Below, one piece after another: positions 1 through 37,846 of a stretch of DNA of 37,846 nucleotides. The notes under the pieces are model-generated. The model saw nothing but the letters and a program-made list of their open reading frames with translations, ran no database searches and was not told where the DNA came from. Every line of letters begins with the position of its first letter. Positions within the stretch are counted from its first letter, which is position 1. The stretch comes from Falsigemmobacter faecalis (GTDB taxonomy: Bacteria; Pseudomonadota; Alphaproteobacteria; Rhodobacterales; Rhodobacteraceae), in contig NZ_RRAZ01000033.1 in the NCBI RefSeq assembly GCF_003863335.1, positions 1-37,846 of the forward strand, read 5' to 3'. The translations under genes and the position numbers were made by a program.

Positions 1-1
1 T

Positions 2-314
2 GAACGGCTGGCAGAGGCCGGGATCGAGCCCTCTGTCGGCAGCGTCGGTGACAGCTGTGACAACGCCCTGGCCGAGACGATCAACGGTCTGTTCAAGGCA
101 GAGGTCATTCACAGGCGTGGTCCGTGGCGGAACTTTGAAGCCGTCGAATACGCCACGCTGGAATGGGTCGACTGGTTCAACAACCCCTCGCCGGTTCTCT
201 TGAACCGGTGGCGTTCACCGGCTCGACCTGCTCGGGCCAATCGGGAACATCCCACCCGCCGAGGCAGAGGCAAACTTCTATGCAGCTCTGGAAACTGAAG
301 CCATGGCCGCATAA
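2..314 (+). pseudogene. IS3-family transposase OrfB, C-terminal part, frameshifted
   Basis: The frame starting at base 2 reads GDSCDNALAETINGLFKAEV, the block around the catalytic glutamate of IS3-type DDE transposases, then EWVDWFNN up to about base 184. The family motif that should follow (close to RLLEPIGNIPP) is found in another frame from about base 219 (RLDLLGPIGNIPPAEAE), running to a TAA at 312-314. The 34 nt between these points (185-218) fit neither frame and contain two overlapping hairpins. I read this as a short palindromic insertion that shifted the frame. The start is outside the window. Confidence 0.8.
185..218. repeat. Short palindromic insertion inside the IS3 transposase
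   Basis: Arms CCGGTT (191-196) and AACCGG (203-208) form one hairpin. CCGGTG (205-210) and CACCGG (216-221) form a second that overlaps it. The segment interrupts two well-conserved transposase blocks and changes the frame by one base. Its borders are inferred from protein alignment by memory, so they may be off by a few bases. Confidence 0.55.
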
Positions 315-483
315 CTAACCCTAATCAGCCTCCGGCAAACCCGGCGCGGTTCAGAGACGGCTGGACCAAACTTGTCATCCCGTTCATCAGTCAGGTCTGG
401 TGTTGAAACTCACCCGGATCTGAGCCGGCTTTTTCACCGAGAAGTGAGCCACCTCTGATTATGGATTTCGGCTCATGCTGGGG

Positions 484-1215
484 TCAAGGACGGGTTTGTC
501 TCCTTCTTTTTTCTGGCGGCAGCTTCCGCGGGCTTGCCTTGAAGCGGAAGCTGTCGTTTCCGGTTTCCAGGATGTGACAGCGGAGTGTGAGACGGTCGAG
601 CAAGGCTGTAGTCATCTTGGCATCGCCGAAGACGGTGGCCCATTCGCTGAAGCTGAGATTGGTGGTAATCGCCACGCTGGTTCGTTCGTAGAGCTTGCTC
701 AGTAGGTGGAGCAGCAGCGCCCCGCCCGACGTGCTGAATGGGAGGTACCCCAACTCGTCAAGGATCACGAGGTCAAGCCTGGTCATGCCTTCCGCGATCT
801 GTCCAGCCTTGCCCCTGGCCTTTTCCTGTTCGAGCGCATTGACCAGTTCAATGGTGGAGAAGAAGCGGACCTTTCTGCGGTGATGTTCGATGGCTTGGCT
901 TCCAAGCGCAGTAGCAACGTGGGTCTTGCCGGTTCCGGGGCCGCCAATCAGGACCAGGTTCTGTGCGCCATCCATGAACTCGCAGCGGTGCAGGGTGCGG
1001 ACAGTGGCCTCATTGACCTCGCTGGCGGCAAAGTCGAAGCCTGCGAGGTCCTTGCAGGCCGGGAAGCGCGCGGACTTCATGTGACAGGCGATCGAGCGCA
1101 CTTCGCGTTCGGCCAATTCGGCTTTCAGCAATTGCGAGAGCATCGGGATCGCAGCTTCAAAAGCCGGCGCTCCCTGCTCGATCAGATCGGTTACGGCCTG
1201 GGCCATGCCATACAT
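484..1215 (-). CDS. istB: IS21 helper ATPase IstB
   Basis: IstB is the AAA+ ATPase that helps IstA choose and engage its target DNA. The protein has a Walker A motif GGPGTGKTH near residue 90, Walker [10 protein letters not shown], and a TTNLSFSEW block, all typical of the family. The start shown ([11 protein letters not shown]) is only 2 nt past the istA stop. Relatives usually begin about 20 residues earlier with a segment close to MRHDPA..AIVIM. That segment is present here but in the istA frame (about 1266-1215), ending in a stop. Either the first residues were lost by a 2-nt insertion, or translation starts internally by coupling to istA. Confidence 0.92.
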
Positions 1216-1217
1216 CT

Positions 1218-2795
1218 TCAGACTGTGCGAGCCATGATGACGATTGCCCCAGCAGCTGGATCATGACGCATAACGTCCTGCCTCGTGAGCTGGCTGCGCA
1301 GACCGTCATAGCGTTCGACATTGGCCTTTGGCTCGCGGTGCAAGACCAGTGCTTGCGGTGTGTCCAGTGGCGGCCCGCCGACCACCTTGCCGTCGATCAG
1401 GCGGTGCAGCAGGTTCAGCACATGGGTTTTGGTCGGCACACCCTCGGTCAACGCCAGTTCCACCGCGGCCAACACGGCCTGCTCATCGTGGTGAAGCACA
1501 AGCGCAAGGATGTCGACCATCTCACGATCACCACCGGGCCTGCGAAGCATGTGATCCTGCAACTGTCTGAACGCTGGCGGTAAATCCAAAAAGGGTGCGC
1601 CATTCCGCAAAGCGCCTGGCTTGCGCTGAAGGACCATCAGATAGTGCTGCCAATTATAGATCGTCTTCGGAGGCAGATGGTGACTGCGTTGGATCACGCG
1701 CGCATGTTCGCACAGGATGCTACCCTCAGCCGCCACAACCAAACGATCCGGATAGATCCGCAGGCTGACCGGTCGATTGGCAAAGGAGGCGGGAACAGAG
1801 TAGCGATTACGCTCAAAGCTGATCAGGCAGGTGGGCGAGACACGCTTGCTTAGCTCAATGAAGCCGTCAAATGCGACTGGCAGTGGCATCAGCTCGGCTT
1901 GTTCCTCAGCCCAGACATCAGCGAAGGTGCCAGGAAGTTTGCCATGCAGGGTCTCCCGCGACAGCGCGAGGCAACGCTCTTCAAGAAAGGCATTCAGCGC
2001 GACGAGATCCGGAAAGTCCGGCATTCTTTGCAATATCTGGTGGCGGGAATCCCGAACGTTCTTCTTGACTTGCCCCTTCTCCCACCCAGCGGCAGGATTA
2101 CAGAACTCGGGCTCATAAACATAGTGGTTCGCCATCGCGAGGAAGCGCATGTTGATCTGTCGCTCCTTGCCAGGGCCAACACGATCCACTGCCGTCTTCA
2201 TGTTGTCGCAGATACCCCGAGCAGGGATGCCGCCAAAAACACGGAAGCCGTGCCAATGCGCATCAAACAGCATCTCATGGGTCTGCAATGGGTAAGCCCG
2301 AAGTAAAAAAGCGCGGCTGTGCGCCAGCTTGATATGCGCCATCTGCAACTTCGTGCGCTCGCCACCCGGAACCGCCACGTCCTCGCTCCGGTCAAACCGG
2401 AAAGCATCGCCCGGCGCAAAATGCAGGGGCACAAAAGTCCCGCGCCCCGTTGTCTGTTGTTCGCGCTGCCGATCTGCCTTCCATCGTCGCGCAAAGGCTG
2501 CCACACGAGGATAGGAACCGGTGTAGCCAAGCTCCACAAGATCAGCATGTAACTGCTTAACTGTGCGCCGCTGCTTACGAGACTTCCCGGCTTCGGTCTT
2601 CAACCAACCAGCCAGCTTATCCGCATAGGGATCAATCTTGCCGGGCCGCTCCGGTGTGGAGAATTTTGGCTCGATGGTGTTCGCCGCCAAATGCTTCGTC
2701 ACCGTATTACGTGACACGCCAGTCAGCCGCGAAATCTCGCGGATCGACAGCTTCTGTCGTAAGTGCATTCGTCGGATGATGTTTAAAAGTCCCAT
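1218..2795 (-). CDS. istA: IS21 transposase IstA, possible catalytic substitution
   Basis: IstA is the DDE transposase of IS21 elements. An N-terminal helix-turn-helix ([20 protein letters not shown]) is followed by an integrase-type core with the blocks FRFDRSEDV (first Asp), CDNMKTAV (second Asp) and [10 protein letters not shown]. In relatives I recall, the last block reads GQVE, with the Glu as third catalytic residue; here the codon is AAG (Lys), one base from GAG. If that alignment is right the enzyme may be dead. The ATG at 2795 is preferred because GGAG lies 8 nt upstream; an in-frame ATG at 2855 would add 20 residues unlike the family start. Confidence 0.9.
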
Positions 2796-2954
2796 GTGGA
2801 TCACTCCGTCACCCCCCGCCACTGATCGCGTTGGGGGAAGGTTCACATGGCTCACTTCTCAATGATAATTATGCGCATCTCCGGCTCAGATCCGAGTGAG
2901 ATTCAACAGCCATGCGCCTCTGTCGAGCCGCGTGGCCCACAGCCGAACTGATGC

Positions 2955-4436
2955 TCATCGCAGGCGTGCGGGCAACTCAGTCTTTGATATACCCCGCTCC
3001 GCCATCTGCAAAAGTGCGTTCATATCAAGATGAGTTTCCAGATGCGCGGCCAGTTCATCAAGCACGTTCTCAACAGTGTCCTGATAAGAATAGCCCGGGA
3101 TCCCCGCGCCGAAGTCCGAGAGCCATGCGGCACGGAAAACATCGGCGGTAAAAAGCCCGTGAAGATAACTGCCCTGTACCCTTCCATCGGCCGAACGGGC
3201 CCCTTCGGGTAAGCCGTCAACCCTGGCAAAAGGGCGGGCGCAATCGGGGCCGGTGGTGCGGCCCAGATGGATCTCATAGCCCTCGACCCTCAGCCCCGTG
3301 GTTTCGTGCAGCGCGGATACGCGCGCAAGGCGCTTGTCCGGCGACATGATGGTTTCCACGTCGAGATACCCCAGGCCCTCCGTACGCCCTGGCGCACCTT
3401 CCAACCCCTCCGGGTCATGGATGCTTTTGCCAAGCATCTGATAGCCGCCGCATATCCCCAGGATCCGCCCGGCCCGCCGGTGATGCGCCTGCAGATCAAT
3501 ATCCCACCCCTGCGCGCGCAAGAATGCCAGATCGCCGCGGGTCGATTTCGTCCCCGGCAGGATCACCAGATCGGCATCCCCCGGAATGGGTTGCCCGGGC
3601 CGGACCATTTCCAGCCGAACCGAGGGGTCCATCTTCAACGGGTCCAGATCATCAAAATTGGCAATCCGCGACAGTGCAAGGCAAGCAACTTTCACATTGC
3701 CAGTGCCAAAGGCACGCAGATCCAGCGCATCCTCAGCCGGGAGCAGAGCAGCACGGGCAAACCAGGGCACAACCCCCAGGCCCTGCCAACCGGTGTGGTC
3801 CGCGATCAGGCGATAGCCGTCATCAAAGAGGCTCGGATCGCCGCGAAAGCGGTTGACGATAAAGCCGCGGATGCGCGCGCTGTCCTGCGCATCCATCACC
3901 ACCTGGCTGCCGACCAGCTGTGCAATCACCCCGCCCCGGTCGATATCGCCCACCAGCACCACCGGCACATCCGCGGCGGCGGCAAAGCCCATATTGGCAA
4001 TGTCATTGGCGCGCAGATTGACCTCGGCCGGGCTGCCCGCGCCTTCGACGATGACCAGATCACACTGGGATTTAAGCCGAGTGAAACTCTCCAGCACCGG
4101 GGCCAACAGCTGCGGCTTCAACCGCGCATAATCACGCGCTTTCACCGTGGCCAGTCGTCGCCCCTGCACAATCACCTGCGATCCGACATCGGTTTCCGGC
4201 TTCAACAACACCGGATTCATATCGGTATGAGGCGCCACCCCACAGGCCAGGGCCTGCAGCGCCTGGGCGCGGCCGATCTCGCCACCATCTTCCGTCACCG
4301 CAGCATTGTTGGACATATTCTGCGGCTTAAAGGGCCGCACCGAAAGGCCGCGCAGCTTTGCGGCCCGGCAGATCCCTGCCACCAGCAGCGATTTGCCAAC
4401 ATTTGAGCCGGTGCCCTGGATCATCAGCGCAGCCAT
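2955..4436 (-). CDS. cobQ: Cobyric acid synthase CobQ
   Basis: This cytoplasmic enzyme uses glutamine and ATP to amidate four carboxyl groups of adenosylcobyrinic acid a,c-diamide, giving adenosylcobyric acid. The protein has 493 residues, the usual length. It opens with a dethiobiotin-synthetase-like ATP-binding loop ([10 protein letters not shown], residues 7-16) and [10 protein letters not shown]. The C-terminal half is a class I glutamine amidotransferase with [10 protein letters not shown] (nucleophile Cys329) and GSYLHGLF (His426). Its ATG overlaps the stop region of cobO, so the two genes are translationally coupled. The other cobalamin genes are not in the window. Confidence 0.96.
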
Positions 4437-5062
4437 CAGAATTCGATCCCGGCCTGCGCCTTAACTCCCGCGCGGAATGGGTGCTTTACCACCGTCATTT
4501 CGGTGACCAGATCGGCCAGCTCAATCACTTCGGGCTTTGCATTGCGGCCGGTTAACAGCACATGGGTCATCGGCGGTTTGTGATCGCGCAGGAAGCTGAC
4601 CACCTCGGCCACATCCAGATAATCATAGCGCAGCGCGATGTTGATCTCATCCAGAAGCACCAGACGGTTCACCGGATCAAGGATCATCTCCTGCGCCATC
4701 TCCCAGCCACGACGGGCGGCCGCGATATCGCGGGCGAGGTCCTGAGTTTCCCAGGTGAAGCCCTCTCCCATGGTATGAAACCGGCAGAGATCCGGAAAAT
4801 GCTGCAGCAGAAAATCGCGCTCGCCGGTGGCCATGGCACCTTTGATGAACTGCACCACAGCAACCGGCATACCATGCGAAATCGCCCGCATCACCATGCC
4901 AAAAGCTGAAGAAGGCTTGCCCTTTCCGGGGCCGGTCAGCACCAGGATCAGGCCTTTCTCGCCGGTTTTCTCAGCCATCATCCGGTCCCGCGCGGCTTTG
5001 ATTTTCGCCTTTTTATCGGCGTGGCGGCTCAGGTCCTCTGCGGCGGGCAGATCATCCGTCAT
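4436..5062 (-). CDS. cobO: Cob(I)yrinic acid a,c-diamide adenosyltransferase CobO
   Basis: CobO transfers the 5'-deoxyadenosyl group of ATP to cob(I)yrinic acid a,c-diamide, the step before CobQ. The protein has 208 residues and shows the family features: a P-loop near the N-terminus, [17 protein letters not shown], and [18 protein letters not shown]. The P-loop reads [10 protein letters not shown]; Pro50 stands where relatives have Ser or Thr after the lysine. The codon is CCT, one base from TCT. This could impair ATP binding. The ATG at 5062 is chosen over 5095 because AAGGGAA lies 7 nt upstream and the protein starts as usual ([20 protein letters not shown]). An IS5 element lies 131 bp upstream. 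Confidence 0.95.
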
Positions 5063-5193
5063 CACACATTCCCTTGACAAAACAGGCCTTCTCATGGCTT
5101 GCCTGACGCATCGTTGGTTCCTGCCGATGGCAGGCTAAGAGGGAATGCGAGAGCTGATTTTCGGATCAGAACGCCGCAGCCGCCCCCGCGACC
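5063..5193. promoter_or_regulatory. cobO leader between cobO and the IS5 element
   Basis: On the minus strand the 131 nt upstream of cobO contain a compact hairpin (CCTGCC-ATC-GGCAGG, about 5121-5135) and the cobO ribosome-binding site. I looked for a B12-riboswitch box and could not recognise one. Any native promoter further upstream has been separated by the IS5 insertion. Confidence 0.3.
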
Positions 5194-5302
5194 GGGCTTT
5201 GTTGCGCTATTAGGGATGAGGTCGGAATTGTCCCTTTCCCAGACACCTTCAGCGCATGCGGACGGTCTCGGGCGTGCCGAGAGATGTAAAGCGGTTCATG
5301 AC

Positions 5303-5342
5303 TGAGCGGTCGAACGTCATCGGTTCGAGAGAGACCGCGAAG
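5303..5342. repeat. Palindromic insertion near the transposase C-terminus
   Basis: On the plus strand the segment has arms TCGAAC (5310-5315; CGAAC core) and GTTCGA (5323-5328), with outer arms GCGG (5306-5309) and CCGC (5335-5338). It separates the transposase blocks EVQIRI and VMNRF and moves the frame by one base. Borders are inferred from the expected protein and may shift by up to one codon. Confidence 0.6.
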
Positions 5343-5819
5343 GATGCGGATCTGGACCTCTGCAGCCTGCCTGTCGAAGTCTCTGGCCATGATGCGCTCA
5401 CCGAGGAGTTTGACGCATCTCATCCTGGCCTCCACGCGACTTCGTCGGTGATATCCGGACCATTTCTTCCAGTTGGCCCGTCCGAACCGTTTGCATGCAC
5501 GTAGCGCTTCGTTGCGGGCCTGCAGGCCGGGGTCGTCGCCCTTCCAGGCTCTGGCATTTCGTCGTGGTGGTATGATGGCATCGGCACCTCGGGCCGCGAT
5601 GGCGGTATGAGAGCCTTTAGTGTCATAGATACCGTCGGCGGTGACACGACCGAGCGCCTCTTCAGCCGGGATCTGCGCCAGCAGGTCCGGCAGAACGGGC
5701 GCATCCCCGATGCGGTTTCTGGTCGTCTCCACCGCGCGAACTTCAAGTGTTTCAGCATCAATCGCGATGTGAACCTTGCGCCATTGCCTGCGACGGCTGG
5801 CCCCATGCCTGCGAATATG

Positions 5820-5865
5820 AGCCGGGCCAGAAAACAGTCCGGGGGACTGTTTTCCAGGCGATTGA
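5820..5865. repeat. Palindromic insertion in the middle of the IS5 transposase
   Basis: A perfect 10-bp stem, AAAACAGTCC (5831-5840) and GGACTGTTTT (5844-5853), has a 3-nt loop. The roughly 46-nt segment separates GEGEW from RRHGASRRRQ and shifts the frame. From memory, similar GGACTGTTTTCC palindromes are frequent between genes of Rhodobacteraceae, which would make this a member of a dispersed family; I could not verify this. Confidence 0.6.
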
Positions 5866-6416
5866 CCACTCGCCTTCGCCCGAGAGCTTGATTCCTGTGC
5901 TGTCCACCAACAGATGCAGCGGACCGGACGCCGCACGATACGGGATCTGCACCTTCAGGTGCTTCTGCCTGCGGCAGAGCGTCGTATAATCCGGCGTCGG
6001 CCAATCGAGCCCGGACAGGCTCAGAAGGCTCTCTACAAACCCTGTCGTTTGCCGCAGCGGCAGCCCGAACAGCACCTTGAGCGAGAGGCAGAATTGGATG
6101 GCAGCCGCCGAAAACCTCTCAGGATGACCCGGTTTGCCGTTCGGGGTCGCGAACCAGGACATCTTCGGGTCAAACCACACCATCAGAGAACCGCGGCGCT
6201 TCAGAGACTGGCTGTAGCTGGACCAGTTCGTCGTGCGGAAATGCGGGACAGGCTTGCTCATATGTCTACCTTAAACCCCTGACTCACAAATATGAATCCG
6301 CAGGTCGGATGGATAGTGCAACAAAGCCCATCTGTGCCGTTCGGGGGCGCTGCATGTCAGAGGCGCGCGACGGGGGCCCCGAGGGATCGGCGCCGCCCAT
6401 TGCGACGGGTTAATCT

Positions 6417-7430
6417 TCAGATGGTTGCGACGGGGCTGACCGGAGAGCCTACCGCGCCTGGCAAACGCAGCGGGGGCGCTGTCAGGAACACCGCGTTGCG
6501 CCCGCGGGCTTCCAGGGCCTGCGCCAGATCACGCAGATACCACAGCTCTGCCAGCGGCATTCCAAGACGAAACAGGCAGTGATTGTGCAAAGGCAGGCGA
6601 TAACAGCAGCTGCCGGCGGCATTATGCGGATTTTCGACCGCATAGTTGTCCGCTGCGATCGCGGCAATCTGCATCTCTCCGAGCCAGGTGAGCAGAGCGG
6701 TATCTGTCCCGTCAAGAACCGCACCCGTCTGATCCAGACGCGCCGGGTCGGGGGCGGTCTGCATATCCAGCAGCGCTTCGGCATAGCCTGTGCGCAGCAT
6801 CAGGATGTCACCGGGACGCAAACTGACATTTTGCGCCTTCATCGCCTGCTGCAGATCCGTCAGGCCGATGATGCTGCGGCCGGGGCCGAAATGGCGCAGC
6901 AGATCCACCAGGACGCCCCGCCCCTGCACACAGCTTTCGGCAAGGCGGGCGACCGACAAACGGTGCGCGTAGGAGCCATGGGCACCCGCACAGCCACCAC
7001 CGACCACATCTTTTCCCGCGCGAAAGCCGTTGTAGTAAACCGATTCCGCTTCGCCGTCGCCATCGGCATCGAACTGCGCCCCGACATGCGCCAGCGCATC
7101 CCACTGCGTTGAATATTGCAGCGACATCAGAACCTGATCGTCGCTCAGCACATCCTGCAATCCTGCTTCCACATTGCTCAGCGGATAGTTGATGTAGGGC
7201 GTATCGCCCAGACAGGTCGGCTGCAGCATCGGCGCTTTGCGGCGGGGGTGAATGCTCACCGTTCCCGGCACATCCAGCGGCAATGACAGGCAGAAGGCCA
7301 GTCCTTCGCGGATCTCAGCGGCGGCGGCCTGCCGCTCTGCGGGGCCGATGTAGTTCAGCGTGCCCAGCTCATCATCGGCGCCAAAACGCCCCCAGTTTGA
7401 GCCTTCCGGCGCCTGTGTCCATTGCGGCAT
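6417..7430 (-). CDS. Cyclase/kynurenine-formamidase-like metal hydrolase
   Basis: The protein (337 residues) belongs to the putative cyclase family that includes arylformamidases and other metal-dependent hydrolases of amide or ester bonds. The metal-binding region is the variant seen in one large subgroup: QYSTQWDALAHVG around residue 105, then YYNGFRAGKDVVGGG and HGSYAHR. LRPGDILMLRTGY and IAADNYAVENP follow, as in that subgroup. The ATG at 7430 is chosen because it overlaps the stop of the upstream dehydrogenase (TGATG) and gives the usual start MPQWTQAPEGSNWGRFG. The exact substrate is unknown; the neighbours suggest a ring-opened or lactone intermediate. Confidence 0.85.
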   Translation of the reverse strand: MPQWTQAPEGSNWGRFGADDELGTLNYIGPAERQAAAAEIREGLAFCLSLPLDVPGTVSIHPRRKAPMLQPTCLGDTPYINYPLSNVEAGLQDVLSDDQVLMSLQYSTQWDALAHVGAQFDADGDGEAESVYYNGFRAGKDVVGGGCAGAHGSYAHRLSVARLAESCVQGRGVLVDLLRHFGPGRSIIGLTDLQQAMKAQNVSLRPGDILMLRTGYAEALLDMQTAPDPARLDQTGAVLDGTDTALLTWLGEMQIAAIAADNYAVENPHNAAGSCCYRLPLHNHCLFRLGMPLAELWYLRDLAQALEARGRNAVFLTAPPLRLPGAVGSPVSPVATI

Positions 7431-8338
7431 CAGTTCTGTCCCCCCTGCTGTGCGGCGCTGGAAGCGCCCTGACTTTCCTGAAGAATCAAAGCATCCAGTG
7501 CCGCTTCTGCGGCCTGCGCCCGTGCTTGGGTTGCCTGATCCCATGCGTAAAATCCAGCGCCGGATTTTCGGCCAAGCGCCCCTTCCGCCACCTTCGCCTG
7601 CAAGGTGGCAGAGGGCGTCTGTGCGGCGCTGAGATCGGGATAGAGGTAGCCTGCGATGTTCAGATGGGTGTCCAGCCCGTTCAGATCACGCTGGCCGAAG
7701 GGACCTGTAAAGGCCAGCCGCACCCCCAGAGACCAGCGCACGATGCTGTCGATTGTCTCTGCATCCGCGACCCCCTGATCGAGCAGATGCAAACATTCGC
7801 GCATCATGGCGTGCTGAATGCGGTTGGCGACAAACCCGGGCACCTCCCGGTGCAAAACCGCAGGCTCTTTGCCCGAACCGCGCAAAAGCTCTGTCAGCTG
7901 CTCCAGCCGTTCGCGCGGCATCTGTGCCGAAGCCACCAGTTCAACCACCGGAATCACATCGGCGGGATTGAAGAAATGCGCGATCGCAAGGCGCTCCGGA
8001 TGGCGCATGTTGCGGCACAGATCGGCGGTCGTGAGCCCCGATGTGTTCGACGCGATCAGCACCTGCGCGGAGAAAAAGGCCTCCGCCCGCGCCAGCAGCT
8101 CCGTCTTGAGAGACAGAATTTCCGGCACCGCCTCGATCACCAGATCCGCTGAAGCCCAGTTCGCTGACAGTGCTGCCAGATCCTGTGCGATCGTCAGCTC
8201 CGGCAGGGATTTTTGCAGTTTTTCAAGAGCTTCTGCGTTCGGATCCACCACCGCTACCTGAAACCCTGCCCGGTGGAAATGCCGTGCAAGCCCCTGCCCC
8301 ATCACGCCCGCGCCCAACAAAACGACGTACCGTCGCAT
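7430..8338 (-). CDS. 3-hydroxyacyl-CoA dehydrogenase family protein
   Basis: This is an NAD-dependent dehydrogenase of the 3-hydroxyacyl-CoA type, 302 residues, a single-domain-pair enzyme rather than the large FadB fusion. It has a Rossmann loop GAGVMG (residues 9-14), VIEAVPE, ASNTSG, the catalytic-region HFFNPADVIPVVE, and GFVANRIQHAMMRE with the C-terminal helical domain. Some relatives oxidise L-gulonate or carnitine rather than acyl-CoA, so the substrate is open. The ATG at 8338 has GGGGGAGGA 5 nt upstream. It is the first gene of a leftward pair with the cyclase and diverges from the AtoE-like carrier. Confidence 0.88.
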   Translation of the reverse strand: MRRYVVLLGAGVMGQGLARHFHRAGFQVAVVDPNAEALEKLQKSLPELTIAQDLAALSANWASADLVIEAVPEILSLKTELLARAEAFFSAQVLIASNTSGLTTADLCRNMRHPERLAIAHFFNPADVIPVVELVASAQMPRERLEQLTELLRGSGKEPAVLHREVPGFVANRIQHAMMRECLHLLDQGVADAETIDSIVRWSLGVRLAFTGPFGQRDLNGLDTHLNIAGYLYPDLSAAQTPSATLQAKVAEGALGRKSGAGFYAWDQATQARAQAAEAALDALILQESQGASSAAQQGGQN

Positions 8339-8355
8339 GTGAATCCTCCCCCACG

Positions 8356-8391
8356 TTATAAGTTGACAATATAAATGAAGACGATTGATAA
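8356..8391 (+). promoter_or_regulatory. Divergent promoter region with candidate operator
   Basis: The 94-bp gap between the dehydrogenase and the carrier gene contains the inverted repeat TTATA-N9-TATAA (8356-8374), the size and layout of a LysR-type site. Overlapping it, TTGACA (8363-8368) lies 17 nt from TGATAA (8386-8391), a possible rightward promoter. The LysR gene at 11185 is the obvious candidate regulator. This is inference from sequence shape. Confidence 0.4.
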
Positions 8392-8432
8392 GAACAACAC
8401 ATAAGATTGAACTCGCCCTGGAGGAGGGACGG

Positions 8433-9755
8433 ATGAACTCACTCGCCAATTTCTTTACGCGGATTATGAGCCGTTATTTGCCGGACCCTCTTGTCGTTGC
8501 GATTTTGCTGACGGCGCTGACGGTGCTGTTCGCCATGCTCAGCCAGGGCACCGGGCTGATCGCGGCGACGATGTTCTGGGGGGACGGTTTCTGGAATCTG
8601 CTCGCATTTACGATGCAGATGACCGTGATCCTGCTGGCCGGCTACATGATGGCCCGCACGCCGCTGGTGGACTGGCTGATGGAAAAGCTGATCGCGCCGG
8701 TCACGACCCCGCGCGGCGCGGTGATCGCCGCCACGCTGATCGCAGGTGTGGCCAGCTGGATGAACTGGGGCTTTGGCCTGGTGATCGGCACGCTGATCGC
8801 CCAGAAGCTCGGCCATAAAGTGCGCGGTCTGCATTATCCGCTGGTGATCGCGGCCGGCTATTCCGGCTTTGTGATTTATGGCATCGGCCTGTCGGGCTCG
8901 ATCCCGCTGCTGATCAACACCCCCGGTCACTTCCTTGAGGGCACCATTGGTCTGGTGCCGCTGAGCGAGACGATCTTCTCCCCGATCGTGCTGGTCTGCA
9001 CCCTGGTGATCCTGGTGACCATGCCGTTCTTCAACGCGATGCTGCACCCCACGCGGGCCGAAGACATCAAAGAGGTTGATCCCGGCACCCAGGCTGTTTT
9101 CAGCGTCGCGGACAGCGGCCGGACCACCGTGTCGGAGCGGTTGAACAACAGCGCCATCATTGGCGTCGGCATGGGGCTCTTCGGCCTCGCCTATGCAGTG
9201 CTCTATCTTTGGAATGGCGGCGGCATCACGCTGAACTTTGTGAACACCGTCTTCCTGTTCCTCAGCGTTTTGCTGTTCGTAACGCCCAACCGCTTCCTGG
9301 CCGCGCTGAACGACGGTGTGAAAATCCTCGGCGGTATCATCATCCAGTACCCCTTCTATGCCGGCATTCTGGCCATCCTGTCGGGCTCGGGACTGGTCGT
9401 GACCTTTGCCAACTGGTTCGCCAGCTTCTCAACGGCAGAAACCCTGCCGCTGTGGTCCTTTATCTCAGCCGGCCTGATCAACGTCTTCGTGCCCTCGGGC
9501 GGCGGTCAGTGGGTGATCCAGGGCCCCGTTATGATGGAAGCGGCGCGTCAGCTGAACGCCTCTGTCCCGGCGACGGCCGTTGCCGTGCAGATGGGGGACC
9601 AGTGGACCAATATGGTGCAGCCCTTCTGGCTCCTGCCGGCGCTCGCGATCTCCGGGCTGAAGCTCAGCGATATCATGGGCTATATGGTGCTGGTGCTGTT
9701 CTACACGGGCGCGATCTTCGTCGCCACCGTACTGGCCTGGGGCTTCGTGTTCTGA
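8433..9755 (+). CDS. AtoE-type short-chain fatty acid carrier
   Basis: The 440-residue protein is a membrane carrier of the AtoE family, which takes up short-chain fatty acids. It consists of about ten to twelve hydrophobic segments and begins in the family style with a short amphipathic N-terminus (FFTRIMSRYLPDPLVVAILL). Blocks such as MNWGFGLVIG, LINTPGHFLE, FVPSGGGQWVIQGP and MGDQWTNMVQPFW are typical. The ATG at 8433 has GGAGGAGGG 5 to 10 nt upstream; an ATG-frame start at 8385 lies in the promoter region. In this cluster it probably imports a small organic acid that the following enzymes degrade. Confidence 0.9.
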   Translation: MNSLANFFTRIMSRYLPDPLVVAILLTALTVLFAMLSQGTGLIAATMFWGDGFWNLLAFTMQMTVILLAGYMMARTPLVDWLMEKLIAPVTTPRGAVIAATLIAGVASWMNWGFGLVIGTLIAQKLGHKVRGLHYPLVIAAGYSGFVIYGIGLSGSIPLLINTPGHFLEGTIGLVPLSETIFSPIVLVCTLVILVTMPFFNAMLHPTRAEDIKEVDPGTQAVFSVADSGRTTVSERLNNSAIIGVGMGLFGLAYAVLYLWNGGGITLNFVNTVFLFLSVLLFVTPNRFLAALNDGVKILGGIIIQYPFYAGILAILSGSGLVVTFANWFASFSTAETLPLWSFISAGLINVFVPSGGGQWVIQGPVMMEAARQLNASVPATAVAVQMGDQWTNMVQPFWLLPALAISGLKLSDIMGYMVLVLFYTGAIFVATVLAWGFVF

Positions 9756-9758
9756 GCC

Positions 9759-10064
9759 ATGCCCTGGATGATTGAAACCTTTGACACAGCCGGGGGCGCA
9801 GATCTGCGCCTTCAGCTGCGCCCCGCACATCTGGACTACCTGCAGGCCAACCGTTCGCTGTTGCTGGCCTGCGGCGCCAAGCTCTCGGATGACGGCACCG
9901 CGGCCAGCGGCGGGCTTTATCTGCTCAACGTGGAGAGCCGTGCCGAGGCCGAGGCGTTCATTGCGCGCGACCCGTTCCACGAGGGCGGTCTTTTTGAACG
10001 GGTGTTCATCACCCGCTGGCGCAAAGCTTTTTTTGACGGACAGAACACCCTGGGGGAGGAATAA
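9759..10064 (+). CDS. YciI-like small protein
   Basis: The 101-residue protein fits the YCII-related, dimeric alpha/beta-barrel fold: LRPAHLDYLQANRSLLLACG with the conserved His-Asp pair, a central GGLYLL strand, and FIARDPFHEGGLFERVFITRW. Family members act as isomerases, dehydratases or dehalogenase-like enzymes in ring catabolism, but most are unassigned. It begins 3 nt after the carrier stop and its stop abuts the next ATG, so it belongs to the same transcript. Its position beside a CatC-like protein of the same fold suggests that it works on a related intermediate. Confidence 0.75.
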   Translation: MPWMIETFDTAGGADLRLQLRPAHLDYLQANRSLLLACGAKLSDDGTAASGGLYLLNVESRAEAEAFIARDPFHEGGLFERVFITRWRKAFFDGQNTLGEE

Positions 10065-10355
10065 ATGCTGTTTCAGGTTGAAATGACGGTCATGATCCCG
10101 GCCGATATGCCCGCAGAAACGGCCGCAGAGATCAAGGCCCGCGAAAAAGACTATGCGCAGGAACTGCAGCGCAGCGGCATCTGGCGCCATATCTGGCGTC
10201 ATGCCGGGGCCTATAAGAACACCTCGATCTTCGATTGCCGCGACAACCAGCATCTGCATGACGTCCTGACCGGGCTGCCGCTGTTTCCCTATATGCAGAT
10301 CGACGTCACGCCGATTTGCCGCCATCCCTCCTCCATCCGCGAGGACGACAGATGA
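10065..10355 (+). CDS. Muconolactone delta-isomerase-like protein (CatC family)
   Basis: The 96-residue protein matches the length and pattern of CatC, which converts muconolactone to 3-oxoadipate enol-lactone in the catechol branch of the beta-ketoadipate pathway. It begins MLFQVEMTV and has LQRSGIWRHIWRHAGAY, LPLFPYMQIDV and the closing block CRHPSSIREDDR. A GGGGGAGGA ribosome-binding site lies 4 nt upstream. No catechol dioxygenase or muconate cycloisomerase gene is in the window, so the natural substrate could be a substituted or different lactone. Its stop overlaps the SDR start. Confidence 0.88.
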   Translation: MLFQVEMTVMIPADMPAETAAEIKAREKDYAQELQRSGIWRHIWRHAGAYKNTSIFDCRDNQHLHDVLTGLPLFPYMQIDVTPICRHPSSIREDDR

Positions 10356-11080
10356 GCGGCGCGCTGAACACGGCCCTGGTGACAGGTGGCGCGCGCGGGA
10401 TCGGGGCGGCCATCACCGCCCGGCTGAAAGCCAGCGGTCTGCGGGTGATCGTGGCCGACATTCTGACGCCTGAACCGGGCGCTGCGGATCGTGCCTTTCA
10501 GGTCGATCTGTCGGATGCCGGTGCGGCACAGGACGTGTTTGCCCGCATCGCAGCGGAAGAAGAGGTCGGCTGCCTGGTCAATAACGTCGGGATCGTGGCA
10601 CCCGCTGCGCTCGAAGACGTGGATCTGGCCGATTTCGACCGCCTGTTCTCCATCAACCTGCGCCCGTCACTCCTGGCGGCTCAGGCGCTGGTGCCGGGCA
10701 TGAAGGCGCGGGGCGCGGGCCGGATCGTGATGAACACCAGCCGCGTCACGCTGGGCAAGGAATTGCGCAGCCTCTACAGCGCGACGAAGGGCGCGGCGCA
10801 GTCTATGGCCCGCACCTGGGCGCTGGAACTGGCCCCGCACGGCATCACCGTGAACTCGGTGGCGCCCGGCCCGATCGGCACCGATGCCTTCTGGGCCAAC
10901 AATCCCCCCGATGCCCCTTTAACCCGGCAGATCGTGGCCCGCGTGCCCGTCGGGCGGATGGGCACAGGGGAAGATATTGCCAATGCCGTGGCCTTCTTCT
11001 GCGCGCCCGACAGCAGCTTTGTCACCGGCCAGACGCTGTTTGTCTGCGGCGGCGTCACCGTGGGGCTTGCCGGGAACTGA
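10352..11080 (+). CDS. Short-chain dehydrogenase/reductase
   Basis: A classical SDR of 242 residues. It has the nucleotide-binding loop TGGARGIG near residue 12, NNVG, a catalytic Ser in MNTSR, and YSATK as the YxxxK pair, followed by the PG...T region (VAPGPIGTDAF). It ends with FVTGQTLFVCGG, typical of 3-oxoacyl reductase-like members. The ATG at 10352 overlaps the CatC-like stop as ATGA and is preferred over 10316. It probably oxidises a hydroxyl group of the cluster's substrate; the direction and substrate cannot be read from sequence. Confidence 0.88.
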   Translation: MSGALNTALVTGGARGIGAAITARLKASGLRVIVADILTPEPGAADRAFQVDLSDAGAAQDVFARIAAEEEVGCLVNNVGIVAPAALEDVDLADFDRLFSINLRPSLLAAQALVPGMKARGAGRIVMNTSRVTLGKELRSLYSATKGAAQSMARTWALELAPHGITVNSVAPGPIGTDAFWANNPPDAPLTRQIVARVPVGRMGTGEDIANAVAFFCAPDSSFVTGQTLFVCGGVTVGLAGN

Positions 11081-11086
11081 ACCGAT

Positions 11087-11125
11087 GTCCCCCGCGGATG
11101 CTGCGGCCTGCGGGGGACGTTTCTT
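11087..11125 (+). terminator. Rho-independent terminator after the SDR gene
   Basis: A perfect 9-bp stem, GTCCCCCGC (11087-11095) and GCGGGGGAC (11110-11118), with a 14-nt loop is followed by GTTTCTT. It begins 7 nt after the SDR stop and should end the carrier-to-SDR transcript, leaving lysR with its own promoter. Confidence 0.8.
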
Positions 11126-11184
11126 GATTTCGTTTCGCAGTTGGTATTGTGCTGGTTAACCGTGCCCTTTGACAGGAATTTAAC

Positions 11185-12084
11185 GTGCTGACGCTGAAAC
11201 ATTACGAGTTGCTGACAACCCTGGCCGAAGAGCTGCACTTCGGGCGGGCGGCGCAACGCCTTGGCGTCTCGCAGCCGCAGCTCACGCAGGCGCTCAAGCA
11301 GATGGAAGAGCTGGTCGGGACGCGGTTGTTTGACCGCACGAAACGCCGGGTTGAGCTGGCGGCAGCGGGTGCGCTGCTGTTGCCCGATGCCCGCGCGGTC
11401 CTGCGCCATGCACGCCAGGCAGAAGAGGTCGCGCTGCGTGCAGGCCGCGGCCTGACGGGACGTCTCAGCCTTGGCTATATCGGCACGGTCGCCTATAACG
11501 GCGTTCTGACGAAAATTCTGTCGCATTTTCATACCCAGGCCGCGCAGCTGGATCTGCAGCTGGTCCTGATGGATCTGGACCGCCAGTTTCCCGAAGTTGC
11601 GGCCGGCAACCTCGACGCCGGGATTGTGCGCCTGCCCTATCCCAACATCCCGCCCGAACTCGACAGCCGCGTCATTCATCGCGAGGCGCTTTGGATTGCG
11701 CTGCCGACAACGCATCCTCTGGCGGGGGAGGAAAAGCTGGACCTCGCACAGTTTGATGGCGCCGATTTCATCGCAACCCATCTGCCCCCGAACACAGGTT
11801 TCGCCGCAGCGATGGATCAGGCCTGCGCTCATGCGGGGATAAAGACGAATATCGTCCACCGCTCGCCGCAGTTTGCCTCAATCATTTCGCTGGTCGCGGC
11901 CGGCCTTGGCGTTGCGGTGGTGCCGGAGTCTCTGCACCGGGTAAAAATCCCCGGCGTTGTCTGCCGCGCCCTGTCAGACGTCAGCGTGACGGCGGAAATC
12001 GCGCTGGTCTGGCGGCGCGATAACGAAAGCCCACCGCTTCAGCAGTTTCTGGCCAGCGTGTCTGCCGCGCTGCCACCGATTTAA
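11185..12084 (+). CDS. LysR-type transcriptional regulator
   Basis: The 299-residue protein starts with the family helix-turn-helix (LTLKHYELLTTLAEELHFGRAAQRLGVSQPQLTQALKQME). A linker and a periplasmic-binding-like effector domain follow, including SLGYIGTVAYNGVLTKIL, where CatR/BenM-like regulators have a similar block. The start is GTG at 11185 with AGGA 9 nt upstream; no ATG gives the normal start. It lies downstream of, and in the same direction as, the catabolic operon and 11 nt ahead of the hydrolase gene. It probably senses a pathway intermediate and controls the divergent promoter at 8339-8432. Confidence 0.92.
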   Translation: MLTLKHYELLTTLAEELHFGRAAQRLGVSQPQLTQALKQMEELVGTRLFDRTKRRVELAAAGALLLPDARAVLRHARQAEEVALRAGRGLTGRLSLGYIGTVAYNGVLTKILSHFHTQAAQLDLQLVLMDLDRQFPEVAAGNLDAGIVRLPYPNIPPELDSRVIHREALWIALPTTHPLAGEEKLDLAQFDGADFIATHLPPNTGFAAAMDQACAHAGIKTNIVHRSPQFASIISLVAAGLGVAVVPESLHRVKIPGVVCRALSDVSVTAEIALVWRRDNESPPLQQFLASVSAALPPI

Positions 12085-12095
12085 AAGGACTCTAA

Positions 12096-12881
12096 ATGCC
12101 CCGCCCCGAGAACTTCACATCCGTTGATGGCCTGCATTACGGATGGCGCCCTGCTGAAGCTGGCGCCCCGACGCTGCTGTTTGCAAACTCCCTTGGTACG
12201 GATGTGCGGGTCTGGGACCGGGTGGGGGCGCGGCTTCCGGCGCAGTGGGGCATCCTGCGTTTTGACAAGCGCGGGCACGGGCTGAGCCGCTTTCAGGCCG
12301 GGCTCACGATTGAAACCATGGCTGACGACGCCGAATTTCTGCTCGATCATCTCGGGATCGGGGCCTTTGCAGGCGTCGGGCTGTCGGTCGGCGGGCTGAT
12401 CATGCAACGCCTGGCACTGCGGCGCGAAACCACCATGACCCATCTGGTTCTGGCCGACACCGCGGCAAAGATCGGATCAGAAGAGGTGTGGAATCCGCGG
12501 ATTGAAACGGTGATGCGCCAGGGGATCGCCGCCATATCAGATATGATCCTCGCACGCTGGTTCGCCCCGGAATATCAGACGACGGCTGATTTCAGCATGT
12601 GGCAACTCATGCTGGAGCGCACCCCGGCTGAGGGCTATGCCGCCGTCTGTGCCGCCATCCGTGATGCGGATTACCGGGCCGATCTTGCGCGGATTTCGCT
12701 GCCAACACTGGTTGTGGCGGGCGCGCAGGACAGCTCCACCCAGCCTGCGCTTGTGCGCGAAACCGCAGAGCAGATCCCCGGCGCGCGCTTTGTGGAAATC
12801 GCAGACGCAGGCCATCTCCCCTGCGTTGAGCAACCCGAGCGCTTCGCCGCACTGCTGATGGAGCATCTGAGCAGGAGCTGA
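12096..12881 (+). CDS. 3-oxoadipate enol-lactonase-like alpha/beta hydrolase (PcaD family)
   Basis: The 261-residue alpha/beta hydrolase resembles PcaD, which opens 3-oxoadipate enol-lactone, the product of CatC. The oxyanion region is LLFANSLGTDVRVWD, the nucleophile elbow GLSVGG (Ser97), and the catalytic His lies in DAGHLPCVEQPERF near the end. AAGGAC lies 5 nt upstream of the ATG. Pairing of CatC-like and PcaD-like enzymes argues for a lactone route, but the name should be taken as family level because the upstream ring-cleavage genes are missing. Confidence 0.88.
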   Translation: MPRPENFTSVDGLHYGWRPAEAGAPTLLFANSLGTDVRVWDRVGARLPAQWGILRFDKRGHGLSRFQAGLTIETMADDAEFLLDHLGIGAFAGVGLSVGGLIMQRLALRRETTMTHLVLADTAAKIGSEEVWNPRIETVMRQGIAAISDMILARWFAPEYQTTADFSMWQLMLERTPAEGYAAVCAAIRDADYRADLARISLPTLVVAGAQDSSTQPALVRETAEQIPGARFVEIADAGHLPCVEQPERFAALLMEHLSRS

Positions 12882-12902
12882 CGCCCCACGCGCTTGGCGC
12901 CT

Positions 12903-12935
12903 GGGCTCCCTTGCCTGCTGCGGCAGAGGGAGCCC
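12903..12935. terminator. Hairpin between convergent genes
   Basis: GGGCTCCCT (12903-12911) and AGGGAGCCC (12927-12935) form a perfect 9-bp stem 22 nt past the hydrolase stop. There is no T-run on either strand, so it may be a weak or factor-assisted terminator between the hydrolase and the leftward regulator remnant. Confidence 0.5.
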
Positions 12936-12994
12936 GGACGCCATGGGGTGCATCCGCTGCAGGTCTGGAAGGTGGTGTCAGGGCCAGGTGCCCG

Positions 12995-13770
12995 TCACGA
13001 CACACCCTTCCGGGCGCACGATCTGTGCACCGTCTCGTGCGCGTTGCCGGGCGTGATATCAAAGCGGCGTTTGAATGCGGTCGCAAAGTTTTAGGTGCTG
13101 GAGAAGCCGGCGATACGCGCAGCCTGCTGAATGCTGGCCCCCAGCCGTCCTTGTTCAGATTGCCCGCGATATAGGCCGTCAGCCGCGGCCCGCGATGAGG
13201 GCGTGAGTCTGCGGCGCGTAGTATGCCCGCGTGCGCCAGGGCCGCGCGCACCAGATCGATCCCGCAGGACATCAGCCGCAGGTTCATCGCATTGCGCGAC
13301 TGCGCGCCCGCGGCAAATCCCGCGTAAAGCTCACAGATCGTGTGCGCCGTTTCGCGCATGCGCGCGTCTGGCGTCCAGACCTTTTGCATCATTTTATCCG
13401 GCAGGGTTGCAACCGCCACTTGGTGGAGCGCAGGGCTGGCCGGCTCCTCCATCATGCTGCCGGCCTGCGCCAGCCAGTCCTCATCGAAAGAAACGCTGAT
13501 TTTGCTTAAAGGCGCGCCGTAACTTTCAAGATACTCGACGGCCTCACCCGCCCGCAGGTGAAGTATGATCGCTTTCGGACCGGACTCTTCCGGCGACAGG
13601 GTCGAAAGGGTGTAGGTCTTTTCATCATAGACGAGCCGCTGGTGGCCGTTCAGCAGCACCATCAGAAATATACGATCTTCGTCGATCACCCGTCGTGAAC
13701 GGGTGTCCTTCATTATCTGTTCATGACGAATACCCACGCGGAAGTTGCCTGGATAATGAAACACCGTCAC
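12995..13770 (-). pseudogene. AraC-family regulator, frameshift and stop in the DNA-binding domain
   Basis: The N-terminal sensor part reads well (VFHYPGNFRVGIRHEQIMKD, then RLVYDEKTYTLS and HTICELYAGFAAGAQSRNAMNLRL). The AraC domain begins with RGPRLTAYIAGNLNKD. There the frame changes; the next family block, LGASIQQAARIAGFSST, is in another frame and is followed by an in-frame TAA. FATAFKRRFDITPGNAHETV then continues to a TGA at 12995-12997. The start is unclear: GTG at about 13770 or an upstream TTG at 13848. It lies divergent to the TonB receptor, as siderophore-receptor activators of this family often do. Confidence 0.8.
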
Positions 13771-13911
13771 TGGGGCACCCCTGATGCTGCACAAACCCGC
13801 CAACTCTGAGCGCTGACGCCTGACGAAACAAAAATGTCGCGCAGGCAAAACAGCCTCTCATGGAGCATGGCATCGAGGAAGTTATATTATCAGTGTAATT
13901 TACTCAACTAT

Positions 13912-13953
13912 CATAAGGGATTGAAGGAAGCCCTCTGACTTCAATCCCTTATG
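13912..13953. promoter_or_regulatory. 15-bp inverted repeat in the TonB receptor leader
   Basis: CATAAGGGATTGAAG (13912-13926) and CTTCAATCCCTTATG (13939-13953) are perfect complements around a 12-nt loop. The element lies 24 nt before the receptor ATG, downstream of an AT-rich patch (13881-13905) that could hold the promoter. It could be an operator, or an RNA hairpin in the leader that controls access to the start. There is no T-run, so it is not a standard terminator. Confidence 0.6.
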
Positions 13954-13976
13954 GGCGTATCACAGACAGGATCATC

Positions 13977-15992
13977 ATGTCATTGCCCTCTCCCCGTGCC
14001 AATCTTTGGCTGCTTGCGCTGACCAGCGCCTCCGTGCTGGCGCTGTCAACCGCGCTTCAGGCACAAGAACAGACAGAAGGCGATGGTGAGACGCTCCTGA
14101 GCATCATTCAACTGGTCTCCGGCGGGCAGGATAATGTCGAAGCCACCGGCGGCACTGAGGTGAATGATGACGATCTTGACCGTCTGAAACCCGATGATGT
14201 CTCTGATCTTTTCAGCCGTGAATCGAGCGTTTCAGTCTCTGGCGGCGGTGGGGCAGCCAAGCGGGTGAGCGTGCTGGGCATCGAGCAGTCTCTGCTCGCC
14301 ACCAGCGTGGATGGGGTCCCGCAAGGCGCAACCGCATGGCACAATACCGGCTCAAATGTCGTTGATCCGGCATTTCTGAAAGCGGTCAAAGTTGAGGCCG
14401 GTGCCGCCGCTGCGGATGCCGGTTTTGGCGCAGGGGCAGGCTCGCTGCGCTATGAAACCGACAATGCCCATGATCTGTTGGACGCCGGGAAAGACATTGG
14501 CAGCCGTGTTGCACTTTCCTACGGGAGCAACGGCCGTGGCACCGCGCTGAGTTTTGCAAATTACGGGCGTCACAAAGGTCTTGACTGGCTCGTCATGGTC
14601 AATGGCGCCAATGACAAAGATTACAAAGACGGCAACGGTGCCGTGTCGCAAGGCACCAAGGCTGCAGGCCGTAACGCATTGGCCAAATTTGGTTTTGAAG
14701 CCGAAGGCCACCGCTTTGAGCTGGGCTATCAGCGCAGCCGTGACAATGACGATCGTCTTCAACGCCCCAACCTCGGCAATCCCGGCAGCCGCACATTGCA
14801 CTCGCTGAAGGTCAGCAACGATACGCTGAAGCTTTCCTATACCACCACGGACAGCACGGACTTCTGGAACCCTGAAGTTTCCTTCTATCTGAGCGATTTT
14901 GAGTATTGGCGCGACAACTACTCAACCGATTTTGCCGGCGACGCGACCTTCAGCGAGCAGCAATTCGGCGGTAAGGTGCAAAATACGTTCGACCTGGGTT
15001 ACGGTCGCATCACCGCCGGTCTGGACTTCAACAGCCACGACTATTTGGTCGACAACTACGCAACCGCAGCACAATCCAACTACACGCGCTATCGCGATTT
15101 CTCGACCCAGCAGATCGGGCTGTTCGCTCAGGGACGTTTTGAGTTTGAAAATGGCATCAGCCTGTCGACGGGCGCGCGCCTTGACCGCCACCGCTTTGAT
15201 GACTGGAACGGCAAGCGTTTCTCAGACACCGGCACCAGCCTGAATGCGACGCTGGCTTACCGCCTGAATGACACGGTTGAGGTCTTCGCAGGCGCCTCGG
15301 ACACCTGGCTCGGCTATGTGGTCGGGGATTACGGCTATCTGCACGCGCGGGTCAAAGGCTTCCAAAGCTCGCCCGATCTGCAGGCCGGCAAGTCAAAGAA
15401 TTATAAGATCGGCGCGAACTTCGGCGGCGACAGCTGGCAGGCCGGCGTGACTTAGTTCGACACCCGCGTGCGCAATCTGTTTGACTATGGCGCGGTGAAA
15501 TCGGCCACTGTCCTGACCAACAAACCCGAGGAGTTCCGTTCTAAAGGCGTCACGCTGAATGCGGCCTATGACTTCGGTGCGACGAAAATCGGTGCAAGCT
15601 ACACCAAAGCGGATGTGACCGAAGGGGGCATCGATCTGGTGCCGTCGAAAGGTGAGTTCTTCGCGCCGGTGGGCAAACAGGCGACGCTTTACATCGATCA
15701 CCAGCTTGCTGATTGGGACATGAGCATCGGCGCCAGCGCCAGCTGGGCCGGCGGCCTGAACGAGACCAGAAAAGGCACGACGGTCTACAACGCACTGGAC
15801 GGCTATAACGTTGTAAATGCCTGTGCAGAGTGGACGCCTTCGTCGCACAAAGGCCTCGCTGTCCGCCTCGGCGTCGATAACCTCTTCGACCAGCGCTATT
15901 CTGAGCGTTCCGGGATCGGCAGCACCAATCGTCTTGATCCGGTCTACGCACCCGGTCGCACGATGACGCTGAAAGCGAGCCTGAAGTTCTGA
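13977..15992 (+). pseudogene. TonB-dependent outer-membrane receptor interrupted by an amber codon
   Basis: The frame is open for 671 codons except for TAG at 15453-15455 (codon 493). A signal peptide (cut near ALQAQEQ) precedes a plug domain with NVEATGGTEVNDDDLDRLKPDDVSDLF and RVSVLGIEQSLLATSVDGVPQG. A beta-barrel with alternating aromatic strands ends in KASLKF, the terminal Phe typical of outer-membrane barrels. Receptors of this type import iron-siderophore or haem using TonB energy; the ligand is unknown. Without readthrough the product lacks the last quarter of the barrel and could not insert properly. ACAGGA lies 6 nt before the ATG. Confidence 0.85.
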
Positions 15993-16002
15993 CGCACCAC
16001 AG

Positions 16003-16028
16003 AACCAGCCCTGCATGCAGGGCTGGTT
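16003..16028 (+). terminator. Terminator after the TonB receptor
   Basis: The 26-bp perfect palindrome with arms AACCAGCCCTGCA and TGCAGGGCTGGTT begins 10 nt past the receptor stop and is followed by CATTTGTC. The stem is strong; the T-run is poor. Confidence 0.7.
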
Positions 16029-16099
16029 CATTTGTCACGGCTGTACGGGCAGATGGATGACGATCCGTGCCGTTTTAACGCCCTAAGCCCAAGGGTTTT

Positions 16100-16932
16100 A
16101 GGGCCAGGACCCATTGATTGTGCAATGATTTCATGATTCAGGCTTCCTGTAGGAGGCCGGTTTTATGAGTGATCTGTTCTAGCTCAGCGATGAACAAATG
16201 GCACGGCTTGAGCCATTCTTCCCGAAGTCTCATGGTCGGCCACGCGTCGATGATCGCCGCGTCCTGAGTGGTATTATCTTCATAAATCGCAATGGCTTAC
16301 GATGGAGAGACGCCCCTGCTGAATATGGGCCTGCGAAGACCCTGTATAACCGCTGGAAGCGATGGGGAGATATGGGGGTGTTCGCGCGTATGATGTTGGG
16401 TCTGGCGCAAGCCGATGCCGATCCGTCCACCTTGATGATCGATGCGATTACCTGAAGGCTCATCGAACCGCGTCAAGCCTTCGGCTCAAAAAGGGGGGCG
16501 CGAGCGCCTGATCGGCCGCACGAAAGGCGGCCTCAACACGAAGCTTCATGCCCTGACCGATCGCGATGGCAAGCCGTTGCGCTTCTTCCTCAGCGCGGGT
16601 CAGGTCAGCGATTACACCGGGGCTGCAGCTATGCTCAGCTCGTTTCCCGAAGCGGATTTCCTGCTGGCAGATCGGGGATATGATGCTGATTGGTTTCGGT
16701 AGGCCCTTAAAAATAAGGGGATAGAGCCCTGCATACCGGGGCGAAATTCACGAGAAAAGCCGGTCAAATATGATAGGCGCCGCTATCGCCGCCGCAGCCG
16801 TATCGAGATGATGTTTGGCCGACTAAAGGATTGGAGGCGCGTCGCTACCCGATACGACAGATGCCCCAAAGTATTCCTCAACGCCATAACTCTGGCAGCG
16901 ACGGTTATGTTCTGGTTATGAATCCTGACCCT
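16100..16932 (+). mobile_element. Decayed IS5-family (IS427-type) element
   Basis: The likely ends are AGGGCCAGGACCCAT at 16100 and the complement of AGGGTCAGGATTCAT ending at 16932. The 833-bp length fits this small subgroup. The single transposase gene has two nonsense codons and two frameshifts. No target duplication is visible. Confidence 0.7.
16165..16920 (+). pseudogene. IS427-type transposase, multiply broken
   Basis: The usual protein can be followed through the frames: MSDLF then TAG (16180-16182) where relatives have Trp, LSDEQMARLEPFFPKSHGRP, NGLRWRDAPAEYGP and TLMIDAI. One frameshift follows near 16449 (YLKAHRTA in the next frame) and another near 16495 (RLIGRTKGGLNTKLHA). LLADRGYDADWFR is then followed by TAG at 16700-16702 where relatives have Glu, and the C-terminal block RRYRRRSRIEMMFGRLKDWR comes after that. 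All DDE regions are recognisable but cannot form one protein. Confidence 0.85.
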
Positions 16933-16964
16933 GGAAGCCTATGTTGTGATTTTCCGCGCAGAAC

Positions 16965-17290
16965 TGACCCGGGGGAGCGGACAAAAACCTGGACTGTTTT
17001 CAGGTCGCAAGGCCGAGGCTTTCACGATATTCGATCGGACTTCGGCCACTAAGCGACATCTTGATGCGGGTTTCGTTATACCAGCGGATGTAGCCGTCCA
17101 CGGCGTCTATGAATTGCTCCACTGAGAAAGCCCGCCAATCACGCGAAGAAAAGAACTCCGTCTTGAGGCGGCCGAAGACGCCTTCGCAGGCGGCATTATC
17201 CTGTGAACTCGCCTTGCGTGACATCGACCGCGTGAGCCCGGCTGCATTTACATGGTCCAGCCAGCCCTGCCAGCGGTAAGGGGATACGGG
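16965..17290 (-). mobile_element. 3' fragment of an IS3-family element
   Basis: A terminal-looking TGACCCGGGGGAGCGGAC (from 16965, plus strand) precedes an orfB fragment on the minus strand. The element is cut off at about 17280. Immediately beyond, at 17296-17350, lies a second, diverged copy of its own end sequence. Confidence 0.7.
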
Positions 17291-17350
17291 CACAGACATG
17301 GACTGCTTTCATGTCGCAAGGTCCAGCCGTTTCACGGCATGCGATCGGAC
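16987..17350. repeat. Diverged direct repeat of an IS3 end
   Basis: The sequences at 16987-17040 and 17296-17350 align almost throughout (for example GGACTGTTTTCAGGTCGCAA against GGACTGCTTTCATGTCGCAA, and CGATCGGAC at both ends). Both contain the last codons of orfB and the bases after it. They represent ends of two related element copies, the second reduced to about 55 bp. Confidence 0.75.
17000..17299 (-). pseudogene. IS3-family transposase OrfB, C-terminal fragment
   Basis: The fragment contains YRWQGWLDHVNAAGLTRSMS, DNAACEGVFGRLKTEFF with the region of the catalytic Glu, YIRWYNETRIKMSLSGRSP and the family ending EYRESLGLAT. The first two catalytic Asp blocks are missing, because the frame begins just before the YRW block. 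It is a remnant about a third of the normal length. Confidence 0.85.
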
Positions 17351-18038
17351 TGACCTCGCTGGCCTGACGGAGCGGATGACCAGCCCGGATGCCTATCCAT
17401 CAGTACCCCGCACCTCCGCGAGGATAAGGATCGCCACAAAAGATGAGCCGCGGAGTCCGATCCGCGCAATAGTCTGCATTTTTGCGCATCCTGAAGAGGG
17501 GAAAGCTTCGCCGATAAGAATAATTAATGGATCTACCATAAATGCTATATCATCAAAAATAGCCCCAAAGGGAGGATTAAGCCAAAGTAAGATTGACGAA
17601 ATTCTCCGCACCCGCAAAGGTCAGCGCCCTGATCCGTCAGCCTATATGTCTAAAGCTGAAATTGACGCCCACTTGAGTAAATTTGACGGTGGCGCTGTAC
17701 GGGTTACTTCTGCAGATGATGTAGCCAAATACGGCACAGCAGGACCACCAAGCGGCGGCTTTGTTATGCCAAAATCAGAATTTGATTATCTGGTTCGAGA
17801 AGCAGGGGGAAACATGCGTGTTGTAGAGCGGAGGCTTGGTTTGGACAGCGGCTCTCTTTCGAGTGGGAAAACTGTTGCCTTGGAAATCAAGCCACAAGAT
17901 ATGAGAAATTTGAGAGTGCCGTCTGGCAATGAAGGTGGGGCAAATGGCCAATGGGTTCCGGGTGGATACACATCTGGCGGAGTTCCTGAAGCTGTTATGG
18001 ACTTTTCGGGTGTGCCGTACACACCAATTAAATTCTAG
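17298..18038 (+). CDS. C-terminal toxin domain of a polymorphic (contact-dependent type) toxin, orphaned
   Basis: The last 150 residues look like a toxin C-terminus from a polymorphic toxin: GGLSQSKIDEILRTRKGQRP, a central GGFVMPKSEFDYLVREAGG, and PSGNEGGANGQWVPGGYTSG near the end. I know this pattern from C-termini of large secreted toxins but cannot name its activity. The first 80 codons do not resemble it and run out of IS3 remnant DNA, so the natural N-terminus has been lost. ATG 17376, with GGAG just upstream, is another possible start. AT content rises sharply from about 17510, unlike the neighbours. The probable immunity gene follows after 10 nt. Confidence 0.6.
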   Translation: MDCFHVARSSRFTACDRTDLAGLTERMTSPDAYPSVPRTSARIRIATKDEPRSPIRAIVCIFAHPEEGKASPIRIINGSTINAISSKIAPKGGLSQSKIDEILRTRKGQRPDPSAYMSKAEIDAHLSKFDGGAVRVTSADDVAKYGTAGPPSGGFVMPKSEFDYLVREAGGNMRVVERRLGLDSGSLSSGKTVALEIKPQDMRNLRVPSGNEGGANGQWVPGGYTSGGVPEAVMDFSGVPYTPIKF

Positions 18039-18048
18039 GAGAACTGTC

Positions 18049-18294
18049 ATGCCCAAATTAGAGATTGGGAAAACCTATTACCCTCCCAAGCGCGAAACCA
18101 TCGTTACGGATTCTTTGGTCAAGGGAGATGGTTGGCAGGTTGAGAAAACAGGGGGAGAGTTCATTTTTGAATTTCTTGCAGCGCGCCACGGGGGAGGCGT
18201 TGACCGCTACAGTATTACTTCTGACGAGTTTGAAGCATTAAAGCTTGGAAAGCTTTCCTGCCAAGACCTTCTGAAAAAATATGATGTAGCCTGA
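18049..18294 (+). CDS. Probable immunity protein of the adjacent toxin domain
   Basis: The 81-residue acidic-to-neutral cytoplasmic protein (MPKLEIGKTYYPPKRETIVT...) starts 10 nt after the toxin stop, with AGGAGA 8 nt upstream. Its ending, YSITSDEFEALKLGKLSCQDL, is the sort of Ile-Thr-x-x-Glu-Phe helix seen in small immunity proteins. Size, spacing, direction and AT content match a toxin-immunity pair. The assignment rests on context; I do not recognise a specific family. Confidence 0.55.
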   Translation: MPKLEIGKTYYPPKRETIVTDSLVKGDGWQVEKTGGEFIFEFLAARHGGGVDRYSITSDEFEALKLGKLSCQDLLKKYDVA

Positions 18295-18307
18295 ATTTCC
18301 CGTCCTC

Positions 18308-18937
18308 TTAGTCCCCTTCTTCTTCCCCGCCCTGAAACCCTTCCATCCTGACTGGGCAGAAGTATTTGCCTGTTGCGTCCTGTATGGGTTTGGCACTTCC
18401 TGCCCGACCGCACCAATAGCTGGTGCGGTCGTTTTTGATCAGCTGGACGGCATCCTGGAATCCGATCTTGCCGAGGCTTTGCTTGGTCCAATAGACGGCC
18501 CCGGCACCTGCCAGCAGGGCGGCGACGGCCATGCCTGCTGCGAGCACGGCGAAGTCCCATTTTGACCGTCCGGCATGGGCTTCAATGCGGGTCGCGATGC
18601 TGCGCAGCCCCCGGTTCGCGGTCTCGGCCTCGGCGGTTACGTCCTTCAGCTTCGCGGCGAGATCGGCGGCCTGCCGTGCGGCGTCATGGTTGATCCTGAC
18701 GGCGCGGGCGAGGAGCTCAACCTGATCGCCAAGGAAATCGTCGATGTTTTTGGCGACATGTTTGCCGAGGGCTTCGGGATCGAGTGCTCGCCGTGTTGCG
18801 GTGATCCCAGCGGCGAGATTGCGGATATCTGCGCTGTGCTGTGTCTGGATGGCGGCACTGTCCTGTGCTGCCACCTTGAGCGCGCCGATCTCTTCGACCA
18901 GGACGGCGAGCACGTCGCGGAGCCTGTTGTCATCCAT
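18308..18937 (-). CDS. Coiled-coil protein with one membrane segment (mobilisation-region type, DUF6118-like)
   Basis: The 209-residue protein has a long, Ala-rich helical N-terminal part (about residues 1-120) suited to coiled coils, and a hydrophobic segment FAVLAAGMAVAALLAGAGAVYW at about 129-150. A C-terminal part with two cysteines (SYWCGR, KYFCPV) follows. Proteins of this build occur beside relaxase genes of alphaproteobacterial plasmids, and I believe they are filed as DUF6118, but I am not certain. No relaxase is present here; the start is 44 nt from the likely end of the IS66 element, so its upstream neighbour may have been removed. Confidence 0.6.
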   Translation of the reverse strand: MDDNRLRDVLAVLVEEIGALKVAAQDSAAIQTQHSADIRNLAAGITATRRALDPEALGKHVAKNIDDFLGDQVELLARAVRINHDAARQAADLAAKLKDVTAEAETANRGLRSIATRIEAHAGRSKWDFAVLAAGMAVAALLAGAGAVYWTKQSLGKIGFQDAVQLIKNDRTSYWCGRAGSAKPIQDATGKYFCPVRMEGFQGGEEEGD

Positions 18938-19021
18938 GATCCGGCCCTTTTTGTTCTTCGGCCTTCAGCCGCAGGTCTTCGTAACCGTCCGGTTGCTCCC
19001 GCCTTCTGACACGGGTCTCAG

Positions 19022-19067
19022 ATCTATACGACGACAATACTGACGTCGTTATTGTCGTCGTATAGAT
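19022..19067. repeat. 18-bp perfect inverted repeat upstream of IS66 tnpA
   Basis: ATCTATACGACGACAATA (19022-19039) pairs exactly with 19050-19067 around the 10-nt loop CTGACGTCGT, which itself contains the palindrome GACGTC. It lies 11 nt before the tnpA ATG. There is no T-run. It could regulate tnpA translation or be a separate palindromic element. Confidence 0.75.
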
Positions 19068-19078
19068 GGAGCCCGCCC

Positions 19079-19441
19079 ATGCCGCCTTCTGATATTCTGG
19101 GAGTTGAGCGCCGTCGGCGCTGGCAGGACGACGAGAAGCTCACGATCCTGGAGCGCGTGGGCATGGGCGGCCGGACGGTGGCAGATGTCGCCCGGGAAGC
19201 GGGTGTGACCCGTCAGCATATCTGCCAGTAGCGCCAGGAGATGCGCCGCAAGGGCCTTTGGCCGCGCGTGAGCGGAGCGATGTTTGTGCCTGTCGGGGAT
19301 GATCTGCCTTCCGAGGCGCCAGGCCCTGACGCAGAGCTTCAGATCGGGATCGGGTTGCGCAACGGCCGTCAGCTTCGTTACACGCCGGGCATTTCGCCTG
19401 CTGTTCCGGCGCGCCTGATCCAGGTTTTGGAGGCCGCATGA
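19079..19441 (+). pseudogene. IS66 accessory protein TnpA with amber codon
   Basis: IS66 TnpA is a small helix-turn-helix protein. The frame shows RRRRWQDDEKLTILERVGMG, VADVAREAGVTRQHICQ, then TAG (19229-19231, codon 51) where relatives have Trp, then RQEMRRKGLWP and FVPV, ending in TGA at 19439-19441. Without readthrough only the HTH half is made. Confidence 0.8.
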
Positions 19442-19785
19442 TTGGACGGGGGACAGGTGTCCGGGTTTATCTGGCAAGCGGCGTCACGGATATGCGCAAA
19501 GGGATCGCCGGCCTTGCCGCTCTGGCTCAGGACGTTCCGGGGCAAAAGTCATCCGGCGGCGCGGTGTTTGCTTTCCGGGACCGCCGGGGGGACCGGATCA
19601 GGCTGCTTTATTGGGATGGCCAGGGGTTTTGTCTTTACGACAAAGTGCTGGAACGTGGTCGCTTTCCATGGCCCATGCGCGGGGATGGCGCCGTTCGTCT
19701 GACCGCCGCCCAACTCGCAATGCTGTGGGAGGGGATCGACTGGCGGCGGCCGAACCGGGGGGCCCCTCCGGCCCGCGTCGGTTGA
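19438..19785 (+). CDS. tnpB: IS66 accessory protein TnpB
   Basis: The 115-residue protein has the IS66 Orf2 signature: VRVYLASGVTDMRKGIAGLA, GGAVFAFRDRRGDRIRLLYWDGQGFCLYDKVLERGRFPWP and LTAAQLAMLWEGIDWRRP. It appears intact, and its ATG overlaps the TnpA stop. Its function in transposition is poorly known. It is stranded here because TnpC, the transposase, is missing. Confidence 0.9.
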   Translation: MIGRGTGVRVYLASGVTDMRKGIAGLAALAQDVPGQKSSGGAVFAFRDRRGDRIRLLYWDGQGFCLYDKVLERGRFPWPMRGDGAVRLTAAQLAMLWEGIDWRRPNRGAPPARVG

Positions 19786-19995
19786 TGTTTTTTTACCGAA
19801 TACCGTTGTTTTTATACGATTTTGCGAAGGTCGTTCTCTAAAGGGGCATGTCGCATGCAGCCCAAATCCTTCCTGAGTTCGGTCTGAATAATTCTCAACC
19901 GTCTGATTTTACGCAGAATTGTTGTAATTTTTCTCGCTTTCTGTTGCAGGATTTCGGGTAATCTCGTTTGAAACCCTGCAATTTCGGTTCTGGCC

Positions 19996-21342
19996 ATGAA
20001 GTACCGTCCTCGCATTGAAGAACAAGATGATCTTTTGCGGCCACGCCTGGTCGATCTGATCGATCCGCGCCATGAGCTGGTGAAGCTGGCCGGTATGATC
20101 GAGTGGGAGGTATTCGAGCGGGAATGGTCCGGCTTCTTTCCCTCCCACCGCGGCCGCCCCGCAACGCCGCCGAGGCTGGTGGCGGGATTGCTCTATCTGC
20201 AACATGCCTGGCGGCTATCGGATGAGGCGGTGGTGGCCCGGTGGGTCGAGAACCCCTACTACCAGCATTTTACCGGCGAGGTGTTCTTCCAGCACCGTCC
20301 GCCGATTGACCCCTCGTCTTTGACCCGCTGGCGGAAGCGGATCGGCGAGGAAGGTGTTGAGTGGCTGCTGACGCAAACGATCCGCGCAGGGCAGATCGCA
20401 GGGGCGATCGACCAAGGCAGCCTCAAGCGGGTGGCCGTTGATACGACGGTGATGGAGAAGGCGATTGCCCATCCCACCGAGTCCCGGCTGCTCGATCGGG
20501 CCCGCAGCCAATTGGTCGCCCTGGCGCAAGAGGCAGGGATTGACCTGCGCCAATCCTATGCACGGCTGTCGCCACGTCTGACCTTGCAAGTGGGCCGCTA
20601 TGCCCATGCCAAACAGTTCAAACGCATGCGTAAAGCCTTGAAGAGGCTCAAAGGGTATACGGGTCGGGTCATGCGGGACCTGCGTCGTCACCTGCAGGAC
20701 ATCCCCGAGGGCACTTTGCGCCAGAGGATCACCGCCAGGCTCGCGCTGGTCTCGCAGCTGCTGCATCAGCCCGCAAAGGGCGGTAACAGGATCTATGCCC
20801 TGCATGCGCCCGAAGTGGACTGTATCGCCAAAGGCAAAGCACGGCTGCGCTATGAGTTCGGCTGCAAAGTCAGCATTGCCACCAGCCTCGATGAAGGCTT
20901 CGTCCTCGGCATGCGCAGCTTCGCCGGAAATCCCTATGACGGACATACCCTGCGCGAGGCGCTGGAGCAGGTCGAAATCCTCACCGATAAGCGCCCCGAA
21001 CTGGCGGTGGTCGATCGTGGCTACCGTGGCCACGGCGAGACCAAAACCCGCGTCCTGATCAGCGGTACGCGGCGCGGCCTGACACCAAAGCTGATCGCCG
21101 ATCTGCGCCGACGCAGCGCCATCGAGCCTGAAATCGGCCATATGAAAACCGATGGCCGCCTCGGCCGATGCCCCCTGAAAGGCGCCACCGGAGACGCCAT
21201 CTTTGCGGCCCTTTGCGCCTGTGGCCACAACATTCGCAAGATCCTCGCCCACCTCAGGCTTTGGCTTGCCTATATCATGGCGGCTATTTGGGCTGCAGCG
21301 GGAATGGAAAACCAACGCTCCCAAGCAGCTATTGCTTGCTGA
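19996..21342 (+). CDS. IS5/IS1182-type transposase
   Basis: The 448-residue transposase is uninterrupted. It starts MKYRPRIEEQDDLLRPRLVD and has the N-terminal substrate-recognition block (FFPSHRGRPATPPRLVAGLL). The catalytic blocks are VAVDTTVMEKAIAHPTESRL (first Asp), LAVVDRGYRG (second Asp) and RSAIEPEIGHMKTDGRLGR (Glu). A long insertion of basic helices (residues 205-260) fits this larger subgroup. I could not fix its terminal repeats: GCGAAG-rich stretches near 19833 and 21423 are candidates only. The gene may be active. Confidence 0.88.
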   Translation: MKYRPRIEEQDDLLRPRLVDLIDPRHELVKLAGMIEWEVFEREWSGFFPSHRGRPATPPRLVAGLLYLQHAWRLSDEAVVARWVENPYYQHFTGEVFFQHRPPIDPSSLTRWRKRIGEEGVEWLLTQTIRAGQIAGAIDQGSLKRVAVDTTVMEKAIAHPTESRLLDRARSQLVALAQEAGIDLRQSYARLSPRLTLQVGRYAHAKQFKRMRKALKRLKGYTGRVMRDLRRHLQDIPEGTLRQRITARLALVSQLLHQPAKGGNRIYALHAPEVDCIAKGKARLRYEFGCKVSIATSLDEGFVLGMRSFAGNPYDGHTLREALEQVEILTDKRPELAVVDRGYRGHGETKTRVLISGTRRGLTPKLIADLRRRSAIEPEIGHMKTDGRLGRCPLKGATGDAIFAALCACGHNIRKILAHLRLWLAYIMAAIWAAAGMENQRSQAAIAC

Positions 21343-21669
21343 ACACTTTGTTCAGGGTGAGCTCATGAAGTGTCTGTCCGAAAAGGAAGAGGAGATATCC
21401 TGAGAAGGGCGTTAACGCAGAGCTTCGCCACATACTGCAACGCAACAGGATCTTTGGTCTGCTTAACCTGTTTTAGATTCTTCACCAAGAAAAGAGGTGC
21501 TGTTGCAAAGCTCGAATTTTGGCCACCCGTGATCGGTGTCGGTCATGGAGTACGAGCCGCCGTCGGCGTACCGAATGCAGCGACCGGGTAAAGGAGCACA
21601 TCACATTCGAGGCGATTAGCACAGCGAGCTCTCCCGCGCGGCCGTCCATGCGTTTTAGCAGGCCCAAAA
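21343..21669. other. Region without recognisable gene
   Basis: This stretch after the transposase contains no frame that looks like a real protein. Part of it is probably the right end of the preceding element. I see no RNA gene or strong repeat. Confidence 0.4.
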
Positions 21670-21993
21670 TCAATCCGTGGGATCAGCCAGTGCTGACTGC
21701 TCCCGATAAGCCGGCTCGTTCTGAACCGAACTCTTGTGCAGATCCAGCCGTTGACCTGCCTCCAGTCCGTCTGCCACTGCCCGAAGTGCTGCCACCGCGA
21801 GCCCCCGGAATTGTTCCAGCCATTCTCCGAAAGTCACTGTCGGAGGAAACTCCCGAGGAATGTCGGCACGGACTGACGGACAAGTGTCACCGGGCGCGTC
21901 GCTCTCAAGAACGATCCGGGCGTGCGTCCAGACCGCGTTGAGATCACTGTCATGGTCTCTGCCCTGCTCGAATACCGCTGTGGAGAACTTCAT
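21670..21993 (-). CDS. Small hypothetical protein
   Basis: The 107-residue cytoplasmic protein (MKFSTAVFEQGRDHDSDLNA...) is supported mainly by a good ribosome-binding site, AAGGGGAG, 7 nt before the ATG. It is acidic in its first half and contains the block PTVTFGEWLEQFRGLAVAAL. I do not recognise a family. It stands alone between mobile-element debris. Confidence 0.5.
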   Translation of the reverse strand: MKFSTAVFEQGRDHDSDLNAVWTHARIVLESDAPGDTCPSVRADIPREFPPTVTFGEWLEQFRGLAVAALRAVADGLEAGQRLDLHKSSVQNEPAYREQSALADPTD

Positions 21994-22315
21994 CAGACTA
22001 CTCCCCTTGGGTTGTCTTCAAATACCAATATGCCACCTATCAGGCCTGTCAATCGAATGTGCCTAAGTCATCCAGAGACGCGTTCTGAAACCTGATCAAC
22101 GGGAGGAGCGCGCAAGCGCGCTGCTTCCGATGACGCGCTGACCGTCCAGCTGACTGGGTTACCCCGTGCAAGCCCTCCCTGGTGCCAGCGCCACGGTATG
22201 GGGAGGCCGCGATTGTGCGGACATGCAGGCATTCCGCCACCACTTAGTCCCCTCCTGGCGCCTTGCCAGCGTGCCCGTCCAACTCTCTGACGCGCGCTGC
22301 TGCCCCAATCTCTGA
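21994..22315. other. Region without recognisable gene
   Basis: No convincing coding frame. A small hairpin (GCGCG-CAA-GCGCGC type, near 22108-22122) is present. Nothing else can be supported. Confidence 0.35.
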
Positions 22316-22711
22316 GCGGGCCTGCTATTCCGACGTAGTGAGGCGCTAGCGGATCGGGAGGATCTGTTCCGGCGCTACGCCTACATCCGGCGGCAATTTC
22401 CTGATCGGGACTTGCGCCTCACCAGAACCGACATGATCGACACGATTGTGCTATTCGTTCAGCAGCGACATCTGGCGGATCAGAGCTGGAATGCCACGTT
22501 CAGGTTCGAGGCCCGGATTTCAGATCCAGTCACCATACTTGGGCTCCACGTGCAAAACTTGCGGTCATCCGCGGATGCACTGGACTGGACTGCACATCGC
22601 CGTCTCTGTGACGTTCAGAGGGCGCGCGTAATCGCCGCCCTGCCGCACCGATCTTTTCATATTAGGCGTCCTTCGGATCCGTCGAAAAGATCGAGACATC
22701 AAACTGCATGA
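22316..22711 (+). pseudogene. Possible coding remnant of unknown function
   Basis: An open frame reads EDLFRRYAYIRRQFPDRDL and DMIDTIVLFVQQRHLADQSW then FRFEARISDPVTILGL, which has the composition of a real protein. It has no good start; TTG 22412 is one option and the frame is open back to 22316. After about 22580 the reading loses protein character, and a plausible continuation (LHIAVSVTFRGRA, stop near 22631) lies in another frame. I suspect a truncated, frameshifted gene. No family is recognised. Confidence 0.3.
22649..22693. repeat. 10-bp inverted repeat with 25-nt spacer
   Basis: CGATCTTTTC (22649-22658) and GAAAAGATCG (22684-22693) are perfect complements. The element lies 78 nt past the stop of the leftward winged-helix gene. 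It may be a transcription stop signal or an operator. Confidence 0.45.
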
Positions 22712-22770
22712 GCGATTATCCAGAACCCTGGGCCAAAGCACTAATTCGTAAGGATGAGCCAAAGCTTTGC

Positions 22771-23604
22771 TCACGGAACCGCCATCGCACCTGCTGCGCC
22801 ATGGACAGCAAGTGCCGCACTGAAGAGCCCACACCCAAACCGTGCCGCCATTTCCCGCACGCGCTGCTCATAGCCCTGATCGCCCCAGGCCTGCCGCAGC
22901 TCGCGCTCCACAAACCCGCGGTTTGCCACCGAGGCCTTCGCGATCAGCTTTTGCAGTTCAAGCTGCCTTGACGGCAAGGAAGGCACCTTCTCAGCCGGCT
23001 CAGAGCGCGCCGCCTCAGGCCTCACCCGCCATTTGCGCATAAAACCCAACAGCCAGCCCGCGGGGACTCGCAGATGCCCACGAGCCTGGTTGAAGGCCAG
23101 GAAGCGTTCCCAGATGTGCCGGCTGTCGAGGCCTTTGCAGGGCAGTTTCTCCTTCACTGCAGCGATCCGTTCGAGCCAGTTGCCGGTGCCCTGCACACCG
23201 CTCTCCGCCTCAATCTCAATCTCAATCATCCCGGTAAAGAATGTTTTGTTAGTTTCTTCTTTATAAAGAGCCCTGTCGCCTCTGGTTGTCGGCCCGGGGC
23301 CGTCTGTCTCTGACATGATCCCAAAGCGGAAGAGCCAGAGCGTACCGCCCGCCCCCACACGCTCGCGAGACAGCTTCAGCTCTGACGCCTCCAGCTCAGC
23401 AAAGAGCTGATAGAGATATTGCCGCGAGACGCCCATGGCCTCCGAGAGCTCCGCCATGGTGAAGCCTGCCGCCCCTTTCGGCAGACCGTTATACCCCTCT
23501 TTCCAGGCCATGCGGTCGAGGATCAGGGTCGCGAGCTTATGTGCCGCCATGGTCAGGTCGGTCTGAGTGATCCGGCGCAACAGGCTGCAGGTGGTCATAT
23601 CCAT
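22771..23604 (-). CDS. Winged-helix DNA-binding protein beside the virB operon
   Basis: The 277-residue protein has an N-terminal helix-turn-helix of winged type, AGFTMAELSEAMGVSRQYLYQLFAELEASE (about residues 45-75), followed by a charged central region and a helical C-terminus (GFVERELRQAWGDQGYEQRVREMAARFG). It may control the conjugation operon, which diverges from the unit it belongs to. A plasmid replication protein was considered, but I see no origin repeats. The ATG at 23604 has CGGAGA 8 nt upstream and is preferred to 23658. Confidence 0.65.
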   Translation of the reverse strand: MDMTTCSLLRRITQTDLTMAAHKLATLILDRMAWKEGYNGLPKGAAGFTMAELSEAMGVSRQYLYQLFAELEASELKLSRERVGAGGTLWLFRFGIMSETDGPGPTTRGDRALYKEETNKTFFTGMIEIEIEAESGVQGTGNWLERIAAVKEKLPCKGLDSRHIWERFLAFNQARGHLRVPAGWLLGFMRKWRVRPEAARSEPAEKVPSLPSRQLELQKLIAKASVANRGFVERELRQAWGDQGYEQRVREMAARFGCGLFSAALAVHGAAGAMAVP

Positions 23605-23736
23605 GAGGTATCTCCGGGCAACTAGGGGCCCTTCGCAAAGCGGATAGCTCTGCGTCATTCAGTTCATTCGGTGGAGGCGGCGTCAGACGGCGCGGGGCCA
23701 GCCCTCAGCCTGAGGTCGGAGGATCAGAGCGCTGCG

Positions 23737-24321
23737 TCAGTAGCGCACCTCTTCAAACCCGGGCGTGCCGGCCTGATCGCGCCATTCCACCCGCACCGCA
23801 CGCCAGCGATAGGATTGGCACTGGCGCGGAACCTGCACACCCGAACTGGCCGGCGCGCTGCGCGCGGAGATTGTCGCCCAGGTGAACTCTCCCTGCGGCC
23901 CGTAAGTCCCGAGCCGGCTGTCGTCGGTTCGTTTACAGCCGGAGCGGTTTTCGAACTGCCGGTAATCGATCTGCCAGACCTTCAGATCGCGAATGAAGTC
24001 AAAGCCACTGCCCGAGACATCGATGTCCGCCCGCTCCGGCTCTGTGGATGTCGCGACCTTGAAGAGCCGCTCGCGCAGAGGGGTGTCCGGAACCACCCCC
24101 GCCGATCCGCCCATCGGGCAGCGCCAGAGCTGCAAAGGCGGCTCCACCGGCCAGGGAGTGATCCGCCGGATAAACTCCGCCTTTGCGCGTGCGCAGGGTT
24201 CCGAGGCCGGCCAGCCGCCGGCGAGGCACAGCAGGATCGCACAATCGATCGGATAGCTCTGCGCCAGAGCCGAAGATGGCAGGGCAGCGGCAAGGCCCGC
24301 CACCAGCAAAAAGGGTTTCAT
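23737..24321 (-). CDS. Secreted cysteine-containing protein beside the virB operon
   Basis: The 194-residue protein has a clear signal peptide (MKPFLLVAGLAAALPSSALA) followed by QSYPIDCAILLCLAGGWPAS, CARAKAEFIRRITPWPVEPP and LWRCPMG. Cysteines at regular points suggest periplasmic disulphides. This pattern recurs, as I recall, in conjugation regions of Rhodobacteraceae plasmids, but the role is unknown. The first of two leftward genes, it diverges from the virB operon. The ATG at 24321 is chosen because it starts the signal peptide directly. Confidence 0.7.
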   Translation of the reverse strand: MKPFLLVAGLAAALPSSALAQSYPIDCAILLCLAGGWPASEPCARAKAEFIRRITPWPVEPPLQLWRCPMGGSAGVVPDTPLRERLFKVATSTEPERADIDVSGSGFDFIRDLKVWQIDYRQFENRSGCKRTDDSRLGTYGPQGEFTWATISARSAPASSGVQVPRQCQSYRWRAVRVEWRDQAGTPGFEEVRY

Positions 24322-24637
24322 AATGCGTCCAGACAGGCAGTTTGTCATTTCAACTGCGCCGATACATTTCAACATCTTGAGACGCAAGCACACATCCTTG
24401 GCGTGAAGCTGGGGATAACTTCCTTCCTCGGGCCTGTTTTGGGGCCCTTAGTTGTGGTTTCCGGCGGGCCTTGGCCCTTCTTTCCAAGGGAATTGTGCGC
24501 TATCCAACACGGCAGACTCAGAGCGGATGGTTTATCTTAAAATAACCTGCTTGTAGTTGATAATGTTGTAACGTATTGCCCGTGTGGAATTGAACCCCAC
24601 CCGGGCCCCTCAGCTATGAAGGATCGGTGGGGAGCCC
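24322..24637. promoter_or_regulatory. Divergent control region of the virB operon
   Basis: The 316-bp gap separates the leftward pair from the rightward virB operon. It contains an AT-rich patch at 24533-24578 that is the best place for a promoter, and a small hairpin CCTTGG-N9-CCAAGG (24473-24493). No clear -35/-10 pair or operator can be named. No tRNA is present, although a T-loop-like sequence occurs near 24585. Confidence 0.4.
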
Positions 24638-24967
24638 ATGACAGAAGAAGCCCCGAATGTGGTTACCGAAGACGGACTGCGTAAACTCCTCGCTCTCGGC
24701 TATCGGGCCGAGGTGGTCTGCAAAGAGACCGGAGGCAAACGCCACAACACCTGGACCGGCAATTGGATCATCCGTGCCGTCGGACCCGACAATGGCGCTG
24801 AGAAGCTCCTCGTCACCAGCCGCGCCTATTTTAAGGTCCGCGAGTTCAAGACCGTCGTCGGTCTCGTCAGCTTCCTGTCGGACATGGGTTTCACGACCGC
24901 TCATGTCCCGCTCGAAGCCGGCGGCCGCGTGCAACACCAGCTGCCGACCCTCCCGGTCGAAGACTGA
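24638..24967 (+). CDS. Small protein at the head of the virB operon
   Basis: The 109-residue cytoplasmic protein (MTEEAPNVVTEDGLRKLLAL...) has no signal peptide or membrane segment. The centre (GNWIIRAVGPDNGAEKLLVT) suggests a small mixed alpha/beta domain. I do not recognise a family. It overlaps the start of the next gene by 65 nt, which points to a shared transcript. Confidence 0.6.
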   Translation: MTEEAPNVVTEDGLRKLLALGYRAEVVCKETGGKRHNTWTGNWIIRAVGPDNGAEKLLVTSRAYFKVREFKTVVGLVSFLSDMGFTTAHVPLEAGGRVQHQLPTLPVED

Positions 24968-25619
24968 GCGCTATGCTCTGGCGCTGGCGCTTCTGGGCGC
25001 CGGCGCCCTGCCCGTCTGCGCCGAGCCTGGCGCTGACTTTGTGTTTCGGGTGCAGGGGGATGGTCGGCTGATCAGCGGCAAAGGCACCGCGAAGCCTCGA
25101 GTGCCTGGATCTCTTTTCCTCTTTGAACAAAACGACCGGTCGGCTGATAAGGCCGACCCCGTTCCTGCAGACCGGGATCATGCGCCCGCGCCCGCTGCGG
25201 AGGTCCTGCAGGCCATTGAGGCCACGGCCCTGCGTTACGCCGGACACGGTGCACTCAAAGCAGCCGGGCTCACGCTTTCCGACTGGATGCTCTTTTACCG
25301 CGCGAACATCGAGGTTGAGAGCCGTTATCAGCTGCAGGCCCTCAGCCCGGCAGGGGCCATCGGCCCCGGTCAGCTGATGCCGGCAACGGCGGCGGATCTC
25401 GGCGTGGATCCTTATGACTGGCGTCAGAACCTCGACGGCTCGGCGCGCTATCTGCTGCAGATGCTCGCACTTTTCGGCACAACCGAGCTCGCGCTCGCCG
25501 GCTATAACGCCGGGCCCGAAGCCGTGCGCCGCCACGGCGGTATTCCCCCCTATCCCGAGACCCGCAGCCATCTTGCCCGCGTCGCCCAAGTGGTCGCGCG
25601 CCTCAAAGGAGAGGTCTGA
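24903..25619 (+). CDS. virB1: VirB1-type lytic transglycosylase
   Basis: The enzyme cuts peptidoglycan to make room for the secretion channel. The 238 residues comprise a signal segment (ALALALLGAGALPVCAEP), a linker rich in Asp and Ala, and a soluble lytic transglycosylase domain. Motifs are IEVESRYQ (catalytic Glu139), SPAGAIGPGQLMPATAADLG, and LALAGYNAGPEAVRRHGG. The start is uncertain: ATG 24903 lies inside the upstream gene in another frame and has no strong ribosome-binding site, but no later ATG precedes the signal peptide. Its stop overlaps the VirB2 ATG. Confidence 0.87.
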   Translation: MSRSKPAAACNTSCRPSRSKTERYALALALLGAGALPVCAEPGADFVFRVQGDGRLISGKGTAKPRVPGSLFLFEQNDRSADKADPVPADRDHAPAPAAEVLQAIEATALRYAGHGALKAAGLTLSDWMLFYRANIEVESRYQLQALSPAGAIGPGQLMPATAADLGVDPYDWRQNLDGSARYLLQMLALFGTTELALAGYNAGPEAVRRHGGIPPYPETRSHLARVAQVVARLKGEV

Positions 25620-25912
25620 TGACCCATAGCCGCCTCATCTCCACCGCAGCCCTCCTCACCCTCACCCTCGGGCTCGCGGCCCCCGCGCTCGCGCAAAGTA
25701 TTGACCTCTCCCCTGTCCAGACGCTGCTGCAGGGCATCGTCGATGCCATCACTGGTCCCTTGGGCATGGTGATTGGCACGCTCGCGATGATCGGCGTCTT
25801 CCTCTCCTGGCTTTTCGGTATTCTGGACTTCCGTCAGGCGCTTTGGGTCGTCGTGGCCATCGCCGGCATCGCGGCCGCACCGACCATCGTCGCCGCCATC
25901 TGGACCACCTGA
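25619..25912 (+). CDS. virB2: VirB2 pilin
   Basis: VirB2 forms the conjugative pilus. The 97-residue precursor has a signal peptide ending near APALAQ and two long hydrophobic helices, GPLGMVIGTLAMIGVFLSWL and WVVVAIAGIAAAPTIVAAIW, with a short polar loop (DFRQ) between them, the TrbC/VirB2 plan. The ATG overlaps the previous stop as TGATG. Confidence 0.9.
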   Translation: MTHSRLISTAALLTLTLGLAAPALAQSIDLSPVQTLLQGIVDAITGPLGMVIGTLAMIGVFLSWLFGILDFRQALWVVVAIAGIAAAPTIVAAIWTT

Positions 25913-25930
25913 TCAGACAGCAGGTGCAGA

Positions 25931-26209
25931 ATGCCGGATCCTTCCCCCCTTTTCATCGGCCTTCTGCGTCCGCCGCGGCTGCTGGGTCTGCCAATCCTCT
26001 ATGCCATGTCCTGGCTCTTTGGCTCAGTGCTGCTCTTTCTCTGGGTGCAGAGCTGGGTCATCGCGGCGCTCGCTCTGATGATCTGGCCTCTTCTGTGGAA
26101 GGCCGCAGACCGCGACCCGAACTTCCTCGATGTGCTCGCCATCACCCTGCAGGAGACCCCGCCCACGCGGAACCGCAAACACCACGATGGCGACAGCTAT
26201 GCACCCTGA
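25931..26209 (+). CDS. virB3: VirB3 inner-membrane protein
   Basis: VirB3 is a small inner-membrane partner of VirB4. The 92 residues start with the typical LFIGLLRPPRLLGLP, followed by one or two closely spaced membrane segments (YAMSWLFGSVLLFLWVQSWVIAALALMIW, read in parts) and a short hydrophilic tail with DPNFLDVL. It sits between virB2 and virB4 as in other virB operons. Confidence 0.9.
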   Translation: MPDPSPLFIGLLRPPRLLGLPILYAMSWLFGSVLLFLWVQSWVIAALALMIWPLLWKAADRDPNFLDVLAITLQETPPTRNRKHHDGDSYAP

Positions 26210-28553
26210 TCCAAGCTTTCACGCAACGCCGAACTGGCTCGCCCGGGAGCGCCGGCTCGCCCATATGCTGCCCTATGTCAGCCTCGTGGACGATCACACC
26301 ATCCGCACCCGCGGCAATGAGCTGATGCAGTGCATCCGCCTTGAGGGAATTGGCAGCAGCACCAGCGACACGGCCCATCTCGACCGCATCGGCGGGCTCC
26401 TCGCCGGCGTCATCGCCCAGATCGGCACAGGCTATTCCTGGTATCTCCACAAGGTCTCAAAGGCCGTCGACACCCGCCTGCCGCCGATCACCGGTGACAG
26501 CTTTGCAGCCGCGCTGGACCGGCGCTGGCAGGCCCATCTGGCCGGGGCAGGGCTGCGCGATAAAAGCCTGACCCTCACCCTTCTGCAGCGGCCCGCCACT
26601 TCGCCTCGCATGAGCCTCACCGCCCTGCGCTCCCGCGCAGCACTCGCGGGCGAGCTGGAGCGCCGCATGCGTCATCTCGACGAGGTCACCGGCTTTTTGC
26701 TGCCGACCTTTGCTGAGCTGAAGCCGCGGCTGCTGACCGCGGCCAGCGGCGAGCTTTTGGGCTTCCTCGGCAGCCTTAACACCGGGGCAGAACATCCGCT
26801 CTTCGCGCGCTCACTCTTCGGGCTGATCGCTGAGGATGTCTCCAACACCCGTGCGACCTTTAAAGGTCGCAGGATCCATCTCTCGGAAGGGGCTTCGGGC
26901 GAGAAGATCGGCGAGATCTTTGCCGTCAAAACCTATCCAGCCCGCACCGACAGCCTGATGCTCGATGAGCTGAACCTGCCCGTCGATATGGTGGTGAGCC
27001 ATTCCTTCACCCCGATCAATTCCAACCTGATGGCCGGCCGCATCAAGCGCCAGCTGCGTCTGATGCAGGCCAGCAAAGACGGCGCCGTCAGCCTCGAGGC
27101 AGAGCTTGCGGAGGCCCAGGATGATCTCGAAGCCCGGCGGCTGATCTTTGGCGATCATCATATGAGCGTCGCTGTCTATGCCCGCACCCCTGCTCATCTT
27201 GATGAGATCTGCGCGGAGGTGCGCAATATTGCGGCCTCCTCCGGCATCAATCTGATCTCCGAGAGCTTCGGGGCGCGGGCGCATTATATGGCCCAGCATC
27301 CGGGCAACAGCGCCGCCCGCAGCCGCAAAGCCACGATTACCAACCACAATTTCGCCGATCTGGCCACCTTTCACCGCAGCCCCACCGGCAAAGCGGCCAC
27401 GGAGCTGCCCTGGGGCGTGCCGCTGGTCCTCTTCCCAACGCCCGAGCGTTCGGGGTTTCATTTCAGCTTCCATGAGACGGGCGCGCCCAACCGCGAGCCC
27501 ACCAGCGGCCACAGCCTGATCCTGGGCCGCCCGGGCTCGGGCAAATCCGTCCTTGCCGCCTTCCTGATGGCCATGGCACGGCGCGCCGGCGCCCGGCTCT
27601 TCGTCTTTGACTACCGCGCCGGCATGGAAATGGCCGTGCGCGCCATGGGTGGCAGCTATTCCACTATCCGCGCCGGGCGTACCACCGGCCTCAATCCGCT
27701 GGCGACCGAGATCGATCCCCGCGGCCAGGCCTGGCTTGCCGACTGGCTCGCAGCCCTTCTTGAGCGTCCCGACCAGCCCCTGAGCCCGGTGCAGACCAAC
27801 CGCCTGCAGGAGGTCGTGCGCCAGAACGCCGGCGCTCGCGACGCGCGGCTGCGCAACTGGTCGGACTTCGCCTCGCTCCTTGTCTCCACCGATGACGAGG
27901 GCGATCTCTTTGAGCGCATGCAGGAATGGTGTGGCAATGGCCGCTATTCCTGGATCTTCGGCGCCGGTGCACAGGACAGCTTTGAAATCGGTGGGGAGGT
28001 CTCAGGCTTTGATCTCACCGGCATTCTGGATTCTGAGAGCCCGCGCGAGCGCATGGCGGTGCTCTCCTATCTCTTCCGCCGCGTCGAGCGGGTGATTGAG
28101 GATCGCCGCCCCACCGTCATCCTGATCGATGAAGCCTGGAAAGCGCTCGACAATGACTATTTCGCCGAACGGCTGAACAATTGGCTGGTCACCGCCCGTA
28201 AACAAAACGCCGTTGTCGTGATGATGACGCAATACGCCAGCCAGCTGGAACGCAGCCGCACCGGCAAAACCATTATTGAAGCCGTGCCGACCCAGATCCT
28301 GCTGCCAAACATCCGGGCGACCGCCGCGGATTATGCGCTCCTCGGGCTCTCCGGGAAAGAACTGGGTCTTCTGACCAGCGCGCCCGGCAACGCCCGGCTG
28401 GCCCTGGTGCGTGATGACCGCGGCTCTACCGTGATCGATGCCGATCTCTCGGCGCTTGGTCCCCTCGTGACCCTCCTTGGCGGCATGGAGACCGGCGAAC
28501 AGCTCGCAGGATCCGATTACCGCAGCCGCCCGGATTTTTGGAAACTCCTCTGA
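26199..28553 (+). CDS. virB4: VirB4 ATPase
   Basis: VirB4 is the large ATPase that powers pilus assembly and substrate transfer at the inner membrane. The 784 residues have the usual N-terminal half (LPYVSLVDDHTIRTRGNELM) and a C-terminal AAA+/RecA-like domain with Walker A LGRPGSGKSVLAAF, Walker B TVILIDEAWKAL and a following MMTQYASQLERS block. Two ATG codons are possible, 26187 and 26199; the second is given because the product then begins close to the conserved region. Both overlap the end of virB3. Codon use matches the rest of the operon. Confidence 0.95.
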   Translation: MHPDPSFHATPNWLARERRLAHMLPYVSLVDDHTIRTRGNELMQCIRLEGIGSSTSDTAHLDRIGGLLAGVIAQIGTGYSWYLHKVSKAVDTRLPPITGDSFAAALDRRWQAHLAGAGLRDKSLTLTLLQRPATSPRMSLTALRSRAALAGELERRMRHLDEVTGFLLPTFAELKPRLLTAASGELLGFLGSLNTGAEHPLFARSLFGLIAEDVSNTRATFKGRRIHLSEGASGEKIGEIFAVKTYPARTDSLMLDELNLPVDMVVSHSFTPINSNLMAGRIKRQLRLMQASKDGAVSLEAELAEAQDDLEARRLIFGDHHMSVAVYARTPAHLDEICAEVRNIAASSGINLISESFGARAHYMAQHPGNSAARSRKATITNHNFADLATFHRSPTGKAATELPWGVPLVLFPTPERSGFHFSFHETGAPNREPTSGHSLILGRPGSGKSVLAAFLMAMARRAGARLFVFDYRAGMEMAVRAMGGSYSTIRAGRTTGLNPLATEIDPRGQAWLADWLAALLERPDQPLSPVQTNRLQEVVRQNAGARDARLRNWSDFASLLVSTDDEGDLFERMQEWCGNGRYSWIFGAGAQDSFEIGGEVSGFDLTGILDSESPRERMAVLSYLFRRVERVIEDRRPTVILIDEAWKALDNDYFAERLNNWLVTARKQNAVVVMMTQYASQLERSRTGKTIIEAVPTQILLPNIRATAADYALLGLSGKELGLLTSAPGNARLALVRDDRGSTVIDADLSALGPLVTLLGGMETGEQLAGSDYRSRPDFWKLL

Positions 28554-28777
28554 TGCACCCCCTCACCCCGATCTGCCGTCTCCGCCCTGTCGCAGGTCTC
28601 GCGCTCGGCGGGCTCCTCCTTCTGGCCGCCTGTTCCAAAGGCGAGGCCATCAAGCCCAATTGCTTCACAAGTGAGCAAACCGCTCTCACCCCGACCGTGA
28701 CCCTCTCAACCCGCGGCACCGCTGACACGGCCCTGCCCGGTCCCTGTCACTTCCGGCCCTTGCAGCATGCGGGCTGA
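28553..28777 (+). CDS. Small lipoprotein, VirB7-like by position
   Basis: The 74-residue protein has a signal peptide with a lipobox, LLLLAAC, so Cys27 would be lipidated. A second Cys lies at NCFTS and a third at GPCHF. VirB7 is a small outer-membrane lipoprotein that pairs with VirB9, and this is the only lipoprotein in the operon. The assignment rests on size, lipobox and operon, since VirB7 sequences are poorly conserved. The ATG overlaps the virB4 stop (TGATG). Confidence 0.65.
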   Translation: MHPLTPICRLRPVAGLALGGLLLLAACSKGEAIKPNCFTSEQTALTPTVTLSTRGTADTALPGPCHFRPLQHAG

Positions 28778-29951
28778 GCGCCAGCCCCGCAGGCGTTCTG
28801 CGACCTGCGCAGTTATTCTCGGCTCGGCCTTCCTGGCTCCCCTGCCGCTTGCCGCCCAGGGCGTGCCCGTCTTTGACGCGGCGGGCTTTCTGCGCACGGG
28901 CGCCATCATCGCGCAGCGTGACCGCGATCTGACGCTGCAAAGTGCAAGGCGCAGCCGCGAGGCTGAGCTCGCGCAGCTGCGCGAGGCCCAGCTGGCGGCG
29001 CTGGAGGGCATCGGAGCTGCGCTCCAACGGGATCCGACAGCCCATGAGCATACCGAGTCCTCCGCACTCCGCGCGCTGGAGGACGGCACCTCCCCTGGGT
29101 CATCCGCGGCTTCGCTTTATGGCGCAGACGACCCCAACCCCGCGGCCGCTCGCCTCTTTGGCGATGCAAAAGCCGATATCGAGGCGTTGATCATTCGTGC
29201 CGCCGAGGAGACCCACGGCCTGCCCGGCATCACCGCTGCCGGTCTGAGCCCGCTGCAATGGCGCTGTCTGCTGCAGGCCCTGGTCTGGCAGGAAAGCCGG
29301 TTCCAGATTGGTGCGCGCTCCCCCGTCGGCGCTTATGGGCTGACCCAGATCATGCCCGCCACCGCGGGCGATCTTGGCATTTTGCCTGACTATTACGACG
29401 ATCCCTACCTCCAGCTCACCGGTGGCGCGCGCTATCTCGCGCAGATGCTGGCGATGTTTGACGGCAATCTTATCCATGCGCTCGCCGCCTATAACGCCGG
29501 GCCCGGCAATGTCCGCAGCCACGGTGGCGTGCCGCCCTTCGCCGAAACGCAAAACTATGTGCTGAGCCTGCCCGCGCAATATAACCGCTATCTCGCGGAG
29601 ATCGGCGGTCCGGAGGCGCGCGGCAGCATTGATCCGGTCCTGCTCGCCAATGCGGGCCTCAGCCTCTCAGCTCACAGTGCCGGTTCGTACGGCGATTATG
29701 CCACGGTCTCAGTCACCACCGTCGCCGCACGGCTGCAGGAGATCATCCGCCGTATTCCCGAGACCCGTGACGCGCAGGAAGCGCTTGCGCTCAACAGCTA
29801 CGCCCGCGCGGAACTCGCCCGCATCCTCGCCATCCGCGCCCGCATCAAAGCCGCCCGCCTCGCGCCCGAGGGCGCCGAGCAACTGCGTCTGGCCGCTGAG
29901 CAGGCGGCTGATCGGCGCTATATGATCTGGGAAGGTCAAAACCTCCAATGA
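28767..29951 (+). CDS. Lytic transglycosylase with VirB5-like N-terminus
   Basis: The 394-residue secreted protein has three parts. After a signal peptide (cut near PLAAQG) comes VPVFDAAGFLRTGAIIAQRD and a coiled-coil stretch rich in Arg, Glu and Leu (residues 32-85), which resembles the mature start of VirB5. A lytic transglycosylase domain follows, with WQESRFQ (catalytic Glu176), SPVGAYGLTQIMPATAGDLG and ALAAYNAGPGNVRSHGG. The last 100 residues are helical and rich in Ala. This is a second peptidoglycan-cutting enzyme in the same operon. It overlaps its neighbours at both ends. Confidence 0.85.
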   Translation: MRAERQPRRRSATCAVILGSAFLAPLPLAAQGVPVFDAAGFLRTGAIIAQRDRDLTLQSARRSREAELAQLREAQLAALEGIGAALQRDPTAHEHTESSALRALEDGTSPGSSAASLYGADDPNPAAARLFGDAKADIEALIIRAAEETHGLPGITAAGLSPLQWRCLLQALVWQESRFQIGARSPVGAYGLTQIMPATAGDLGILPDYYDDPYLQLTGGARYLAQMLAMFDGNLIHALAAYNAGPGNVRSHGGVPPFAETQNYVLSLPAQYNRYLAEIGGPEARGSIDPVLLANAGLSLSAHSAGSYGDYATVSVTTVAARLQEIIRRIPETRDAQEALALNSYARAELARILAIRARIKAARLAPEGAEQLRLAAEQAADRRYMIWEGQNLQ

Positions 29952-30718
29952 AACAACTCCTTCTCGCCGCAGGGCTCGGGCTGACCCTCAACCTGCCCGC
30001 CGCTGCTCAGGGCGTGCCCACCATCGACACCCGCAATATCGCGCAGGAGATCCGGCAGCTGCAGCAGATGCTGGAGGATTTCGGGATCCAGACCGACCAG
30101 CTCGACACCCTCCTCAAAACCCTCAGCCTCGTGCAAAACCAGCTCGATCAGCTGCGCTCCACCTATGCAGCCCTCACCGGCCCGCGATCCATTCCCGGCC
30201 TGTTGCTGGGCGAAGGTCTCGACGGGCTTCTCGAGGCAAAGTTCTCAGACCTTTCGGGTCTCATCCGCGGCATTCAGGCCGGGGACTGGAGTGGCCTGAT
30301 CGGTGGCGCCGCAGGCCCGCTCGGCACGCAGATGGAAGCGGCCCTCGCAAAAGCCGGCTTTGACAGCGACAGCCTGCAAAAGATCGCCACCAGCGGTAAA
30401 CCCGGTGCCGAAGGCATCGCAACCCGCGCCAGCACGGGTGCCGTGATCTCAACGGCTGCGCAAAACAGCCACGCCGAGGCGGGGCAATCGTTGCAGCGCG
30501 TGGAGCACCTCGTGAGCCTGATCCCCGAGATGGAAGACCTCAAGGCCTCTATGGATCACAACACCCGCGTCACTGCAGAGCTGGCCATCGCCATGACCCG
30601 TATCTGGGAGCTCGAGGCCATCCAGACCATCGGTGCCGGCACTGCCGGTCTCATCGATGCCGCCACCCTGGCGGAGGAGCGCCGCTACATGGACTTCACG
30701 CTTCCGGAGCTCAAATGA
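29948..30718 (+). CDS. virB5: VirB5 minor pilin subunit
   Basis: VirB5 sits at the pilus tip and helps contact with recipients. The 256 residues have a signal peptide (cut after PAAA), the mature start QGVPTIDTRNIAQEIRQLQQ, a long helical region and the closing helix AEERRYMDF common to TrbJ/VirB5 proteins. Start and stop overlap the flanking genes as ATGA. Confidence 0.85.
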   Translation: MKQLLLAAGLGLTLNLPAAAQGVPTIDTRNIAQEIRQLQQMLEDFGIQTDQLDTLLKTLSLVQNQLDQLRSTYAALTGPRSIPGLLLGEGLDGLLEAKFSDLSGLIRGIQAGDWSGLIGGAAGPLGTQMEAALAKAGFDSDSLQKIATSGKPGAEGIATRASTGAVISTAAQNSHAEAGQSLQRVEHLVSLIPEMEDLKASMDHNTRVTAELAIAMTRIWELEAIQTIGAGTAGLIDAATLAEERRYMDFTLPELK

Positions 30719-31383
30719 CCGCTGCTGCTAACCTGACCTCACTTCAGGAGGTCGTCGAGGAAGAGCTGATCTGCGGCGCGCTGCGCCGCGAAGGTCAGTG
30801 GCGTCTGATGGGGATCATCGGCGCGGGCTTTGGCGTCACCGGCTGCCTCGCTGCCGCCGCCGTTGCCCTCATGGTCGACGCCCCGCCGCCCCTGATTGTG
30901 CCCTATGATCCCGCAACGGGTCTCGCCCTGCCGCGGGCCACGGTGGAGGCCGTGCACCTTTCCGAGCGGCCCGCCGTCACCGAAGCCCAGATCTACCGCT
31001 ATATCCATGACCGTGAGAGCTACAACCAGCTCGACAATGACCTGCGGGTACGCCGCGTGCTGACCCAGTCGGATGGTCAGGCTGGAGCCGGCATGCGCGC
31101 GCTCTGGACCAGCGGACAGCCCGACTATCCGCCCTCCCGCTACGGCGCCGGCGCGGAGATGTCCGTTGAGATCGCCAGCATTTCGCTGATCGGCACAAAC
31201 CGCGCCCAGGTGCGGCTGCGCAAGAAGCTGATCAGCCCTCAGAGCAATCAGACCGGCCAGTTCACAGCCACCCTGATGTTTGCGTTCCGCCCCGAAGCCC
31301 CGCGCGATCTCGATCAAGTCTGGCAAAATCCCTTCGGCTTCACCGTCACCCAATATGCCATCCGATCGGACCGCTCTGAATGA
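30715..31383 (+). CDS. virB8: VirB8 inner-membrane scaffold
   Basis: VirB8 is a bitopic inner-membrane protein that links the channel parts. The 222 residues have a short cytoplasmic tail, one membrane segment (MGIIGAGFGVTGCLAAAAVALMV) and a periplasmic NTF2-like domain with VTEAQIYRYIHDRESYNQLD and ISLIGTNRAQVRLRKK, ending in WQNPFGFTVTQYAIRSD, as in the family. Confidence 0.93.
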   Translation: MTAAANLTSLQEVVEEELICGALRREGQWRLMGIIGAGFGVTGCLAAAAVALMVDAPPPLIVPYDPATGLALPRATVEAVHLSERPAVTEAQIYRYIHDRESYNQLDNDLRVRRVLTQSDGQAGAGMRALWTSGQPDYPPSRYGAGAEMSVEIASISLIGTNRAQVRLRKKLISPQSNQTGQFTATLMFAFRPEAPRDLDQVWQNPFGFTVTQYAIRSDRSE

Positions 31384-32081
31384 TCCGCCCCCTCACCTGT
31401 GCCCTGAGCGCGCTTTTGCTCTGCGCCACTGCCCCGGGCTTTGCCGAAACCACCCCGCGCTCCGGCCCGCATGACAGCCGCGTCCGGAGCGCCACCTGGA
31501 CCGAAGGTCAGGTCTACCGGGTCGTGACTTCGCTGACCCGCGTGACCTCGATCGAATTTGGGACAGGCGAGACCATCCGCTCGATCATCGCGGGCGACAC
31601 CGCGGGCTTCCAGTTTGACGGTGTGCCCGGCGGCCAGGCCTTCGCCATCAAGCCTGTGCTTGAAGGGGCCGCGACCAATATCATCGTCTATACCAACCGC
31701 CGATCCTACTATTTCCACGTCGTGGAGGCGGGCACGACCTCGCATTACGTCGTGCAGTTCCGCTATCCCGAGCCGCTGAGCCGGGCCAGCCGCGCGGTCG
31801 CTTCCGCCGCACCGAACTACGCCTATGCCGCCAGCGGTGACGGCGCCTTTCGCCCGGAAGCCGTCTGGGACGACGGCCGCTTTACGTATTTCCGCTTCGC
31901 ACCGGATGCGCCCATGCCGGCGATCTTCCGGATGAGTGGCAGCAAAGAACGCCTGGTCAATGCGGTCGTACAAAGCGAGGGCGTCATGCGGGTCTCGGGC
32001 ACCAGCGGGCAATGGGTGCTGCGCATCGGCGAGGAAGTCATCTGCATTGAGGACGCCGCTAAGGCGAGGGCCGGCGCATGA
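31380..32081 (+). CDS. virB9: VirB9 core-channel protein
   Basis: VirB9 forms the outer-membrane core with VirB7 and VirB10. The 233 residues have a signal peptide (cut near APGFAE), an N-terminal domain with VYRVVTSLTRVTSIEFGTGE and NIIVYTNRRSYYFHV, and a C-terminal beta-domain with RFTYFRFAPDAPMPAIF. It overlaps virB8 and virB10 as ATGA. Confidence 0.94.
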   Translation: MIRPLTCALSALLLCATAPGFAETTPRSGPHDSRVRSATWTEGQVYRVVTSLTRVTSIEFGTGETIRSIIAGDTAGFQFDGVPGGQAFAIKPVLEGAATNIIVYTNRRSYYFHVVEAGTTSHYVVQFRYPEPLSRASRAVASAAPNYAYAASGDGAFRPEAVWDDGRFTYFRFAPDAPMPAIFRMSGSKERLVNAVVQSEGVMRVSGTSGQWVLRIGEEVICIEDAAKARAGA

Positions 32082-33346
32082 GCACGGAGCCTGCCGATCT
32101 CTCTGCCCGCCTCAAAGCGCTGGAAGCTGCGAGCGGGAAAGTGTCGGGCCGCCCGAAAGCACTGCTGCCGCTTGCTTTGGGGGGCGCGGGCCTTCTGATG
32201 GGGGGCTGCCTCCTCTGGGCGCTGAGCAGCGCACCGGCTGAGCCTCCGCTGCAAACGGCGGCGCCCGAAGAGTTCCAGACCCTCGGCTCGGGCTTTGGCG
32301 ATCTGCCGCCGCCCGTGCCGGTGAAGCCGCGTGCGGAAGCCCCGGCCGGGCCCACCCCGGCGGAAGAGGAGCTGCGTAAAAGCCTCGCCGCGCTGCAAAG
32401 CGAACTTGCGACGCTCAAATCCCGTCCCGTTGTGATCGAGAGCCCGCAGAGCAGTGATCCGGAAGCCCTGACCGCGCTCTCTGCGCAACTGGCGCAGATG
32501 GAAGCCACGGCTCGTGCGGCGGAAGACGCACTGGAGCGCCAGCTGACCGAGCGCGACCGCGAGCTCGAACGGCTGCGGATGGATCTGGAACTCGCAAAGC
32601 TCGGAGACACCGGCTCAGACAGCCGCGCGCCGCGAGGATCTGCCCCCGGGGACCGCATCACCTCGCCGCTGATTGCCTGGACCGGCTCCGACGCCGGCAG
32701 CAAATCTCCGGCGGAGGACCGCAGGCTCAGCGGGACGGAGGCCTTTGTGCGCGAAGGTGCGGTGGCGGCCCCGGTCAGCCGCGCCGCGGTGATCGTGAAC
32801 CCAGGCCATACCGTCCTGCAGGGGACGGTCATTCAGGCGGTGCTGGAAAGCGCAATGGACAGCAGCCAGCCCGGAGTGCTGCGGGCCGTGGTCTCCGAAG
32901 ATGTCCACGCACTTGACGGCTCGCGTGTGCTCATCCCGCGCGGCGCGCAGTTGCTGGGGCGCTATAAAGCCGATGTCGGGCTCGCCCAAGGACGGGTTAC
33001 GGTGGCCTGGGACCGGATCCTGCTGCCCGATCATCAAAGCGTCACCCTCAGCGCTTATGGCGGCGACGAGCTCGGCCGGGCGGGCGTCAGCGGACATGTC
33101 AACAGCCGCTTCGGCAAAAGGTTTGGCTCGGCGGCGCTGATCTCACTGATCGGTGCCGTGCCGGATCTCGCGCGCGCCGGGGTGGAAAGCGAACGCGCGG
33201 GGGACGTCGCAGGCGATGTCGCGGGTGATCTGCGCGACGCCAGCCGCAGTGTGATGCAGGACTATCTGACCCTGCGCCCGGTTATCCGGGTGCCGCAGGG
33301 GAGCCGCATCACCGTCATGGTCGATCGTGATCTGGAGATCCTGTGA
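32078..33346 (+). CDS. virB10: VirB10 channel protein
   Basis: VirB10 spans the envelope and senses ATP use at the inner membrane. The 422 residues contain a cytoplasmic tail, one membrane segment (ALLPLALGGAGLLMGGCLLW), a Pro-rich stretch, a coiled coil (residues 85-180) and the conserved beta-barrel with ILPDHQ-like RILLPDHQSVTL and NSRFGKRFG. A short repeat AGDVAGDVAGDL lies in the segment before YLTLRPVIRVPQGSRI. Confidence 0.94.
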   Translation: MSTEPADLSARLKALEAASGKVSGRPKALLPLALGGAGLLMGGCLLWALSSAPAEPPLQTAAPEEFQTLGSGFGDLPPPVPVKPRAEAPAGPTPAEEELRKSLAALQSELATLKSRPVVIESPQSSDPEALTALSAQLAQMEATARAAEDALERQLTERDRELERLRMDLELAKLGDTGSDSRAPRGSAPGDRITSPLIAWTGSDAGSKSPAEDRRLSGTEAFVREGAVAAPVSRAAVIVNPGHTVLQGTVIQAVLESAMDSSQPGVLRAVVSEDVHALDGSRVLIPRGAQLLGRYKADVGLAQGRVTVAWDRILLPDHQSVTLSAYGGDELGRAGVSGHVNSRFGKRFGSAALISLIGAVPDLARAGVESERAGDVAGDVAGDLRDASRSVMQDYLTLRPVIRVPQGSRITVMVDRDLEIL

Positions 33347-34350
33347 TGGACACCAGCTATCTGGAGCTCTCCCTCGAGCGGCTCGGCCCGACAATCCGCC
33401 GCGAAGATCTGATTGAGATCTGCATCAATCCCGACGGGCGCATTTTTGCGGAAGTTCGCGGTGATCTGCACATGCACCCCCTCGGTGTCACACTGAGCCC
33501 CACAGAGATCCGCGATCTTGGCACGCAGATCGCCTCGGTCGCCGGCAGCACGCTGAGTTCGCGCCGGCCCATTGTCTCCGTCAGCATTGCCTGTCAGGGC
33601 CGCCCGATCCGCGCCCAGGTGATCCAGCCGCCGGTGACGGAGGGCGGCTTTGCGATCTCGCTGCGGTTTTTTTCCAGCCTGCCGCTCAGCGAGATTAACC
33701 TCAGTTATCTGCACGGCGCCCCGCGGGAAGAAGAGGCGCGGCGCGCGGCAATGGCACGCGAACTCCGCGCAATCATTGCCACTGGCGATATCGCGGCCAC
33801 GCTGCAGCTTTGCGTCTCTGAGAAGCTGAACATGATCCTCGCGGGCGGCACCTCGACCGGCAAAACCGTCACCGCCCGCAAGATCCTCTCGCTGGTACCC
33901 GACAGTGAGCGGATCCTCACAATCGAAGAAGCCGCTGAACTCCGTCCCGAGCAGAGCAATGTGGTGACACTGCTCGCAGACCGCGACAACGAGGCCCGCA
34001 GCGCCGATGCGCTGCTGACGGCCGCTCTGCGGCTGCGTCCCGACCGCATTGTGCTCGGCGAAGTCCGTGGCCGTGAAGCGCTGACCTTCCTTGAGGCGAT
34101 CAACACCGGTCACGGCGGATCTCTGACCACACTTCACGCGGAAACCCCACAACTGGCGCTGCAGCGCCTCGCCATTGCCGCTCTCAAGACCGAGCTTCCG
34201 ATGAGCCATGCAGATATGCTGCGCTACATCCGCAGCTCCATCGATGTGATCATTCAGACCGGCCGCCACGGCGGCCGGCGCGGGATCACCGAGATCTGGC
34301 TGCCCGGGCAGGACGATGCCCAAGGCGACACCGCCTCCTCCCCCTCCTGA
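33346..34350 (+). CDS. virB11: VirB11 traffic ATPase
   Basis: VirB11 is the hexameric ATPase that switches the machine between pilus assembly and DNA transfer. The 334 residues show Walker A AGGTSTGKT, the Asp box ERILTIEEAAEL, RPDRIVLGEVRG as Walker B, and the His box TGHGGSLTTLHAE. The ATG at 33346 overlaps the virB10 stop (TGATG) and is preferred to the GTG one codon upstream. Confidence 0.95.
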   Translation: MDTSYLELSLERLGPTIRREDLIEICINPDGRIFAEVRGDLHMHPLGVTLSPTEIRDLGTQIASVAGSTLSSRRPIVSVSIACQGRPIRAQVIQPPVTEGGFAISLRFFSSLPLSEINLSYLHGAPREEEARRAAMARELRAIIATGDIAATLQLCVSEKLNMILAGGTSTGKTVTARKILSLVPDSERILTIEEAAELRPEQSNVVTLLADRDNEARSADALLTAALRLRPDRIVLGEVRGREALTFLEAINTGHGGSLTTLHAETPQLALQRLAIAALKTELPMSHADMLRYIRSSIDVIIQTGRHGGRRGITEIWLPGQDDAQGDTASSPS

Positions 34351-34361
34351 AAGATCTGCAG

Positions 34362-34775
34362 ATGAAGTTCCTCACCATGGCCCTGGTCATGACCCTTTTG
34401 CCCCTCACGGCCCAGGCTCAGGTGCCGATCAGCGGAGATCTGACCGTCAGCCTGAACCCGCAGCGCTATCGGATCTGTAATGACCGGCCCGAAAGACTGG
34501 CGTGGATGGAGACAATCGTCCCGCGGGAAGCTTATCGCGCAGTGACGCTGATGGAACTCTATGAACTGCGCTCATGGGAGACGATTGTTCGCAGTCAGGA
34601 TTGTTCCTGTGCGACCCGGTTCCCACCTTGGACCAATGCAGGAAACGAGTATGATAAAACCATCAGGCTGCTCAGTGCAGCTGAACACACCCGAAAGCAG
34701 CGAGAGCTCCGGCGCCAAGCGGCACAACTGAGATCCGCAGTGGAAACCGTCTGCCGCGCGCAGGGCAACTGGTAA
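34362..34775 (+). CDS. Small secreted protein in the virB operon
   Basis: The 137-residue protein has a signal peptide (MKFLTMALVMTLLPLTAQAQ) and four cysteines after it (RICNDR, QDCSC, TVCRAQ), probably disulphide-bonded in the periplasm. The C-terminal third is a charged helix. It lies 11 nt after virB11 and overlaps virB6. I do not know the family; its place suggests an accessory envelope part of the channel. Confidence 0.7.
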   Translation: MKFLTMALVMTLLPLTAQAQVPISGDLTVSLNPQRYRICNDRPERLAWMETIVPREAYRAVTLMELYELRSWETIVRSQDCSCATRFPPWTNAGNEYDKTIRLLSAAEHTRKQRELRRQAAQLRSAVETVCRAQGNW

Positions 34776-35800
34776 TGGGGGTGGTCAGCTGGATGGTCGG
34801 AAGTGCCGATGGCTTTCTCGCCTCTGCCGCGGAAAGTCAGTTTGGCGCGGTCGCCGGTCACCTTGGCACAGCAGCGCTGCTCATGGTTACGCTCTCCATC
34901 ATCGCGCTCTTTCTGAACATGGCATTCCAGTACCGGAGCATGGATGGCTCCAGCTTCTTTTGGTATCTACTGAAGCTATCGCTGATCGGGCTCTTTGCAT
35001 TCAACTGGGCTGAATTTAACGCGGTGGCGACCGCCGTGACCGGTGGGCTTGATTATATTGCCGGCACATTGGTCGCTTCAGTCGGCGGCAGTGGAGCTGG
35101 GGCAGGTCACTTCGCGGCCGAGTTTGACAACCTGATTGAACAGTTCAGCAAATATCTGAACGCCATCGGCGGCAATCTCAGCTGGATGACGGGCGCCATT
35201 CTGGGTGGGCTGGGTCTCATCATGCTGAGCCTGCTGGGCTTCCTGACCGGCATCGTGCTGATTTTTGGCAAGATGATGTTGTCGCTTATGCTGGGCCTCG
35301 CGCCTCTGATGATCACCCTCTCCCTCTTTGATGCCACGAAAGATTACTTCCATCGCTGGATCTCGACCACCGTAAGCTATGCCTTCTACCCGGTAGTCAT
35401 TGCAGCGATGTTCTCAACGGTCGTCGGCATGGCCAATGCCCTGCTGGCTGAACTGGGTGATCCTGCCTCTGCCACCAATATCGGGTCGCTGGTGCCCTTC
35501 TTTGTCATGGTGTTTTTGGCGAAGGGATTTGTCGCGGCAACCCCGATCATCGTGCGGGGGCTGTCAGGCAACTTCATGCTGATCGCGGGGCCGGCGGTGG
35601 CCGCAGGGGCAGCCGGCCTCACGCGTGGGCTCGCCAATACCCGCTCTGTACAGGCCCGGGCACTAAGCGGCGGCCTGAGCGGCACAGAGCTCGCCGGGCG
35701 CGCTATTATTCAGACGCCTGCGGCGACGCGGGCAGCAGTCCTGAGCAGCGGCGCACAAATCGCCCGCATAGCTGAACGCGCACGGCGGTTGGGACAGTAA
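34775..35800 (+). CDS. virB6: VirB6 polytopic channel protein
   Basis: VirB6 is the polytopic inner-membrane protein of the channel. The 341 residues show about six hydrophobic segments, the central LSLMLGLAPLMITLSLFDATKDYFHRWISTT block typical of VirB6/TrbL (read in parts, residues 165-195), and a hydrophilic Ala/Arg-rich tail. In the classical order VirB6 lies before VirB8; here it comes after VirB11. The ATG overlaps the previous stop (TAATG). Confidence 0.9.
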   Translation: MGVVSWMVGSADGFLASAAESQFGAVAGHLGTAALLMVTLSIIALFLNMAFQYRSMDGSSFFWYLLKLSLIGLFAFNWAEFNAVATAVTGGLDYIAGTLVASVGGSGAGAGHFAAEFDNLIEQFSKYLNAIGGNLSWMTGAILGGLGLIMLSLLGFLTGIVLIFGKMMLSLMLGLAPLMITLSLFDATKDYFHRWISTTVSYAFYPVVIAAMFSTVVGMANALLAELGDPASATNIGSLVPFFVMVFLAKGFVAATPIIVRGLSGNFMLIAGPAVAAGAAGLTRGLANTRSVQARALSGGLSGTELAGRAIIQTPAATRAAVLSSGAQIARIAERARRLGQ

Positions 35801-35887
35801 AATCCGGTACCCCGGTCAGAAACTTTGATCGGGGGTGCTGGATCTCCGCATCCCTCCGCTGCAGGATCTGCAGCGAGGAGAAACCCT

Positions 35888-36619
35888 ATGATTGCCCTGA
35901 AACCGATCTCTGATGATCACCCTGCCCTGCGAGCCTCTCCGCTGATCCGGGGCATCCTTCTCCTCATGGCCTGGATCGAAGAGCACGGCCCCATCCCGCT
36001 CACGCCCTCAACGGCTTTCAAACGGGTCTTCGTCGAATGGGCCGCGCATCATTTCGACTGGCCTGGCCATCGGCCCGAGGATCTCTACGCCGTCAACCGT
36101 GTGCTCAATGAGCAGGATTTCCTGCCCCTCATGGTCATCCATGACCTGCTGCTCCAAATGAAGCTCGGTCGCCACTACAAGGGCAACTTCCGGCTGACCA
36201 AATCCGGGCAGGCACTTGCCGGCCGTCCCGCAGCGCTCTTCTCTGAGATCCTGCCATGGTGGCTGACAGAGTTTAATCACAGCACGCTGTCGCGATTTGA
36301 CGCTGGAGCGGCCCGCCCGGACTGGCGGATTTATCTGAATATTCTGAATGTCGAGGCCGAGGGCGGGGTCACAGGTGCCCGTTTACGGGAGATCTTCTGC
36401 GAAGACCCGACGGAGCGCGATCGGCCATCCTACAATGACGGATTGCATGCTCTCTCGCTCTATGTCCTGCGGCCACTGATCTGGATCGGGCTTCTGGAAA
36501 GGATCGACGGAGAGCCTCGGTATCAGTTGGAAAAGGCCACCTTTGTGAAAACGCTGCTTTGGGAAGCGACATTGATGCTGGGCACCGATGGTTTGGTACG
36601 GAAGTCAACACGTCATTGA
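35888..36619 (+). CDS. Conserved cytoplasmic protein at the end of the virB operon
   Basis: The 243-residue protein lacks a signal peptide and membrane segments. It has an ordered alpha-helical pattern with FKRVFVEWAAHHFDWPGHRP and KGNFRLTKSGQALAGRPAAL; the second looks like the wing of a winged helix, followed by LFSEILPWWL. I recall similar proteins on plasmids of Rhizobiales and Rhodobacterales but know no function. ATG 35888 has GAGGAGA 6 nt upstream. A hairpin (CGCTGCAG-GAT-CTGCAGCG, 35857-35875) just before it could affect its translation. Confidence 0.65.
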   Translation: MIALKPISDDHPALRASPLIRGILLLMAWIEEHGPIPLTPSTAFKRVFVEWAAHHFDWPGHRPEDLYAVNRVLNEQDFLPLMVIHDLLLQMKLGRHYKGNFRLTKSGQALAGRPAALFSEILPWWLTEFNHSTLSRFDAGAARPDWRIYLNILNVEAEGGVTGARLREIFCEDPTERDRPSYNDGLHALSLYVLRPLIWIGLLERIDGEPRYQLEKATFVKTLLWEATLMLGTDGLVRKSTRH

Positions 36620-36650
36620 GCGGAGCCTATGACCGCTTTGGGCGGTGGGT

Positions 36651-37820
36651 TCAAAGGATCGCAGCAACACAGGCCTGAAACTTTTCCGCGGGTGTTTTGT
36701 AGCCAAGGGTTTTTCGCGGACGTTCATTGAGTTGTCTTGCCACCGCGCTGAGCTTTGCCTGACTGTGCCCAGATAAGTTTGTGCCCTTAGGAAAATATTG
36801 GCGCAAGAGGCGGTTCGTGTTTTCGTTTGTACCTCTCTGCCAGGGACTTTGTGGATCACAGAAGTAGACGTTGATGTTTGTGGCGATTGTGAAGTTCTGA
36901 TGGCCGGACATTTCCGTCCCCCGATCCCAGGTAAGCGACAGATAGAGATCACGCGGCAGCTTTTGAGCCTGTTTGATCAAGGCAGATGTCACGCTTTGGC
37001 TATCCTTGTTTTGCACTTTGGCGAGCATCACAAAGCGCGAGTGGCGCTCCACCAGGGTCAGGATGAAGCTATTGCCTGAGCCTGCGAGGAGATCTCCCTC
37101 CCAATGCCCGGGAATGGCACGATCCTCAGCAGAGGCCGGGCGCTCTCGGATTGAGACGGCCTCTCGAATTTGCCCCAAGCCTTGGCCTTTCAGGCTCGAA
37201 CATTGCGGGCGCCGCATCGAGCGCCTTGTTCTCAAATGCGCCTGCAACTCTTTCTTGAGAACGCCACGTGTCTGAATGAACAAGCTTTTGTAAATCGTCT
37301 CATGCGACACACGCTGCTCTGGATCGCCTGGATGTTCGCGCATCAACCAGCCTGCAATTTGTTCGGGAGACCATTTACGTAAGAGTTTTGCCGATATGAT
37401 GCGACATAGATGGACCTTGCCCACCAGCTTGCAGGTCTTAGGCCGACGGGTCCGATCCCACGCCGATTGATCCGCAGACGTTGCGCGATAAACAACACGA
37501 CCGCCATTGCGGTTGACCTCCCGGCTGATTGTAGAAGGTGAGCGCTTCAGCCTGCCTGCTATGGCACGTAAACTATCCCGCGCATGCAAGCCTCGTGAGA
37601 TCTCTTCACGCTCAGAGCATGACAGGGCCCGACAGGATCTGACACGCGATGGAGGGCGTATGCCACCAGTGCGTGCCAATAGGGGATGGACCGACGAGGA
37701 CGAGCGATCAAAGCTTCGTCCGATCGCATTCATGGACTCCCCGCGTTGCCAACGATCCCAAATCTCGGTCTTCTGCTGATCGGTAAAAAAGATACGCCGC
37801 CGATGGGCGTTGTTGCACAA
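36651..37820 (-). CDS. IS30-family transposase
   Basis: The 389-residue protein has an N-terminal helix-turn-helix of the IS30 type (FFTDQQKTEIWDRWQRGESM, RTGGIRPP), a second HTH (LRAIAGRLKRSPSTISREVN), and the catalytic core: HWEGDLLAG with the first Asp, LTWDRGTEMSGH with the second, and WQRGTNENTNRLLRQYFPKG with the Glu. The frame is intact and complete. I could not identify terminal repeats; the right one may lie at or beyond the window edge. Confidence 0.92.
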   Translation of the reverse strand: MCNNAHRRRIFFTDQQKTEIWDRWQRGESMNAIGRSFDRSSSSVHPLLARTGGIRPPSRVRSCRALSCSEREEISRGLHARDSLRAIAGRLKRSPSTISREVNRNGGRVVYRATSADQSAWDRTRRPKTCKLVGKVHLCRIISAKLLRKWSPEQIAGWLMREHPGDPEQRVSHETIYKSLFIQTRGVLKKELQAHLRTRRSMRRPQCSSLKGQGLGQIREAVSIRERPASAEDRAIPGHWEGDLLAGSGNSFILTLVERHSRFVMLAKVQNKDSQSVTSALIKQAQKLPRDLYLSLTWDRGTEMSGHQNFTIATNINVYFCDPQSPWQRGTNENTNRLLRQYFPKGTNLSGHSQAKLSAVARQLNERPRKTLGYKTPAEKFQACVAAIL

Positions 37821-37846
37821 ATCCGCCTTAGGATAGAGCGCCCCTA

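Follow-up and report, generated by a model that had tools for sequence, protein, structure and literature searches.

Probably mobile hairpins of 41-50 nt in insertion-sequence genes of Falsigemmobacter faecalis and related bacteria

Hairpins in the transposase genes of the window

The window analysed here, a stretch of 37,846 nt from a draft genome of Falsigemmobacter faecalis, opens within an IS3-family orfB gene, followed by an istA-like gene of IS21 type and an IS5-family transposase gene (Table 1). The IS3 and IS5 genes are interrupted by short hairpin elements, which we assign to two families, F1 and F2. Elsewhere in the window, judged by eye from the translations, frames at 25619-35800 resemble a type IV secretion (VirB-like) cluster, and a TonB-dependent-receptor-like frame at 13977-15992 is apparently split near 15455-15468.

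Table 1. Genes and hairpin elements in the window
Feature	Position	Strand	Basis
3' part of IS3-family orfB gene, interrupted by F2	1..314	+	alignment with homologues
F2 hairpin element in IS3 orfB, net +37	about 185..227	-	F2 core at 196-216; homologue alignment
IS21-type istA-like gene, 545 open codons	1218..2855	-	ORF list; F1 site filled in another genome (L133), empty here
IS5-family (ISPam1-like) transposase gene, split by F1 and F2	5249..6261	-	79.6% identity to ISPam1 over 95% of query
F2 hairpin element (CTGAGCGGTC ... GACCGCGAAG), about 41 nt for native GTGC, at 3' end of IS5 gene	5302..5342	+	37-nt net block
F1 hairpin element (TATGAG ... CGATTGA), 50 nt for native CCTG	5816..5865	+	46-nt net block relative to L114, L115 and L116
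F1 inner stem, arms 5830-5840 and 5844-5854, loop GGG 5841-5843	5830..5854	+	perfect 11-bp stem; same positions covary in other copies

ISPam1, to which the IS5-family gene is related, is an insertion sequence of Paracoccus aminophilus; its copy at locus L114 is annotated as a complete gene and served as the intact reference in our alignments. Relative to this and two further hairpin-free copies, the window gene carries a single clean block: on the plus strand, the hairpin-free copies read GCGAA, CCTG, CCACTCG, and the window has 50 nt (5816-5865) in place of CCTG. The block consists of TATGAGCCGGGCCA, the 11-bp stem with its GGG loop, and then CAGGCGATTGA, and our F1 model scores the copy at 68.4 bits over 5812-5872. 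The original prediction, that a hairpin-forming insertion of about 46 nt shifts the frame of this transposase, was borne out, the net gain being +46, and a repeated TCA triplet leaves the frame unrestored. Its borders (5820-5865) were right to within a few bases, its three-base loop stands, and its 10-bp stem proved to be one of 11 bp. The proposed alignment with intact copies thus gave borders with a few bases' ambiguity and one block, and no target duplication was seen at this site, where 4 nt were replaced.

Transposase genes often decay, and drift, scattered indels or a chance palindrome might be thought to produce such a structure without any insertion. Scattered indels and drift are ruled out by the one clean block relative to three copies, and a chance palindrome by the repeat copies elsewhere in the genome and by shuffling, as the F1 core pattern matches the window once (at most 3 mismatches) compared with a mean of 0.00 in 100 shuffles; we give this explanation practically no credence. 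No Rfam family matched the window at the gathering score, and a repeat finder overlooked the hairpin because of its minimum repeat length.

A second palindrome predicted in the same gene is likewise real, forming one block with a net gain of 37 nt, with the F2 core at 5312-5332 and GA flanking both arms. The third, predicted at 185-218 in the IS3 gene, is present and has a greater extent than was proposed; it is missing from three homologous loci (L323, L325 and L326; net 37), and at L324, a further homologue (Paracoccus versutus pBEN), this site is occupied by a hairpin of equal length in which both stem arms have changed in a matched way (GCAGGT/ACCTGC vs GCCGGT/ACCGGC). All three inserts had been described as differing in sequence, which holds for the first, but the second and third belong to one family, F2, the core of which has 24 occurrences in the genome (at most 3 mismatches; reversed-pattern control 0). 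A provisional third family, F3, was rejected, being F2 on the opposite strand.

Structure, spread and hosts of the two families

F1 elements measure 47-50 nt and F2 elements about 41-45 nt. F1 folds from end to end, its 5' half reading x-T-(GA)-G-(GA, GC or CC)-GG, followed by an unpaired ATCA, an 11-bp variable stem and a three-base loop, and its 3' half CC-(GA, GC or GG)-C-(GA)-A-y, where x pairs with y. Among 38 copies, 13 pairs of the 20-pair hairpin change on both sides, with a covariation of 0.294 compared with 0.105 in shuffles (0 of 500), and F2 gave 0.315 compared with 0.143 (0 of 500), two of its five measures not exceeding the shuffles; as the shuffles keep the relatedness of the copies, neither family's figures are to be read as probabilities, and slid controls were much lower for both. 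In the same 38 copies the inner F1 stem is 98.8% paired, and the outer stem only 60.8%, owing to its frequent tandem G.A oppositions. Non-standard pairs occupy the tandem G.A positions in 25-35 of the 38 copies, and in some aligned copies ordinary pairs (GC/GC, CC/GG or TT/AA) take their place; we infer that these positions have a structural role. At the outermost position, x and y form a standard pair in 34 of the 38 copies, with three types of pair represented.

F1 and F2 have unrelated interiors and share the same base, TGA-arm ... arm-GA, when F2 is read on the strand that matches F1. For example, F2 has GTGAGCCAGTG ... CACTGGCGAACG, and F1-like copies outside the bacterial family have GTGAGCCGG ... 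CCGGCGAACG. Of 107 listed hairpin candidates, among which are chance hairpins and F1 arms, 38 have GA immediately flanking each arm on its outer side. The clamp pattern GTGAGCC..GGCGAACG hit only F2 hairpins in the genome itself (6 of 6; control 0), and in a scan of 385 genomes it gave hits in 80, mostly chance ones by inspection.

The genome is a 103-contig draft, with many hairpin copies near contig ends. Searching it with each palindrome, as the original prediction had proposed, gave 65 matches to the F1 model at E<=1e-3, including the 19 own-genome copies from which the model (R1) was built and which match by construction, besides the 24 places of the F2 core. The window palindrome itself was found at 10 genome sites (at most 3 mismatches), its reversed-pattern control giving 0. 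With 18 candidates scored per genome, at least 93 of 295 genomes of the bacterial family match F1, this one included; with 14 scored per genome, at least 12 of 385 genomes of the class do, two of them family members, and both counts are lower bounds. The exact F1 consensus occurs in 84 stretches of the genome collection, 80 of which are listed; their titles we take to be all of Rhodobacterales, save two titled only Alphaproteobacteria. These 80 loci (81 sites), together with 4 viral loci, make up a set of 85 sites in 39 clusters. In another alphaproteobacterium (G512), at least 5 F1-like hairpins stand in a row, spaced by about 110 nt (L174).

A phage origin was considered and rejected, as the window F1 copy found no match in the phage collection and viral contigs gave 4 stretches; phages are at most occasional carriers of F1.

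Transposase genes dominate among the hosts, but not to the exclusion of other genes. In other genomes, 30 of the 39 F1 clusters lie beside a transposase-type Pfam domain, a count that includes three below the Pfam cut-off (L247, L187 and L249) and one with a general helix-turn-helix only (L185), and that rests on one or two reading-frame segments per cluster, picked by a GC3 rule. The elements concerned are IS5, IS3, IS256, IS21, IS66, IS110 and IS481-like. Four of the other nine clusters resemble the matched ones by eye (L214, L221, L251 and L243, the last outside the Pfam scan), and five are unlike them (L217, L202, L234, L256 and L266), L202 and its partner L231 giving host-type domains. 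Outside insertion sequences, F1 lies beside a phage capsid gene and at the ends of a semialdehyde dehydrogenase gene and a cupin gene, and one copy is in frame within an open 455-codon frame with a match to a phage-type cytosine methylase below the Pfam cut-off. At L171, where a host gene with an in-frame F1 had been suspected, no plus-strand ORF of at least 100 aa overlaps the hairpin. The enrichment in insertion sequences arises partly because these elements copy their passengers. One cluster of 16 sites (L181; Paracoccus sp. MKU1 and others) represents a single IS5-type F1 site that recurs across several genera and, within one strain, at numerous contig ends; this insertion sequence seems to spread together with its hairpin, which lies near the transposase C-terminal codons.

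Insertion sites, signs of recent movement and effects on the host element

A counterpart was found for 60 of 117 hairpin copies, some counterparts carrying inserts themselves. Sound alignments to homologous native sequence were obtained at 20 of 23 sites, with net gains of 42 (7 sites), 43 (7), 45 (5) and 46 nt (1); the three rows dropped were two misalignments (L136, L123) and one with a net gain of 44 that measured 42 in another comparison (L127). As elements of 47-50 nt yield net gains of 42-46 nt, 4-5 nt are replaced. At most sites the ends of the element can be placed only to within a few bases, and no target-site duplication was seen at the native sites compared, where 4-5 nt were usually replaced; a polymorphic 54-nt hairpin in G188, a near-complete genome, shows no loss of bases, and C67 may be a further such case. 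Together, these alignments show the insertion of a repeated, structured unit.

The same short sites were struck again in different genomes, in either orientation. A site at GEW codons was hit in the window, in L134 and in the five-member L182 cluster, the hairpin being antisense to the gene in the window and sense in L134. Likewise, an HPW site in IS481 was hit in this genome, in G188 and in Cereibacter.

Several observations point to recent movement. A subfamily, F1b, is nested at one point of older F1 copies (TCCGGG|GGACT|GTTTTC, with five bases lost), and it gave 17 hits here and 0 in the 294 other genomes of the family, including the sole congener (at most 3 mismatches). Of 21 F1b rows listed, 18 are F1b copies, 15 of them clean composites and the rest cut or rearranged, and the outer copies around them have stems of four types and stand in no fewer than five different flanking contexts. 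Of five copies of one insertion sequence in G188, 3 have the 54-nt hairpin, whose base is the same, and 2 lack it.

Four IS481 copies in our genome have most of their inserts in common, at identical positions, apart from one copy without the insert at the second catalytic aspartate and one without part of a double insert. Across 6 pairs, the copies differ at 15-22% of third codon positions, 4-7% of first and second positions, 5-12% of noncoding ends and 2-5% of insert positions, ranges that leave out pairs with a distant copy (C49), for which third positions differ by 37-42% and inserts by 9-12%. The IS481 copies appear to have diverged while working and to have been entered later at identical positions. 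The low insert divergence would also follow from strong constraint or from conversion in very short tracts; against strong constraint, an insert of one IS481 copy has changes that break its stem. An 86-nt composite at the HPW site is identical in two copies whose left flanks show differences at distances of 3 and 9 nt from it.

The confinement of F1b hits to this genome, the G188 polymorphism and the low divergence of inserts relative to third positions all support mobility. We consider it very likely, on this comparative sequence evidence, that F1 and F2 form a family of mobile hairpins. The original prediction of a class of very small mobile palindromes that enter genes is thus upheld by the 65 matches, the taxonomic spread, the block insertions, the nesting and the polymorphism.

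Many inserts shift or stop the reading frame, so that the transposase should be disabled. However, the IS3 element of G188 carries a frame-shifting F1 in all 6 copies that span the site, with no empty copy, among 40 of 124 candidates scored; to have multiplied, it may either have used another transposase in trans, or have tolerated the insert, or have lost its empty parent. The IS481 HPW insert, with a net gain of 42, is in frame. The original prediction had named intact, active copies with such a segment in frame as contrary evidence; this is seen in part elsewhere, in IS481 copies with the HPW segment in frame and in the multiplied G188 element, and it limits the idea that inserts always kill the host element, not insertion itself. 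In the G188 orfB loci (L149-L153), F1 sets a UGA beside GGAGG, and a +1 shift would restore the downstream frame; such a shift is a possible escape, predicted from the sequence.

These data also bear on the idea that the inserts are spliced out of the mRNA, or that ribosomes skip them, leaving the transposases functional. Hairpin inserts within coding sequence occur as translational bypass elements in phage T4 gene 60 and as yeast mitochondrial byps, and inserts of similar size in coding sequence are what F1 has in common with them. The frame-shifting F1 in every site-spanning G188 copy scored would fit this idea, as would the excess of third-position changes in IS481 copies with several common inserts. 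However, F1 lies in both orientations relative to the gene (the window IS5 copy being antisense), its net lengths vary over 42-46 nt with stops at differing places, and the TCA repeat of the window leaves the frame unrestored. In addition, divergence is lower in the inserts than at third positions and in noncoding ends, so that the constraint can predate the inserts, and one IS481 insert has its stem broken. We regard splicing or bypass as very improbable.

Junctions of mixed F1 halves, with the left flank of one site or insertion sequence and the right flank of another (for example, IS481 with IS5), occur on contigs C13, C15, C19, C30, C32, C42 and C82 of this draft genome. They possibly reflect recombination at hairpins, deleting or fusing insertion sequences, or draft misassembly.

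Proposed mechanism and relation to known elements

We propose that F1 and F2 are non-autonomous and would be moved in trans by a single activity that recognises the GA-clamped base of a folded single strand, an activity suggested by the fact that the base is common to unrelated interiors. The folded strand would be pasted across a short target gap, and replication would then fix the inserted hairpin; single-stranded DNA is the candidate substrate, at slightly less than even odds. Hairpins would persist where harm is least, in insertion sequences, gene ends and tolerant protein loops; their transfer from genome to genome would be by insertion sequences, which recombination at the hairpin copies may delete or fuse. 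We assign this account as a whole, together with the hairpin families and insertions described above, a probability of roughly 0.7. A doubtful further possibility is a homing system in Rhodobacterales, in which one putative enzyme reads the tandem G.A clamp and pastes any such hairpin, regardless of interior, over a 4-5-nt word, so that variants revisit their own insertion-sequence sites and the loops of relatives, disabling competing mobile DNA. If true, this would be transposition without terminal repeats or target duplication, by elements of less than 50 nt.

The genome itself has no match to Y1_Tnp (PF01797), in a search that was positive in 5 of 14 control genomes, and none to RVT_1 (PF00078), so RAYT and reverse-transcriptase routes are without local support. 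The lack of such matches is in keeping with passive copying, the main rival that remains, in which palindromes stall replication and are copied by template switching or short-tract conversion, which keeps their arms matched, while insertion sequences amplify them. Template switching in palindromes could itself yield the matched arm changes, and junctions joining the flanks of different sites do exist. However, borders are consistent across many unrelated sites, one base is common to two families with unrelated interiors, and conversion could account for the identical 86-nt insert only if the tract were very short, as the left flanks already differ at 3 and 9 nt from it. Passive copying is therefore in our view unlikely, and we retain movement in trans as the preferred reading.

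F1 and F2 apparently represent a large, undescribed group of miniature mobile hairpins; a literature search, which had most subscription journals outside its reach, found no description of them. Their length of 41-50 nt is close to the lower limit for mobile DNA. The movement of elements of this kind is a long-standing question, with no enzyme known for CGTC REPs or for Rickettsia elements either, and here a copy-rich genome, a nested subfamily with hits in it alone, filled and empty sites within single genomes, a base common to two families and many borders come together as test material. By interrupting or fusing transposase genes of many families, the hairpins may shape the decay of insertion sequences and the annotation of genes in these bacteria.

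Our comparison with known systems draws on three sources (PMC3733652, PMC2229807 and PMC12306157). The CGTC and GTAG REPs with their RAYTs resemble F1 in being short hairpins with an oriented tail, alphaproteobacterial and in some cases intragenic (PMC3733652). F1 could be a divergent REP of the CGTC type, a superfamily that includes Rickettsia RPE-4 and RPE-6, whose transposase has since been lost: the opposite strand of F1 has CGTC near the hairpin, and such REPs are mostly alphaproteobacterial, can be intragenic and have no known transposase (PMC3733652). Yet CGTC REPs have, according to the same source, CGTC directly at the stem, a stem of 8-9 bp starting with AT, a loop of 4-5 nt and a CCA tail, whereas in F1 the CGTCGG is set off from the stem, which has 11 bp and begins with GA, the loop has 3 nt and the tail is TGATCCTCCTCA. 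The CCA tail is missing, as is AT at the first two stem positions, and the genome has no Y1_Tnp match; nor does the F1 base carry the GTAG tag of GTAG REPs. We find a REP origin slightly less credible still than splicing or bypass.

Pneumococcal RUP and other MITEs are also small, non-autonomous repeats, and RUP is reported from within more than six IS families (PMC2229807). Unlike them, F1 and F2 show no TA target or duplication here, and each element consists entirely of a single hairpin; a further candidate difference is that they would lack inverted repeats at their ends in common with an insertion sequence.

The original prediction likened the inserts to the palindromic elements of Rickettsia, and this likeness is well founded, as F1 is a small palindrome within genes in many copies, one of them in frame in the 455-codon frame. 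The Rickettsia elements are small and palindromic, lie inside genes in many copies, sometimes in frame, and likewise have no known moving enzyme (PMC2229807). They measure 105-146 bp according to the same source, compared with 47-50 nt for F1 and about 41-45 nt for F2, and F1 and F2 differ in lying mostly in transposase genes and in having a GA-clamped base. Some F1 copies share the in-frame habit (the 455-codon frame; IS481 HPW, net 42), but the window copy, with net 46, does not, and most copies in the window and in insertion sequences are out of frame. The best reading of these sequence comparisons is that F1 and F2 would work like the Rickettsia palindromic elements without being members of them. 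Overall, the nearest elements in kind are the Rickettsia palindromic elements and the CGTC REPs, and the nearest in target is the pneumococcal RUP.
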